Part shown: piece after piece, positions 1 through 64,000 of the stretch
How positions within the stretch are numbered: the first letter of the stretch is position 1
Layout: the number at the start of each line of letters is the position of its first letter
DNA from: Gammaproteobacteria bacterium
Lineage (GTDB): Bacteria; Pseudomonadota; Gammaproteobacteria; Steroidobacterales; Woeseiaceae
NCBI GenBank assembly: GCA_029861535.1
Contig: JAOTZC010000002.1
Coordinates: 1 to 64,000 of the forward strand
Direction of reading: 5' to 3'
Length of the DNA: 64,000 nucleotides
Translations under genes and position numbers: made by a program
The notes under the pieces: generated by a model
What the model was told of the DNA's origin: nothing
Databases searched by the model: none
The model's input: the letters and a program-made list of their open reading frames with translations, nothing else

Positions 1-345
1 GCAGATGCGAATCCAGGTAATCGCATTCACGTCGACGATCTTGTTGCGTGCTGTGTTGCCGCACTTGCCGCCGTTGTTCCTGCCGGTGTCTACAATGTCG
101 GCGACGGCGATGATCGCACGTCGACTTGGTTCGCGCTGGAGGTCGCCCGTCAACTCGGGCTTGAACCACCACCAACGATCAGCCGCAAGACAGCCGAAGG
201 AACTTTCTCGACTCGCCGCCTTTCATTCTTAAGAGAATCCCGCCGCCTCGACTTATCGAAGATGCGCAACACTCTCAAACCCGAGATGAAATACTCGAAC
301 GCCGAAGACGGCATCGCTGCGTCGTTAAAGGAAGAAAATATGTAG
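1..345 (+). CDS. NAD(P)-dependent SDR epimerase/dehydratase, C-terminal part
   Basis: Frame 1 is open from the first base to a TAG at 343-345, giving the last 114 residues of a protein whose start lies left of the window. The segment NRIHVDDLVACCVAAL followed by VYNVGDGDDR is the late part of an extended short-chain dehydrogenase fold, as in YeeZ/WcaG-like NAD-dependent epimerases. The tail SFLRESRRLDLSKMRN is the substrate-side helix typical of that group. The Rossmann NAD motif would be in the missing N-terminal part, so the substrate cannot be assigned. It converges on the ParA gene, with stem-loop SLR-1 between them. Confidence 0.75.
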   Translation, partial: ADANPGNRIHVDDLVACCVAALAAVVPAGVYNVGDGDDRTSTWFALEVARQLGLEPPPTISRKTAEGTFSTRRLSFLRESRRLDLSKMRNTLKPEMKYSNAEDGIAASLKEENM

Positions 346-447
346 TCAGTCGCTGGCGGAATACGCTTCATCGATTACGAAAGAACGACAGGCTGCGAGT
401 AGAATGTTTTTCATCGCGTGTAAAGCGTAACGCCGGGTTCTCGTAAG

Positions 448-524
448 CCGTGAGTGCAATGCACTTCAGCGGAAGTAAAGCGCAACGCAGTGAGCCATGA
501 CGATGAGGTGTATTGCACTCACGG
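448..524 (+). repeat. Stem-loop repeat SLR-1 (constant loop, private stem)
   Basis: The left arm starts CCGTGAGTGCAATGCAC and the right arm (508-524) is its reverse complement at 16 of 17 positions. The loop from 471 begins GGAAGTAAAGCGC and ends GAGCCATGACGATGAG. The apex reads AC-GCA-GT. The loop is shared with seven other loci in the window; the stem sequence occurs only here. It lies between the 3' ends of two convergent genes. Confidence 0.85.
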
Positions 525-566
525 ACGATTGAGAATATTTGCCGCAGCCACGGCCGCGACGACGTA

Positions 567-1205
567 CTACGGCTGACTGCGCTTCGTACGCAGCCAATCC
601 GTCAGCGGCTCCCACTCCTCCCAATCCGGCCACGCAAGATACTCAGGCAATTCAAAAATACCGATACCACGCGTATAGGCACGAATGTAGTTTTGCGCTT
701 CACGCAGTGCGGCGATATATGGGACGCGCGTCTTTGACAAATATTCATCAAGCTCGTCCCAGATCAGCGTGTTGTCGCGAACACGATTCGCAACCGTTGC
801 AATTTTCGCCTGCTTGCGTTCAATCCGGCCGACGCTTTTTAACTCCTTGAGAAAATTTGCTGTCGCCTGCATATCAATCGTGGAAGGCAGCACCGGCACA
901 ACGATTGTCTCGGCATGGCGAACCAGATCGGTTAGTTCTGGGCCGTGCGACCTCGCCGGCGCATCGCTTACAACGATGTCTGCGCTGCGCGGTACATGCC
1001 GCAGCCCACCCTCGTACGCGGAGACACCATGAATCTCGGGCCGGTTTGCGGGACGACGATCGATCCAGTCGAGGCTCGAGCGCTGCGGATCGTAATCGGC
1101 AAGCGCGACGTTGGCGCCTTCGGTGGCAAAGTAAGAAGCTATGTTTGTCGCGAGGGTGCTTTTTCCGCATCCACCTTTCGCGTTCAATACCATGATGTGC
1201 CGCAT
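567..1205 (-). CDS. ParA/MinD-family ATPase, orphan
   Basis: A 212-residue P-loop ATPase of the ParA/Soj type. It has the deviant Walker A KGGCGKST at residues 10-17, switch I DYDPQRSS at 37-44 and the Walker B segment DIVVSDAPA around 76-84. It lacks the N-terminal DNA-binding extension of long plasmid ParAs, so it resembles short chromosomal members that position cargo. There is no ParB, parS-like site or other partition partner next to it, so the cargo is unknown. It is divergent from dapF across 128 bp and converges on the SDR gene. The ATG at 1205 is the only start giving a complete Walker A domain. Confidence 0.85.
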   Translation of the reverse strand: MRHIMVLNAKGGCGKSTLATNIASYFATEGANVALADYDPQRSSLDWIDRRPANRPEIHGVSAYEGGLRHVPRSADIVVSDAPARSHGPELTDLVRHAETIVVPVLPSTIDMQATANFLKELKSVGRIERKQAKIATVANRVRDNTLIWDELDEYLSKTRVPYIAALREAQNYIRAYTRGIGIFELPEYLAWPDWEEWEPLTDWLRTKRSQP

Positions 1206-1333
1206 GATGTTCCTCAGGAATTATTCGTTGTTAGATTGGCGGTTTATGTAAACTACAGAGGCCGACCTAAAAAGTCCATCCGACGAGTTGCCATCACAGC
1301 GCACCTTTAGCAGGCACTGATACACTTCGCTCA

Positions 1334-2161
1334 ATGCAGTTTTCGTTCCTAAAAATGCACGGTGCCGGTAATCGGATATTGGTTGTCGATGAGCGCGTCG
1401 ATAACCGCCCGCCGCCAACGCCCGAGCAATTACGACGACTCGGTAACGACGCCACCGGCCCCGGTTTTGATCAGTTGATGTGGGTCGCGGCTGCGAGCTC
1501 CGACTCGGCACACGCCAGTTATCGGGTTTTCAATGCCGACGGCTCAGAAGTCGAGCAGTGTGGCAACGGTGTTCGCTGTGTCGCGTGGCTGCTGGCACGC
1601 TCGTCTGACGATCGGGAATTCCGCCTCGAGAGCCCGGCCGGACCGGTAGACGCCCAGATGATCGCCGATGATCGGGTTGCCGTGTGCATGGGCGTGCCGC
1701 AATTTGAGCCCGATCTTGTCCCGTTCGTCGCCGAAAATGACGCTATCGTGTACGAACTGAACGTAAATGGTGGTTTACTGGAGGTGTCCGCGCTGTCGAT
1801 GGGCAACCCGCATTGCGTCATCGACGTCGATGATGTCACCACAGCCGATGTCGCGACCCTCGGCCCGGCAATCGAACACCACGAACGATTTCCGAGCGGC
1901 TGCAATGTCGGATTCATGAGTGTTCAGAACCGACAGTCGATTGACCTCAGAGTGCACGAGCGTGGGATTGGCGAAACTCCTGCCTGCGGCACCGGTGCCT
2001 GTGCCGCGGTCGTCGCCGCGAGGCGGCAAGGTCGAGTCGATGACACGGTCACGGTCAATCTTCCAGGCGGTCAACTCGTGGTAAGCTGGCGCCGGCCTGC
2101 CGACCCGGTGTGGCTGACCGGTAATGCCGAATTGATTAGCGAAGGAACGATCGATCTATGA
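1334..2161 (+). CDS. dapF: Diaminopimelate epimerase
   Basis: Converts LL- to meso-diaminopimelate for lysine and peptidoglycan synthesis. The 275 residues match the family length. Both catalytic cysteines are present: Cys76 in QCGNGVRC and Cys219 in PACGTGAC. One oddity is the N-terminal signature, which is usually KMHGLGNDF and here reads KMHGAGNRI. Its stop overlaps the start of the DUF484 gene by ATGA, giving translational coupling. The dapF-DUF484-xerC order is the classical gammaproteobacterial arrangement. Confidence 0.95.
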   Translation: MQFSFLKMHGAGNRILVVDERVDNRPPPTPEQLRRLGNDATGPGFDQLMWVAAASSDSAHASYRVFNADGSEVEQCGNGVRCVAWLLARSSDDREFRLESPAGPVDAQMIADDRVAVCMGVPQFEPDLVPFVAENDAIVYELNVNGGLLEVSALSMGNPHCVIDVDDVTTADVATLGPAIEHHERFPSGCNVGFMSVQNRQSIDLRVHERGIGETPACGTGACAAVVAARRQGRVDDTVTVNLPGGQLVVSWRRPADPVWLTGNAELISEGTIDL

Positions 2162-2862
2162 GCACACAGCGTAAGCGGGAATACATCGTAGACGAGCTCT
2201 CGGAAGACGCCGTTCACGAATTCCTCGTAGCCCATCCTGACTTCTTCGAACAACATCCATCACTTCTCGGCACACTGCAATTGCCGCATGCCTCGGGTAG
2301 CGCTGTTTCTCTGGTCGAACGGCAGGTATCGGTATTGCGGCAAAAAGAATTGAAGCTTGAGCGACAGCTTAAAGAAATTATCCAGGTCGCACGTGACAAC
2401 GACGTTTTCGCGGCCAAGATTCACGAACTGTCCCTGCAGTTATTGTCGGCCACGGATCTCGCCAGCACGATTGTCGCTATTGAAGAAGCCGTGCGCTCAG
2501 GTTTCGGCGCTGATCAGGCTGTGATGGTGCTGTTCGGAGACGCGACCAATTTTGACGATATCGATGTCGGCCGATTCTTCCGCGCGCTCGATCGCGACGA
2601 TTCGAGTCTACAACCGTTTGCGACGTTTCTTGCGAGCACCAGCCCGCGCTGTGGCCAGGTACGCGACTCGCAGATGGAGTTTCTATTCCGTGATGACGCC
2701 AGTGAAATCGGCTCGGTCGCACTGATTCCTCTGGAAGCCAAGTCGGCAATCGGCTTTCTCGCGATCGGCAGCACTGATGCCGACCGTTTTCATCCGGGCA
2801 TGAGCATTGACTTCCTCGCTCGGGTCGGCGATCTGGTCGCCGCGGCGCTGAAGCGCCACTAA
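2158..2862 (+). CDS. DUF484 family protein (YigA-like)
   Basis: A 234-residue protein with the usual DUF484 layout. The N-terminal helical segment contains VAHPDFFEQHPSLL, a coiled coil rich in Q, L and K spans roughly 50-80, and the C-terminal half is GAF-like (about 90-230). The biochemical role is unknown. It is nearly always encoded between dapF and xerC, as here, with a 4-bp overlap upstream and 19 bp before xerC. That suggests a link to chromosome or cell-wall processes, but this is context only. Confidence 0.9.
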   Translation: MSTQRKREYIVDELSEDAVHEFLVAHPDFFEQHPSLLGTLQLPHASGSAVSLVERQVSVLRQKELKLERQLKEIIQVARDNDVFAAKIHELSLQLLSATDLASTIVAIEEAVRSGFGADQAVMVLFGDATNFDDIDVGRFFRALDRDDSSLQPFATFLASTSPRCGQVRDSQMEFLFRDDASEIGSVALIPLEAKSAIGFLAIGSTDADRFHPGMSIDFLARVGDLVAAALKRH

Positions 2863-2881
2863 GACCGCAAGGATTGCGCTC

Positions 2882-3790
2882 GTGGACAGCGCTGAAACAG
2901 ACTGGATCGAGACGTTCATTCGCCACCTTGAATTCGAACGCCGGCTATCGGATCTCACCTGCAAGCACTATCGAAGAGACTTAAACGCACTCGCCGCCTG
3001 GTGTGATGAATCCGGCATCGAAAATTGGGCGGATCTCGACAGCGAGCATTTTCGTGGCTGGTCAGCCGCAATCTTTCGCCGCGGGCTGTCCAGCAGGAGC
3101 ATCCAACGGCGGCTTTCGGCTGCGCGCACGTTTTTTCGGTACCTACTCCGAGAGAAGCACGTCCAGCGCAATCCGGTGCAATCAGTATCGGCACCGAAAG
3201 CGCCAAAACGATTGCCGGGCAATCTCGACGCCGATCGGATGGCGCGCCTGCTCGACATTCCAGGCGACGGGCCTTTGATTTGCCGTGATCGCGCAATACT
3301 TGAGCTGCTCTATTCATCGGGTCTGCGGCTCGCCGAGCTGACAGACCTAAATATCGGCGACGTTGATCTCAACGATGCAACGGTTCGCGTAACCGGCAAG
3401 GGCAACAAGGATCGCATCGTTCCGGTTGGGCGTTACGCGCTGAAAGCCGTTCGCGAGTGGCAAAAATTGCGTGTCCAAGTCGCCGATGAAGATGAGCCTG
3501 CGTTGTTTGTCAGTACTCGGGGCCCGCGGCTGAGCCGTCGCGGCGTGCAGTCTCGAGTAACATATTGGGCCAAGCGCCAGGGCTTAGATACACGCGTCTA
3601 TCCGCACCTTTTCCGGCATTCGTTTGCGACCCATTTGCTCGAGTCCAGTCACGATCTGCGCGGCGTCCAAGAGCTGCTGGGTCACGCAAATATCTCGACG
3701 ACGCAGGTGTACACTCACCTTGATTTCCAGCATCTTGCCCAGATCTACGATCAGACACATCCTCGCGCAAAAACAAAATCAAAGGATTAG
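2882..3790 (+). CDS. xerC: Tyrosine recombinase XerC
   Basis: Site-specific recombinase that, with XerD, resolves chromosome dimers at dif. The 302 residues comprise an N-terminal SAM-like core-binding domain (about 8-95) and a C-terminal catalytic domain. The catalytic set is visible: Arg149 in SSGLRLAEL, Lys173 in the beta-hairpin TGKGNK, His242 and Arg245 in PHLFRHSF, His268 in LGHAN, and nucleophile Tyr277 in QVYTHLDF. The start is GTG at 2882, the only reasonable start after the DUF484 stop. The gene lies between DUF484 and hslV. XerD is not in this window. Confidence 0.95.
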   Translation: MDSAETDWIETFIRHLEFERRLSDLTCKHYRRDLNALAAWCDESGIENWADLDSEHFRGWSAAIFRRGLSSRSIQRRLSAARTFFRYLLREKHVQRNPVQSVSAPKAPKRLPGNLDADRMARLLDIPGDGPLICRDRAILELLYSSGLRLAELTDLNIGDVDLNDATVRVTGKGNKDRIVPVGRYALKAVREWQKLRVQVADEDEPALFVSTRGPRLSRRGVQSRVTYWAKRQGLDTRVYPHLFRHSFATHLLESSHDLRGVQELLGHANISTTQVYTHLDFQHLAQIYDQTHPRAKTKSKD

Positions 3791-3823
3791 CCCAGACCAC
3801 GGGCACTTCTACAGGTAGTCAAC

Positions 3824-4363
3824 ATGGAACAATTCAGAGGGACGACAATTGTCTCGGTGCGACGCAATGGCAAGGTCGCGATCGCCGGTGACGGTCAGGT
3901 CAGCCTAGGCAATACGGTCATGAAAGGTAATGCCCGTAAAGTAAGAACGCTCGCGGACGGCCGCGTCATTGCCGGATTTGCCGGCGGCACCGCCGACGCG
4001 TTTACGCTGTTTGAGCTGTTCGAAAGCAAACTCGAGCAATACGGTAACCTGACACGGGCGGCGATCGAGCTTGCCAAAGACTGGCGTACCGACCGCCGCT
4101 TGCGCCGCCTTGAGGCGCTGCTTTGCGTTGCCGACTACGAGAGCTCATTTATTATCTCCGGCAATGGCGATGTCATCGAACCCGAACACGATCTGATGGC
4201 GCTCGGTTCAGGGGGACCGTACGCACAGGCCGCGGCATTGGCGTTGTTAAGAAACACTGAGCTTGATGCGCGCGAGATCGCCGAAAAAGCACTCGAGATC
4301 GCCGGCGAAATTTGTGTGTTCACGAACCAAAAAATCGTCGTTCAGGAATTGGGGCCGAAATAA
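3824..4363 (+). CDS. hslV: ATP-dependent protease subunit HslV
   Basis: Peptidase subunit of the HslVU (ClpYQ) protease, with a proteasome beta-like Ntn-hydrolase fold. The short propeptide MEQFRG is followed by TTIVSVRR, so the N-terminal Thr becomes the nucleophile after processing. The 179 residues fit the family. hslU follows after a single base, so the two subunits are co-translated. hslVU is heat-shock controlled in E. coli, but I see no clear sigma-32 promoter in the 33 bp after xerC; transcription may come from upstream. Confidence 0.96.
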
Positions 4364-4364
4364 G

Positions 4365-5699
4365 ATGTCACAAATGACACCGAGAGAAATTGTCCAGGAG
4401 CTGGACAAGCATATTATCGGGCAGGACGATGCTAAACGCGCAGTTGCCATTGCGCTCAGAAATCGCTGGCGTCGCGTTCAGGTCGAAGAACCACTGCGCA
4501 GTGAGATTACGCCAAAAAACATTCTGATGATTGGCCCAACCGGCGTCGGTAAAACCGAAATCTCCCGGCGGCTCGCGAAACTCGCAAAGGCGCCATTTAT
4601 CAAGGTTGAGGCAACGAAGTTTACCGAGGTCGGCTACGTCGGCCGCGAAGTAGACTCGATCGTTCGCGACCTTATGGATGTTGCGGTCAAGATGATTCGC
4701 GAAGAGGGCATGATGAAAGTGCGGCATCGAGCTGAAGACGCCGCCGAAGAGCGCATACTCGACGTACTGCTTCCGCCGCCGACAGGTGTCGGTTTTACCG
4801 CGGACACCGCGAGCGCTGAGGACAATGATACGCGGCAAAAGATGCGCAAGATGCTTCGCGAAGGGAAGCTTGACGAAAAGGAAATCGAGATCGACATTCA
4901 GGCGATGGCTATGGGCGTCGAGATTATGGCGCCGCCCGGCATGGAGGACATGACCAGCCAGCTGCAGGGCATGTTCCAGAATCTCGGTGGCAATCGCAAG
5001 AAATCTCGTAAACTGAAAGTTCGTGAAGCGATAAAGCACCTGACTGACGAGGAAGCGGCGAAGATGCTTGACGAGGAAGAGCTTAAAGCGCAAGCCCTCG
5101 ATGCCGTTGAGCAACACGGCATCGTGTTCCTCGATGAAATCGATAAGGTCGCGAGGCGTACCGAAACGCATGGTGCCGACGTGTCCCGCGAGGGCGTGCA
5201 GCGCGATCTGTTGCCACTCGTTGAAGGCTCAACAGTAAACACCAAATACGGCATGGTAAAAACGGATCACATTCTGTTCATTGCATCGGGCGCATTCAAC
5301 GTTTCGAAACCGTCCGACTTGATTCCGGAACTGCAAGGTCGATTTCCGATTCGCGTCGAACTGAAATCGCTTACGACGGATGACTTCGTACGAATACTGA
5401 CCGAACCCGATGCGTCGTTGACGGACCAATATTCAGCGCTACTCGATACCGAGCAAGTGGAACTCGAGTTCAGCGACAGCGGCGTTCGACGAATCGCGGA
5501 AGTCGCCTTCCAGGTAAACGAGAACACCGAGAACATCGGCGCACGCCGCCTGCACACGGTGATGGAGCGTTTACTTGAGACGGTATCTTTCGAGGCATCG
5601 GACAAGAGCGGACTACATCTACAAATAAACGCCGGCTACGTCGACGACCACCTCGCCGAATTGTCGAAAGACGAAGATTTGTCGAGATACATATTGTAG
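4365..5699 (+). CDS. hslU: HslU unfoldase ATPase
   Basis: AAA+ unfoldase that feeds substrates to HslV. I chose the ATG at 4365 ([13 protein letters not shown]), which gives 444 residues and matches E. coli HslU. The reading frame extends further upstream only by overlapping hslV. Walker A GPTGVGKT is at 57-64, Walker B is in IVFLDEIDK around 250, and the charged intermediate domain spans about 110-240. The conserved C-terminal tail ends SRYIL, which docks into HslV. SLR-2 begins 28 bp after the stop. Confidence 0.97.
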
Positions 5700-5727
5700 A
5701 GGCGACGCTTGCGTGATGAATTTGTGA

Positions 5728-5806
5728 GTTGCGAACGGAACGCTACTCATCATCATGGCTCGCTACGCTGCGCTTTACTTCCGATGAATAGCGTTCCGTT
5801 CGCAAC
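5728..5806 (-). repeat. Stem-loop repeat SLR-2
   Basis: The left arm GTTGCGAACGGAACGCTAC (from 5728) and the right arm (5783-5806) are complementary at 23 of 24 positions. The shared loop is on the minus strand, with apex GC-GTA-GC. It starts 28 bp after the hslU stop and ends 12 bp before the DUF971 ATG. It therefore lies in both the 3' region of hslVU and the leader of the ubi operon. No T-run follows, so it is not a standard intrinsic terminator. Confidence 0.85.
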
Positions 5807-5818
5807 CCGGAAACCGTC

Positions 5819-6175
5819 ATGACTCCTACCGAAATCAGACTTCGCAAGTCCTCCAGAGTCCTGGTTGTGTCGTTCGACGATGGTGCGTCTTTTGAGTTTT
5901 CGTTCGAGTATCTGAGGGTGTATTCGCCCAGCGCCGAGGTGAAGGGCCATGGGCCGGGGCAAGAGACTTTGCAGACCGGCAAGGAGGGCGTCGAGATTAC
6001 GGCCGTCGAGCCGGTCGGCCACTACGCGGTGCGACTGCTGTTCAGCGACGGCCACGACACCGGCCTCTATGCCTGGGCTTACCTTCGCGAACTCGGTGAC
6101 AACATGGACAGCAACTGGCAGTCGTATCTCGACCGTTTGCAGGCAGCAGGGTATGCTCGGGAAAAACCCGAATAA
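5819..6175 (+). CDS. DUF971 domain protein
   Basis: A 118-residue single-domain protein matching the DUF971 (GBBH-like N-terminal) fold. It carries the family pattern of a beta-rich core with [14 protein letters not shown] (the usual ... LR..SPSAEV block) and [18 protein letters not shown] near the end. In longer proteins this domain precedes gamma-butyrobetaine hydroxylase; stand-alone versions have been connected with iron-sulfur protein biology, but no function can be claimed here. It starts just downstream of SLR-2 and is followed after 8 bp by ubiE, a conserved pairing in gammaproteobacteria. Confidence 0.9.
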
Positions 6176-6183
6176 ACAAGCCC

Positions 6184-6957
6184 ATGTCTGATAAACACAT
6201 GCCTGATAACAATAAGCCCACCGACACGACGCATTTCGGTTACAAAACCGTTTCGGTCGATGAGAAAGCTGGGCACGTAAAAGGCGTCTTCGACTCGGTC
6301 GCCTCAAATTACGACCTGATGAACGATTTAATGTCCGGCGGGCTGCATCGTCTGTGGAAACGATTCACAATCGAGCAGGCCGGCGTTCGAGCGGGTCACA
6401 GCGTACTGGATCTTGCAGGTGGAACCGGTGATCTTGCCCGCGCGTTTTCGAAGCGAGTTGGCGCGAAAGGCGTGGTGGTGCTCGCTGATATCAATCGCGC
6501 CATGCTGGAACAAGGCCGGCGTCGCCTGGTCGATGCCGGAATCTCCGGCAATGTATCCATTGCACAGGTCAATGCCGAAAAACTGCCGTTTGCTGACAAC
6601 AGTTTTGACTGCATCACGATCGCGTTTGGTCTCAGGAACGTGACCGATAAGGAGTCGGCTTTGGCTTCAATGTTGCGAACATTGAAGCCCGGCGGCAAAG
6701 CGATGATCTTGGAGTTCTCCAAGCCCGGTAACGCCATCAAGCCGGCCTATGATCTCTACTCATTTACGGTGTTGCCAGCGCTCGGCAAACTCGTCGCTAA
6801 TGATGCCGACAGTTACAAGTATCTGGCGGAGTCGATACGCATGCACCCCGACCAAGAGGCCTTACTTGGAATCATGCAGGACGCGGGCTTTGAACGATGC
6901 CGGTACCATAACCTGGCAGGCGGCATCGTTGCACTGCACGTCGGCTATCGTATCTGA
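6184..6957 (+). CDS. ubiE: Ubiquinone/menaquinone methyltransferase UbiE
   Basis: SAM-dependent C-methyltransferase of ubiquinone (and, where present, menaquinone) synthesis. The 257 residues contain the class I SAM motif [12 protein letters not shown] around 78-89 and the UbiE signatures [14 protein letters not shown] and FGLRNVTD. The C-terminal YRI ending is typical. It is followed by ubiJ after 10 bp and ubiB, so the cluster encodes membrane-associated coenzyme Q assembly functions. I see no menaquinone genes nearby. Confidence 0.96.
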
Positions 6958-6967
6958 GACACCAGCC

Positions 6968-7573
6968 ATGGATCCGCTAGAATCCCTGCTGCGTCCTGCC
7001 ACGCGAATTTTGAACCGCAACATTCAAGAAATAACGCCGGCACGAGAATTATGCGCGGATCTGGCCGGTACCGTTGCCGCGGTGCGGGTCAAGAACACCG
7101 GGCTCGCAATGTATTTCACCATCAGTGACGATGCGGTCGAACTAACGTCCGCTTCCTCCAAAGACCCGGATATCGCCATCAGCGGGTCGATACTGACACT
7201 CGCTCGCGTCGCGCGCGGCGAAGACGAACAAGCAATTCGCGACGGCTCGCTGGAATTGATTGGTGACGCAGAAAAGGCGCAGGCGTTTCAAAAATTGCTT
7301 GCGTTTGCGAAACCTGACGTTGAAGAGGAGCTGTCGGGCCTCATTGGCGATTCTGCGGCACATGGCATCGGCCAAGTTTTTCGCGGCGTACGTCGTTGGG
7401 CACAGGATGCACGAGCAACGATGGGCGAAAACATTCGAGAGTACTTACAGGAAGAGAGCCGCGATGTGCCAAGTCGCTACGAGTTTGAGCGCTTTACGTC
7501 CGAAGTAAGCACGTTGCGTGATGGTGTGGAACGCATTGCTGCAAGAATCGATCGATTGCGGCGCGACGACTGA
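6968..7573 (+). CDS. ubiJ: Ubiquinone biosynthesis accessory factor UbiJ (SCP2 domain)
   Basis: Lipid-binding accessory factor of the soluble Ubi complex. The chosen ATG at 6968 begins MDPLESLLRPATRILNRNI, 10 bp after the ubiE stop, and gives 201 residues as in the family. Residues about 15-110 form the SCP2 sterol-carrier fold, with the segment DPDIAISGSILTLARVARG typical of UbiJ. The C-terminal part is helical and charged (coiled coil, about 165-198), which in the family binds UbiK. ubiB follows after 2 bp. Confidence 0.93.
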   Translation: MDPLESLLRPATRILNRNIQEITPARELCADLAGTVAAVRVKNTGLAMYFTISDDAVELTSASSKDPDIAISGSILTLARVARGEDEQAIRDGSLELIGDAEKAQAFQKLLAFAKPDVEEELSGLIGDSAAHGIGQVFRGVRRWAQDARATMGENIREYLQEESRDVPSRYEFERFTSEVSTLRDGVERIAARIDRLRRDD

Positions 7574-7575
7574 TT

Positions 7576-9138
7576 ATGGCTCACCGCCACACGTTGGCCC
7601 GCATTATCGGTATCCAGCGGATACTGGTTAAGTACGGTCTCGATGACATCATCAGAGCAACACATTTGTTGCGGCCACTTCGATTCCTGTTCTACCTTTT
7701 TCCGCGACGACGTGACCGTTCTGCGCCATTGGGCGAGCGAATACGACTGGCTCTTGAAGAACTCGGCCCGATTTTCGTTAAGTTCGGACAGGCCGTTTCT
7801 ACTCGGCGAGATTTGTTGCCGCGCGACATTGCCGACGAACTGGCGAAATTGCAGGATGCCGTACCACCGTTTCCGGCGGAACAAGCGGTCGCCATCATCG
7901 AAACCGCGTATGGCCAGCCTGTCGACGAAGTCTTTGAGCGTTTTGATCGCGAACCGTTGGCCGCCGCGTCGATTGCCCAAGTGCACTCGGCGAAAATCAG
8001 GAATGGTCCCGAAGTTATCGTCAAGGTCCTGCGTCCTGGCGTTGAAGAACTGATCGAGCGCGATCTCGATGTGCTGCGCAAACTCGCGGCCCTGGCTGCA
8101 AAGTACTGGCAACACGGTAAACGCCTGAAGCCGATGGAACTCGTTGCCGAATACGAACGCACAATTATCGACGAACTTGATTTGATGCGCGAGGCCGCCA
8201 ACACGGCACAACTAAAGCGCAACTTCCAGGGATCGGACATGCTCTACGTTCCGGATATCTATTGGGACTACTGCCGGCCGGAAGTGCTGGTCCAGGAAAG
8301 AATCTACGGCACGCCGATAAGTGATATGGACGCGTTACGTGAGGCTGGCACGAACATTCAACGGTTGGCCGAAAACGGTGTGGAAATATTTTTCACGCAG
8401 GTCTTCAAGCACAACTTTTTCCACGCGGACATGCATCCGGGGAACATATTTGTCATCACGTCCGACCCTGACAAGCCGAAGTACGCCGCCGTTGACTTCG
8501 GCATCGTCGGCACGCTGAGCCCCGAGGATCAGCGGTATCTAGCGGAGAATTTCCTCGCCTTTTTCGATCGCGATTACCACCGTATCGCCAAACTGCACCT
8601 CGACTCGGGCTGGGTTCCCGCCGGAACGCGCATCGATCAGCTCGAGATGGCCGTTCGCACCGTGTGCGAACCGATCTTCAACAAACCGCTGGCAGAAATT
8701 TCTTTCGCGCAAGTCTTGACACGTCTGTTTCGGGTGGCACAACGCTTTAATGTCGAGATACAGCCGCAGATGATTTTGCTGCACAAGACGCTTTTCAATA
8801 TCGAAGGACTGGGTCGCGAGCTATACCCGGAGCTCGATCTCTGGAAAACCGCGCATCCTGTCATGAAACGCTGGATGGCGGATCGAGTCGGCCCACAAGC
8901 TTTTGTCGATGATCTGCGCGAAAACCTGCCGCATCTTCGTGACGCGCTGCGCGAGCTGCCAGACGCGATCCGATTGCTTGCGGAGCGCGCGACGAACGGA
9001 AATCCCAATGCCCAGCGACAAACTGAGGACTTGCGACAACTGCGTGACGAGCTTGCCGGGCTTCGAAAACAACTTCTGTGGCTGGCTGCGGCGACGGCCG
9101 TCGCGATCACCATCGCATTGGTATCCGTAGTCTCGTAG
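7576..9138 (+). CDS. ubiB: UbiB ATPase/kinase-like protein of ubiquinone synthesis
   Basis: Atypical kinase-like (ABC1/ADCK) membrane protein required for ubiquinone biosynthesis. The diagnostic KxGQ motif is KFGQ at 69-72 in FVKFGQAVSTRRDLLP, and the Ala-rich replacement of the P-loop is in PLAAASIAQVHSAKI near 130. The catalytic-loop block FFHADMHPGN and metal-binding VDFGIVG are present. The C-terminus ends in a hydrophobic anchor (about 500-520). The 520 residues fit the family. A 139-bp gap before the next gene shows no clear terminator. Confidence 0.96.
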   Translation: MAHRHTLARIIGIQRILVKYGLDDIIRATHLLRPLRFLFYLFPRRRDRSAPLGERIRLALEELGPIFVKFGQAVSTRRDLLPRDIADELAKLQDAVPPFPAEQAVAIIETAYGQPVDEVFERFDREPLAAASIAQVHSAKIRNGPEVIVKVLRPGVEELIERDLDVLRKLAALAAKYWQHGKRLKPMELVAEYERTIIDELDLMREAANTAQLKRNFQGSDMLYVPDIYWDYCRPEVLVQERIYGTPISDMDALREAGTNIQRLAENGVEIFFTQVFKHNFFHADMHPGNIFVITSDPDKPKYAAVDFGIVGTLSPEDQRYLAENFLAFFDRDYHRIAKLHLDSGWVPAGTRIDQLEMAVRTVCEPIFNKPLAEISFAQVLTRLFRVAQRFNVEIQPQMILLHKTLFNIEGLGRELYPELDLWKTAHPVMKRWMADRVGPQAFVDDLRENLPHLRDALRELPDAIRLLAERATNGNPNAQRQTEDLRQLRDELAGLRKQLLWLAAATAVAITIALVSVVS

Positions 9139-9277
9139 TTGTTCTGTTTTGTCGGAAACTACGTAGGCGCACGCATCGGATCGGCGTGGTAAATAGTCCG
9201 CCCAATGAGTACACTTTTACCTACGCCAAAGGCGATTGGCTTATGTTGCGTCAATGCCTAATTGATGGGGAATAGTC

Positions 9278-11731
9278 ATGATTAGCAAATTTGCACGCTC
9301 GTTCGTCGCGTTGTCGGGATTCCTTTGTGTTCTGATAGTTCCAACCAACGCGATCGCACAAAGTGATGCCCGGCCGGTAACTGCGCTCGAGGAAATCATC
9401 GTCACAGCTGCCTACCGCGCCCAGGGGCTTCAGGACGTACCGGTATCGGTGTCTGCCGTGACAGGCGACGTGATCGCCGAAATCGGACTCCAAAAAGCCG
9501 AAGACATTCAGTTCCTGGTGCCGAACTTTTCGGTGACTGAGACAGGCATTGCGACAAATGTCTTTATTCGTGGTATTGGCTCCGGCATCAATCAAGGCTT
9601 CGAGCAGTCGGTTGGCACCTACATCGACGGCGTCCACTACGGGCGTGCGCAGCAGTTTCGCTCGCCGTTTTTGGACCTTGAGCGCATTGAAGTATTGCGA
9701 GGCCCGCAATCGATTCTTTTCGGCAAAAACTCTGTCGCAGGGGCGCTGAATATTACGACCGCGAAACCGACGGACGAGTTCGAAGGTAATTTCCTCGTCT
9801 CGAACGAATTCGAGGACAATGAAACAATAGTTGAAGGCGTGCTATCCGGACCATTGTCGGATGCTGTCCGAGTACGCGTCGCGGCACGCTTTCGCAACCT
9901 CGACGGCTACATGAAAAACGCAACCCTTTCTCGCGACGAGCCGGAACGCGAGGACACAACGGTACGCGGCATAATCGATTTCGACCTGACACCGGATGTG
10001 ACAGCGTCACTTAAGGTCGAAGTCGGTGACTTTGACGTTACGGGACGCCACATTGAGATTATTGGCGAACTGCCTGCTGCAGCCGGGCCGTTCACTGGTC
10101 TAGAGTACAACCAGATTCTTGCCGGTGTTTTCATGCAGGACCCGTCTGTAACAAATGTCGTACAAGATGACGTGCGCTCGTCGAACAGCGACTTCAGTAA
10201 TAATGAATCAAACACCTATGTGCTGACGCTGGACTGGGCCCTCGGCGAACACGATTTAAAGTCGATTAGCGCGTTCTCGGATTTCGAGTATGACGAATTC
10301 TGTGACTGCGATTTTACCGGTGCTTCTGTTTTCGGTGCTGCGTTACAGGAACAGTACGAACAATTCAGCCAGGAATTCCGCCTATCATCGCCGTTGCGCG
10401 ACGACTATGACTACATCTTGGGTGCGTATTATCAGACCAGCGAGCATGACTACGCGGATCAGATCATCGTTCCAGGTAACTCCGTACTGGTGCCCGCATT
10501 TAATGGGAATCCATTGTTGCCGGCGGGCTCGGGCACCGCAGTCGCGGCCACGATGGCCGATCGCGTCGCCACCGTCGATGCCGACGTGCTGTCGGCGTTT
10601 GCACAATTTAACTGGCACGTGAACGATACATTCACGTTGCAGCTCGGCGGCCGCATCACCAACGATGAACGCGACGGGGGGCGCACGTTGAAGATTTTGG
10701 CCCTCGATGGCAGCCCGCTGCCGGCCGCTCAGGTGTTGGCGCCCGTCATTTATTCGGCCGGATTCAGAATTACGTCGGAGGAACTTGTCCCGCTTGCAGC
10801 GGTTGACCCGACGGCCGCCGCCCTTCTGGCCAGAGACGGAACCCTTCCGGTTACCGGCACTCGCGACAAGACCAAGTTCTCGCCGGAGGTTAAAGGCATT
10901 TGGGATGTCAACGACGACATGATGTTGTATGCGAGCTGGGCCGACGGCTTTAAGTCCGGCGGCTTCGACTTCCGCGCCAACAACCGCGGGGTTTCTCCCA
11001 CTATGGCCGAATCGTTCGAATTCGACGACGAGGAAGCTTCAAACTTTGAAATCGGCGGCAAATTCTCATTGGCAGGCGGTGCAGCCGAGATCAACGCGGC
11101 GGCCTTCTTCACGGATTTCGACAACCTGCAGATTTCGATTTTCGACAGTGGTCTCGGTTTCAATGTGGGCAATGCCGCTACGGCCGAAATCCTAGGCCTT
11201 GAGGTCGATGGCCGCTGGGCGGCGTCGGACTACCTGACGATCACTGGCGGTTTCGCGATCACTGATTTCGAGTTTACGGACTTTAAGAACGGACAATGCT
11301 ATTTCGGCCAGACAGCAAACGTAGACTTCGACGGCGACGGCACACCGGAACTTTGTGACTACACCGGCAACTCGAATCAGATGGTGTCCGATTTCCAGGG
11401 CAACGTGTCATTCAACTTTGCGTACCCGGTGTTTAACGATATGGACTTCACGGCTGTCGCAAGCGTTTTCTATACCAGCGAATACGATGCATCGGCAACG
11501 TTCGATCCAGCCTTGGTCCAGGATGGATATTCGATGTACAACCTGCGACTCGGCATCGGCCCGATTGAAGGAAATTGGGAAATCGCCGTACTCGGCAAAA
11601 ACCTCGGCGATGAGAAAGTTCTGCAGTTTGGCGGCGATACGCCGCTCGCCGGCAATTTTGGCGTTAAGTCGAACTATGCGTTTTATAGCCGTGGCCGGAC
11701 ACTGACGCTGCAGGGCGTCCTTAGGTTCTAG
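9278..11731 (+). CDS. TonB-dependent outer-membrane receptor
   Basis: An 817-residue receptor with a signal peptide (MISKFARSFVALSGF..., cleavage after AIAQ near 28). A TonB-box region LEEIIVTA and the plug domain (about 38-150, with DVPVSVSAVTG and LRGPQSILFGKNSVAGALN) are followed by a beta-barrel ending in LQGVLRF with the terminal aromatic. The TIVTAxxR/DVPxSV type is abundant in marine heterotrophs and sphingomonad-like receptors for polysaccharides or xenobiotics. The substrate is not predictable: no TonB-system, hydrolase or regulator gene adjoins it. DFDGDGTPEL in a loop resembles a calcium-binding turn. Preceded by GGGGAAT as a weak ribosome site. Confidence 0.93.
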   Translation: MISKFARSFVALSGFLCVLIVPTNAIAQSDARPVTALEEIIVTAAYRAQGLQDVPVSVSAVTGDVIAEIGLQKAEDIQFLVPNFSVTETGIATNVFIRGIGSGINQGFEQSVGTYIDGVHYGRAQQFRSPFLDLERIEVLRGPQSILFGKNSVAGALNITTAKPTDEFEGNFLVSNEFEDNETIVEGVLSGPLSDAVRVRVAARFRNLDGYMKNATLSRDEPEREDTTVRGIIDFDLTPDVTASLKVEVGDFDVTGRHIEIIGELPAAAGPFTGLEYNQILAGVFMQDPSVTNVVQDDVRSSNSDFSNNESNTYVLTLDWALGEHDLKSISAFSDFEYDEFCDCDFTGASVFGAALQEQYEQFSQEFRLSSPLRDDYDYILGAYYQTSEHDYADQIIVPGNSVLVPAFNGNPLLPAGSGTAVAATMADRVATVDADVLSAFAQFNWHVNDTFTLQLGGRITNDERDGGRTLKILALDGSPLPAAQVLAPVIYSAGFRITSEELVPLAAVDPTAAALLARDGTLPVTGTRDKTKFSPEVKGIWDVNDDMMLYASWADGFKSGGFDFRANNRGVSPTMAESFEFDDEEASNFEIGGKFSLAGGAAEINAAAFFTDFDNLQISIFDSGLGFNVGNAATAEILGLEVDGRWAASDYLTITGGFAITDFEFTDFKNGQCYFGQTANVDFDGDGTPELCDYTGNSNQMVSDFQGNVSFNFAYPVFNDMDFTAVASVFYTSEYDASATFDPALVQDGYSMYNLRLGIGPIEGNWEIAVLGKNLGDEKVLQFGGDTPLAGNFGVKSNYAFYSRGRTLTLQGVLRF

Positions 11732-11743
11732 CCGATCACACGC

Positions 11744-11784
11744 ACATGACGGGGTTCTAATAAATAGTGTGAACCCCTTCATGT
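11744..11784 (+). terminator. Long hairpin after the receptor gene
   Basis: ACATGACGGGGTTC pairs with GAACCCCTTCATGT with one mismatch, around a 13-nt A/T-rich loop. It begins 12 bp after the receptor stop. There is no T-run, so it may protect the mRNA end rather than terminate. It does not carry the SLR loop. Confidence 0.45.
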
Positions 11785-11818
11785 ATCAGCTTCGGCGCAT
11801 CGCCAAGGCATCGTCTTG

Positions 11819-12382
11819 ATGTTGCGCTATGTGGCGAAATTCTTGCTGTGGCTTGGCGGCTGGACGGCCGTTGGATCCGTGCCCAGCGTAAAAAAGGCTG
11901 TGATCATTGCCGCGCCGCACACCTCAAACTGGGATGGTGTCTGGGCGCTGATCTATAAGGTGTCCATTCGGCTCGACGTTCGGTTTTTTGGCAAGCACAC
12001 GGTGTTCTGGTTTCCGTTGGGCCTTCTCCTTAAGGCCCTAGGCGGCATTCCACTGAATCGCGCTGAGCCGGGCGCAGCCGTCACCAAGGCTGTCGACGAG
12101 TTTTCAAAGAATGAATCTTTTTACTTCGGTCTCGCCCCGGAAGGGACGCGCCGCTGGCAGCCGTACTGGAAATCGGGTTTCTATCGAATCGCGCAAAAAG
12201 CCAATGTGCCGATCATCCTCGGTTTCTTCGACTTCGGTCGGAAACGAATTGGTTTGGGACCGACAATTCTGCTGTCCGGCAATGAAAATGAAGATCTTGC
12301 CGAGATTCGCGAGTTCTATTCGAATATCACCGGTCGTCGGCCGGAAAACGCCAGTCCTGTGATCTTTTCCCGCGACGACTAG
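11819..12382 (+). CDS. 1-acyl-sn-glycerol-3-phosphate acyltransferase family protein
   Basis: A 187-residue PlsC-like acyltransferase. The catalytic motif NHxxxxD appears as the variant PHTSNWDG near residue 38-45, and the phosphate-binding block appears as APEGTRRW around 110. The PHTSNWD variant is common in small stand-alone members whose acceptor lipid is uncertain. ATG at 11819 is used; a TTG lies one codon upstream. trmB follows after 10 bp, so the two are probably one transcript. Confidence 0.85.
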   Translation: MLRYVAKFLLWLGGWTAVGSVPSVKKAVIIAAPHTSNWDGVWALIYKVSIRLDVRFFGKHTVFWFPLGLLLKALGGIPLNRAEPGAAVTKAVDEFSKNESFYFGLAPEGTRRWQPYWKSGFYRIAQKANVPIILGFFDFGRKRIGLGPTILLSGNENEDLAEIREFYSNITGRRPENASPVIFSRDD

Positions 12383-12392
12383 AATACTGGCG

Positions 12393-13094
12393 ATGAAACC
12401 ATCGACCTCAGGCGCCAGCCAGCGTCGAACCGTTCGCAGTTTCGTGCGCCGTTCGGGCCGGCTAACGCCATCTCAGCAGCGTGCGATCGAGTCATTGTGG
12501 CCGGTTTATGGCATTGAGTTCGAGGCCTCACCGCTAAACTTTGACGCAATCTTTGGCCGTGATGCCCCGCGTATCCTCGAGATCGGCTTTGGCAACGGCG
12601 ACACGCTTGTGCAGCTGGCAATTGACCAACCGGAACACGATTTCATTGGTATCGAGGTTCACGAGCCTGGTATCGGCCATTGTCTAATTCGACTGCGTGA
12701 AACCGGTATCAACAACGTACGAGTGATTGCTCACGACGCGCTTGAGGTCTTGGAGTGTCAAATTCCCGTCAGTTCTTTGCATCGTATTAACCTATATTTT
12801 CCCGATCCATGGCCGAAGAAACGCCATCACAAACGGCGCATCGTCCAAACGCCGTTTCTTGAATTGTGTGCGAACGCATTGAAATCTAACGGTACCTTGC
12901 ACATTGCAACGGACTGGGCCAACTACGCGGAACATATTGATGCCACGTTCGCAGCATTCTCAGGGTTTAGGTGCACCGAATGTCGTGTGCATAACGGCGA
13001 GCGGCCACTCGATCGACCCCGGACTAAATTCGAACAGCGCGGATTGCGACACGGCCACAAAATCTGGGACTGGAGTTTCGTCACTGTAAAATAA
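12393..13094 (+). CDS. trmB: tRNA (guanine-N7)-methyltransferase TrmB
   Basis: Methylates G46 of tRNA variable loops. The 233 residues contain the SAM motif EIGFGNGD around 66-73, GIEVHEPGIG, and the signature HRINLYFPDPWPKKRHHKRR that carries the catalytic/tRNA-binding residues. The C-terminal RTKFEQRG is also conserved. Cotranscription with the acyltransferase is likely from the 10-bp gap. Confidence 0.95.
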   Translation: MKPSTSGASQRRTVRSFVRRSGRLTPSQQRAIESLWPVYGIEFEASPLNFDAIFGRDAPRILEIGFGNGDTLVQLAIDQPEHDFIGIEVHEPGIGHCLIRLRETGINNVRVIAHDALEVLECQIPVSSLHRINLYFPDPWPKKRHHKRRIVQTPFLELCANALKSNGTLHIATDWANYAEHIDATFAAFSGFRCTECRVHNGERPLDRPRTKFEQRGLRHGHKIWDWSFVTVK

Positions 13095-13106
13095 ATCGGC
13101 AATGAC

Positions 13107-13136
13107 TTGCAGAATGTTATTTGTCATCTATATATA
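13107..13136 (+). promoter_or_regulatory. Candidate sigma-70 promoter for DUF6763
   Basis: TTGCAG at 13107-13112 and TATATA at 13131-13136 are 18 bp apart, upstream of the small DUF6763 gene. An overlapping TATATA at 13129 would give a 16-bp spacer. The prediction rests on hexamer match and position only. Confidence 0.45.
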
Positions 13137-13172
13137 GAGTAACGGTGTTATATTTACAGCAGGAGGAAAAAA

Positions 13173-13463
13173 ATGGCTGTGCTCTATCCGGTGATCGGTC
13201 AGTGGTTCCGTCGTCCCAGCGGCACTTTGTTCGAAGTGGTCGCGATCGACGAGGATGCCCGTACAGTCGAGATTCAACAATTTGACGGCACAATCGATGA
13301 GGTCGACTTTGAATCGTGGCCCGACTTGTTGTTGGCCGAAATCAGTGCACCGGAGGACTGGTCCGGGTCAGTCGATATGGATCCAGAAGATTTTGCCGGC
13401 AAGAACAATAGTGAAATTCCCGCCGGTTATCACGATCCGTTGGCGTTTCTCGACAAGGTTTAA
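13173..13463 (+). CDS. DUF6763 family small protein
   Basis: A 96-residue acidic cytosolic protein of unknown function. The start MAVLYPVIGQWFRRPSG and the body FEVVAIDEDARTVEIQQFDG predict a small beta-barrel, and the family is found in gammaproteobacteria. A consensus Shine-Dalgarno AGGAGG at 13161-13166, 6 bp before the ATG, together with its own promoter candidate, suggests strong expression. It has no operon partner: trmB ends 78 bp upstream and SLR-3 follows. Confidence 0.75.
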   Translation: MAVLYPVIGQWFRRPSGTLFEVVAIDEDARTVEIQQFDGTIDEVDFESWPDLLLAEISAPEDWSGSVDMDPEDFAGKNNSEIPAGYHDPLAFLDKV

Positions 13464-13490
13464 CTGCAGAATCAAACTGCACCCGGCTGG

Positions 13491-13574
13491 GCGTTGAGTG
13501 AGATACTCCTCATCGTCATGGCTCGCGCAGCTGCGCTGTGCTTTACTTCCGATGAAGAGTATCTCACCCAACGC
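13491..13574 (-). repeat. Stem-loop repeat SLR-3 (enlarged loop)
   Basis: The arms 13491-13515 and 13550-13574 are complementary at 23 of 25 positions. The shared loop is on the minus strand. It is about 5 nt longer than in the other copies and contains the palindrome GCGCAGCTGCGC, while the GC-GCA-GC apex is kept. It sits between the 3' ends of convergent DUF6763 and Rieske genes. Confidence 0.82.
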
Positions 13575-13597
13575 AAAAACAGATCTGTAATCGTTCT

Positions 13598-13951
13598 TCA
13601 CATCGTGCCGGGTCCGCCGACGTAAATAACACCGGCGCGGATTTCTACCGCCACCTTTCTTAGTGCACCGCCCCGACATGGGCCGGCAAAGCACTCGCCG
13701 CTCGCGATTTCGTACATCGCACCATGTGACGCACAAATGATCGCGTCGCCCTCTTTGGTCAGAAAGCTGTTCGGCTGCCAGTTCAACGGATGACCGGCAT
13801 GCATACAATAATTCTGGTACGCGTAGACATCATCGCCCTGTCGCACAACAAATCCATTGAACGGCCAGTCGCCTACACCGATGCTGAATTCCCGGCACCC
13901 TGGGTCTTCGATGTCCGACAGCAAGCCGACGACGTGGTCAATCGTGATCAT
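13598..13951 (-). CDS. Rieske [2Fe-2S] ferredoxin-like protein
   Basis: A 117-residue single-domain Rieske protein. Cluster ligands are visible as Cys49-x-His51 (NYCMHAGH) and Cys73-x-x-His76 (ICASHG). Small soluble Rieske proteins of this kind act as electron carriers or as accessory subunits of oxygenases. No oxygenase is nearby, so its partner is unknown. Its start overlaps the end of ampG by 14 bp, so the two are translationally coupled. Confidence 0.9.
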   Translation of the reverse strand: MITIDHVVGLLSDIEDPGCREFSIGVGDWPFNGFVVRQGDDVYAYQNYCMHAGHPLNWQPNSFLTKEGDAIICASHGAMYEIASGECFAGPCRGGALRKVAVEIRAGVIYVGGPGTM

Positions 13952-15260
13952 TTCTATTTTCGGCAGGCGTGTGCCGCACGACTACTATAGCCAAGATGAT
14001 TGACGGAATTCCAAGCGCCGCCGCGTAAACGAAAAAACCAACATAGCCGACCAGTTCTTGCACATCGCCGGAATAGCCGGCAATCAATTTGCCGAAAAAT
14101 ACGGACAGCGAGCTAAATAACGCGTATTGCGTCGCTGTAAATGACACATTTGTCAGGCTCGACAGGTAAGCGATAAAAACAGTACCCGAGAAACCCTGTG
14201 CAAAGTTGTCAAAACTGATTGTTGCGACCAGAGCCCAAATATTTGGTCCGGTGTAAGCGAGTACGGCAAAAAACAGATTGGTCGTCGCAATCAGCGTCGC
14301 CGCAGCGATCAAAGTTTTCGATTGGCCAAACTTGATCACCGCCCAGCCTCCTCCGGCAATACCGAACAGCGCCACCCACAACCCGTAAAGCTTGGCGACG
14401 CTCGCAATTTGTGATTTTGTAAAACCAATATCAAGGTAAAACGGATTCGCCAGGATTCCGAGGACATAATCGCTGATTCGAAACAGCGCGATAAACGCCA
14501 GCATCGTTAGCGCAAACGTTCCGTATCGATCGAAAAAATCAACGAATGGGCCGACGACGGATGCCTTGAACCAAGGCACAAAACCGCCATCGAATATGTG
14601 CCCGATCGTCTCTGCAGTTTCCGGCACGGTCGGTTCTTTGCAGAGCAGTGTTGTGCCCACGCCAATTACCATGCACGCCGCCATGCACTGGTATGCGATC
14701 TCCCATGATACGAAATCAGCGATATACAGCGCGCCGGCACCGCCGACAATGATCGATATTCTGTAGCCGTACTGATAAGCCGCCGCGAGTAGCGCCTGCA
14801 TCTCATCCTCGGCACACTCGATACGATAGGCGTCAATGGCCATGTCCTGAGTAGCCGATGAAAATGCGACAACGATCGCAACCAGCGCAAAAGCGCCGGT
14901 CGCCAGTGCGGGATTAACGCCGGAGAGCGCAACAAGGCTGATGCCGATCGAGATTTGTGACAGTAACAACCAGGCTCGTCGTCGGCCAAGCCGCCTAGTT
15001 AGTATCGGCAATTCCAATCGGTCCACGAGAGGCGACCAAAGAAATTTGAACGCATAGGCAAAGCCGATCCAGGCGAATGTACTAATCGTGCTTTTCTGCA
15101 ACCCAGCATCGTTAAGCCAGGCCGTCAGCGTAGCGTAGACGAGTGGAAACGGAAGACCGCCCGAGAACCCGAGAAAAAAGACGACGAGAATCTTCTCCTG
15201 CAGATAAAAACGCCAGCCCGGCGATTCCCGCGCCAAATCTACTTGTTCACTCTCCGTCAT
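13938..15260 (-). CDS. ampG: AmpG-family MFS permease
   Basis: A 440-residue major facilitator with about 12 membrane segments. The N-terminal block FFLGFSGGLPFPLVYATLTAWL and WSPLVDRLELP match AmpG, the inner-membrane importer of anhydro-muropeptides during wall recycling. ATQDMAIDAYRIE in the middle is also typical of AmpG. It lies between xthA (14 bp upstream) and the Rieske gene. Substrate assignment is by family similarity only. Confidence 0.88.
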   Translation of the reverse strand: MTESEQVDLARESPGWRFYLQEKILVVFFLGFSGGLPFPLVYATLTAWLNDAGLQKSTISTFAWIGFAYAFKFLWSPLVDRLELPILTRRLGRRRAWLLLSQISIGISLVALSGVNPALATGAFALVAIVVAFSSATQDMAIDAYRIECAEDEMQALLAAAYQYGYRISIIVGGAGALYIADFVSWEIAYQCMAACMVIGVGTTLLCKEPTVPETAETIGHIFDGGFVPWFKASVVGPFVDFFDRYGTFALTMLAFIALFRISDYVLGILANPFYLDIGFTKSQIASVAKLYGLWVALFGIAGGGWAVIKFGQSKTLIAAATLIATTNLFFAVLAYTGPNIWALVATISFDNFAQGFSGTVFIAYLSSLTNVSFTATQYALFSSLSVFFGKLIAGYSGDVQELVGYVGFFVYAAALGIPSIILAIVVVRHTPAENRNDHD

Positions 15261-15274
15261 GGGCGAATCGCATC

Positions 15275-16057
15275 TTACGTTCGTAACTCAAAATCGAAGT
15301 CCATGATCAATGGCGCGTCGTCGGAAAATCGTTGTTCCTTATATATTTCCGTTCTTAACACCTTGTCGGCGAGCCCGCGCGAGACGACATGGTAGTCAAT
15401 ACGCCATCCGACATTGTTATCCCACGCACGACCACGGTTCGACCACCACGTGTATTGATCTTCTGGCTGCTCAATCGCGCGAAATGCGTCGGTGTAACCA
15501 TAATCGCCAAAAACATCGTCCATCCAGGCACGCTCTTCGGGAAGAAAACCAGAATTCTTGCGGTTCTGCTTCCAGTTTTTCAGATCGATTTCCTTATGCG
15601 CGATATTCCAATCGCCACAGATGACGTATTCGGACCGCTTGCGTTTGATTTTTTTCAGATGTTCAGTGAATGTCGCCATGCAACGATACTTTGCTTGCTG
15701 TCGCTCTTCGCTGGACGAACCGGACGGCAAGTACAGTGATACAACGTTGATTCCGTCGAACTGGGCCTCCAGATAACGACCCTCGCTGTCGAACTCCGGA
15801 TCGCCATAGCCGCGCAAGACTTTTTTCGGTTTGTGCCGCGAATAGATCGCCGTTCCACTGTAGCCCTTCTTGATTGCGTCTTCGTAATAGCAATGGTAAC
15901 CGGCCGGTTGAAATACTGTGTCCGTCAGTTGATGAATCTGCGCTTTGGTTTCCTGAATGCAGACAACGTCGGCATTCTGACTCGGCAACCAATCAAAAAG
16001 TCCTTTTCGGGCCGCTGCACGAATACCGTTCGCATTCAGACTTATTATTCGAAACAA
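15275..16057 (-). CDS. xthA: Exodeoxyribonuclease III
   Basis: AP endonuclease and 3'-5' exonuclease of base-excision repair. The 260 residues show the EEP fold motifs: SLNANGIR near the N-terminus, the metal ligand Glu in IQETKAQ, GDWNIAH, and the C-terminal RIDYHVVSR and SDDAPLI (catalytic His replaced in position by the D-D-A-P variant seen in some ExoIII). Divergent from pyrE by 110 bp; this xthA-pyrE pairing is common in gammaproteobacteria. It is followed by ampG. Confidence 0.93.
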   Translation of the reverse strand: MFRIISLNANGIRAAARKGLFDWLPSQNADVVCIQETKAQIHQLTDTVFQPAGYHCYYEDAIKKGYSGTAIYSRHKPKKVLRGYGDPEFDSEGRYLEAQFDGINVVSLYLPSGSSSEERQQAKYRCMATFTEHLKKIKRKRSEYVICGDWNIAHKEIDLKNWKQNRKNSGFLPEERAWMDDVFGDYGYTDAFRAIEQPEDQYTWWSNRGRAWDNNVGWRIDYHVVSRGLADKVLRTEIYKEQRFSDDAPLIMDFDFELRT

Positions 16058-16167
16058 TCAATTCTCCTAAAACCAACGAAGCAGTCGCCAGACCACGAAT
16101 GGTTTATCATACTCAGACGCCGCGCCCAGATTCGGCATCATACTAGAGCAAACTACAGACCAAACCC

Positions 16168-16815
16168 ATGCACGCGTATAAAAAGGAATTCATCGATCTT
16201 GCACTGGAGCTTGGCGTATTGCGTTTTGGCGAATTTACATTGAAGTCTGGTCGCATCAGCCCATACTTCTTTAACGCCGGTCTATTCAACACCGGTTATG
16301 CCGCTGCGAAACTCGGTCGTTTCTACGCCGCTGCGGTCGCCGGCGCCGAAATCGAATTCGACGTGTTGTTTGGCCCGGCTTACAAGGGAATTCCGCTTGC
16401 TGCGTTGACTGCTGCAGCATTGGCCGAACATTACGGAATTGACGTGTCTTATGCATACAACCGCAAGGAAGCGAAAGCGCACGGGGAGGGTGGCAGTATT
16501 GTCGGTGAGCCACTTGAGGGCCGTGTGCTGATAATCGATGACGTCATTACCGCCGGTACCGCCGTACGTGACGTCTATCAACTCATCACCAGCACAGGCG
16601 CCGAAATCGCGGGCCTCGTGATCTCGCTCGACCGACAGGAGCGCGGCAAGGGCGCGATGTCGGCAGTCCAGGAGCTAAAAATTTCCCTCGGAATTCCGGT
16701 CATTAGCATTGTCAAACTCGATGACTTGGTAGAGACACTCGAAGAATCAAGCGAATACGTTGAGTTCCTCGAACCAGTTCTCAGCTATCGTCGCGAATAC
16801 GGTGTAATCTCATAA
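16168..16815 (+). CDS. pyrE: Orotate phosphoribosyltransferase
   Basis: Transfers phosphoribose from PRPP to orotate in pyrimidine synthesis. The 215 residues include [25 protein letters not shown] and the PRPP-binding loop [13 protein letters not shown] near 114-126. ATG at 16168 gives [18 protein letters not shown], the standard start. It is transcribed alone from the divergent region shared with xthA. Confidence 0.96.
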
Positions 16816-16871
16816 GTTATTGAATTTCGGAAATTTCGTGCTAATTTACAGAATCCAGCCAAGCGTTTATG

Positions 16872-16906
16872 CTGTCATTTCGCGAACTGGTTCGCGCTTC
16901 TGACAG
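16872..16906 (+). terminator. Interrupted hairpin after pyrE
   Basis: CTGTCA and TGACAG close a structure whose inner arms CGCGAAC and GTTCGCG also pair, with an unpaired internal bulge. It lies 57 bp after the pyrE stop and 25 bp before the DUF4124 gene. There is no T-run, so a termination role is uncertain. Confidence 0.35.
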
Positions 16907-16930
16907 TGGATTTCATGGCATATTTGGGCA

Positions 16931-17554
16931 ATGCGGATTAGATCCCTCTTAATTGGACTCTTAGGGTTTGCCGTATCGGTCGCTTCGGCCGAAACCGGCG
17001 ACAAGGCCTATAAGGTCGTCAACGAAGACGGCACGATTTACTATGGCGACAGTGTGCCGCCCGAGTACTCGGATTATGAAAAAGAAGTCCTTAACGAACA
17101 TGCCGTAACGATCGACAGAATCGAAGGGCGCAAGTCCGAGGAAGAATTGGCCGCCGAACGTGTCGCTGAGAAAATGCGCCGTCAAAGAGAACTGCAACTT
17201 CGAGCCGACAAGGCCTTACTCGCGACGTATCTTTCCATCGAGGAAATTCAGATGCACCGCGATCGTCGTATTGAATTATTTCAGGCGCAGTCTCGGGTCA
17301 CCGAACTTTACCTGAGGAATCTGCAACGCCAGCTTGATAAGCTCCAACGTGAAGCATCGCGCTTCGCGCCGTACTCTAGTGATCCTGACGCAGAGATCAT
17401 TGACCCTGAACTAATCAGCGATATTACGGTGACCAAGGACACGATCCAGCGCCACGAAGGCAATCTGGCGAAGTTTCAGAACGAAGAGGAAATCATCCTC
17501 GCCCGCTTCGCAGGCGACATCTCGCGTTTCAAGTCACTCAAAGGTATCGAATAG
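16931..17554 (+). CDS. DUF4124 domain-containing exported protein
   Basis: A 207-residue protein with a signal peptide (cleavage after ASA, about residue 20). The DUF4124 domain follows: YKVVNEDGTIYYGDSVPPEY is the hallmark K-W/V-x-D-x-x-G-x-x-x-Y-x-D pattern. The remaining two thirds are predicted helical and highly charged, likely coiled coil (about 60-205). Function is unknown; such proteins are periplasmic. It converges on dut with only 8 bp between stops. Confidence 0.85.
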   Translation: MRIRSLLIGLLGFAVSVASAETGDKAYKVVNEDGTIYYGDSVPPEYSDYEKEVLNEHAVTIDRIEGRKSEEELAAERVAEKMRRQRELQLRADKALLATYLSIEEIQMHRDRRIELFQAQSRVTELYLRNLQRQLDKLQREASRFAPYSSDPDAEIIDPELISDITVTKDTIQRHEGNLAKFQNEEEIILARFAGDISRFKSLKGIE

Positions 17555-17562
17555 ACCTTTAC

Positions 17563-18018
17563 TCAGGCCATGCCTGAGTGCCCGAAGCCGCCTGCGCCCC
17601 GCTTGCTATCTTCGAAATCTTCCACGACCTTGAATTGCACCTGTTCGACGGGCACAAAAACCATTTGTGCGATCCGTTCGCCGGGTTCGATTTCGTAGGT
17701 ATTTCCGCTGCGGTTCCAGCAAGATATAAATATCTGCCCCTGATAATCGGAATCGATGAGGCCGGTCAGATTACCGAGGACGAGGCCGTGCTTGTGCCCC
17801 AAGCCAGATCGCGGCAACAGGACGGCCGCGAGACCGGAATCCGCGACATGGATCGCGATACCCGTGGGAACAAGGAGCGTCTCACCCGGAGACACGCTAA
17901 GGGGCTCATCAATGACGGCGCGCATGTCCAGCCCGGCTGAGCCGTCGGTCGCATAGTGGGGCAATGGAATCGTGTCCCCGACACGTGGGTCGAGAATCTT
18001 CAGCTCGATGGATCGCAC
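17563..18018 (-). CDS. dut: dUTP diphosphatase
   Basis: Trimeric dUTPase that hydrolyses dUTP to dUMP. All five motifs are visible in 151 residues: [38 protein letters not shown] and the C-terminal [10 protein letters not shown] arm. It is encoded 9 bp downstream of coaBC, the usual coaBC-dut arrangement. Confidence 0.97.
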
Positions 18019-18027
18019 ACGTCGTCC

Positions 18028-19290
18028 TTATTGTTTGGTGTTGCCTTTAATCGAAACGACCGAAAGTTCCGGTTGAGCATCGGCACCTCGGAGCGATTCG
18101 TAACGCTCGGCAATGAGGCCAATTATTCGGCCGGCAAGCTCGGCCTTGCCCGCCATCGGGAACGACTGCGCCCCGTCGGGCCAGTAAACATCAACCGCAT
18201 TCTCATCGCAATCGAAGCCACAATCGTCGCCAACACGATTCGCGATAATCATATCGACTCGCTTGTTTTTGAGTTTCTTTAGCGCGTAGTCGCGTACGTT
18301 TTCGGTCTCGGCTGCGAAACCGACTGTGAATGGGCCATCTCGCCGCGCGGCAACGGACGCAAGTATATCCTTCGACCGCACGAGTTTGATGCTCATCGTT
18401 TCACTGCTCTTCTTAATCTTTTGCGACGCCGCGTCAGTCGGTCGATAGTCTGAGACCGCAGCAGCCGCAATGAAAATATCAACATCGTCGATGTTCGCAT
18501 GCGTCGCCGCATACATTTCCTCAGCCGTCTGGACATGGTGCACTTCAACTTTGCGTGGCTCGTTAAGTGCAGTCGGGCCACTAATCAGAATCACGTTGGC
18601 ACCCTCCGCGGATGCCACCTGCGCGATCGCATAGCCCATCTTTCCTGAGCTGCGATTCGTGATGTAGCGAACCGGATCGATCGGCTCGCGCGTCGGGCCC
18701 GCGGTAACGACGACGGTCTTGCCTTTAAGGGCGCCCGCCGCCGCTTTATCGCTCTTGCCACTCAATCCCGGCGAACACACGAGTGCGGCAATATCATTTG
18801 GGTCACTCATACGCCCGGCACCGCTTTCGCCGCAGGCCTGGGAGCCGGAATCCGGGCCGATGACCACCATGCCGCGGTCCTCAAGCGTGTTGCGATTTGC
18901 CTGCACCGCCGGGTTGCTCCACATGACGTGGTTCATGGCGGGCGCTATAGCAATTGGCGCTTCGGTTGCGAGGCAAAGCGTCGTCAACAAATCCGGCGCG
19001 GCGCCACCCGCCAGGCGCGCCATAATCTCGGCCGTCGCTGGTGCAATCAGTACGACGTCCGCCCAGCGCGCGAGCTCGATATGGCTCATCGACGCCTCAG
19101 CCTCTTTGTCCCATAGATTGCTGCGAATTGGTCGCCCAGATACCGCCTGTAGCGCTGTCTCTGTAACGAATTCCTCGGCTGATGCCGTCATGACGATTTG
19201 TACATCGGCGCCGCGCTCGCGCAGACGCCGCACAAGCTCTGGGGTCTTGTACGCTGCGATTCCGCCGCTGATACCAAGCACAATATTCAT
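18028..19290 (-). CDS. coaBC: Bifunctional CoaBC (PPC synthetase/decarboxylase)
   Basis: Two steps of coenzyme A synthesis: ligation of cysteine to phosphopantothenate and decarboxylation to phosphopantetheine. The ATG at 19290 (MNIVLGISGGIAAYK) gives 420 residues. The N-terminal flavoprotein CoaC domain has PAMNHVMW and the ACGESGAGRM loop with its catalytic Cys. The C-terminal CoaB domain starts at TVVVTAGPTREPIDPVRYI. It is divergent from radC across 111 bp and heads coaBC-dut. Confidence 0.95.
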   Translation of the reverse strand: MNIVLGISGGIAAYKTPELVRRLRERGADVQIVMTASAEEFVTETALQAVSGRPIRSNLWDKEAEASMSHIELARWADVVLIAPATAEIMARLAGGAAPDLLTTLCLATEAPIAIAPAMNHVMWSNPAVQANRNTLEDRGMVVIGPDSGSQACGESGAGRMSDPNDIAALVCSPGLSGKSDKAAAGALKGKTVVVTAGPTREPIDPVRYITNRSSGKMGYAIAQVASAEGANVILISGPTALNEPRKVEVHHVQTAEEMYAATHANIDDVDIFIAAAAVSDYRPTDAASQKIKKSSETMSIKLVRSKDILASVAARRDGPFTVGFAAETENVRDYALKKLKNKRVDMIIANRVGDDCGFDCDENAVDVYWPDGAQSFPMAGKAELAGRIIGLIAERYESLRGADAQPELSVVSIKGNTKQ

Positions 19291-19401
19291 AGGCCAAGTT
19301 TCCACCGAATCGGGGCGTCACGTCCAGATTATTTGCTTGTATGAATATGCCGGGAACGCCGATTCTGTAGCGAAAAGCGCAGCGGCGAACAAGGACTGTT
19401 G

Positions 19402-20061
19402 ATGGGTATGGACAATGGGTCGGACGCTGTGTCAGATAATGGCCAGACCGATCAGGGCAGGGATGCCGAATTGATCGCAGCGCTGTTGATGAGCGGCAAT
19501 GGGGTCGTTTCGGCGCATGAGCTGGCGGCGCGCCTGTTACGGCGATTCGGCAGCCTGACTGCGCTTCTGCACGCTGATGTCGAGACGATTACCGCTGAGC
19601 GTGGCATCGGTGCCGCCCGAGCCGCTGTCCTACGATCCTTGCCAGAATTAGCGCGCCGCTACTTTGCCGAAACCCTCGCCGTCGGGGAGACCATCAAGAG
19701 TCCCGCCGATACGTCGGCCTTCCTGCTCGCAAAGATGCGGCATCTGGGTCACGAATTGTTCTGCTGCCTGTATCTCGATAACCGTCACCGCGTACTGCAA
19801 TTTAACGAAATGTTCCGTGGCACCATCGACGGCACCAGCGTCTACCCGCGTGAGGTCGTCAAGGAGGCGCTCAGAATCAACGCCGCTGCCGTGATCCTCG
19901 CCCACAATCATCCAAGCGGTGTGGCCGAGCCCAGCCAGGCTGATGAGCGCATCACTCAGCGCCTCAAGTCGGCGCTGGAGCTGGTGGACATCCGCCTCTT
20001 GGACCACCTGATTGTCGGCAGCGGCGAGACCACGTCGCTGGCCGCACGGGGCCTGATTTAA
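19402..20061 (+). CDS. radC: RadC/JAB-domain protein
   Basis: A RadC family protein (DUF2466/JAB1-MPN-like). A helix-hairpin-helix segment (about 25-85, with [18 protein letters not shown]) precedes the metalloprotease-like domain with the zinc-binding HNHPSG motif and the downstream Asp in PSQADERI. The name comes from an old DNA-repair assignment that is doubtful. It is shortened at the N-terminus compared with many RadC (about 219 residues). The start is uncertain between 19402 and 19408. Location opposite coaBC and before rpmBG is conserved in gammaproteobacteria. Confidence 0.9.
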
Positions 20062-20090
20062 TACGCGCACGAATACCCACATTCGTCGGC

Positions 20091-20186
20091 GATTTAAGGG
20101 GTCGGATCCAATTTACCATTTGCCACCGGGTGGCAGCCTCGTCGCACGAGCTAATCGCAGGCAAATTGGATCCGACCCCTTAAATC
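20091..20186. repeat. 24-bp perfect inverted repeat, REP/MITE-like
   Basis: Positions 20091-20114 and 20163-20186 are perfect reverse complements (core AAGGGGTCGGATCCAATTT), separated by 48 nt that contain a smaller hairpin GCCACCGGGTGGC. The block CCCTTAAATC is repeated once more at the right edge. The sequence style resembles the palindromes associated with REP-associated Y1 transposases, from memory. No transposase is in the window, so it would be non-autonomous. Confidence 0.7.
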
Positions 20187-20201
20187 CCTTAAATCGGCAC
20201 C

Positions 20202-20230
20202 TTGCCATACCCACCTCAGGCTGGTATAAA
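20202..20230 (+). promoter_or_regulatory. Sigma-70 promoter for rpmB-rpmG
   Basis: TTGCCA (20202-20207) and TATAAA (20225-20230) are 17 bp apart, 60 bp before the rpmB ATG. The -35 lies just after the 20091-20186 inverted repeat. AAAGTTGC/GCAACTTT at 20228-20265 can pair in the leader DNA, but a start near 20237 would cut the left arm. Confidence 0.6.
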
Positions 20231-20290
20231 GTTGCGCTCTTTGCTCACCGCTCGTGGGCAACTTTTAGTAAAATCAGAGACTTAAACGTC

Positions 20291-20527
20291 ATGAGCAAGG
20301 TCTGCCAAATCACCGGGAAGCGGCCGCAAAGCGGCAACAACGTATCCCACGCCAATAACAGGACGCGGCGCCGTTTTCTGCCGAATTTGCAGAACAAGCG
20401 GTTTTGGCTGGAATCCGAGAAACGTTGGGTTCGTCTCAAGATTTCGCACAAGGGCATGCGCATCATCGACAAGCATGGCATCGACAAAGTCGTGTCAGAT
20501 CTGCGTGCCAAGGGCACGCACGTTTAA
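20291..20527 (+). CDS. rpmB: 50S ribosomal protein L28
   Basis: 78 residues starting [20 protein letters not shown], the universal L28 N-terminus, followed by [16 protein letters not shown]. Large-subunit structural protein. It forms the rpmB-rpmG pair, with 21 bp between them, and has its own promoter candidate. A longer in-frame start upstream is not needed. Confidence 0.98.
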
Positions 20528-20548
20528 GCGGCGCTTAAGGAAAATACC

Positions 20549-20716
20549 ATGGCCAAAACTAATCGCGAAAAAATTCGCCTCGTTTCGAGCGCCGGCACCG
20601 GTCACTTTTACACGACGACCAAGAACAAGCGCCTGCATCCAGAAAAGATGAAGACCAAAAAGTACGATCCGACGATTCGTAAGCACGTCGCGTACAAGGA
20701 AGCCAAGATCAAGTAA
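20549..20716 (+). CDS. rpmG: 50S ribosomal protein L33
   Basis: A 55-residue gene. The translation begins [20 protein letters not shown] and continues with [20 protein letters not shown], which is L33 of the cysteine-free, zinc-independent type. It is preceded by AAGGAAAAT and followed by an intrinsic terminator 24 bp after its stop. Confidence 0.97.
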
Positions 20717-20740
20717 GACGCTCGAGCAGCAAACAATCGC

Positions 20741-20769
20741 AAAAAGCCCGCCATCGAGCGGGCTTTTTT
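20741..20769 (+). terminator. Intrinsic terminator of rpmBG
   Basis: AAAAAGCCCGC and GCGGGCTTTTTT form a GC-rich stem around CATCGA followed by a T-run. It lies 24 bp after the rpmG stop and 27 bp before mutM. Confidence 0.92.
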
Positions 20770-20796
20770 GTGTCCATATTGTGCACAATGGCTGCC

Positions 20797-21609
20797 ATGC
20801 CAGAGCTACCTGAAGTCGAAACCAGCCGCCGCGGCATCGCGCCACACGTCGAGGAACAGACGATCGTCAACGTCGTTATTCGCGAGCGGCGACTGCGATG
20901 GCCAATAAGCCCGATCATTGACACGAAACTGCTGGGTGCAACGATCACGTCGGTTGGCCGTCGCGCAAAATACTTGCTGATCAACACGACCCAAGGCACG
21001 GCGATCTTGCACCTCGGCATGTCCGGACATGTTTATGTCGTTGATGCCGGGACACCGGCCGGCATACACGATCATGTCGATGTCGAGTTTTCGTCCGGCA
21101 AAGCCCTGCGGCTGACGGACCCGCGGCGCTTCGGTTCGCTGCACTGGAGCGAGGACCCGTTAGGACATGAATTGCTGCGATCCTTGGGTCCCGAGCCACT
21201 CTGTGAGGAATTCTCCGACGAGTATCTGTGGACAAGCTCCCGCGGCCGTCGCGTCGCCATCAAACAATTCATCATGAACGCTCAAATAGTCGTCGGCGTT
21301 GGCAACATTTACGCGAGCGAATCGTTGTTTCTGTCCGGCATCCATCCGAAGCGGGCGGCCGGGCGCATCGCCAAACATCGCTATGAACGACTCGCTGGCT
21401 CTATTAAAGATGTACTCGAGCGTGCGATTCGCGCGGGTGGCACGACGCTCAGAGACTTCTATGGCGGCGACGGCGAGGCCGGTTACTTTCGGCAGCAGCT
21501 TGATGTGTACGACCGCGAAAACGAACCCTGTCGGATTTGTAAGACTCCAATTACGGTTATCGTGCAGGGACAACGCTCTACCTTTTATTGCAAGAACTGC
21601 CAGAGATAG
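20797..21609 (+). CDS. mutM: Formamidopyrimidine-DNA glycosylase
   Basis: Bifunctional 8-oxoguanine glycosylase/AP lyase. The start must be the ATG at 20797, because the catalytic N-terminal Pro2-Glu3 of PELPEVETSRRG has to follow the Met. The length is then 270 residues. The H2TH region contains QIVVGVGNIYASE, and the C-terminal zinc finger has CRIC and CKNC. A short in-frame extension upstream runs into the rpmBG terminator. Its 3' end is followed by SLR-4. Confidence 0.97.
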   Translation: MPELPEVETSRRGIAPHVEEQTIVNVVIRERRLRWPISPIIDTKLLGATITSVGRRAKYLLINTTQGTAILHLGMSGHVYVVDAGTPAGIHDHVDVEFSSGKALRLTDPRRFGSLHWSEDPLGHELLRSLGPEPLCEEFSDEYLWTSSRGRRVAIKQFIMNAQIVVGVGNIYASESLFLSGIHPKRAAGRIAKHRYERLAGSIKDVLERAIRAGGTTLRDFYGGDGEAGYFRQQLDVYDRENEPCRICKTPITVIVQGQRSTFYCKNCQR

Positions 21610-21621
21610 TTGCGTAGGGTG

Positions 21622-21692
21622 CGTGTGTGAGGCTTCTCATCGCAAGTAAAGCGCAGCGCAGCGAGCCATGACGATGGGAGGCCTCATACACG
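21622..21692 (+). repeat. Stem-loop repeat SLR-4
   Basis: Arms CGTGTGTGAGGCTTCTCATCG (left) and 21672-21692 (right) pair at 18 of 21 positions, the differences being transitions that leave G-T wobbles on one strand. The loop has GCAAG in place of GGAAG at its start and apex GC-GCA-GC. It starts 13 bp after mutM and lies between convergent mutM and coaD. Confidence 0.82.
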
Positions 21693-21748
21693 GAGCCGTT
21701 CTTAGCGTCGTCGCCTATTTGAACGAGGGCCTCCCTCGGCCAGCCCGT

Positions 21749-22237
21749 TTATTGCTTGCCACAACGCTTCAACAGCGCGGCCCCGACTTTCGGTGAGACA
21801 AATTCGCTGACGTCGCCACCGAGCTCGGCCACCTCTCGCACCAGGCTCGACGAAATAAATGTGTACTTCTCGGTTGGTGTCAGGAAGGCCGTTTCCACGT
21901 CGTCAGTCAGATGTCGATTCATATTGGCGAGCTGGAATTCGTATTCGAAGTCGGATACCGCGCGAAGGCCGCGAATGATGACGCGCAAACCATGCTCACG
22001 CGCGAAGTCTACAGTGAGTCCGTCATAACGCGCGACTTCGACGTTGCCAATATCAGCGAGTGCCGCCTTGGCCATATCGACACGTTCGTCAACCGAAAAC
22101 ATCGGCTCCTTCGAACCGGTGTTTGCGGCAATCGCGACAACGACTTTGTCGAACAACACGGCCGCGCGCCGAACCAGGTCTTCATGACCGAGCGTGATCG
22201 GATCGAACGTTCCCGGGTACATCGCAGCAACTGTCAT
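21749..22237 (-). CDS. coaD: Phosphopantetheine adenylyltransferase
   Basis: Penultimate step of coenzyme A synthesis. The 162 residues have the nucleotidyltransferase motif [12 protein letters not shown] (TxGH) and the second ATP motif [10 protein letters not shown] good ribosome site AGGAGA precedes the ATG at 22237. It follows rsmD by 21 bp, the standard rsmD-coaD pair. Confidence 0.97.
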
Positions 22238-22258
22238 TTCGTTCTCCTGTCGGTACGA

Positions 22259-22894
22259 CTATTCGAGACCCACGGCAATGAGCGCATAACGCACATTACC
22301 GGCCGTCTTCTGTTTCAGTAAACTCCAGCCCGCCGGCAACTCGGGCTCCGGCCGATGCCGATCTTGCTCGACATAGATCTTGGCACCGGACTTCAGGCTA
22401 TTCGTCTCCGCAAGCAGTCTACACAATTCGGCAATGTTATCGTCGGCGAACGGCGGGTCCAGAAACACGATATCGAAGGGCTCGCCACAAAAATCGTTCA
22501 AGAACATGACGGCATCGCGTTGCTGAACGCTCGCGCCGTGCGCGTCTAATTTTTCGAAATTCCTCTGTAACGCAGTCACGGCACGCCGTGATTTTTCGAC
22601 GAAAACGACTTCATTCGCACCGCGCGACAGCGCCTCGAGTCCGAGCGCTCCTGTGCCGGCGTAAAGATCCAGACAGCGACTGCCTGTAATGCCCGGGGTC
22701 AGCCAGTTAAACAGGGTTTCGCGAACGCGCTCGGGCGTCGGCCGCAGTCCCGCTACGTCAGCGATCTCAAGCACCCGACTGCGCCAGATTCCCGCTACAA
22801 TACGCAGCCGTCCGGGATGGGATGTCGATCCCTTATCGGATTTTCTTTTATCGGATTTTCTTTTTCCGGCGGCCTGGCGTCGTGTCATTGGCAC
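22259..22894 (-). CDS. rsmD: 16S rRNA (guanine966-N2)-methyltransferase RsmD
   Basis: Methylates G966 of 16S rRNA. The 211 residues contain the SAM site LDLYAGTGALGLEALSRGA and the catalytic FLDPPF, in which N/DPPF defines the family. The N-terminus has a lysine-rich extension with the repeat KRKSD-KRKSD encoded by a 15-bp tandem duplication. Divergent from ftsY by 62 bp. Confidence 0.95.
   Translation of the reverse strand: MPMTRRQAAGKRKSDKRKSDKGSTSHPGRLRIVAGIWRSRVLEIADVAGLRPTPERVRETLFNWLTPGITGSRCLDLYAGTGALGLEALSRGANEVVFVEKSRRAVTALQRNFEKLDAHGASVQQRDAVMFLNDFCGEPFDIVFLDPPFADDNIAELCRLLAETNSLKSGAKIYVEQDRHRPEPELPAGWSLLKQKTAGNVRYALIAVGLE
22836..22865. repeat. 15-bp tandem duplication inside rsmD
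   Basis: Two adjacent units TCGGATTTTCTTTTA and TCGGATTTTCTTTTT differ only in the last base. They encode a doubled lysine-rich pentapeptide at the N-terminus of RsmD, so a change of copy number would keep the frame. Confidence 0.85.
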
Positions 22895-22956
22895 TGGATG
22901 TGGCGATGCATGAATCCGGACAGTTTAGGGGAAGCCGCGAATAGGTTCGACTACTG

Positions 22957-23940
22957 ATGTTTGGGAAAAACAAAACGGACACAAAGCAAGAAGATCCGGC
23001 GGGCGGTGAACGCCAAGGCTTCTTCAAGCGCCTCCGATCGCGGCTCAATCGTGGCGACAGCTGGCTGACTTACGACCTGGCGAATCTGGCCCCAGGCGGC
23101 AAGATCGACGAGGACACACTCGACGAACTCGAATCGTTGCTGGTCATGGGCGACGTCGGCATCGATACTACGGAGCGAATCATTGCCGAGTTACAGGCGA
23201 GCCTGGCTCGCAAGCAACTTAATGATGTAGAGGCATTGTTCGCGGGGCTCAGACAGTCGTTGTTATCAATCCTCCAACCGGTTGCCGTACCGCTTGAAAT
23301 TCCGCAGCAATCGAATCCGTTTGTGATTCTGATGGTCGGCGTCAATGGCGCCGGTAAGACGACAACGATCGGCAAGCTGGCGAAGCGGCTACTGGACCAA
23401 GGTATGAGCGTGATGCTTGCAGCGGGTGACACGTTTCGGGCGGCGGCCGTCGAGCAATTACAGGTCTGGGGTGAACGTAATGACGTGCCGGTGATTGCGC
23501 AGCAAAGCGGAGCGGACCCGGCCGCCGTGATCTTTGATGCCTGGGAAGCTGCGTCGGCACGCGGCATCGATGTCCTACTTGCCGACACTGCCGGTCGCCT
23601 GCAAAACCAGCAAGGGCTCATGGACGAACTGACTAAAGTGCGGCGAGTCATTGCGCGCCAGGACGAGCAAGCGCCACATGAGATCATGTTGGTTCTCGAC
23701 GCGAGCCAGGGTCAGAATGCGCTCGTGCAGGCTGAAAAGTTTCACGACGCGCTGGCGCTGACCGGCATAACGGTCACCAAGTTGGACGGCAGCGCAAAGG
23801 GTGGCATTCTGCTCGCTATCGCCAACCAACTGCAGGTACCCGTGCGTTTCATCGGCATCGGCGAAGCCGCCGAAGACATGCAGCCATTTTCTGCGGAAGA
23901 TTTCGTTGACGCTCTAATGAGCCGCGACACTCAAGCTTGA
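22957..23940 (+). CDS. ftsY: Signal recognition particle receptor FtsY
   Basis: SRP receptor GTPase for cotranslational membrane insertion. The 327 residues comprise a short basic/acidic N-terminal region (about 1-30, much shorter than the E. coli A domain), the helical N domain and the G domain. Visible motifs are GVNGAGKTTTIGKLA (G1), DTFRAAA (G2), DTAGRLQ (G3) and TKLDGSAKGG (G4). It heads ftsY-ftsE-ftsX, with 13 bp before ftsE. Confidence 0.97.
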   Translation: MFGKNKTDTKQEDPAGGERQGFFKRLRSRLNRGDSWLTYDLANLAPGGKIDEDTLDELESLLVMGDVGIDTTERIIAELQASLARKQLNDVEALFAGLRQSLLSILQPVAVPLEIPQQSNPFVILMVGVNGAGKTTTIGKLAKRLLDQGMSVMLAAGDTFRAAAVEQLQVWGERNDVPVIAQQSGADPAAVIFDAWEAASARGIDVLLADTAGRLQNQQGLMDELTKVRRVIARQDEQAPHEIMLVLDASQGQNALVQAEKFHDALALTGITVTKLDGSAKGGILLAIANQLQVPVRFIGIGEAAEDMQPFSAEDFVDALMSRDTQA

Positions 23941-23953
23941 GTAACATCACGTC

Positions 23954-24673
23954 ATGATTCGTCTCGAAAATGTGACGAAACGCTTTCCGGGTGGCCAGGA
24001 AGCGCTGTCTGATCTCGACCTGTCGATCGACAAAGGCGAAATGGTCTTTATCACCGGTCATTCCGGCGCCGGCAAAAGCACACTATTGCGCTTGATCGCA
24101 CTGATCGAACGGCCAACCAGCGGCCAGGTCATCGTGGACGGGCAAAACACAAGTCGCGTGCGTCGTCGCAAGATTCCGGCCTATCGGCGCCAGATCGGCA
24201 TGGTGTTTCAGGATCACAAACTCTTGTACGACCGCAGCGTTGCCGACAACGTTTCACTGCCGCTCGTCATTGCCGGCGTCGGCAATCGTGAGGCCGGCCG
24301 TCGTGTGCGTGCTGCGCTCGAGCAAGTCGGTCTACTTCATAAGGAAAAACGCAACCCGGAAACGCTGTCCGCGGGCGAACAACAGCGTGTCGGTATCGCC
24401 CGCGCGATTGCGACTCGACCAAAATTGCTCATTGCCGATGAGCCAACCGGCAATCTCGATCCGGATTTGTCACTCGAAGTCATGCGCGTGTTTCGGCGAT
24501 TTAACGAGTTTGGCGTGACCGTTTTGATCGCCAGTCACGATATCGACTTGATCGACAAACTTGGCTGCCGGCGAATCGCGCTCGAAAACGGTCAGCGAAT
24601 CCACGATACGCACGAGAGTTTCCACGACGAATCTTTGGTCGTTTCTCCATCGGAGGACAATCCGTGGCAGTGA
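23954..24673 (+). CDS. ftsE: Cell-division ATP-binding protein FtsE
   Basis: ATPase partner of FtsX, controlling septal peptidoglycan hydrolases. In 239 residues: Walker A GHSGAGKST, the signature LSAGEQQRVGIARA, Walker B LLIADEPTGNLDP and switch His in IASHD. The stop overlaps the ftsX GTG start by 10 bp. The C-terminus has an additional tail of about 20 residues after the core domain. Confidence 0.96.
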   Translation: MIRLENVTKRFPGGQEALSDLDLSIDKGEMVFITGHSGAGKSTLLRLIALIERPTSGQVIVDGQNTSRVRRRKIPAYRRQIGMVFQDHKLLYDRSVADNVSLPLVIAGVGNREAGRRVRAALEQVGLLHKEKRNPETLSAGEQQRVGIARAIATRPKLLIADEPTGNLDPDLSLEVMRVFRRFNEFGVTVLIASHDIDLIDKLGCRRIALENGQRIHDTHESFHDESLVVSPSEDNPWQ

Positions 24674-25629
24674 ACCGCCACTCGGACGCGGCGGCACCGG
24701 TTCGTTCGGCAGGCCCCGTGTCCATCTGGTTTCGACGCCACGTAGAAACGGCGACGGGCTCGCTTGGTCGGCTGGCGCGGCAACCATTCGCGAGTCTGAT
24801 GATCGTGCTGGTGATCGGCATCACGCTTGCATTACCGGCCGCATTGAATCTCATCATCAAGAATGCGGCAGCCGTCAGTGGTGCCTGGGATGACGCGCTC
24901 GACTTTTCGGTCTTTCTCGATCGCCAACTGACGTTGAGCGAAGCGGAGGGTTTGGCGCAGCTGATTCGACAGCGTGCCGACGTCGAGGCCGTGACCTTGG
25001 TCTCTGCCGACGATGCCCTTCTTGAGTTCAAACAACAGTCGGGGTTTGGCGATGCAATGGATCAGCTGTCGCACAATCCACTGCCGCATACACTCGTCGT
25101 ACGACCCAGCCCGGCGAACACCGGCCAATCGATGATTCTGTTGCGTGAAGAGCTCGCCAATCTTCCGGAAACTGAACTGGTGCAGGTCGATACCGAGTGG
25201 GTACAGCGTTTTCACGCAATACTTGACATCGTTCGACAGGCGATATTTATTGGCGGCGTTTTATTAGCGGCGGCGATCATCGTCATTATCGGCAATACAA
25301 TTCGTCTCGACATCCAAAACCGTCGCGACGAAATCGAAGTGACAAAACTGATCGGCGCGAGCAATGCGTTTGTCCGCCGGCCGTTTCTCTGGACCGGGTT
25401 TTGGTATGGCCTGCTCGGTGGATTACTGGCGATCGCGCTCGTCCAGTACGGCATTTATTTGCTGCAGCCACCGGTCGCGCGTTTGGCCGGGTTGTATCAA
25501 AGTGGGGCGGCCGTGCTGACGTTCGACTTGGCTGAGGTCGGGACCATCATTGGCATCGGCGTAGGCCTCGGCCTGGTCGGATCGTGGTTTGCGGCCGCCC
25601 GGCACATGCGTCGAATCGAGCCTCGCTAG
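24664..25629 (+). CDS. ftsX: Cell-division permease FtsX
   Basis: Integral membrane partner of FtsE. The 321 residues show a cytosolic N-terminus, TM1 (about 43-62), a periplasmic domain (about 70-195) and three further TM segments ending near 315. The start is GTG at 24664, inside ftsE, giving coupled translation. The mixed order ftsY-ftsE-ftsX-rpoH is conserved in gammaproteobacteria. Confidence 0.95.
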   Translation: MAVNRHSDAAAPVRSAGPVSIWFRRHVETATGSLGRLARQPFASLMIVLVIGITLALPAALNLIIKNAAAVSGAWDDALDFSVFLDRQLTLSEAEGLAQLIRQRADVEAVTLVSADDALLEFKQQSGFGDAMDQLSHNPLPHTLVVRPSPANTGQSMILLREELANLPETELVQVDTEWVQRFHAILDIVRQAIFIGGVLLAAAIIVIIGNTIRLDIQNRRDEIEVTKLIGASNAFVRRPFLWTGFWYGLLGGLLAIALVQYGIYLLQPPVARLAGLYQSGAAVLTFDLAEVGTIIGIGVGLGLVGSWFAAARHMRRIEPR

Positions 25630-25705
25630 ACTGCCAACCGGCGAAATCTCGCCTTCTGGCCTCATAACTTGCTGTTTTTAGGCCAGTTGTCGTCCGGCGC
25701 GCAAT

Positions 25706-25734
25706 GGAACCAACGACTGCTGTTAGCACTCTAA
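25706..25734 (+). promoter_or_regulatory. Sigma-E-like promoter overlapping CIRCE
   Basis: GGAAC at 25706-25710 and TCTAA at 25730-25734 are separated by 19 nt, within the spacing of extracytoplasmic-stress (RpoE) promoters. The -10 element falls on the left arm and spacer of the CIRCE operator. E. coli rpoH also has an RpoE promoter. This is by eye only. Confidence 0.4.
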
Positions 25735-25749
25735 GGTGGCGAGTGCTAA
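25723..25749 (+). promoter_or_regulatory. CIRCE operator upstream of rpoH
   Basis: TTAGCACTC, nine bases, then GAGTGCTAA: an exact match to the CIRCE consensus bound by the heat-shock repressor HrcA. It ends 28 bp before the rpoH ATG. hrcA itself is not in the window. Confidence 0.92.
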
Positions 25750-25777
25750 AATAGCTTGTGCCATCGGAGGAGAACGA

Positions 25778-26650
25778 ATGACCGCTACAGTTGCGTCCAC
25801 AAACCATGACCTCGTACTTGCCGGCCCGGTCGGCAGCCTTGACGCCTATATACAGGCAGTAGGCAGCGTACCCGTATTGAGTAAGGAAGACGAGCAAGCA
25901 TTGGCGCACCGCTTCCGCGACGAGGACGACCTCGACGCGGCACGTGACTTGGTCTTCGCACATCTGCGCTTTGTCGTGCACATCGCCAAAGGCTACATGG
26001 GCTACGGACTGCCGCTTGGAGATCTGATTCAGGAAGGCAACGTCGGCCTGATGAAGGCGGTCAAGCGATTCGATCCGGAGTACGACGTTCGTCTGGTGTC
26101 CTTCGCCGTACATTGGATTCGTGCCGAAATTCATGAGTTCGTCCTGCGCAACTGGCGCATCGTCAAGGTCGCGACAACAAAGGCGCAACGCAAACTGTTC
26201 TTTAATCTCCGTAAGAACAAGAAGAGCCTCGCCTGGTTGTCGCATGACGAAACGCTAGCCGTCGCTAAAGATCTCGGTGTCAGCCCGAAAGACGTCACTG
26301 AGATGGAGAAACGCTTGAGTGCGCGTGACGCGCTATTCGATCCGGCACCTGCTGCAGACGACGAGCGAGTATTTTCGCCCGCTGCGTATCTGCCGGCGCC
26401 CGACTCGGACCCGGCAACACTGGTCGAAAAAGCTGACACGTCTGATGACGCGAGCACGCGCATGGCCGAGGCGATCGAGACACTCGATGACCGCAGTCGC
26501 GACATTATCGAAAGCCGCTGGCTGACTGGCGACAAGAAGACGCTGCATGAGCTTGCCGATGTCTATGAGGTATCGGCGGAGCGTATTCGTCAGATCGAGG
26601 CAAACGCGATGAAAAAAATGCGTGCGGCCATGACCACCAGCGCTGCTTAG
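25778..26650 (+). CDS. rpoH: RNA polymerase heat-shock sigma factor RpoH
   Basis: Sigma-32 of the cytoplasmic heat-shock response. The ATG at 25778 follows GGAGGAGAACGA and gives 290 residues. Region 2 contains [24 protein letters not shown]-type sequence; the RpoH box [10 protein letters not shown] is diagnostic of sigma-32. Region 4 ends [18 protein letters not shown]. It follows ftsX after 148 bp that hold the CIRCE operator. Control by HrcA, with a possible RpoE-type promoter, is inferred from these sites. It converges on DUF3465 with 19 bp between. Confidence 0.97.
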
Positions 26651-26669
26651 TAACGCGCTACGATAGGTC

Positions 26670-26987
26670 CTACGAGTACGTTTTTCTGCCGTACCGAATC
26701 CAGCCGCCGTCTTCGATTCCTAAAGGGTCGTGGTGCGTCCAGTGCACCAACCCGCCCAGGTCATTGTATTCGTACATGCCGCGAAACGACACGCGATCGC
26801 CCATACCGACAGGGACCCGCTTTGCGAGCTCAATATTATGGGCGATCAGCAGCGACTGCTTGTTGTTGAGACCGATGATAAAGCGTTGATGCCTCGAGCC
26901 GTCATTGTCGTCCAATAACAGCCGACGAATGTAGCCGCTGTCTTCAATCCATTCGCCGGAGTCGGCTTTGCCGTAGTTAGGTTTCAT
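26670..26987 (-). CDS. DUF3465 domain protein, no signal peptide
   Basis: About 105 residues matching DUF3465, a small OB-like family of unknown function. The conserved core is SRHQRFIIGL, LLIAHNIELAKRVP and the highly conserved GLVHWTHHDPLGIEDGGWI. Typical members carry a signal peptide; here the ATG at 26987 gives MKPNYGKADSGEW without one. The only longer frame runs back through the terminator of the OmpA gene, so it is not believable as a secreted start. The gene has only a few bases between that terminator and its start and may depend on read-through. Confidence 0.8.
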   Translation of the reverse strand: MKPNYGKADSGEWIEDSGYIRRLLLDDNDGSRHQRFIIGLNNKQSLLIAHNIELAKRVPVGMGDRVSFRGMYEYNDLGGLVHWTHHDPLGIEDGGWIRYGRKTYS

Positions 26988-26994
26988 CGGCACC

Positions 26995-27028
26995 AAAAAA
27001 ACGCGGCGCCCCATCCGTGGGGCGCCGC
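26995..27028 (-). terminator. Intrinsic terminator after the OmpA lipoprotein gene
   Basis: On the minus strand a perfect 10-bp stem (GCGGCGCCCC, loop ACGGAT, GGGGCGCCGC) is followed by seven T. It begins 23 bp after the OmpA stop and its T-run ends 7 bp before the DUF3465 ATG, so it lies in that gene's leader. Confidence 0.92.
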
Positions 27029-27051
27029 CATTCGTTGCTTTGGCTGTAACG

Positions 27052-27729
27052 CTAACCGGCGGTGACCGGTACCATCGTAATCTCAACGCGGCGATTTGCC
27101 TGGCGACCGGAAGACGAAGTGTTATCGGCAACCGGACGAAGCTCGCCCATGCCGACGGTAATCACACGCTGATTGGAGACGCCCTGCGTCTGCAGGTAGG
27201 TCGCCACCGACGTTGCCCGACGCTCCGATAGGCTCTGGTTGTGAGACTCGCTGCCTGTGCTGTCGGTATGGCCGGCGACCTCGACGACAGTCTGGTCATA
27301 CTCACCCAGTACTTTGCCGACCGAAGTCAGTACGTCGAAGAATGCCGGGCTCAGGTCGGAGCTGTTCGTTGCGAAAGTGACATTGCCGGGCATATTCAGC
27401 GTAATATTGTCGCCAATGCGTGTAACGCTGACGCCTGTGCCTTCGAGCTCGGCGCGCAACTGCGCTTCCTGGCGATCCATATAGTAGCCAATAGAGCCGC
27501 CCGCCAAGGCGCCGACACCGGCAAGAATCAATGCGTGTTGGCGACGCTCAACAGCATCGTCACCCGAGACCAGGCCTACGACGGCACCGGCAGCGGCACC
27601 AATCAATGCGCCCTTGGTCGCCTTGCTGGTCTCTTCTTCCCGCGTATATGGGTCCAGCGTCTGACAGCCCGTTACGAGCACCGCGAATCCGACAACGAGC
27701 GATAACGCCCGTACCGATTTGATATTCAT
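27052..27729 (-). CDS. OmpA-family lipoprotein with glycine zipper
   Basis: An outer-membrane lipoprotein of 225 residues. The signal MNIKSVRALSLVVGF... ends in lipobox LVTGC, with Cys as the lipidated residue. Next come a glycine-zipper region (ALIGAAAGAVVGLVSG and GVGALAGGSIGYYMD, about 45-95), then the OmpA C-terminal peptidoglycan-binding domain with AGHTDSTGSESHNQSLSERR. It resembles YiaD/Pal-type anchors. Two adjacent ATGs exist; the second, 27729, is better spaced from AAAGGAC. Confidence 0.9.
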   Translation of the reverse strand: MNIKSVRALSLVVGFAVLVTGCQTLDPYTREEETSKATKGALIGAAAGAVVGLVSGDDAVERRQHALILAGVGALAGGSIGYYMDRQEAQLRAELEGTGVSVTRIGDNITLNMPGNVTFATNSSDLSPAFFDVLTSVGKVLGEYDQTVVEVAGHTDSTGSESHNQSLSERRATSVATYLQTQGVSNQRVITVGMGELRPVADNTSSSGRQANRRVEITMVPVTAG

Positions 27730-27849
27730 CATTCTGTCCTTTAATTGCCTGCGAAGTTTACGAGCGAATTGTACCCAATTACTGGCTGAACAAATCCTGA
27801 AGTACGTCACGCTTATGTAGAATAAACGGCCCGGATCAGGGACCCCGTC

Positions 27850-28317
27850 ATGAGCGAAACCCACAGCTGGCTCGAGCGATACGAAAGCAATCACCGCAAC
27901 CTGACCTACCCTTGGGTTTACTGGGCAGCTGTACCGATGGTGGTGCTCGGCACCGTCGGGATACTTTGGACCCTGCCGATTCCGGTACAGTTTTATGAGA
28001 TATCCCCGCTCTTAAACTGGGGCAGCGCTTTTCTGATGGTGACCGCGGTGTATTACTTCATCATTTCGCTGTCGCTCGCGATCGGCTTGTTGCCATTCAT
28101 TCTCGGCCTCGCTTTCTGCCAGCTGTGGCTGCAACAGTCCTCGTTCGCGCCGCTGCGCGTGTCGATCGGTCTGCTGGCTGCCGGCTTGATCGGTCTGTGG
28201 CTCGGACACCGTAATGAAAAGGGTTTTGGCGCAATTATTGAGGATCTGCAGACCATAATGATTGGCCCGGCGTGGTTGCTATCAGTGATTTATCGCCGGG
28301 TCGGCATTCCCTTTTAG
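27850..28317 (+). CDS. Mpo1-like (DUF962) membrane protein
   Basis: A 155-residue protein with four predicted membrane helices. It resembles DUF962/Mpo1, a family whose yeast member is a fatty acid 2-hydroxylase-linked dioxygenase using iron held by histidines. The C-terminal signature GHRNEKGFGAIIEDLQTIMI fits. At the N-terminus the family pattern H-x-N-x-x-N-x-x-x-H-x-x-G-x-P appears as NHRNLTYPWVYWAAVP: the second His is Tyr and the Gly is Ala. Activity may therefore be altered. It is divergent from the OmpA gene across about 120 bp. Confidence 0.75.
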   Translation: MSETHSWLERYESNHRNLTYPWVYWAAVPMVVLGTVGILWTLPIPVQFYEISPLLNWGSAFLMVTAVYYFIISLSLAIGLLPFILGLAFCQLWLQQSSFAPLRVSIGLLAAGLIGLWLGHRNEKGFGAIIEDLQTIMIGPAWLLSVIYRRVGIPF

Positions 28318-28409
28318 CGAACGCAACGGATCCATGTATGTTAGCGGCTGAGGATTCGTCTAGAATCAGCGCCGCAGACGAATCGCCACCATTTCTAAGG
28401 ACCGCATCG

Positions 28410-29582
28410 ATGGCCACTTCCAGACTTGATCCGATGGACCTCTACGACATTCACTCGGAATTCTCCGATGACGAATTGATGGTCCGTGATTCTGTCGCCC
28501 GCTTCGTGGACGCAAAAGCGCTGCCGCTAATGCGAGAAGCCTTCGAACAACACACGTTTCCGCAGGAATTGGTTCCACAGGTTGCGGAGCTCGGCCTACT
28601 CGGTAGTTCGATCGAAGGCTACGACTGTGCCGGACTGAACAGCATTTGCTACGGCTTGATCTGCCAGGAGCTGGAGCGCGGCGATAGCGGCCTGCGCAGT
28701 TTTGTTTCTGTCCAATCGAGCCTTGTTATGTATCCGATTTATGCCTTCGGTTCGGATGAACAGAAACAACGCTGGCTACCGCCGATGGCGCGCGGTGAAG
28801 CTATCGGATGTTTCGGTTTAACCGAACCGCAGGGCGGGTCCGATCCGGGCAACATGAAAACTCATGCACGGCGCGATGGCGGCGATTGGATACTGAATGG
28901 CGCCAAGATGTGGATCACGAATGGCACGATCGCCGATTTGGCATTGGTTTGGGCGAAAACCGACGAGGGGATACTGGGCTTCATCGTCGAAAAAGACATG
29001 CCCGGATATACGACGCAGGAAATCGAGAACAAGTTCTCGCTGCGAGCCTCGGTGACGTCCGGCCTGTTCTTCGACAACGTTCGCGTACCTGAGGGAAATG
29101 TATTGCCAGGCGTCAGCGGGCTGCGCGGCCCGTTGAGTTGCCTGACGCAAGCCCGCTACGGCATTACTTGGGGCGTTATTGGCGCGGCGCAGGCCTGTCT
29201 TAGTGAAGTGCTTAACTACACTCAGGATCGCGTGCTATTTGGCAAGCCATTGGCGAACACACAGACGATTCAGATTCGACTCGCGGATATGAGCCGCAGA
29301 ATTACGACTGCACAACTGTTATCGCTGCGACTCGGCCGAATAAAGGACGCCGGCAAGCTCAAACCGACACAGGTGTCGCTAGCGAAATGGAACAACTGCC
29401 GCGCAGCAATCGACATTGCGCGCGACTCGCGCGACATTTTGGGCGGCGCGGGCATCAGTGCCGAGTACGTACCGATACGTCACATGCTAAATCTTGAAAG
29501 CGTCATTACCTATGAAGGTACCGAGACGATTCACCAGCTCACGGTGGGTCGGGAGCTGACCGGCGTTAATGCCTTCGGTTGA
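28410..29582 (+). CDS. gcdH: Glutaryl-CoA dehydrogenase
   Basis: FAD-dependent oxidative decarboxylation of glutaryl-CoA to crotonyl-CoA in lysine and tryptophan breakdown. The ATG at 28410 gives 390 residues. CFGLTEPQGGSDPGNM and ILNGAKMWITNG are the flavin-loop motifs, and the catalytic base is Glu369 in ITYEGTETIHQL. QARYGITWGVIGAA is the GcdH-specific segment. It is followed after 6 bp by a MATE transporter. Longer upstream frames lack a ribosome site. Confidence 0.92.
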   Translation: MATSRLDPMDLYDIHSEFSDDELMVRDSVARFVDAKALPLMREAFEQHTFPQELVPQVAELGLLGSSIEGYDCAGLNSICYGLICQELERGDSGLRSFVSVQSSLVMYPIYAFGSDEQKQRWLPPMARGEAIGCFGLTEPQGGSDPGNMKTHARRDGGDWILNGAKMWITNGTIADLALVWAKTDEGILGFIVEKDMPGYTTQEIENKFSLRASVTSGLFFDNVRVPEGNVLPGVSGLRGPLSCLTQARYGITWGVIGAAQACLSEVLNYTQDRVLFGKPLANTQTIQIRLADMSRRITTAQLLSLRLGRIKDAGKLKPTQVSLAKWNNCRAAIDIARDSRDILGGAGISAEYVPIRHMLNLESVITYEGTETIHQLTVGRELTGVNAFG

Positions 29583-29588
29583 CGCGCG

Positions 29589-30905
29589 TTGACTGACCGC
29601 GCAGTACCGCGCGACCGTGACGTCTGGCGCATTGCGGCGCCGATGATCCTCTCCAACATCTCCGTGCCGTTACTCGGCATGGTGGACACTGGCGTGACCG
29701 GTCACCTGGAGAGCCCTGTATATCTCGGCGCAGTTGCGATTGGCAGTGTGCTTTTCAGTTTTTTGTACACCGGCGTGAATTTCCTGCGAATGGGCACTAC
29801 CGGCATCGCGGCGCAGTATTTCGGTGCCAACGACTTTGATGGATTGCGCGTGTCTCTCGGCCAAGCAATCATCGCTGCGCTCGCCATCGCATTGACATTA
29901 TTGCTGCTGCAGTGGCCGATCAGTCAGCTAGCGATGCAACTGGTCGGTGCCGAGATACGCATCGAACAGTATGCGCTCGAGTATTTCTTCATTCGTATCT
30001 GGAGCGCGCCGGGAACGCTGGCCAACATGGTTCTGATCGGCTGGTTTCTTGGATTACAGAACGCGCGCGTGCCGTTATTAATCTTTCTAACGGTCAATCT
30101 AATCAATATTTTTCTTGACCTGTTATTTGTTGTCGTACTCGGCATGAAAGTCGACGGCGTGGCATTGGCATCGGTGATCGCCGAATACTCGGGACTTGTG
30201 GTTGGACTCTATTTTGCCGCAAGGGCGATACGAAAACATGGCGGCCGATGGCCAGTGGCAAAGCTTGTCAAGATCAAGGAATACGGCGCTTTTTTTGCAG
30301 TTAATGCCAATCTTTTCGTTCGCACGATGGCGTTGATGTTTGCAATCGGGTTCGTTACGGCGCAGGGCGCGCGAATGGGCGAAGTCATCCTCGCTGCGAA
30401 TGCGATCATGATGAATTTTCAAAACTTAACCGCATTCGGGTTGGACGGTTTTGCACATGCGGCCGAGGCACTCGTCGGTAAGGCAATTGGCGAGAAAAAT
30501 CGCGAGGCGCTGCAAACTGCTGTGCGACTGAGCCTGAAATGGTCGCTGTATTTTGCGGTTGGTTTCAGTATTTGCTATGCGATTGGAGGTCCGTTCCTGA
30601 TAGCCCTCCTGACCGATCTACCAGAAATTCGTGATGCGGCGACCCGGTATCTGCCGTGGATGATCATCTCGCCATTAATCGCGGTCTGGTCATTCCTTTA
30701 CGACGGCGTATACGTCGGCGCAACGCGCGCTCGCGATATGCGCAACATCATGATCGTATCGACATTTATCGTATTTCTGCCGGCCTGGTACCTGTTGCAG
30801 CCTTGGGGTAACCATGGCCTATGGCTTGCCTTCATGGTGTTCTTGGCAAGCCGCGGAATCGGCATGCATGTCGGCTATCGTCGAAAGGTATTGCTCGCGA
30901 TGTGA
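29589..30905 (+). CDS. dinF: MATE efflux protein, DinF type
   Basis: A 438-residue multidrug/oligosaccharidyl-lipid/polysaccharide flippase family member with 12 predicted membrane segments. RIAAPMILSNISVPLLGMVDT and GHLESPVYLGAVAIG match DinF-like MATE pumps driven by sodium or proton gradients. The start is TTG at 29589, 6 bp after gcdH, suggesting coupling. Its stop is 5 bp from the stop of a second MATE gene on the other strand. Confidence 0.88.
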   Translation: MTDRAVPRDRDVWRIAAPMILSNISVPLLGMVDTGVTGHLESPVYLGAVAIGSVLFSFLYTGVNFLRMGTTGIAAQYFGANDFDGLRVSLGQAIIAALAIALTLLLLQWPISQLAMQLVGAEIRIEQYALEYFFIRIWSAPGTLANMVLIGWFLGLQNARVPLLIFLTVNLINIFLDLLFVVVLGMKVDGVALASVIAEYSGLVVGLYFAARAIRKHGGRWPVAKLVKIKEYGAFFAVNANLFVRTMALMFAIGFVTAQGARMGEVILAANAIMMNFQNLTAFGLDGFAHAAEALVGKAIGEKNREALQTAVRLSLKWSLYFAVGFSICYAIGGPFLIALLTDLPEIRDAATRYLPWMIISPLIAVWSFLYDGVYVGATRARDMRNIMIVSTFIVFLPAWYLLQPWGNHGLWLAFMVFLASRGIGMHVGYRRKVLLAM

Positions 30906-30910
30906 TCCTG

Positions 30911-32260
30911 TCAGTCGTCCGTGCACAGACGATGCGCAGCGGCGCGTGCCCAAATATAGGCGCCAATGCCGGACACGATGTTGGCGACGGCGTAAGCCGC
31001 AAAAATACCGATCACGCCGAAAAATTTCGCTCCGATGAGTGCCAGCGGCACATACAAAACGAAGGTGCGAGCAACGCTAATCCACACACCCGGCATCGGT
31101 TTACCCAAACCATTGAAAGCGGCGTTCATGACCATGACCATGCCGTAGGTTCCGTAGCTGACAGGAACTACCCACAGAAATAGGCGGGTAACACTGATGA
31201 CGTCTTCGCTCTGACTAAACAGTGCCGCAATAGAGCCCGAAAACAATGCGAGGACAATCGCAATAACCAACCCGCTCGCGATGCAGAATATTGCGCATAA
31301 CCACAGCGCGTGGAGAATTCGCCTTTCTCGACCGGCGGAAAGATTCTGCCCGACGAACGGGCCGATAATCGACGACATCGCATAAAAAATGACCAGTACC
31401 GTCGATTCGATGCGGCTGGCCACGCCAAATCCGGCAACGGCATCAGCACCGAAGCGCGCGATCATTGCAGTAACGACAACGGCGGCGAGCGGCACGATCG
31501 CATTGGTGCCGGCTGCCGGTAGGCCAACGTGCAAGACATCCACCCAGGATTTTCGTAACTCCTTTGGATCGGGTTTGTTGAAGCTGACCATATCGAGACG
31601 CATCTTCATCAAATACAAAGTTCCAATGAAAATCGTCGCACGCGCCACCAGTGCTGCCATCGCCGCACCGTTCAATCCCATTGCCGGTACCGGCCCAATG
31701 CCGAAAATAAGAATCGGATCGAAAATCACATTCAAGACGGACGCCAGCACCATCAACATGCTTGGCAGACGCGTGTCACCGGTTGCGCGCATGCTCGCCA
31801 TACCAACCATGCCGACAACGATGAACGGCACTCCCGAGTAGAGAATCAACATGAAGCCGCGTATCAGCGGCAACATGTCTTCCGGCGCACCGAGAAGCCG
31901 AAACAGCGGATTGATCGTCAGCATGCCGATGGCGCAAATGACGAACGTGATCAGGAACGAAAGAATCAGGCTATCGGTTGCAAGCCGTCGTGCGCGGTGA
32001 TGATCATTGGAACCAATTGCCCGTGCAACCACCGACGATGTTCCGGCCCCAAGGCCGATCGCGATACTGGTCACGATCATTAGTATCGGAAAGCCGAATC
32101 CAAATGCGGCTAGCTCGCGGTCCCCGACCCGGCCAATAAACCACGTGTCAATCAGGCTCTGCGTCATCATTGTCGTGATGCCGAAGAGAACGGGAACGGT
32201 CATGTCGACAAGGTGTCGTCCGACCGGGCCGTGCGTGAGCCGGGCTCTGTGCTCTGTCAT
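30911..32260 (-). CDS. MATE efflux transporter
   Basis: A 449-residue MATE protein distinct from the adjacent DinF-type one. Starting at ATG 32260 (MTEHRARLTHGPVGRHLVDM), it has PVLFGITTMMTQSLIDTWFI and LGAGTSSVVARAIGSND in the first half, as in the VmrA/NorM-like group. About 12 membrane segments. The longer reading frame to 32344 has no support. It is transcribed alone, divergent from the Nudix gene. Substrates are not predictable. Confidence 0.86.
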   Translation of the reverse strand: MTEHRARLTHGPVGRHLVDMTVPVLFGITTMMTQSLIDTWFIGRVGDRELAAFGFGFPILMIVTSIAIGLGAGTSSVVARAIGSNDHHRARRLATDSLILSFLITFVICAIGMLTINPLFRLLGAPEDMLPLIRGFMLILYSGVPFIVVGMVGMASMRATGDTRLPSMLMVLASVLNVIFDPILIFGIGPVPAMGLNGAAMAALVARATIFIGTLYLMKMRLDMVSFNKPDPKELRKSWVDVLHVGLPAAGTNAIVPLAAVVVTAMIARFGADAVAGFGVASRIESTVLVIFYAMSSIIGPFVGQNLSAGRERRILHALWLCAIFCIASGLVIAIVLALFSGSIAALFSQSEDVISVTRLFLWVVPVSYGTYGMVMVMNAAFNGLGKPMPGVWISVARTFVLYVPLALIGAKFFGVIGIFAAYAVANIVSGIGAYIWARAAAHRLCTDD

Positions 32261-32400
32261 TGGCGTCCGGATTGCAAAAAGACGGCCCCGCAGCGGAGGC
32301 CAACAACCACTATGAACGACTTCAGAGGACCAGGCAATCGTCATTGATTATTCGCCGGCTGCGGTATCATCTTTGCACCTCAGACCGCAGGTGAACGTTC

Positions 32401-32943
32401 ATGAGCTGGAAAAAGATCGACTCTCGTCTCGTCTACGAGAATGACTGGATGCAGGTGCTCGAGGACAAAGTTATTAATCCACGCGGTGGGCGGAATGACT
32501 ATGGCCATATTCATTTCAAGAACCGCGCCGTGGCGATCTTGCCGCTCGACGAGAACAACAATACGTGGCTGGTCGGACAAGATCGCTACACCTTGGGCGA
32601 ATGGTCCTGGGAGCTGCCGATGGGCGGCGCCCCACACGATGAGGACCTGCTTGCTGCGGCAAAACGTGAGCTTAAGGAAGAAACCGGACTTACTGCAGAT
32701 TGCTGGACTGAATTGATGCAGTTACACCTGAGCAACTCGATTACAAACGAGCTCGGCGTCGTCTTCATTGCCGAGGAACTCAGTGCGGGTCGGACCGCGT
32801 TTGACGAGACCGAGGTGCTCGAGGTTCGAAAAACACCATTGATGGATGCAATCGCAATGGTTGGTTCGGGAGAAATCACGGACGCAATGAGCGTCGCGGC
32901 GCTATTGCGTGCGGCTTTGATGAACGCTGACTCGTTACGGTAA
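32401..32943 (+). CDS. Nudix hydrolase, ADP-ribose pyrophosphatase-like
   Basis: A 180-residue Nudix enzyme. The Nudix box Gx5Ex7REUxEExGU is complete from GGAPHDEDLL to RELKEETGL (about 76-98). Upstream GEWSWELPMGG matches the ADP-ribose/ADP-sugar pyrophosphatase group. It is a housekeeping hydrolase of nucleoside diphosphate derivatives. Its 3' end overlaps the 3' end of the sortase gene on the other strand by 9 bp. Confidence 0.88.
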   Translation: MSWKKIDSRLVYENDWMQVLEDKVINPRGGRNDYGHIHFKNRAVAILPLDENNNTWLVGQDRYTLGEWSWELPMGGAPHDEDLLAAAKRELKEETGLTADCWTELMQLHLSNSITNELGVVFIAEELSAGRTAFDETEVLEVRKTPLMDAIAMVGSGEITDAMSVAALLRAALMNADSLR

Positions 32944-33516
32944 TCGTCTGGCCGTTACAACGTAACGCATCGGCCCGCCGGTATCGGACGCATCGAACGG
33001 ATAACAGGTGACGAGACTCAACATCGGTTCGTCACTGTCGAGCAACAAGCTGCTGCGCCTCGAATCGACGACATCGAGATCTATGATTTCGTACAGGTGC
33101 GCATGCCCGTCCGCCGTCTCGATCCGTAGCGCCTCTCCGAGTGCTAGGTGCTGAAGAAACCTGAAATGAGTATCACGATGTCCAGCGATGACGCTATTAC
33201 CACGCTTGCCCGGTAACGAACTGGCACTGAGATGGCCCGGACCGAAAGCCAGCGTTCGTCCGGAGCCGCCGGCTAGCACAATTAGGTCGATCTCGCCGCC
33301 TTTGGCCAACAAGCGTGCCACCGGCCAGGTGTCGGCCCATGGCCAAGGCACCGGATTTATTGCACCGTAGCCCGCACGATCCCACGCGCGCAGCATCAGC
33401 TCCTGCGCAACCCAGGCTTTCGCCGGAATGTAGGCCCCCTGGCCCAAAGCCAAGAAACCGAGTCCAAGAAGGCAGGACACAATCCAGCGCCGTCGTCGCT
33501 TATTGAGCCAACGCAC
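32935..33516 (-). CDS. Class GN sortase of the dedicated proteobacterial system
   Basis: A 193-residue membrane-anchored transpeptidase. One N-terminal TM (about 11-30) after a basic MRWLNKRRRRW is followed by the sortase fold. Catalytic residues are His113 (VIAGHRDTHF), Cys171 (LSLVTCYPF) and Arg184 (MRYVVTAR). The reading frame extends far upstream, but the true start is probably GTG 33516 (or GTG 33525), which overlaps the end of the target gene by 17 bp. Paired with the VIT/vWA target upstream and the PdsR/PdsS genes across the divergent promoter, it forms a one-sortase, one-substrate system. Confidence 0.9.
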   Translation of the reverse strand: MRWLNKRRRRWIVSCLLGLGFLALGQGAYIPAKAWVAQELMLRAWDRAGYGAINPVPWPWADTWPVARLLAKGGEIDLIVLAGGSGRTLAFGPGHLSASSLPGKRGNSVIAGHRDTHFRFLQHLALGEALRIETADGHAHLYEIIDLDVVDSRRSSLLLDSDEPMLSLVTCYPFDASDTGGPMRYVVTARRLP

Positions 33517-35563
33517 GCTGGCCACGCCGTCGAACGCGCCCGAGTAGCAGCATAAACATCGCCGCCAGCATGCAGGCCGCGCCGAACAACTGTAGTTGTG
33601 CGGCATTCGTCGCCGTCGCCGGAAATCCGAATATCGCATGGCTGCTCTGTCCATAGGCCATCCGGTTCGGTACCTGGTCACGTCGCAGCAACTCGCCGGC
33701 AACGCGAGCCGGCGTCTTATCGACGGCGATCAGGCTCGTATACTTGCTGACGAGGTGGTGTTTGAGCGCTGTCGAGACAACTTCGTCGCGAATCTCGGAC
33801 GCATCGGCGCCGCGCCGTCCCATATCCATCAGTTCACCGATGCGAGCTCTTGCCCACAGCGCGGCGACGCCCGGGCTGTCAGCGCCATCCGCAATCGCCA
33901 ACTCGCGAACCCACGCGCCATTGACGGTGTTCCCACTGATGCCGACAACGTCCGTGTCGTGCACTACGCCGCTAATTTTTGCTTTGACCGATACCGGCTC
34001 ATTGACGTAAAGATCAGGTACGACATCAGGATACGCATCGACGATTACACCACTCGGCCAGTCGATTGAAATGTTCGTTACCTGGGGTTGTTCGATTTTG
34101 CCGAACAACAAGTCCATCCTTTCGCCGACTTCATTTAGAGCACTGATCATCGTGTAAGTACCGCGGCCGGTCTCGGCCGCTTTGCGCATGAACCAGCTGT
34201 TCGGCGCCGAGCCGATTCCTACGGTAAACAGTCGCCCGTTGCCAAGCCGCCGATCGATCAGTTTGAACAACTCGTCCTCATTACCGACGGCCCCATCGGT
34301 AATGAACACAACCTGGCGTAGATGAGTCTCTGCAGGCGGATTACCAAGCGCGAGTTCGAGCGCGGCGCGCATCTCTGTGCCGCCATTGGCTTGAAGCGAA
34401 GCAACGAATGCATCGGCAGCAGACATGCTGCCGCTATCGACCGCGACGCTGGTTGGGAATAAGGCATTGGGCTGTGAACTGAATGCGATGACGTTGAAGC
34501 GGTCGCCGGCACGCAGGCGTTTCAATGCGCGGCCAAGTGCTTTTTTCGCCTGTCCGATCGAGGTTCCGTGCATCGAACCCGATGTGTCGATGATGAAAAT
34601 CATCTCGCGCGGCATCAGCTGTTTGGCGGCAGATTCCGTTGATGGCGGCATGACCATCAGTAAATAGTGAGGTTCACCGTCTATCGTCTCTGTAAATGCC
34701 ATAGCCTGTGGCGCAGCCGCAGCTAACGGCTTCCAGATGAGCTCAAAATCCTGGTCCATCGGCACCGTCTGACCGGCCAGCACAATGTCGTAGCGGCCGC
34801 TCTGCTGTGCGACGTTGACCGGGTGATATCGACTGGCGATGATTTCGAGTGGTACGCCGACGTTCAAATCTATTTGTATGGATGCACGGTGTGCACTCGA
34901 ATTTGCAACCATCGGCGGGGAAATCAAAGATGCGTTGTCGACTTGTGTCGTATCCGCAGACCAACCGCTGCCCTGCCGATCCGGCAACGGCGTTCCGGGG
35001 ATATACCTGGGCGTCAGCGTCATCGGAAATCGCAAGCTGAACATTCCATTTGCGTATTGCAGGTCTTCGAGATATTCGATCTCGACGACGACACGTTCAC
35101 CGGGCGCGATATTCGCGACCGATGTCGTAAACATGTTTGGTCTTTGCTGTTCAATTAGGCTGGCTTTCTTGCCCTCGGCTTTCGCCCGCTCATATTCCTT
35201 CCTGGCTTTTTCTTTCTCTCGAATTTCGCCTTCGATGAAACGGTCGCCTATGTGCAGACGCATGCGGTCAACTGCGGCCTTGTCCGGCAAAGGGAACACA
35301 TAGATTCCCTCAACCCAGTCTTGACCCGTGTTCTCAAATTCTTGGCGCACTTTGACGCGTGCAACGAGGCCACTGATTTTCATCTCTACATCGGTGTTCA
35401 TCAGCGTCGCAACGCGATAGCCCTGCTGCATGCGCAACAACAGGCTTCCTGATTGAACTTGTTCTGGCTTGATTTCACTAGCGAGTGCGCTGGCCGCAGC
35501 TATTAACATCCATGCGGTCGTTAGCGCGCGCCCGGCCAATAGCCTTATTTTTCGTCGGTGCAT
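33500..35563 (-). CDS. Sortase target protein with VIT and vWA domains
   Basis: A 687-residue exported protein starting at ATG 35563 after GGGAGAG. Signal peptide (cleavage near ALA-S at 29), VIT domain (about 35-165), vWA domain beginning at MIFIIDTSGSM with the MIDAS motif DTSGS at 326-330, then a C-terminal sorting region. That region is FPATAT (647-652), a hydrophobic helix and the basic tail GRVRRRG, a Gram-positive-like sorting signal matching marine proteobacterial sortase targets. After cleavage it is presumably attached to or released from the envelope by the adjacent sortase; the acceptor is unknown. Related proteins resemble inter-alpha-trypsin inhibitor heavy chains. Confidence 0.92.
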   Translation of the reverse strand: MHRRKIRLLAGRALTTAWMLIAAASALASEIKPEQVQSGSLLLRMQQGYRVATLMNTDVEMKISGLVARVKVRQEFENTGQDWVEGIYVFPLPDKAAVDRMRLHIGDRFIEGEIREKEKARKEYERAKAEGKKASLIEQQRPNMFTTSVANIAPGERVVVEIEYLEDLQYANGMFSLRFPMTLTPRYIPGTPLPDRQGSGWSADTTQVDNASLISPPMVANSSAHRASIQIDLNVGVPLEIIASRYHPVNVAQQSGRYDIVLAGQTVPMDQDFELIWKPLAAAAPQAMAFTETIDGEPHYLLMVMPPSTESAAKQLMPREMIFIIDTSGSMHGTSIGQAKKALGRALKRLRAGDRFNVIAFSSQPNALFPTSVAVDSGSMSAADAFVASLQANGGTEMRAALELALGNPPAETHLRQVVFITDGAVGNEDELFKLIDRRLGNGRLFTVGIGSAPNSWFMRKAAETGRGTYTMISALNEVGERMDLLFGKIEQPQVTNISIDWPSGVIVDAYPDVVPDLYVNEPVSVKAKISGVVHDTDVVGISGNTVNGAWVRELAIADGADSPGVAALWARARIGELMDMGRRGADASEIRDEVVSTALKHHLVSKYTSLIAVDKTPARVAGELLRRDQVPNRMAYGQSSHAIFGFPATATNAAQLQLFGAACMLAAMFMLLLGRVRRRGQRALAQ

Positions 35564-35628
35564 TGCAGCTCTCCCTTTGCGGTTATCAGCATTGCAACAG
35601 ACCATTGGGCCGATCTATCGACCTGAGC

Positions 35629-35670
35629 GTGGCAATGCACAGGCGTAATGTGGCAAATTGTGGTCGTAAT
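35629..35670. repeat. Two tandem 21-bp units between pdsR and the sortase target
   Basis: Units 35629-35649 and 35650-35670 are in direct head-to-tail order and agree at 14 of 21 positions. The agreement is concentrated at the ends: GTGGCAA at the start and CGTAAT at the end. The 21-bp period is two helical turns. They lie 15 bp before the pdsR GTG, as expected for an autoregulatory operator. Confidence 0.55.
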
Positions 35671-35684
35671 CAACGGAGCAGCTT

Positions 35685-36377
35685 GTGGCCAAACGCATTG
35701 CGATCGTCGAGGATGAATTGGCGATCAGAGAAAACTACGTCGCGGCGTTTCGCCGTGAGGGTTATGTGGTCGACGCTTACGACGCGCGTGCGCCCGCCCT
35801 GGAGGCGTTCGCCACGCGGCTGCCGGATTTGGTCGTGATCGACATCAATCTCAGAGACGATGTCGAAGGTGGCTTCGAGTTGTGTCGAGACCTGCGCTCA
35901 CGCTCCGCCGATCTGCCCATCATTTTCTTGACCGCGCGCGACAGCGAATTCGACGCGGTCTCGGGTCTACGCCTCGGCGCGGACGATTATTTGACAAAAG
36001 ACATCAGCCTGCCGCACTTGATGGCACGGATTGCGGCACTGTTTCGTCGACTTGACGCGCTACAAAATCCGAAGCGAACCGAAAGCCGAATTACGCGCGG
36101 ACTGCTTGAAATCGATACCGATCGGATGGCGATCGCGTGGTCCGATCAACCTGTCGGCCTGACCTTGACCGAATTCTGGCTTGTGCACGCGATGGCTCGC
36201 TACCCGGGCCACGTCAAGAATCGCCAACAACTGATGGATGCCGCTCAGGCCGTACTCGACGACAATACGATCACGTCCCATATCAAACGTATTCGCCGCA
36301 AGTTCGTTGCAATCGATCCAAATTTTAACGCCATCGAAACCGTCTACGGTATGGGTTACCGCTGGTTGTCCGAGTAG
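35685..36377 (+). CDS. pdsR: Dedicated sortase system response regulator (OmpR type)
   Basis: A 230-residue regulator with an N-terminal receiver domain (about 1-120), phospho-acceptor Asp53 in VVIDINL, and a C-terminal winged helix (about 145-230) with TSHIKRIRRKF and VYGMGYRW. It matches the response regulator always found with the proteobacterial dedicated sortase. It begins with GTG at 35685 after GGAGCAG. It is divergent from the target and sortase genes and is followed by the kinase after 14 bp. Likely regulates the divergent pair, inferred from context. Confidence 0.92.
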   Translation: MAKRIAIVEDELAIRENYVAAFRREGYVVDAYDARAPALEAFATRLPDLVVIDINLRDDVEGGFELCRDLRSRSADLPIIFLTARDSEFDAVSGLRLGADDYLTKDISLPHLMARIAALFRRLDALQNPKRTESRITRGLLEIDTDRMAIAWSDQPVGLTLTEFWLVHAMARYPGHVKNRQQLMDAAQAVLDDNTITSHIKRIRRKFVAIDPNFNAIETVYGMGYRWLSE

Positions 36378-36391
36378 CGGACGTTTAAGCG

Positions 36392-38425
36392 ATGACGCTG
36401 AAGCGGCAGCTACTTCTGGTCAGCCTACTCGCATTGATGTTGCCATGGGCCGGCTGCGAATTTATTCGTGAAACCGAATCTGCATTGCGTGCTAGTCAGC
36501 AACAGATGCTGGCAAGCACTGCTAGTGCGTTTGCAGACTCGATGGAGCAGTACGCCGAAGAATTTCCGGATATCGGCAGCAACGACTACTTGATTGGTGA
36601 TCAACTCTACGGCCACCAACTCGAAACTGCGCCGTTAATCGATGGTTATTTCGATGATTGGACGATCGAAAAGCCCGCGCTTCGCGACTTGCCGGGGCCG
36701 GACGGCCCGATCCGCTTCGCGATCGGATTGCATCAACAGTTTGCCTATCTATATGTGTCAATTAGTGATCACAATGTTATTTATGCGAATGCAAACTCGC
36801 TGATACCGGGTGATGGCGCGCAGCACGCAGATCGCGTTCGTCTGATTAGCGCGAACCCACCGTATCTCGAAGAGGCGTTATCTTTCGCGGCAGAGGCGCC
36901 GGGGTCAGTTGTTACGTATATGCAGAATGCCTTCGGCTTTGCGCCGGAGCCCACGATTCGCGCGTATTGGCAGGATGTGCCGGGCGGCTACCAACTCGAG
37001 GCACGCATGCCATTAAATCAGCTCGGCACCCATTTGGGCCTAATCGTCAATAACACGGCTACGATCGACCATCCCGGCGTACGCAGCGCAAGTTTTTCCG
37101 CGCGGTCGCCCGGCGCATTCGTTAGCACGTCACAGGCGCTTACCAGAATCGCCGAAAACTTGTTAGTGCAACCGGGTATGCGAATGATCGTTACCGACTT
37201 CTCAGGCTGGCGCATCGCAACCGTCGGAAACTTGCGGAGTTCATCGCAGCCTGGATCAACGGCAACGTCCAACTGGCTAAGGTTCGCCTACGGTGCTGTC
37301 GTTGAACCCGGCAAAACTGCGGCATTCGCTGAGCCTGATCCGGGCGGTCGCGAGCAACAACCCTATATCGCGAGCGCGCTTGACGGGCGTCGGGATGATG
37401 AATGGTTTCGCAGCGATAACAGCGGCAAAGCTGTTGTTGCTGTCGCCGAACCCGTCATGTCTGGGAATCGCCCTATCGGCGCGATCGTTTTGCAACAGGG
37501 TACCGATGCGATACTGAGCTTGACAAACCAGGGCCTCGCCCGACTTATGAACGTGACCTTGATCGCGATGCTGGTCGTCGCCGCCAGTCTGCTTGGATAT
37601 GCGACCTGGTTGTCACGAAGAATTCGGCGCTTGAGTATCGCGGCCGAAGCCGCGCTCGAGAGCGATCAGCTACGAAGCACCCTTCCGAGCTCGAACGCTG
37701 CAGACGAGATCGGCGACCTCTCACGCAGCTTCTCAAATGTTCTTATCCAACTTGGCGACTACAACGAATATCTTCGGACGCTTGCGTCAAAACTCTCGCA
37801 TGAGTTGCGCACACCCCTGGCAATCGTGACATCCTCGCTCGAGAACCTCGAACACGAAAAACTAAACGAGGCTTCGGCCGGCTATACGGCGCGGGCCAAA
37901 GATGGTGCCGAGCGACTGCGACGAATCCTAACCGCAATGAGTGAAGCGAGTCGCGTTGAAGAGTTGATGAAAAATGCCGAGCCCGAGCGCTTCGATTTGC
38001 GTGTCGTCGTCGAATCCACGGTTAACGCATATTGCGACGCCTATACAGTGCGCCGATTCGAATTCGTATCGACGGCTACGGAGTCCAGTGTTGATGGTTC
38101 TCCCGAACTAATCAACCAGATGCTCGACAAGCTAATCGAAAACGCAGTTAGCTTTAGTGCGGACGGCGATCAAATCGATATTGCGCTGACTGTCGAAGGC
38201 GACGATCTGCGACTCGACGTCAGCAATCCCGGGCCGCCCTTGCCGGAACGCATGCGCAGCCAGTTGTTTGATTCATTAATTTCAATGCGGGAAAAAAAGG
38301 ACGACAAACATCTCGGCCTTGGCTTATATATCGCAAAACTTATCGCCGACGGGCACAACGGCCACATCGACGCCGAAAACACAGACGAAGGCGTCAAATT
38401 CTCAGTATGGCTGCCAAGGTTGTAA
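36392..38425 (+). CDS. pdsS: Dedicated sortase system sensor histidine kinase with CBM9-like sensor
   Basis: A 677-residue sensor kinase. TM1 is at about 5-22. The large periplasmic part includes a region (about 80-222) with the pattern of a family 9 carbohydrate-binding module: PLIDGYFDDW, FAYLYVSISDHN, ADRVRLIS and GYQLEARMPLNQLG. TM2 is at about 388-405, followed by a HAMP-like linker. The HisKA domain has His470 in KLSHELRTPL, and the ATPase domain has a G-box region LGLGLYIAKLIADGHNGH. The partner is PdsR. The sensor similarity is by eye, and the ligand is not known. Confidence 0.9.
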   Translation: MTLKRQLLLVSLLALMLPWAGCEFIRETESALRASQQQMLASTASAFADSMEQYAEEFPDIGSNDYLIGDQLYGHQLETAPLIDGYFDDWTIEKPALRDLPGPDGPIRFAIGLHQQFAYLYVSISDHNVIYANANSLIPGDGAQHADRVRLISANPPYLEEALSFAAEAPGSVVTYMQNAFGFAPEPTIRAYWQDVPGGYQLEARMPLNQLGTHLGLIVNNTATIDHPGVRSASFSARSPGAFVSTSQALTRIAENLLVQPGMRMIVTDFSGWRIATVGNLRSSSQPGSTATSNWLRFAYGAVVEPGKTAAFAEPDPGGREQQPYIASALDGRRDDEWFRSDNSGKAVVAVAEPVMSGNRPIGAIVLQQGTDAILSLTNQGLARLMNVTLIAMLVVAASLLGYATWLSRRIRRLSIAAEAALESDQLRSTLPSSNAADEIGDLSRSFSNVLIQLGDYNEYLRTLASKLSHELRTPLAIVTSSLENLEHEKLNEASAGYTARAKDGAERLRRILTAMSEASRVEELMKNAEPERFDLRVVVESTVNAYCDAYTVRRFEFVSTATESSVDGSPELINQMLDKLIENAVSFSADGDQIDIALTVEGDDLRLDVSNPGPPLPERMRSQLFDSLISMREKKDDKHLGLGLYIAKLIADGHNGHIDAENTDEGVKFSVWLPRL

Positions 38426-38440
38426 AGCCATGGGTTTGAG

Positions 38441-38521
38441 GGCGGTGCTTGCGGGGCTTCTCTCCCTCATGGCTCACTGCGTTGCGCTTTACTTCGGTCG
38501 AAAAACCCCGCAAGCGCCGCC
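38441..38521 (-). repeat. Stem-loop repeat SLR-5
   Basis: The outer arms GGCGGTGCTTGCGGGG and 38506-38521 pair at 15 of 16 positions; the inner stem is less regular, with GGTCG in place of the usual GATGA. The loop is on the minus strand, apex AC-GCA-GT. It begins 15 bp after pdsS. Confidence 0.8.
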
Positions 38522-38549
38522 GTAATACCGGAAAGCGAAACAGTGCTTT

Positions 38550-38630
38550 GGCCGTGGGTGCGATGCTCTTCAGCGGAAGTAAAGCGCAGCGTAGCGAGCC
38601 ATGACGATGAGGAGCATCGCACCCACGGCC
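38550..38630 (+). repeat. Stem-loop repeat SLR-6
   Basis: Arms starting GGCCGTGGGTGCGATGCTC and ending GAGCATCGCACCCACGGCC pair at 23 of 25 positions. The loop is on the plus strand with apex GC-GTA-GC. It is opposite in orientation to SLR-5, 28 bp away, and ends 7 bp before the gltD stop. Confidence 0.87.
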
Positions 38631-38637
38631 AACTCGA

Positions 38638-44516
<5,879 letters not shown>

Positions 44517-44799
44517 AACTTCCCAGAAGCACGCACAGTGCGTGCCCCGATTTATTAAGAACTCTTGAAATGGCGTTCGTGGCGCCACGGTGGGCTGCCG
44601 AAGATGCCTAAAGCAAGCCCTAGCCGATCAGTATAGGTGTGGCTCGGGAATGGCCGTTAATGGAGTGCACGATTTCGATTGAAACTTGCGCGGTGACAAT
44701 AGCTTAGGTGAGCCTGCCAGCGCTTTGTCCGGCGCCATCGCAATGGTTACGCGCGTAACGGCTAGTGCGGCTTTCGCCGGAGAAATCAGTAACTTGAGG

Positions 44800-45279
44800 C
44801 TAGAGTTTCGCGGCCTGCAAGCGTATCAGGCCATCATTTTGAAACCTGACGGGCTTCGCGTATGGGATATCGACACCCAGTTGGCCTTCAAGCCCATAGG
44901 GAATATCCCGATACACGCCGTCACGCACAATGTACAACAGCTCAGGCGCCGTTTTCAGCAGATTAATATTGACGCTGATCGCAAACTCGCCGTCGCCGCT
45001 CGCCGGCACGGTAAACGAGCATGGTGTCTCACCGTTTGCAAAGCGATGGCCGTCAAGTTCGATCGCATAGCTAATCATACTGATCGGCAGCGGAAACGGA
45101 TTTGGATTCGTGACGTCGAAAGACAACAAAAACGATTGTTCGGTGAGATCGAGTCGCTCAACCTGAACATTACGGAGGCTCACGCCGGGCGCAGTGACAA
45201 GATGCTCAAGCGACGCGCAGCCCGACGTTAGCACCGCCGCCAAGACCAGGCTCGTGTGAACGAGTAGTCGTCTTTTCAT
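44800..45279 (-). CDS. LEA type 2 (WHy-domain) lipoprotein
   Basis: A 159-residue lipoprotein. MKRRLLVHTSLVLAAVL ends in lipobox TSGC, then a WHy/LEA14-like domain (about 35-155) with VQVERLDLTEQSFLLSFDV and NPNPFPLPISMISYAIELDG. The NPNPFPLP motif is typical. Such lipoproteins sit in the outer membrane; their role is unknown. It follows the next gene upstream by 10 bp, so both are one operon. The frame extends upstream of 45279 without support. Confidence 0.85.
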   Translation of the reverse strand: MKRRLLVHTSLVLAAVLTSGCASLEHLVTAPGVSLRNVQVERLDLTEQSFLLSFDVTNPNPFPLPISMISYAIELDGHRFANGETPCSFTVPASGDGEFAISVNINLLKTAPELLYIVRDGVYRDIPYGLEGQLGVDIPYAKPVRFQNDGLIRLQAAKL

Positions 45280-45289
45280 GTTACGCACC

Positions 45290-45757
45290 TCACCGGACAA
45301 CCTGCCCAACTTCACCCCAGCGAGCGGAAATGAGCTTCCAGTGCTCACCGTCAGCTTCGAGCTCAAGCTCAAACCGGTACGCGTCAGCTCGAAGCCCAAA
45401 CGCGTTGTTGTTCGTTCCCGCCATCGCCACTGTCAACGACACCTCAGCTACTGTGCCATCAATGATCCTGATCTCGTCGACGTTTGGAACCACAGCGATT
45501 CGATTCTGGCGCAGGAAATACACACGCAGAGTATTCTCGATGTCGTCGCGACTATTGCCCCGCGCATCGATATACGACGGCGAAATCCTATCGACTATGT
45601 CACTCCGGTCTTTGGCTTCTGCTGCTGCATGCATCTCATCGATCCAAGCCCTCACCTGAGCCTCCGGGCCTTCAGCCTCTTCGGCGCAGCCGACGATCGC
45701 CGACAGCGCCAAGATCGCTGCAAACAGCACCGCCAATCGGGTGACCGTCGTCGTCAT
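45290..45757 (-). CDS. Lipoprotein, NTF2-like, unknown function
   Basis: A 155-residue lipoprotein with signal and lipobox AIVGC. The mature part begins acidic (EEAEGPEAQVRAWIDEMHAA) and has the alternation of helix and strands of an NTF2/SnoaL-like cone fold (YFLRQNRIAVVPNVDEI, VAEVSLTVAM, WKLISARWGEV). Pairing with the LEA lipoprotein suggests a joint envelope role. I do not recognise a specific function. Confidence 0.7.
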   Translation of the reverse strand: MTTTVTRLAVLFAAILALSAIVGCAEEAEGPEAQVRAWIDEMHAAAEAKDRSDIVDRISPSYIDARGNSRDDIENTLRVYFLRQNRIAVVPNVDEIRIIDGTVAEVSLTVAMAGTNNNAFGLRADAYRFELELEADGEHWKLISARWGEVGQVVR

Positions 45758-45915
45758 CTGTTAAAGTCTACTGTTATTAGGCGCCTATGCGGTCGACGTT
45801 ATTCAGAATCGTGATCTGGTTCGCACTTTGCGACGGACATACCCCCCGATGAGCAAGATCCGCGGCCTGGAAACCGTTCCGCAATCTCAGCCCTCGCGCC
45901 TGCAGGAGTAGCAAA

Positions 45916-46584
45916 ATGTCGGTAAAGCTTCTCAGTGAATCAGTCGATGCGACGATTACGGACGATGACCAGATTCGAATTCAGGCAGTCCTGTCGTTCT
46001 GGTTTAAGGAAACGGAGCTTTCCGCGCCGCAAATCGACCGACGCATGGATATCTGGTTCGGTGAAGATCCGGTCTTCGATCTCGAGATCAAAAAGGAATT
46101 CGCCGACGATATCGAACGGGCGTCTGAGGGAACACTAGACCATTGGGCACATCAACCGCATGGGCGACTCGCGCTGATTCTGTTGCTCGATCAATTTCGT
46201 CGCAACATCTATCGCAATACGGCAAAGGCTTTCGCAAAGGACAAAGCGGCGCTCAAACTTTGCGTCGAAGGCGCAATAGCGAAAAAAGACAAGGGACTTA
46301 CACCTATTGAGCGAGTGTTCTTTTACATGCCGCTGCAGCACACTGAATCAGCAAAAGTGCAGGCCAAAGCCTGCGAACTCTACAACAAGCTTGCCAATGC
46401 GGTTTCGCCAACCCATCGCGAGACCTTTGAGACGATTGCGCAATTCGCGGAACTGCATCGCGACATCATCGTGCAGTTCGGACGATTTCCACACCGAAAC
46501 AAGCTGCTTGGCCGCAAGAACACGCCGGACGAAGACCAATACCTTGCCGGCGACAGTGTCGACTTCGCTCAGGGTGGCGAATAA
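45916..46584 (+). CDS. DUF924 family protein
   Basis: A 222-residue all-helical protein of DUF924 (TPR-like). Signatures are VLSFWFKETELSAPQIDRRMDIWFG, LALILLLDQFRRNIYRNT and the C-terminal GRFPHRNKLLGRKNTPDEDQYL. The function is not established, though it is widespread in proteobacteria. Its last 16 bp overlap the convergent MATE gene. Confidence 0.92.
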   Translation: MSVKLLSESVDATITDDDQIRIQAVLSFWFKETELSAPQIDRRMDIWFGEDPVFDLEIKKEFADDIERASEGTLDHWAHQPHGRLALILLLDQFRRNIYRNTAKAFAKDKAALKLCVEGAIAKKDKGLTPIERVFFYMPLQHTESAKVQAKACELYNKLANAVSPTHRETFETIAQFAELHRDIIVQFGRFPHRNKLLGRKNTPDEDQYLAGDSVDFAQGGE

Positions 46585-47951
46585 GCGAACAAATACGCCT
46601 TCGATAACATCGCATAGCGCCAAGTCAACAGAATCGCGGCAACACTAAGGCCGATTACAAAACCGCCCCAGATGTAATTTGGCGGCATCGTGTAGGTTAT
46701 GGCGGCGAGATATGCGAGCGGAAACGCGAGTACCCAATAGGCAAAGGTGTTGATCAGCATCGGCATGCGTGTGTCTTTATAGCCACGCAGCGCGCCGGCC
46801 GCGCCAATCTGAATGCCGTCGCCGATCTGGAAGATGGCGGCCATCAACAACAGACTTATCGCGATTCCTTTGACGATCGGATCGTCGGTGTACAAGGTGA
46901 CCACGGCATCACGAAACACCAGCAAGAAAAGCGCCGAACAGCTCATGAAGATACCACATACAAATATGCCAAAGCCGCCCGTGTAGCGTGCTCGTCTATG
47001 ATTGCCGGCACCAAGTTCGTGTCCGACCCGAATCGTAATTGCCGAACTTAGCGCCAACGGAACCATGAACATTGTCGCTGCGAAGTTAATCGCAATTTGA
47101 TGTGCGGCTGTTATTTCAGCACCCCGCGTACCCATAAGGATTGCGACGACATTAAAAAGTCCAATTTCCGCGGTGATCGTCACAGCGATAGGAATTCCGA
47201 CCGATGCGATCTCCTTCAAAACATGTAATCGAGGTGGTGCCAGTCTTGCGAATATCTGCAACGGCCGGTACGTTCTGCTTATCACAACGTACGCGGTAAG
47301 GATGCCCGCGATTAACCACATTGTGATTGCGCTTGCGAGGCCACAACCGATCGCGCCAAGCGCCGGCGCACCGAAGTGTCCAAACATCAGCACGTAGTTC
47401 AAAACCGCGTTACAAATCAATGCGAATATCGATGTGTACATGATTGGTTTGGTAACACCAATGCCTTCGGTCGTAAACCGCAACGCCAAGAAAACAAACA
47501 TGCCCGGTGCGCCCAAGGTGATCGCTTTGATATAACTAACCGTCAATTCGCGGAATTCGGGATCGATACCGATCAGCTCGAGCAGTGGTTGTACGGCGTA
47601 TTGCGCTGCGAAAATGACCGGAATCGCCAGCGCCAATCCCAGGTAAATCCCTTGCCGAGTGTATCGCCCAATTAGCTGCGAATTACCGCCGCCGTGGTGC
47701 CGCGCCGCGATTGGCGAGATTGCCATCAGCATGCCGAGACCGATCGAAAACGCGAACATCCACACACTGCCACCAACCGCAACGGCCGCAAGCGCCTTTG
47801 CGCTAATACGCCCGGACATCACCGTATCGGCAAACTGCATACCGGCGATGGACAGGTTATTGACGATGAGGGGCCCGGCCAGACGCAGCAGACGCCCGGT
47901 TTCATTTGACCAGTTTGGATTGTTTTCGGTGGGAGTCACGATCCCTGTCAT
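46569..47951 (-). CDS. MATE efflux transporter, NorM type
   Basis: A third MATE protein of about 460 residues, of the NorM family: RLAGPLIVNNLSIAGMQFADTVMSGR and AARHHGGGNSQLIGRYTRQG match it. Twelve predicted membrane segments. The start is uncertain: ATG 47951 or a GTG about 12 bp downstream with better ribosome-site spacing; the longer frame to 47981 is not supported. It converges on DUF924 and is divergent from the thiolase gene. Confidence 0.87.
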   Translation of the reverse strand: MTGIVTPTENNPNWSNETGRLLRLAGPLIVNNLSIAGMQFADTVMSGRISAKALAAVAVGGSVWMFAFSIGLGMLMAISPIAARHHGGGNSQLIGRYTRQGIYLGLALAIPVIFAAQYAVQPLLELIGIDPEFRELTVSYIKAITLGAPGMFVFLALRFTTEGIGVTKPIMYTSIFALICNAVLNYVLMFGHFGAPALGAIGCGLASAITMWLIAGILTAYVVISRTYRPLQIFARLAPPRLHVLKEIASVGIPIAVTITAEIGLFNVVAILMGTRGAEITAAHQIAINFAATMFMVPLALSSAITIRVGHELGAGNHRRARYTGGFGIFVCGIFMSCSALFLLVFRDAVVTLYTDDPIVKGIAISLLLMAAIFQIGDGIQIGAAGALRGYKDTRMPMLINTFAYWVLAFPLAYLAAITYTMPPNYIWGGFVIGLSVAAILLTWRYAMLSKAYLFAYSPP

Positions 47952-48103
47952 GCGGCCGATCGATGGCACACATGATGTCACGAGCGACCGTCGTGTAAAG
48001 CCCTTAGTCCAAAACGTGGCCTAGCGTGCCGGGCCTACGGTTTGCCCAGCCAATGGTGTAAAGTTCTGAGCCGACGCAAAGCTGAACGCCGATGGAGGCA
48101 ATC

Positions 48104-49402
48104 ATGTTGCATGACGGGCGAGCGCTACGAGTTGCCGTTGTTGGCGGTTCACGAATTCCGTTCTGTCGATCACATTCGGTCTACCGAAAGTGTTCGAATC
48201 AGGAAATGATGACGGCCGCACTAACTGGTGTCGTCAACAAATTCGATCTCAAGGGCCAGAAACTCGGCGAAGTCGCACTTGGCGCCGTTATCAAACACTC
48301 GAAGGATGCGGCGCTTGCCCGCGAGTCACTGATCGATTCCGGACTATCGATGCTGACTCCGGGGGTCGATTTGCAGCGTGCTTGCGGCACAAGCATCGAG
48401 GCCGCCATTGTGATTGCTAACAAAATTGCACTCGGACAGATTGACGCAGGCATCGCTGGCGGCGCCGATTCTGCAAGTGACGTTCCTATCGTTTTCAAAG
48501 ACCAGTTTCGTAGTATTTTGCTGGAGTCTTACGGCGCTCGCTCGTTTATCGATCGTGTCAAGCCGTGGTTTCGCTTGCGGCCAAGTTATCTTGCGCCACA
48601 CTTGCCGGGCATGGAGGAGCCACGCACTGGTCTAACGATGGGTCAGAGCACTGAAATTACGGCCAAGCAATGGGATGTCCAACGCGAGCACCAAGATCAG
48701 CTCGCGCTTGCCAGTCATGTTAGAGCTGCGGCGGCCTATGATGCGGGTTGGTACGACGACCTTGTCGTTCCATTTAATGATGCCGAAGAAGACAACAACA
48801 TTCGTCGAGACACGTCGTTTGAAAAATTGTCGTCTCTTAAACCAGTGTTCGATAAAGGCGAGGATGCGACGATGACAGCGGGAAACAGCACGCCGCTAAC
48901 CGACGGCGCCGCGGCAATTCTGTTGGCCAATGAAGATTGGGCGCGCAAGAAAAATCTACCGATTCTTGCCCACCTGACATTCGCGAAGGTGGCGGCTGTC
49001 GACTACATTAACGATGAGGGTCTGCTGATGGCGCCGGCGTATGCCGTGTCCGAAATGCTGCAGCAGGCCGGACTCGAATTGCAAGATTTCGATTTTTACG
49101 AAATTCACGAAGCGTTCGCCGCACAAACGATAGCAACGCTCAAAGCTTGGCAGTCGGAAGAGTTTTGTCGTAATCGGCTCGGTCGAAACAAGGCGATGGG
49201 GCCGATTGATCTGTCTCGACTCAATACCAAGGGTGGAAGCATTGCTATCGGCCATCCATTCGCCGCAACCGGCGCTCGAATCATCGCGTCGATCGCCAAA
49301 ATGCTCGATGAAAATGGCTCCGGCCGTGGGCTTGTCTCGGTATGCACAGCGGGAGGGATGGGCGTCACGGCAATTCTGGAGGCCGCTCCGACGGCGACAT
49401 AG
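48104..49402 (+). CDS. Acetyl-CoA C-acyltransferase (thiolase, FadI-like)
   Basis: A thiolase acting on beta-ketoacyl-CoA. ATG 48104 is preferred because GGAGG lies 5 bp before it; an ATG at 48092 lies inside that site. The 432 residues have nucleophile Cys94 in LQRACGTSIEAA, His in HEAFAAQ, the GGSIAIGHPFAATGAR loop and Cys in CTAGGMGV. The length and the LRPSYLAPHLPGMEEPRTGLTMG insert fit the FadI type. No fadJ-like partner is adjacent. Confidence 0.9.
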   Translation: MLHDGRALRVAVVGGSRIPFCRSHSVYRKCSNQEMMTAALTGVVNKFDLKGQKLGEVALGAVIKHSKDAALARESLIDSGLSMLTPGVDLQRACGTSIEAAIVIANKIALGQIDAGIAGGADSASDVPIVFKDQFRSILLESYGARSFIDRVKPWFRLRPSYLAPHLPGMEEPRTGLTMGQSTEITAKQWDVQREHQDQLALASHVRAAAAYDAGWYDDLVVPFNDAEEDNNIRRDTSFEKLSSLKPVFDKGEDATMTAGNSTPLTDGAAAILLANEDWARKKNLPILAHLTFAKVAAVDYINDEGLLMAPAYAVSEMLQQAGLELQDFDFYEIHEAFAAQTIATLKAWQSEEFCRNRLGRNKAMGPIDLSRLNTKGGSIAIGHPFAATGARIIASIAKMLDENGSGRGLVSVCTAGGMGVTAILEAAPTAT

Positions 49403-49420
49403 CCGTCTGGTGACAAACAA

Positions 49421-51130
49421 ATGGGGGACATTAGCGCCGTATTGGCAGCGCTCAACGCCATTCTCTGGCATGAGTACGTGCTTTACGCGATCGTCGGCAC
49501 CGGCGTTCTATTCACGATCTGGAGCGGCTTCTCGCAGTACTGGGCACTGCGACACGGGCCGGCCGTTGTCCGTGGCGAATATGACGACCCGAACGACCCG
49601 GGCGCGATCAATCATTTTCAAGCGCTTGCAGCAGCTTTATCGGCGACGGTGGGGCTGGGCAATATCGGTGGCGTAGCACTCGCTATCGCGTTGGGTGGCC
49701 CAGGCGCCGTGTTCTGGATGTGGGTCGTCGGTTTTCTCGGCATGGCGATCAAACTAACTGAAGTTACCTTGTCGATGTTGTATCGCAACACCGAGGACCC
49801 GGACAACCCACATGGTGGGCCGATGTGGGTCGCAGCTCGCGCGCTCGGGCGACGTGACTGGCCCCGGCTGGGACGTACGATCGGCATCATTTTTTGCGTC
49901 TCGATGCTCGTCTCGACGGCAACTGGCGGCAATATGTTTCAGGCATGGAACGTCGGCGAAATTACCCAGGCTTACTACGGCGTACCCAGCTGGGCATCCG
50001 GGATCGTACTCGCCATCATCGTTGGCAGCGTAATCATTGGTGGCATCAAACGCATCGGGAAATTTGCTGCGACAATCGTCCCGCTAATGGTCGCTGCCTA
50101 TTTATTAGCCGGTATCTGGGTGCTTGCGGCCAATGTGTCTGCAATCCCTGCCATGTTCGTATTGATTGTCGAGTCCGCATTCTCACCAGCGGCGGCGGCC
50201 GGCGCGTTCGTCGGCGGATCGGTATTTTTCGCGTTTCAGATCGGTATGAAACGCGCGATCTTTTCTAACGAAGCAGGCCAAGGTTCGTCGCCGATGGTGC
50301 ACGCGGCCGCGAAAACCGACGAACCGGTTCGCGAAGGTGTCGTCGCGGGCCTCGAGCCGTTTATCGATACGATTGTCGTCTGCACATTTACGGCAATCAT
50401 TGTCTTGTCAACTGGCATCTGGAATCGCGCGCCGGACATCGCATTCGACGAACCGCCGGTTTTCGCCGCTTCGGCAGATGGATGGACGCTGCCGAATACT
50501 CATACCCCAGGTGTTGACTGGATTGACGGCGACAGCACGTTTGTTGTCGTCAGTGCACACGCCAGCGAACAAACTGCCAACAACATGCACAAACTTGCAG
50601 GCACGGCGGTGGCAACGGCAGCAGGATTCGAGATCGTGTGGAGCCCATTCGTCAGCGATCAAATGCCTGAGATCATCGGCGACGGCTACTATCGAAATTA
50701 TGTCGGCGCCACTTTGACGGCGAAGGCCTTCGACTCGGTCACGCCCGGTCTCGGCAAATGGGTCATCGTGATCGCAACGTGGCTGTTCGCAATTTCGACG
50801 ATGATATCGTGGAGTTATTATGGCGAGCAGGGTGTCGTGTTCATGGGCGGTGAAAAACCGGTGCTCGCGTACAAGCTTGTCTACTGCGGCCTAATTATTC
50901 TTGCAACACTCGGCTTCGTTAAGACCGATGCCGACCTCGACAACGTCATCGGTATTGGCACCGGTATTATCTTATTCGCCAACATTCCAATCTGCTGGAT
51001 GTTCGGCTATCAGGCAATGCGCGCGTACAAAGACTATATCTCGCGGCTTAAGTCCGGAAAAATCGGTCCGGACCACCCACCGCCACACCTCGATGACCTA
51101 CTATCCGGACGAGACATTGAGCGTGACTAG
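49421..51130 (+). CDS. Amino acid:cation symporter (AGCS family)
   Basis: A 569-residue member of the alanine/glycine:cation symporter family with about 11 membrane segments. SATVGLGNIGGVALAIALGGPGAVFWMW is split across the family signature; HGGPMWVAARALGRRDW follows, and FSNEAGQGSSPMVHAAAKTDEPVREG is the second signature. Between about 345 and 435 there is an extra soluble segment with APDIAFDEPPVF and WTLPNTHTPGV, not usual for AGCS proteins of about 450-500 residues. It is 18 bp after the thiolase. Confidence 0.88.
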   Translation: MGDISAVLAALNAILWHEYVLYAIVGTGVLFTIWSGFSQYWALRHGPAVVRGEYDDPNDPGAINHFQALAAALSATVGLGNIGGVALAIALGGPGAVFWMWVVGFLGMAIKLTEVTLSMLYRNTEDPDNPHGGPMWVAARALGRRDWPRLGRTIGIIFCVSMLVSTATGGNMFQAWNVGEITQAYYGVPSWASGIVLAIIVGSVIIGGIKRIGKFAATIVPLMVAAYLLAGIWVLAANVSAIPAMFVLIVESAFSPAAAAGAFVGGSVFFAFQIGMKRAIFSNEAGQGSSPMVHAAAKTDEPVREGVVAGLEPFIDTIVVCTFTAIIVLSTGIWNRAPDIAFDEPPVFAASADGWTLPNTHTPGVDWIDGDSTFVVVSAHASEQTANNMHKLAGTAVATAAGFEIVWSPFVSDQMPEIIGDGYYRNYVGATLTAKAFDSVTPGLGKWVIVIATWLFAISTMISWSYYGEQGVVFMGGEKPVLAYKLVYCGLIILATLGFVKTDADLDNVIGIGTGIILFANIPICWMFGYQAMRAYKDYISRLKSGKIGPDHPPPHLDDLLSGRDIERD

Positions 51131-51139
51131 TGTTCCGGG

Positions 51140-52060
51140 CTACTCGCTTGCCGAAAAATCGAGCATGGTCGTTTCACCGTTGACGATCATCACACCCGTC
51201 GCAACGACCGGAAAGGCGATGTCGTTTTCAGCCTCCGGCTCATCATCGCTTGCCTGACAAGTAAACGCCGCGCTGTATTCGCCAACTGACAGGTAGCTCA
51301 CTTCATATCGATAAACGTCATCAGTACCGATGCTGACAGTCGAAGTTACCAGTGGATCAGTATCCGCACCACGAATGTCGACTGGGTCGGCAACCTCTCC
51401 CTGATAGATATACACGGCGTTGCCAGTGTCATCCGTCAAATTATTGGAACAACTATCATCGTCGACCAGCGCGAAGTCTACCGTGCCACGCAACGTGCCA
51501 AAAGCTGCCATATTGGTCACTCGAAGCGCTGGGCGAAGATGCATGCCGGGCTGACCCGGCGGGTCAGACAAGGCCTTGCGCAAATCCCAGTCCAGTACGA
51601 TATTTGTCGACTGATCTTGAGTGATCGTGAATCCGCTAACCAGTTTTAACCCATTCTGGCTGCCGCTCGGTATGCGAAGCTCAACTTGGGTGCCGTCGAC
51701 ACGCAGCGCATACGAGTCGAGTACGTTGTCAAATTCGGCACTTACGCCCAGCCGAATCCAGTTGTAAGGTCCCACAGGAACTTGCGTATCGGGCAGCAAT
51801 TCTGCGGTTTCGCCATTCTGAAATTCAAGAAGGTTAATGCTTTTCGGACTATCAAAAGCGAATTCCATCTCGTCGCCGGACTGCGGCTTGATCATTACAC
51901 CGGTGAACTCGACCCATACTTCAGAAACATCATCGACAGAAGCATCCGTCAATCCGATGTTTATCGTACCGGTCGGATTTTGTTCCGACGAAGCGGTATC
52001 GCCACCGCCACACGCCGTCAACGACATCATTGCGCCGCACACAATCAGTAGTTTTTTCAC
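51140..52060 (-). CDS. DUF4382 lipoprotein
   Basis: A 306-residue lipoprotein (lipobox SLTAC, mature N-terminus GGGDTASSEQ). The DUF4382 domain spans about 32-185 and is recognised by GTINIGLTDASVDDVSEVWVEF and VPVGPYNWIRLGV. The C-terminal third is Ig-like/carboxypeptidase regulatory-like beta structure. Likely surface or periplasmic; function unknown. Preceded by the 142-residue protein gene by 88 bp and convergent with the symporter gene. Confidence 0.85.
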   Translation of the reverse strand: MKKLLIVCGAMMSLTACGGGDTASSEQNPTGTINIGLTDASVDDVSEVWVEFTGVMIKPQSGDEMEFAFDSPKSINLLEFQNGETAELLPDTQVPVGPYNWIRLGVSAEFDNVLDSYALRVDGTQVELRIPSGSQNGLKLVSGFTITQDQSTNIVLDWDLRKALSDPPGQPGMHLRPALRVTNMAAFGTLRGTVDFALVDDDSCSNNLTDDTGNAVYIYQGEVADPVDIRGADTDPLVTSTVSIGTDDVYRYEVSYLSVGEYSAAFTCQASDDEPEAENDIAFPVVATGVMIVNGETTMLDFSASE

Positions 52061-52148
52061 GCTATCCCCCTGACAACGGAAATCTCAAGTGACCAGCATA
52101 ACAATCCTCACAAACATACAACGTGCTCGTTTCACATAAGCCACTGGC

Positions 52149-52577
52149 TCACTCGTCGGATTTTTCTCTTCGTTGTAATGCGCTTAGAGCCCGGTCTATG
52201 CGTTCTTTGGCCTGCGCCGTAACACCGCCGCGTTTGTATTCGTCGACGACGAACGATTCCATACGGTGAACGATGTCATCGATGCTGGCGTCGCCGAGGG
52301 CCTCATCATGCGCTATGCCATCGGGGGAGTGTTGGTAAGCGGCAAATAGATCGATCCAGCGCTCGCTTCTTTTGCCGACCGCTAGTAGCCGGTAAAAATG
52401 TGGTCCGGGCTTGCCGTTATCGCTGGTGACAAGGCTTACAATCGCTGCGATCAGCGATGCAGGCACCAGCACCAGATCGCGCAAGCCGTCGACCACCAGT
52501 TTGACCTGCAATACCGCCGCATCGCGTAGCAACATCCAGCGATCCGATTCTGTGGTTTCTGGGAGATTTTCTTTCAT
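52149..52577 (-). CDS. Conserved hypothetical protein with one hydrophobic segment
   Basis: A 142-residue protein I cannot place in a named family. It has a hydrophobic helix around 33-52 (LRDLVLVPASLIAAIVSLV), a basic/aromatic middle (PHFYRLLAVGKRSERWIDLF) and a charged helical C-terminus with DDIVHRMESFVVDEYKRGG. It resembles small inner-membrane associated proteins. Start ATG at 52577; divergent from hemH by 107 bp. Confidence 0.6.
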   Translation of the reverse strand: MKENLPETTESDRWMLLRDAAVLQVKLVVDGLRDLVLVPASLIAAIVSLVTSDNGKPGPHFYRLLAVGKRSERWIDLFAAYQHSPDGIAHDEALGDASIDDIVHRMESFVVDEYKRGGVTAQAKERIDRALSALQRREKSDE

Positions 52578-52684
52578 TATCCAGCCTGCGCAACAAAAGC
52601 CTTAGAAGACAATGAATTATAGCGGCTGGCGGTGGCACAGTACCGGTCTTTGCAGTACTGTTACTGCCATCCAGTTCCGTTCGG

Positions 52685-53803
52685 ATGATTATGCCGACGT
52701 TTCAGTCATCCCCTGCCTACGAACATGGCCTTGCGGAGGCCCTGGGCGTGCTTCTTGTCAATCTCGGCACGCCCGAAGCGCCAACGGCATCAGCCGTACG
52801 TCGCTATCTCGCTGAATTCCTGTGGGACCGGCGTGTCGTAGAGCTGCCGCGGGCGCTTTGGTGGCCGATTCTACACGGGGCCATACTTCGTATTCGGCCG
52901 GCGCGCTCAGCACGAGCATATGCCAAAATCTGGACCGAACACGGCTCACCATTGTTGCTGCACTCGTCGGATATTACCGCCGCGGTCGAAGCACGAATGT
53001 CGACGCGCCTGGCCGGCAATGTTAGCGTCGCACTCGGCATGTCTTATGGCCAACCATCGATTAGCTCCGCGTTGGATCAACTGCATGTTGCAGGCGCGCG
53101 CCGAATAGTCGTCTTGCCGCTCTATCCGCAATATTCGGGAACCACAACCGCATCGGTTTTTGACGCGATCACTTCTGAACTAGGCCGACGTCGATGGGTA
53201 CCGGAACTGCGTTTTATTAATCATTACCATGACGCGCCCGGTTACATCGCCGCGGTTGCCAGTAGTATTCGCGACTTCTGGGACCAGCAAGGGCGCGGCG
53301 ACAAGCTGATGTTCTCCTTTCACGGCCTGCCGCAACAAACTTTGCTCGATGGTGATCCCTATCACTGCCACTGCCGGAAGACCGCACGACTGGTCGCGCA
53401 AGCGCTGGAACTTGGGGATGACGATTGGGTTACTTCCTTTCAGTCGCGTGTTGGACGCGCCGAGTGGCTGCGACCCTATACGGACGAGACGATCACAGCA
53501 CTCGGCCAGCAGAAACTCGGTCGACTCGACGTCGTGTGTCCGGGTTTTGCCGCTGACTGCCTCGAGACTCTTGAAGAAATCGCAATGCAGTATACGGCGC
53601 TCTTTGTTGAATCCGGTGGTGGGCAGCTCAACTACATTCCGGCTCTAAATGCACGCGACGACCACGTTGCCTTCCTCTGTCGCCTGATCGAGAAACACGT
53701 CGGTGGTTGGCCCGAAGCATCCACGGACTGGAGTGAAAGCGAAGTCGCGCGCGATCGTGACAAGTCGCGGACACGAGCGCTTGCAATGGGTGCGAGTCAG
53801 TGA
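52685..53803 (+). CDS. hemH: Ferrochelatase
   Basis: Inserts iron into protoporphyrin IX. The 372 residues have the N-terminal LLVNLGTPEAPTASAVRRYL, KIWTEHGSPLL, the active-site His in LMFSFHGLPQ, FQSRVGRAEWLRPYTDE and VVCPGFAADCLETLEEI. The length with a short C-terminal extension fits. ATG ATT ATG offers starts at 52685 or 52691. Its stop overlaps the GTG of the next gene. Confidence 0.95.
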   Translation: MIMPTFQSSPAYEHGLAEALGVLLVNLGTPEAPTASAVRRYLAEFLWDRRVVELPRALWWPILHGAILRIRPARSARAYAKIWTEHGSPLLLHSSDITAAVEARMSTRLAGNVSVALGMSYGQPSISSALDQLHVAGARRIVVLPLYPQYSGTTTASVFDAITSELGRRRWVPELRFINHYHDAPGYIAAVASSIRDFWDQQGRGDKLMFSFHGLPQQTLLDGDPYHCHCRKTARLVAQALELGDDDWVTSFQSRVGRAEWLRPYTDETITALGQQKLGRLDVVCPGFAADCLETLEEIAMQYTALFVESGGGQLNYIPALNARDDHVAFLCRLIEKHVGGWPEASTDWSESEVARDRDKSRTRALAMGASQ

Positions 53804-54567
53804 GTGGCATCGGTCGGTTTCTTGAGTTCAGCGTTTATACGCCGGACATCTTGGAATCTCTGGAATTCTATAAGAGTCTCGGATTTTCAGAGCTCGAAAT
53901 TGGTGACGTATGGTCACACAAATACGCTGTTGTCAGCGACGGTGTTTTGAGTATTGGTTTGCATGACCGTGACTTTACAGCACCTGCGATAACTTTCGTG
54001 CAGCAAGAATTGGCGAAGCATGCGCGCTCAATGGCTGACCACGGCTTCGATTTTACGCAGATGCGTCTGGATGAGGATGTGTTCAACGAATTGCATCTGA
54101 TCGATCGCGACGGTCATACGATAATGATGCTCGAGGCGCGCACGTATTATGGCGCTGACGAAGACGACAATGACTCAGTTTGTGGTACGTGGTTTGAACT
54201 AACACTGCCGGTTCGCGATGCGATGCGCTCTGCCCGTTTCTGGGCGCCAATCGCGCCGCTTGTATTGAACATGCGCGAGGAACCGACAATGCACATGCGC
54301 TTTGACGCCGGCGGTATTGCCCTTGGTCTTTCCGAAAGCATTGCGTTGCACGGCCCGTCTCTGTGTTTCAAGTGTAATGACAGAGCCAAGATTTCGAAAC
54401 TCTGCAAGCGATTTGGATTCACAACCGAGAAATTTCCAGGTTTCGAGGGTGCCTTCAGGGCAATCAAAGCACCCGAAGGGACTTGCCTGTATTTGTTTGA
54501 CGAGGATTTTCTTGGCGAAGGGATTGAGGTCGACGAGTCGGACGACCTCAGCGAATTCCCAGGCTAG
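53800..54567 (+). CDS. VOC (glyoxalase/bleomycin-resistance-like) protein
   Basis: A 255-residue protein made of two vicinal-oxygen-chelate modules (about 1-120 and 130-245). FLEFSVYTPDILESLEFYKSLGF is the first beta-alpha-beta unit and WFELTLPVRDAMRSARFW the second. Metal-binding positions are partly replaced, so it may bind rather than convert a ligand. Start GTG 53800, overlapping hemH by 4 bp and thus coupled to it. Confidence 0.8.
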   Translation: MSGIGRFLEFSVYTPDILESLEFYKSLGFSELEIGDVWSHKYAVVSDGVLSIGLHDRDFTAPAITFVQQELAKHARSMADHGFDFTQMRLDEDVFNELHLIDRDGHTIMMLEARTYYGADEDDNDSVCGTWFELTLPVRDAMRSARFWAPIAPLVLNMREEPTMHMRFDAGGIALGLSESIALHGPSLCFKCNDRAKISKLCKRFGFTTEKFPGFEGAFRAIKAPEGTCLYLFDEDFLGEGIEVDESDDLSEFPG

Positions 54568-54607
54568 TGGCCGTTGCCACCATGAGGCCAGTATTCCTCA
54601 CATAGCC

Positions 54608-54739
54608 GTGAAAATTCTGGCAGCACCTTTCCTCCGGCTTGGGATCGCGCTTGCCGTATTTGCTCTTGCCCGCTTGACCTCCGCGACGGCAACGACTTTG
54701 GGGCTTAAAGATGGCGACAAAGCTTGCGTAAACTTTTGA
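54608..54739 (+). CDS. Possible 43-residue secreted peptide or gene remnant
   Basis: A GTG-started frame, MKILAAPFLRLGIALAVF-like if the GTG is read as Met, gives a good signal-peptide profile and an ATA cleavage site. Only about 15 residues follow (GLKDGDKACVNF) before TGA. It overlaps the fructosamine kinase 3' end by 35 bp on the other strand. No ribosome site or homology that I recognise; it could be a decayed gene end or chance. Confidence 0.2.
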   Translation: MKILAAPFLRLGIALAVFALARLTSATATTLGLKDGDKACVNF

Positions 54740-55598
54740 TTGCGCTACCTGCGTAACCGCCGCCGAACAGGTTCACATGATTCAACAAGTGGTAAAGCTG
54801 ATATAGCTCGCAGCGCTCTTCCGCGCCTGCGGCTGCCGGCCAAGCCTCTTCATACGACTCATAGAAGGCCGCTCCGAATCCTCCAAATAATCGGGTCATT
54901 GCAAGATCTGATTCGCGATCACCATAGTAGACGGCAGGATCAAAAATGATTGGTCCGCCGTCTGCCGATGCCCAGTTACCGCCCCACAAATCACCGTGCA
55001 ACAGCGACGGCACCGGATCGTAATCCGCGAACAAATTCTGTAGGCCGTTGGTGAGCTTGCGCCCTAGGTCCTGTATCTCTCCCGTGTATCCGCTTGCCTT
55101 TGCAAGTTCGAGTTGAAACAACAGTCTGTGCTCACGGAAAAATTCAACCCAACTATCCGTCCACGGGTTATGTTGTGGCGTTCGGCCAATTGTATTGTCT
55201 CGATACCAACCGAATCTGTCCGCCGTATGTCGATGCATTGCCGCTAGAGCCGAACCAAGTTTGCGCTCCGTGCGTGTGGACACCGGTTCGAAGTTCACCC
55301 ATTCAAGCGCAATAAACGCATCCGGCCCCGCCGGACCACAGGCATGTACTCGTGGCACACGCACACAGGCTGCCTGTGCGATTTCTCTTAGGCCGTCGGC
55401 TTCGGCTGCAAACATGTCGACTGCGGACAGCGGCCCTGTTTTAATAAACAAGCTTACATCTGTGGCATTTAGACGCCACGCGGCATTGATGTCGCCGCCA
55501 CTGACAGGTCGCGGGCTGCCAGCCGTGCCGTCCGACTGCGTCGCTATTTCAATACCGTGTTCAATGAGGGCTGCAGATATAGCCTGCCAGTTCGGCAT
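54705..55598 (-). CDS. Fructosamine kinase family protein
   Basis: A 297-residue kinase-like protein of the fructosamine-3-kinase group that phosphorylates Amadori products for deglycation. Sequence landmarks are SGGDINAAWRLNATDVSLFIK, FIALEWVNF, the catalytic HGDLWGGNW and metal site IIFDPAVYYGDRESDLAMTRLFGG split across the loop. Only 2 bp separate it from the exonuclease gene upstream. Confidence 0.93.
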   Translation of the reverse strand: MPNWQAISAALIEHGIEIATQSDGTAGSPRPVSGGDINAAWRLNATDVSLFIKTGPLSAVDMFAAEADGLREIAQAACVRVPRVHACGPAGPDAFIALEWVNFEPVSTRTERKLGSALAAMHRHTADRFGWYRDNTIGRTPQHNPWTDSWVEFFREHRLLFQLELAKASGYTGEIQDLGRKLTNGLQNLFADYDPVPSLLHGDLWGGNWASADGGPIIFDPAVYYGDRESDLAMTRLFGGFGAAFYESYEEAWPAAAGAEERCELYQLYHLLNHVNLFGGGYAGSAIKSLRKLCRHL

Positions 55599-55600
55599 GA

Positions 55601-56491
55601 TCAGCCGCTGTACAGGTCAGCAACCCGTTCGGCCTGGCGCCGTAACGCGGTACCGATATTGGCCTCGTCGAACAGCGCGTTGATGGCGCCGAGGTCTGGT
55701 TTCGACGGACGCATAAACTTTTCTGCGTCGGCAATTGGTGCATCGCATGCGATGCCGGTCAGCTTGCGTGCCAATATCGCGGCATCGCGGTGCGTTTCGA
55801 GTTTTGCGCCCAGCGTTTTTGCGCCGCGCACCTGCACCTCATGTACTTTGTCGAGGTTCTCATAAATCTCTTCGAGGTCGCGGAAGTGGTTTAGCAATGC
55901 TCCAGCGGTTTTCTTACCGACGCCAGGCACACCCGGAATATTATCGACGCTGTCGCCGGCAAGCGCGAGAAAATCCGCTATTTGCTCCGGCCACACACCA
56001 AACACTTCCGGAATTTTGTCGTAACCGAGCTTTCCTTTACCGGCGAAATCCCAAAACACGTCATCACGCGACAATAGCTGCGACAGATCCTTGTCGCGTG
56101 TCACGATCGTCGATGGACGCCCTTTGCGGCGACCATGTTCAACGAGCGTGCCGATCAAATCATCTGCTTCATACTTTGGGTCGGCGCACTCCATTAGGCC
56201 AAGCGCACGGGAATATCGACGACACTGTGAAAACTGACGCTTCAGCTCCGGCGGCGCCGGCTCGCGGTTCGCTTTGTACTCGGGATAAATCGTCGTACGA
56301 AATGACGTTGTCAGACTTTCATCATAAGCAACGGCAATATGCTGCGGTTTGACCTGCTCCATAAAGTCGCCGAGGAAACGACAGAAACCATACAACGCAT
56401 TAATCGGATTGCCGTCATCGTCGACCATATCGTCAGGCATAGAATAGTAGGCCCGGAAGACGTAGACGCTGGCATCGATCAAATATTGCAT
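55601..56491 (-). CDS. 5'-3' exonuclease / flap endonuclease (Xni-like)
   Basis: A 296-residue stand-alone nuclease like the 5' nuclease domain of DNA polymerase I. YLIDASVYVFRAYYSMPDD, FRTTIYPEYKANR, the acidic metal cluster ECADPKYEADDLIG and TRDKDLSQLL, and the helix-3-turn-helix GDSVDNIPGVPGVGKKTA are all visible. It processes flaps and Okazaki-fragment ends. It is upstream of, and coupled to, the fructosamine kinase gene. SLR-7 lies just before its start. Confidence 0.93.
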   Translation of the reverse strand: MQYLIDASVYVFRAYYSMPDDMVDDDGNPINALYGFCRFLGDFMEQVKPQHIAVAYDESLTTSFRTTIYPEYKANREPAPPELKRQFSQCRRYSRALGLMECADPKYEADDLIGTLVEHGRRKGRPSTIVTRDKDLSQLLSRDDVFWDFAGKGKLGYDKIPEVFGVWPEQIADFLALAGDSVDNIPGVPGVGKKTAGALLNHFRDLEEIYENLDKVHEVQVRGAKTLGAKLETHRDAAILARKLTGIACDAPIADAEKFMRPSKPDLGAINALFDEANIGTALRRQAERVADLYSG

Positions 56492-56508
56492 CTACCTAGT
56501 ATAGCTGA

Positions 56509-56607
56509 CTGAGTTGTGGCAGCGGACAGCATGCTGCTCAGAGGAAGTAAAGCGCAGCGTAGCGAGCCATGACGATGAGCAGCATGCCGTCCGCTGCCAC
56601 AGCCCAG
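56509..56607 (+). repeat. Stem-loop repeat SLR-7
   Basis: The arms around TGTGGCAGCGGACAGCATGC and its complement ending 56601 pair at 25 of 26 positions, with a further weaker stem out to 56509 and 56607. The loop is on the plus strand, apex GC-GTA-GC. It lies between the HNH gene stop (minus strand) and the exonuclease ATG. Confidence 0.85.
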
Positions 56608-56626
56608 GCTGATGTTTCTGTAATAT

Positions 56627-57280
56627 CTAACCGTGGAAGTGGGTGTCGATGACTTCTTCTCCGGAGAAGAGGTGATCGGTCAGGCGTGCATGTAACGGGC
56701 TGGAGCGCGGAATATGCGCCAACAGATATTGCATCTGGTCGGCGAGGACACGACGGCCTTTGAGGTAAATGTATTCCGCGTAAGTCGGCGTGAATGGTAC
56801 CGCGATTAGTTCCATCGATGCCTGTTCGGGCGTGCGCCCGCCTTTGAAATTATTGCAGCGACGACATGCCGTTGCGACGTTGTTCCAGACATCTCCGCCA
56901 CCATGTGAAATCGGCGTGATGTGATCACGTGTCAGGTCACGCGTCGGGTAACGCATTGCGCAGTAAAGGCATAGGTTGGCATCACGCTTGAACAGCGTTC
57001 GATTGTTGAGCGGCGGCACGTATTTGTCACGATTTCGAGACAAGCTTTTGCTCGTGCCGTGTGTAGCAATAATTGAGTTAACGTCGACCTTGCTACGACA
57101 GCCGTCCATTGAACAATAACCACCGAAGACGGTATACAGCCGGGTGCCGCAATCGTAGGCAACCTGTTCGGCATGGTACAAGCGCACAGCTTCCCTGTAG
57201 TCGATCCACTCCAGTGGCATACCGGCTATATCGGTTCGCAATACCTGTTGCGAAATATCGGAAGCCATTCCAGCGAGCAT
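56627..57280 (-). CDS. HNH endonuclease family protein
   Basis: A 217-residue HNH nuclease. The zinc-bound HNH domain includes LCLYCAMRYPTRDLTRDHIT, SHGGGDVWNNVATACRRCN and KGGRTP (about 108-155). The N-terminal part shows another Cys pair (GGYCSMDGCR). Stand-alone HNH proteins of this type are common in chromosomes and often of unknown role; no methylase or phage gene is near. Two ATGs (57280 and 57268) are possible starts. It follows pntB by 106 bp. Confidence 0.87.
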   Translation of the reverse strand: MLAGMASDISQQVLRTDIAGMPLEWIDYREAVRLYHAEQVAYDCGTRLYTVFGGYCSMDGCRSKVDVNSIIATHGTSKSLSRNRDKYVPPLNNRTLFKRDANLCLYCAMRYPTRDLTRDHITPISHGGGDVWNNVATACRRCNNFKGGRTPEQASMELIAVPFTPTYAEYIYLKGRRVLADQMQYLLAHIPRSSPLHARLTDHLFSGEEVIDTHFHG

Positions 57281-57386
57281 CGGCGTACCTCGATTGCCGT
57301 CCGTATTCAGCCTGCTTCACGACGCACAGGCCGGTTACACCGCAGTTTGCCCCACCCGTCAGAAAAATCAACAGCAGGGTCGACGT

Positions 57387-58781
57387 TTATAGCACCTTGA
57401 AGACCGCGTCTAGACTGTCTTTGGCATCGCCGAATAACATTCGTGTGTTTTCTTTGAAGAATAGCGGGTTTTGCACCCCCGCGTAGCCCGTCGCCATGCT
57501 TCGTTTCAAGACAATGGTCGTATTGCCCTTCCAGCACTCGAGCACCGGCATACCGGCAATGGGGCTATCAGGCTCCTCTTGCGCTGACGGATTTACGATG
57601 TCGTTTGCGCCAATGACGATCGATACATCGACCTCCGGGAAGTCGTCATTGACCTCGTCCATTTCGAACACGATATCGTACGGCACCCTTGCTTCGGCCA
57701 GCAAAACGTTCATGTGGCCCGGCATTCGCCCGGCAACAGGATGAATGCCGAAGCGCACATTGATACCCTTGGCGCGTAGTGCGGTCGTGAGTTCATGAAC
57801 GATATGCTGCGCCTGTGCGACGGCCATACCATATCCCGGAATGATCATGACTTGCTTCGCGCCAGCAAGCATCGACGCGGCTTCGTTGGCATCAATCGCA
57901 ACGACTTCGCCTTGTTCCTCCGTACTGCTCGCCACGGTGCCACCGCCGGTACCGAAGCCACCGGCGATAACGTTTAGGAACTTGCGATTCATCGCGCGGC
58001 ACATGATGTAGCTTAGGATCGCGCCACTGGAGCCGACAAGTGCGCCGGTGACAATTAAAAGGTCATTGTTCAACATGAATCCCGTTGCCGACGCGGCCCA
58101 ACCCGAATAGCTGTTCAACATTGACACGACCACCGGCATATCGGCCCCACCGATTGCCATCACCATATGAATGCCAAACAGCAACGCCACTACAGTCATG
58201 ACGATTAGCGGCGTTATACCGTCGCCCGCTGCAGACTGAATTACAAACTCACGGCCGAACCAGATCGCTGCAATTAATAGCCCAAGATTCATCCAGTGAC
58301 GGCCAGGCAGCAACATTGGTTTACCGCCGATGCGCCCAGACAACTTTCCGAAAGCGATGACCGAACCGGAAAATGTCACGGCGCCGATCAGGATGCCCAG
58401 ATAGGTTTCGATGTCGTGAATCGTCAGCTCGACGCCTTCGAAGTGCACAGTAGGATCCATGAAGTTCGCGAAGCCGACTGCAACGGCGGCAAGACCGACA
58501 AGGCTGTGCAAAATCGCGACGAGTTCCGGCATTTGGGTCATCTGCACACGACGCGCGAGCAAAATACCAACGCTACCGCCGATCAATAACGCGACCAGCA
58601 ATATTGCGTAATGCTGAGTAACTACGCCGAAAATCGTTGCGAGTAATGCGATCGCCATACCGACGATGCCGTACCAATTTCCACGGCGCGCGGTTTCTTG
58701 ATTTGACAGACCACCGAGCGCGAGGATGAACAATATCGTCGCAGCGATATAAGAAACGGTTACGATGCCGGCGCTAATCAT
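57387..58781 (-). CDS. pntB: NAD(P) transhydrogenase subunit beta
   Basis: Membrane and NADP(H)-binding subunit of proton-translocating transhydrogenase. The 464 residues start with about eight TM helices (1-260) and end in the soluble domain III, with the NADP motif [20 protein letters not shown] and [17 protein letters not shown]. It follows pntA after 7 bp. Confidence 0.97.
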
Positions 58782-58788
58782 GTCTTAC

Positions 58789-60321
58789 TCACTTGCGGAA
58801 CATTTCAAGCATGCGACGAGTAACGGCGAAGCCGCCGGCAATGTTGACGCTGGTTATCATCACGGTGAGCGCCGCGATCCACATGATCACTTTATCGGCC
58901 GCGCTGATTTGCAACAGCGCACCGATGACGATAATGCTCGAGATGGCATTGGTGACACTCATTAGCGGCGTGTGCAGGGCCGGTTTGACGTTCCAGATCA
59001 CCATGTAGCCGACAAAACACGCCAACACAAATACCGTGAAATGCGCCATGAACGATGGCGGTGCAACCGCACCGAGACCAAGCAGCGCAAGGCCGCCGAC
59101 GGCCGTTGCTATTATCGGGCCGGCGATCGACGGTTTCTCGTCAACCGGCGCCGGCAACGGTTCAGGTTCTGCTTGCGGTGGTGCGGCCGACAGTTTCGGC
59201 GCAGGCGGTGGCCACGTAGTTTCACCGCCCGTGCAAATCGTTGCGCCGCGAATCACCTCATCATCCATGTCAACGACGATGTTGCCGTCGTTCTCCGGCG
59301 TCATCTCCGTCAGCAGGTGGCGTAGATTAGTGCCATATAACTGGCTCGACTGTGCCGCCAGGCGACTGGGTAAATCGGTGTAACCGATGATCGACACACC
59401 GTTTTTCAAGACCACTTTGTCAGCCTCGGTTAGCTCACAATTGCCGCCCTGTTCGGCCGCTAAGTCGACGACGACGCTGCCATCCTTCATCGACTCGACC
59501 ATGCTGGCGGTGATTAGTCGAGGTGCCGGTTTTCCAGGGATCAACGCCGTCGTAATGATGATGTCGACATCCTTTGCCTGTTCCGCGAACAACGTCATCT
59601 CAGCCTTGATGAATTCGTCGCTCATGACCTTCGCGTAACCGCCCTCGCCCGAGCCATCCTCTTCGTCAAAGTCGAGCATCAGAAACTCCGCATTCATGCT
59701 CTCGACTTGCTCTTTAACTTCAGGACGAGTGTCGAACGAACGCACAATCGCACCCATACTTTTCGCGGCGCCGATTGCGGCCAGTCCGGCGACGCCCGCA
59801 CCAATGACGAGTATTGTCGCCGGTGGCACCTTGCCAGCTGCCGTGATTTGTCCGGTAAAAAAGCGACCGAAGTGTTGCGCCGCTTCAATGACCGCACGAT
59901 AGCCAGCGATATTTGCCATCGAACTCAACGCATCCATTTTCTGCGCACGAGAAATGCGCGGCACGCTGTCCATCGCAATTGCTGTCGCGCCGCTGGCTGT
60001 CAGTTTTTTTAGCAGCTCGGGATTTTGCGCTGGCCACAGGAAGCAAGCCAAGGTCTGCTCGGGCCGCAATGTGTCTGCCTCTCCGGGCTCAGGCGCACGC
60101 ACTTTGAAAATGATATCGGAGGAACTCCAGATTTCGCCGGCCGATGAAACGATCTCACAACCTGCCGCTAGATACGCCGTATCGGAAAAACTGGCTGCGC
60201 TGCCGGCGCCGGTCTCGATGGCAACCGAGTATCCGAGCTTAATGAGCTGCTTCGCGACATCCGGGGTCGTCGCGACGCGTCGCTCGCCAATGTGTAATTC
60301 TTTCGGTACACCGATCTTCAT
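58789..60321 (-). CDS. pntA: NAD(P) transhydrogenase subunit alpha
   Basis: NAD(H)-binding subunit. The ATG at 60321 ([20 protein letters not shown]) gives 510 residues, as in E. coli. Domain I (about 1-380) is alanine dehydrogenase-like with [20 protein letters not shown]. It is joined through a proline/alanine linker (about 385-415) to four membrane helices. This is the fused E. coli-type PntA. An upstream extension of the frame crosses an intrinsic terminator and is not used. Confidence 0.97.
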
Positions 60322-60379
60322 GATCCCGCCTCCAACTGGACCGGCGTACTCTATCAACATTGCTCTGCCACGCACATAC

Positions 60380-60404
60380 GAAAAAGCCCCCAACGGGGGC
60401 TTTC
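60380..60404 (-). terminator. Intrinsic terminator of the ECF sigma operon
   Basis: On the minus strand AAAGCCCCC, loop GTT, GGGGGCTTT followed by TTTTT-type run. It lies between SLR-8 and the pntA start, so it would stop transcription coming from the DUF3106 gene and insulate pntA. Confidence 0.88.
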
Positions 60405-60409
60405 TTACT

Positions 60410-60496
60410 ATTGGCTGTTGGGGCAACGCTTGTCATCGGAAGTAAAGCGCAACGAAGTGAGCCATGACGATGAGAAGCGTTGCCCTCACAGCCAAT
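60410..60496 (+). repeat. Stem-loop repeat SLR-8
   Basis: Arms beginning ATTGGCTGTTGGGGCAACGC and ending at 60496 pair at 25 of 28 positions. The loop is on the plus strand with apex AC-GAA-GT. The right arm ends directly against the DUF3106 stop codon (60497-60499). An intrinsic terminator follows 6 bp beyond the left arm. Confidence 0.85.
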
Positions 60497-60976
60497 CTAG
60501 TCGCGAGTCGTAGGTTGGGGGCGCTTACGATCCTTCATGCGGTCCCGGGCGCGTTGCCGTTGCGCCGGTGTCAGATTCCGCCAACGATCTCTGAGCTCGA
60601 TTTGTCGATCGCGGCTCATGTCATGGCGGAAGCGCCGGAAATTTTCGCGAATTCGACGCTGTTGATCCACCGGCAAGCTGCTGTAAATTTCCCAGCGGTC
60701 TCGGATCTGGTTGCGGCGGTCAACAGACAGGTCCCGCCAACGCTTGAAACGCGTTTGCGCTTGCTGGCGCTGATCCGTATTCATATTCAACCAGCGATCG
60801 GCGCCGGTTGCGAGACGCTGCTGGCGCTCAAGCGGCAATCCGTCCCAATTGTCGGCGAACTGACCGAGTACTCGTTGCTGTTGTTCCGTTAAGCTATCCC
60901 AGGCGACCCCATCGTCTGCAATAGCGGCACCGAACGCGAGAACGGCAACGGCTGTAAATATCAATCTAGCTTTCAT
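60497..60976 (-). CDS. DUF3106 exported protein
   Basis: A 159-residue protein with a signal peptide (cleavage after AIA, near 22). The mature part consists of repeated short helical units with W-x-x-L-(S/T/P) and Q-x-R spacing: WDSLTEQQQRVL, WDGLPLERQQRL, WRDLSVDRRNQI, YSSLPVDQQRRI, WRNLTPAQRQRA. It is strongly basic. This matches DUF3106, usually the last gene of an ECF sigma operon. The start 60976 overlaps the preceding small gene by 11 bp; a longer frame is not needed. Confidence 0.88.
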   Translation of the reverse strand: MKARLIFTAVAVLAFGAAIADDGVAWDSLTEQQQRVLGQFADNWDGLPLERQQRLATGADRWLNMNTDQRQQAQTRFKRWRDLSVDRRNQIRDRWEIYSSLPVDQQRRIRENFRRFRHDMSRDRQIELRDRWRNLTPAQRQRARDRMKDRKRPQPTTRD

Positions 60977-61214
60977 CGTCTTTCTCCATCGATTCTTTGC
61001 CTTCCGGCACGGGATCGATCCGCTCATCGGACTCAACCGCGGTCTGTTCAACCTGTTCGTCAAAAACTAGCCACTCTTCGTCCGATTCCTCCCACATACC
61101 CAAGTACTCTAAAAACTCAAGCTCCGGTACTTCGTCGTCTGCAGCAAATGCTGCAGCGCAGATTGCGAACAATATTCCTGGTAATAGTGTCGCGAGTTTG
61201 TACCTACCCGACAT
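60966..61214 (-). CDS. Small acidic exported protein of the ECF operon
   Basis: An 82-residue protein with a signal peptide (MSGRYKLATLLPGILFA..., cleavage near AFA). The mature part is very acidic: DDEVPELEFLEYLGMWEESD and a tail rich in D and E. The ELEF plus aromatic pattern is also seen in the neighbouring anti-sigma-like protein. The gene overlaps both neighbours by 11 bp. Function unknown. Confidence 0.7.
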   Translation of the reverse strand: MSGRYKLATLLPGILFAICAAAFAADDEVPELEFLEYLGMWEESDEEWLVFDEQVEQTAVESDERIDPVPEGKESMEKDDES

Positions 61215-61602
61215 TGTCTGGCGAATCCAGTTCAGCCATATCAATCCAGCTGTAAAACTCAAGCTCCTCAATCATTTCGAGGCTGTCACTGCCAAGCAGT
61301 ATTTCGAAATCACTGTCCGTTGATTCCAGTGCGACCGGAAAATCGGGGACGCCGGGTCCACGTAACATTACGACAGCAATCACCGCTGCGGCCGCAAGTC
61401 CGCCAGCCGGCATCCAGCGCATCCACCGCTGACCCGATTGTGCCGGGGAAACCTCGGCCAGTGCTGCCTGACGCCTCTGGTTGAGCTTCGACAACGTTGC
61501 CGCGTCAATACGCTCAACGCTGTCTTCAAACAAATCTTTCGCACTTTGTGCGAATTGTTTGTCTCCCGTCTGTTTCGGGTCGTTATCAGTTGGCGTGTTC
61601 AT
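61204..61602 (-). CDS. Anti-sigma-like membrane protein (DUF3619-like)
   Basis: A 132-residue protein. The cytosolic N-terminus (about 1-60, with LNQRRQAALAEV) is followed by one TM helix (about 65-82, MPAGGLAAAAVIAVVML) and a short acidic periplasmic tail ending MIEELEFYSWIDMAELD. The position right after an ECF sigma gene with ATGA overlap suggests it holds the sigma factor at the membrane. There is no zinc-binding anti-sigma motif. Confidence 0.75.
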   Translation of the reverse strand: MNTPTDNDPKQTGDKQFAQSAKDLFEDSVERIDAATLSKLNQRRQAALAEVSPAQSGQRWMRWMPAGGLAAAAVIAVVMLRGPGVPDFPVALESTDSDFEILLGSDSLEMIEELEFYSWIDMAELDSPDNVG

Positions 61603-62207
61603 TGCCAGTGTTCTCCCAAAGTTTCCCGCAACGAATGTACTGCGCGAGAGTAGTGTGTCTTTACGCTGCCTTCACTGCACCCCATTGCGACAGCGGTTGC
61701 GGCAACATTTAGTCCCTCAAAAGTGCGCAGCATGAATGCTTCGCGTTGCCGGGTCGGCAATTCGCCGACTGCATGCTCGAGTTTGACCATTGCCTGCTGG
61801 TTTGCCAGCTCCTCATCGGGCGTGCGGCCGCTGGGATCAGGCGCCTCGACGATTGGATCGTAGCTCGAATCATCCTTTGCACCTCGTCCGAACCAGACCA
61901 TCACGCGGTTACGAACGTTTTGACGCCGATGCCAATCGCGAATTCCATTTTGCAGAATCCTGTAGAATAGCGGCGTCCATTCATCGGTGGGCCGCGCCAT
62001 GTAGTTTCGCGCGAGCTTGATCATCGCATCCTGCACCAGATCGAGCGCGTCGTCTCTGTCACGCACCGCAATTTCTGCGATTCGCAGAGCACGTCGCTCC
62101 ACTTCGGCGAAGAACAGATTCAGTTGCCGTTCGGTCTGCAGCGTTTCCGCTCCCGTCGATTGCTCGCAGGGCGACGATACCGCAAAAACACCGACGTAGG
62201 CGCTCAT
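61599..62207 (-). CDS. ECF-type RNA polymerase sigma factor
   Basis: A 202-residue sigma-70 family ECF factor. Region 2 contains RDRDDALDLVQDAMIKLARNY, and region 4 has LPTRQREAFMLRTFEGLNVA followed by MGCSEGSVKTHYSRAVHSLR, a helix-turn-helix. The start is ATG 62207 after GGGAGAG; a short N-terminal extension of about 20 residues precedes the region 2 helix. It heads a four-gene operon whose members overlap by 4-11 bp. The signal it senses is unknown. Confidence 0.9.
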   Translation of the reverse strand: MSAYVGVFAVSSPCEQSTGAETLQTERQLNLFFAEVERRALRIAEIAVRDRDDALDLVQDAMIKLARNYMARPTDEWTPLFYRILQNGIRDWHRRQNVRNRVMVWFGRGAKDDSSYDPIVEAPDPSGRTPDEELANQQAMVKLEHAVGELPTRQREAFMLRTFEGLNVAATAVAMGCSEGSVKTHYSRAVHSLRETLGEHWQ

Positions 62208-62410
62208 GAGGCAGCTCTCCCTGCTGTGGCGTTCAAAGTGCGCATCCCTTTTGCCCTCTTGACTCCATCACGAGGTCATCTAACGTGTCCTAGCTAAAAT
62301 AACGTCTGGACGACAATCCGGTTGACAGCTAATGGAGCGTATTCAGACACTGACATTATGTAAAATCCTATCGTGTCGCTGTAGTCTAACCCATTGTTTT
62401 TAAGGCACTC

Positions 62411-64000
62411 TTGACCCAAGAATCGATCCTCAACGTCGCCGTCAATGTGCCGCTTTCGCGGCTTTTCGACTATCTGCCGCCGGCGGGCAACAGCCGCGTC
62501 CAGGCCGGAGCCCGGGTGCTGATACCGTTCGGGCGCCGCGATGTGGTCGGCCTCGTTGTTGGCGTCAGTGACACCAGTGGCATCCCGTTTCCTCAGATCA
62601 AGCGTGCGCACGCGGTGCTCGACGACAAACCGCTGCTTTCCGACGAGGCTTTGTGGTTGATCCGCTTCACCAGCGACTACTACCACCACCCGATTGGCGA
62701 AGTTGCAGCTGCCGCACTGCCGGCCCTGTTGCGCAAGGGTCGGGCGCTGCATCCGCGCGTCGAGTTCATTGCAATAAGTGATACCGGCAGCAATGCCGAC
62801 ATCGAGCTGTTGGCAAAACGTGCCCCGAAGCAAGCAGAGCTTTTGACGGTACTCGCGGACGCGGCTGGCAATGGCATCGACGTCGAAGCGCTTACCGAAG
62901 CATTACCAAATTGGCGTCGAGTGGCAAAGCCGCTTTTGCAAAAGGGTCTTGTCACCCGTTTTGAGGGGCGCGCCGACAACAAAGACCCGGTGCACGATCT
63001 CGTGCCTGCCGCCGGCCCAAAACTCAACGATGAGCAGCAGGCCGCGGTTACCGCGGTTCGAACCGCAAGCGGTTTTGCCGCGTTTCTTCTCGACGGCGTA
63101 ACAGGCAGCGGCAAAACAGAAGTTTATCTGCATCTAATTGAAGACGTGCTCGACAACAACGATCAGGTACTCGTGTTGGTACCTGAAATCGGGCTGACCC
63201 CACAACTTGTGTCTCGATTTCGTTCGCGATTGGGACTGGAGCCGGCGCTACTGCATTCCGGGCTCTCTGATCTCGAGCGTCTATCTGCGTGGCGACGAGC
63301 ACGCTCCGGTGAAGCAAGACTTGTTGTCGGCACGCGCTCGGCCGTGTTTACACCGCTGCCGAATGCCAAGCTGATCATTGTTGACGAGGAGCATGATCAT
63401 TCGTTCAAGCAACAGGAAGGTCTTCGCTATTCCGCCAGAGATCTCGCCATCGCGCGCGCCAATCACTCGGCGATTCCTATCGTACTTGGTACAGCGACGC
63501 CGACACTCGAAATGCTTAAACATTGCGGTGACGAAAATTACACACACCTGTTGTTACCGCGACGGGCGGGCGGAGCTCGGCCGCCGGTGATGCGTATCAT
63601 TGACGTAAGCCGCACGCCGACAGAAGATTCGCTTAGTGATGTTCTGACCAAAGCGATTACAGAGCACCTGTCAAACAATGGACAGGTGCTGCTATTTCTA
63701 AATCGGCGCGGTTTTGCACCAACGTTGATATGTCCCGCTTGTGGTCACGTCGCCGAGTGCCGCCGCTGCGATTCGCGGATGACGGTACATGCTCGCGCAC
63801 AACAACTACGCTGCCATCACTGTGCCGATGCGCGGCCGCTGGATGATACTTGTAGCGAATGCGGCAGCGCTGTGCGACTGCTCGGTGCCGGCACCGAAAG
63901 GCTTGAAGAAGCACTGATCCGCCGCCTGCCGGGGCGAACGATCAAGCGCATCGACAGTGACAGCACGCAACGCCGCGGCGCCATTGATAAGGCCTTGTCC
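62411..64000 (+). CDS. priA: Primosomal protein N' (PriA helicase), 5' part
   Basis: The first 530 residues of replication-restart helicase PriA, running off the window. The only feasible start is TTG 62411, because an in-frame stop TAA lies 24 bp upstream and no ATG or GTG intervenes. Visible are the 3' DNA-binding domain VAVNVPLSRLFDYLPP, Walker A GVTGSGKTEVYL, the DEEH box and PEIGLTPQLV. The zinc-binding cysteine pairs CPAC, CRRC, CHHC and CSEC follow, then GAGTERLEEAL. Divergent from the ECF operon across 203 bp. Confidence 0.95.
   Translation, partial: MTQESILNVAVNVPLSRLFDYLPPAGNSRVQAGARVLIPFGRRDVVGLVVGVSDTSGIPFPQIKRAHAVLDDKPLLSDEALWLIRFTSDYYHHPIGEVAAAALPALLRKGRALHPRVEFIAISDTGSNADIELLAKRAPKQAELLTVLADAAGNGIDVEALTEALPNWRRVAKPLLQKGLVTRFEGRADNKDPVHDLVPAAGPKLNDEQQAAVTAVRTASGFAAFLLDGVTGSGKTEVYLHLIEDVLDNNDQVLVLVPEIGLTPQLVSRFRSRLGLEPALLHSGLSDLERLSAWRRARSGEARLVVGTRSAVFTPLPNAKLIIVDEEHDHSFKQQEGLRYSARDLAIARANHSAIPIVLGTATPTLEMLKHCGDENYTHLLLPRRAGGARPPVMRIIDVSRTPTEDSLSDVLTKAITEHLSNNGQVLLFLNRRGFAPTLICPACGHVAECRRCDSRMTVHARAQQLRCHHCADARPLDDTCSECGSAVRLLGAGTERLEEALIRRLPGRTIKRIDSDSTQRRGAIDKALS

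Follow-up and report, generated by a model that had tools for sequence, protein, structure and literature searches.

In Escherichia coli, control of the heat-shock sigma factor gene rpoH acts chiefly through translation and the stability of the protein, and the rpoH mRNA has an RNA thermometer; this is the textbook model for the heat shock response of Gammaproteobacteria. In the window analyzed here (the whole stretch of DNA, 64,000 nucleotides long), an exact CIRCE precedes rpoH. This locus raises the question of whether the repressor HrcA may control rpoH, as the first-pass annotation had claimed, and through which promoters such control could act.

CIRCE and rpoH in the Window

The pattern TTAGCACTC-N9-GAGTGCTAA was found at positions 25723-25749 with 0 mismatches. 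It is the sole CIRCE match with up to three mismatches in the 64 kb window, and 100 dinucleotide shuffles of the window produced none. The ATG at 25778 lies 28 bp past the end of CIRCE, and the gene that it opens is rpoH according to TIGR02392 (E = 2.8e-119; 397.7 bits, cut-off 323.1). Both the exact operator and its place 28 bp ahead of the sigma-32 gene are as first annotated. The features of this region are the following.

24664-25629, forward strand: ftsX, upstream gene and conserved neighbor (TIGR00439)
25706-25712, forward strand: candidate sigma-E -35 GGAACCA, matching five of the seven bases of the class consensus GGAACTT
25723-25749, forward strand: CIRCE, predicted HrcA operator, exact consensus with 9-bp arms and spacer TAAGGTGGC
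25730-25734, forward strand: candidate sigma-E -10 TCTAA, 17 nt after the -35, overlapping the left arm and spacer of CIRCE
25744-25752, forward strand: candidate sigma-70 extended -10 TGCTAAAAT, made of the right arm of CIRCE and AAT
25766-25772, forward strand: likely ribosome-binding site GGAGGAG, read from the sequence
25778-26650, forward strand: rpoH, heat-shock sigma factor sigma-32, 290 aa (TIGR02392, over cut-off)

The gene order ftsY-ftsE-ftsX-rpoH is the same in the window and in E. coli K-12 (ftsY and ftsE were named by domains and place). In a comparison with the first 80 named loci, the closest RpoH came from a Woeseiaceae MAG (L139; 87% identity). Downstream of rpoH are genes for a DUF3465 protein and a glycine-zipper protein of the OmpA type (26670-27131 and 27058-27837, both on the reverse strand). 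Elsewhere in the window, an ECF sigma factor ORF (61599-62207, reverse strand, inside 61204-62207, reverse strand) matches the RpoE model weakly (E = 2.1e-9) and is followed by a small ORF that by eye has the look of an anti-sigma partner. A repetitive Q/R-rich ORF is located at 60497-61063.

hrcA and Predicted HrcA Targets in the Genome

The window belongs to a Woeseiaceae-like draft genome of 2.57 Mb (71 contigs, 76% complete). The first-pass annotation had named a lack of hrcA as evidence against its claim; the gene was found (E = 1.6e-64), with the C-terminal and DNA-binding domains both above cut-off, and its product matches the solved HrcA homolog 1STZ (E = 1.1e-18). Consensus arms, hrcA in the genome, and conservation in hrcA-bearing relatives (see below), three marks of an HrcA/CIRCE operator, were all observed. 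The genome has two CIRCEs with up to three mismatches, one before groES and the other before rpoH; further copies may be absent from the draft because of its incompleteness and fragmentation. The genome also has rpoE (301.3 bits, cut-off 236.15), with rseA adjoining it.

The gene after hrcA is grpE. No CIRCE was found upstream of hrcA in this genome (L003), in a genome of the same genus (G207), or in one of the same order (G045), the best match having eight mismatches, and a CIRCE before hrcA-grpE in the window's genome was ruled out on this basis. The suggestion that CIRCE be sought at groESL and dnaK was borne out before groES but not at the hrcA-grpE locus. More broadly, the class is mixed in whether hrcA is preceded by a CIRCE (L003; L382-L401): 13 of 20 class hrcA upstreams have it with up to three mismatches and seven do not, with G207 and G045 among the 20, and the window's genus and order are without it. 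HrcA autoregulation seems to be less constant than the predicted hold of HrcA on groES and rpoH.

Two sigma-32-like sequences were found, CTTGAAA-N13-GCCCAT ahead of groES and CTTGAAA-N13-CCCCAC a short way past grpE. The predicted wiring is that HrcA acts on groESL and rpoH, and that RpoH acts on groESL and probably dnaK. This would form a feed-forward loop in which HrcA is predicted to reach dnaK via RpoH only.

Distribution of CIRCE Upstream of rpoH

Among 60 genomes of the order, that of the window included, 59 have CIRCE with up to two mismatches (two sites in 51, one in five, three in three, and none in one). We selected 20 relatives from the order genomes with two sites. In all 20, and in the window's genome (21/21), one CIRCE is before groES and the other before rpoH; in the 20 relatives these copies have 0 or 1 mismatch. 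The CIRCE spacers vary between order genomes.

For the class, 184 Gammaproteobacteria genomes were sampled evenly, of which 173 have rpoH (E <= 1e-60) and 133 have hrcA. Upstream regions were taken for 148 rpoH genes, which come from 146 of the 173 rpoH-bearing genomes, and about 25 lower-scoring matches were left out; G000 and G045 are outside the 148, and both carry an rpoH CIRCE. Within 400 bp upstream of rpoH, CIRCE with up to three mismatches was found in 109 of the 148 (57 exact, 34 with one, 10 with two, and eight with three mismatches). The best match in the remaining 39 has six to nine mismatches, and none has four or five. Mononucleotide shuffles of these upstreams reached three mismatches once in 2960. 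Taken with the 0/100 shuffles of the window, this rules out chance as the source of the rpoH CIRCE. The counts in the order and class rule out that the wiring is a peculiarity of a single genome.

The site and hrcA co-occur. Among genomes with hrcA, 104 of 112 have an rpoH CIRCE and eight lack it, compared with five and 29 of the 34 genomes without detected hrcA (Fisher p = 2e-18, relatedness ignored). On a FastTree phylogeny of RpoH, the fewest changes were 24 for CIRCE and 22 for hrcA. When comparison was confined to well-supported branches, only four independent pairs were available (mean 3.3 agreeing and 0.0 disagreeing; median p = 0.25), too few for this phylogenetically controlled test to be decisive, though it leans the same way. 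Judging from these distributions, a predicted HrcA operator at rpoH seems to be the norm for the sampled Gammaproteobacteria with hrcA, and E. coli seems to be the exception.

Several genomes depart from the general pattern. Two members of one family in which hrcA was undetected (G239 and G123; L058 and L186) have rpoH CIRCE copies with three mismatches, which looks like decay after hrcA loss. The other three hrcA-undetected genomes with an rpoH CIRCE have copies with 0 or 1 mismatch, and, if they are drafts, hrcA may be missing from them by incompleteness alone. Two genomes of another family (G088 and G217; L227, L237 and L210, L240) each have two rpoH genes, one of them with a CIRCE of up to three mismatches (in L240 there are three, all in the left arm); these organisms possibly have one HrcA-gated and one ungated sigma-32. 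Finally, G205 and G069 (L042, L062) are of the same family and have close sister RpoH proteins, and one has hrcA and CIRCE (two mismatches) while the other has neither; L042 retains GGAACTT-N16-TCCAA. These two genomes represent a natural before-and-after pair.

Contigs of named genomes were also scanned for an exact CIRCE ahead of a start codon and an RFVV motif, which gave at least 119 stretches; among the matches listed, rpoH was downstream (E <= 1e-15) in 115 of 119, and L064, L072, L080, and L161 fell short of this threshold. These loci were chosen by exact CIRCE and overlap the class sample in part (e.g., L173 and L052), so they are not independent of it. The titles among the matches listed include Methylocaldum, Methylomonas, Dyella, Rhodanobacter, Arenimonas, Silanimonas, Halioglobus, Thiothrix, Thioalkalivibrio, Rheinheimera, Alishewanella, Granulosicoccus, Alcanivorax, Kangiella, and Woeseiaceae, with named strains in Rheinheimera, Rhodanobacter, Dyella, and Alcanivorax. 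Titles outside the class, again among the matches listed, include Desulfuromonadaceae, a Deltaproteobacterium, a Thermodesulfobacteriota bacterium, and Methylomirabilis. In L163 (titled Kangiella sp. SAG), a second CIRCE-like repeat, tttagcactcatatagacaaagtgctaaa, is directly ahead of the exact CIRCE upstream of rpoH, and this gene may have tandem HrcA sites. L166 is titled as a Klebsiella pneumoniae MAG, probably wrongly: like the other relatives, it has an exact CIRCE before rpoH, with GGAACC where the sigma-E -35 is expected.

Promoter-like Elements Fused to CIRCE

The first-pass annotation missed that the operator overlaps promoter-like elements. The sigma-E promoter consensus has GGAACTT at -35 and TCTnA at -10. 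In the logo of the 109 class rpoH sites, GGAACTT stands 10-16 bases before CIRCE (G54 G65 A73 A69 C69 T61 T48 percent), the CIRCE spacer has T at position 1 (67 percent) and A at position 3 (79 percent), and the three bases after CIRCE are A67 A77 T88 percent; most other flanking positions hold little information. The TC of TCTnA falls in the left arm of CIRCE. The right arm read together with a trailing AAT spells TGCTAAAAT, an extended -10. A sigma-E-like pair was found in 85 of the 109 rpoH upstreams that carry CIRCE, against 5.8 expected by shuffling; its spacer is 16 in 69 pairs, 17 in 12, and 15 in four. It was also found in 14 of the 39 CIRCE-less rpoH upstreams (2.2 expected), and thus the promoter exists without the operator too.

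As a control, we used groES upstreams, of which 82 of 88 have CIRCE with up to three mismatches (one site, in G212, is counted twice as L302 and L333). The rpoH sites differ from the groES sites in GAAC at the sigma-E -35 place (76/109 vs. 2/82, leaving 33 rpoH sites without it), spacer T1 (74/109 vs. 7/82), spacer A3 (87/109 vs. 15/82), and AT at the second and third bases after CIRCE (79/109 vs. 2/82), the Fisher p values for these features ignoring relatedness. Since the groES control differs, these four features belong to rpoH and not to the HrcA operator as such. Many groES sites have a promoter-like cTTGA...ctAt just ahead of CIRCE. Among the named loci listed, 84 of the 109 with a window-like RpoH have GAAC at the sigma-E -35 place, compared with none of the six with a distant RpoH, and AT after CIRCE is likewise found in none of these six.

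In the window, the pair is GGAACCA-N17-TCTAA, an imperfect match to GGAACTT-N16-TCTnA, and a sigma-E promoter here is plausible without being a full match. Woeseiaceae-like rpoH upstreams have GGAACT or GGAACC, in several cases with a 17-nt spacer. The strict sigma-E pattern was also sought on both strands of the genome's own rpoE locus (L402), meant as a positive control, and was not found there, which counts mildly against the sigma-E reading. A promoter scan of the window reported the promoter-like TTAGCA-18-TAAAAT with TG.

A Putative HrcA-Gated rpoH Promoter Region

We consider it likely that 25723-25749 is a working HrcA operator inside the rpoH promoter region, where HrcA would block both promoters and sigma-E would be a second input. 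The part of the first annotation that placed rpoH under HrcA is favored by the presence of hrcA, the exact site, its promoter-like overlap, and the co-occurrence of site and hrcA in the class. What the sequences show directly is the sites, the genes hrcA, rpoE, and rseA, and their conservation and co-occurrence; from these we infer the following sequence of events. The GroE chaperonin would keep HrcA active, such that HrcA occupies CIRCE in unstressed cells. There it would cover both TCTAA (sigma-E) and TGCTAAAAT (sigma-70 extended -10), each of which is partly spelled by CIRCE. Upon heat or protein misfolding, HrcA activity would be lost, groESL and rpoH would be freed together, and sigma-70 would transcribe rpoH. 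RpoH would in turn act on groESL and, probably, dnaK via sigma-32 promoters, and, with HrcA gone, envelope stress could contribute further rpoH transcription through sigma-E. By raising the chaperones, GroE included, RpoH would finally restore HrcA. The chaperonin step has a precedent: in a study of Campylobacter jejuni, HrcA binding is reported to increase with GroE and to decrease upon heating, in agreement, according to that study, with Bacillus subtilis and Chlamydia trachomatis (PMC8533110).

A wider reading is that hrcA-keeping Gammaproteobacteria share a conserved composite rpoH element in which one repressor gates both inputs, because the CIRCE arms supply parts of both -10 boxes; that this is old wiring in the class; and that the sigma-E promoter of E. 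coli is a remnant after the loss of hrcA and CIRCE. We regard the chances of this wider reading as even. If HrcA does gate rpoH transcription in much of the class, a chaperonin-sensed repressor would stand above the sigma-32 regulon in those bacteria, and through it the small HrcA regulon, with two sites found in this genome, would effectively govern the wider heat-shock response. A single 47 bp element (25706-25752) would then receive both cytoplasmic and envelope stress signals, and there would be a concrete hypothesis for what was lost en route to E. coli.

Alternative Explanations

HrcA might repress rpoH through the sigma-70-type extended -10 only, the sigma-E -35 being weak or dead in this lineage and sigma-E taking no part. 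The window's GGAACCA with its 17-nt spacer, the rpoE locus without a pattern match, and the TTAGCA-18-TAAAAT with TG that a plain promoter scan picks up all agree with this explanation. Nevertheless, GGAAC-type -35s are retained in Woeseiaceae-like rpoH upstreams and GAAC in 76 of the 109 class sites, and spacer T1 and A3, which an extended -10 does not need, are conserved as well; we consider a promoter region without sigma-E unlikely. It is far less probable still, and in our view the least credible of the explanations, that CIRCE is a leftover and that HrcA is without control of rpoH in this organism. Operator function is read here from sequence, and leftovers do occur, because five of the 34 class genomes without detected hrcA retain the site, including the copies with three mismatches in G239 and G123. 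The copy in the window, however, is exact and is accompanied by an hrcA with both domains, and all 20 chosen relatives keep the site at no more than one mismatch while the spacer varies.

The remaining alternative is that, as in E. coli, an RNA thermometer in the rpoH mRNA exerts most of the heat control, with HrcA adding little. When the mRNAs were folded alone from -37, the region from SD to AUG was 25% unpaired for the window and 23% for E. coli, and the predicted opening increases slightly with temperature in both; taken by itself, the window mRNA can be drawn with its start region paired to the early coding sequence. This single-sequence fold test has low power and hardly detects even the E. 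coli thermometer, because synonymous permutations were equally closed in 6/60 cases for the window and 5/60 for E. coli. For a consensus fold, 18 relatives were chosen, L029 was dropped (no start matched), and identical rows were merged, giving 16 distinct Woeseiaceae-like mRNAs with that of the window; these have no common SD-AUG structure, and the region is 96% unpaired in the consensus. An Rfam search gave no thermometer family. Its guanidine-II match in the coding region (18 bits vs. a gathering score of 32) was taken as chance. We find it highly improbable that a thermometer is the main control; one may coexist with control by HrcA.

Comparison with Known Systems

Compared with the HrcA/CIRCE systems at groESL and dnaK operons, the site reported here has the same 9-9-9 operator with exact arms and the same repressor family, and groES of this genome has CIRCE too. 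The difference is the target, which here is the sigma-32 gene. Unlike the groES CIRCEs, the rpoH CIRCE overlies candidate -10 elements, and T1, A3, and the trailing AT are kept at rpoH and not at groES.

The nearest precedent is Geobacter sulfurreducens, for which a CIRCE before rpoH was predicted by comparative genomics (Rodionov et al., 2004; PMC545781). The likeness is an exact CIRCE a short way before rpoH. The comparison was made via the six other records with distant RpoH (37-43% identity; three are titled Desulfuromonad-, Delta- or Thermodesulfobacteriota), in which both GAAC and the AT after CIRCE are missing (0/6 each). In the portions of the open-access literature that could be consulted, CIRCE at rpoH is mentioned for G. 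sulfurreducens only, and an earlier mention for Gammaproteobacteria is possible. Within the same portions (including PMC10696704, PMC6085468, PMC11764788, PMC3224663, and PMC10490939), there is no report of CIRCE over a sigma-E promoter.

In E. coli and Vibrio, sigma-E is known to control rpoH. In Vibrio alginolyticus, sigma-E was reported at rpoH by ChIP and EMSA (PMC4890791).

The upstream region of rpoH in E. coli K-12 has GAACTT-N16-TCTGA, with the same spacing as is commonest in the class (69/85); we take this to be the sigma-E promoter called P3. No CIRCE lies over it, in contrast to the hrcA-bearing relatives, in which CIRCE lies over the -10. The window mRNA resembles the E. coli thermometer in the start-to-early-coding pairing that can be drawn for it alone, and differs in that such pairing is not common to the 16 related mRNAs. 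A CIRCE before rpoH (as the Geobacter prediction) and sigma-E control of rpoH were thus already known; as far as the accessible open-access literature shows, the fusion of CIRCE with a sigma-E-like promoter and the occurrence of CIRCE at rpoH across Gammaproteobacteria are new.
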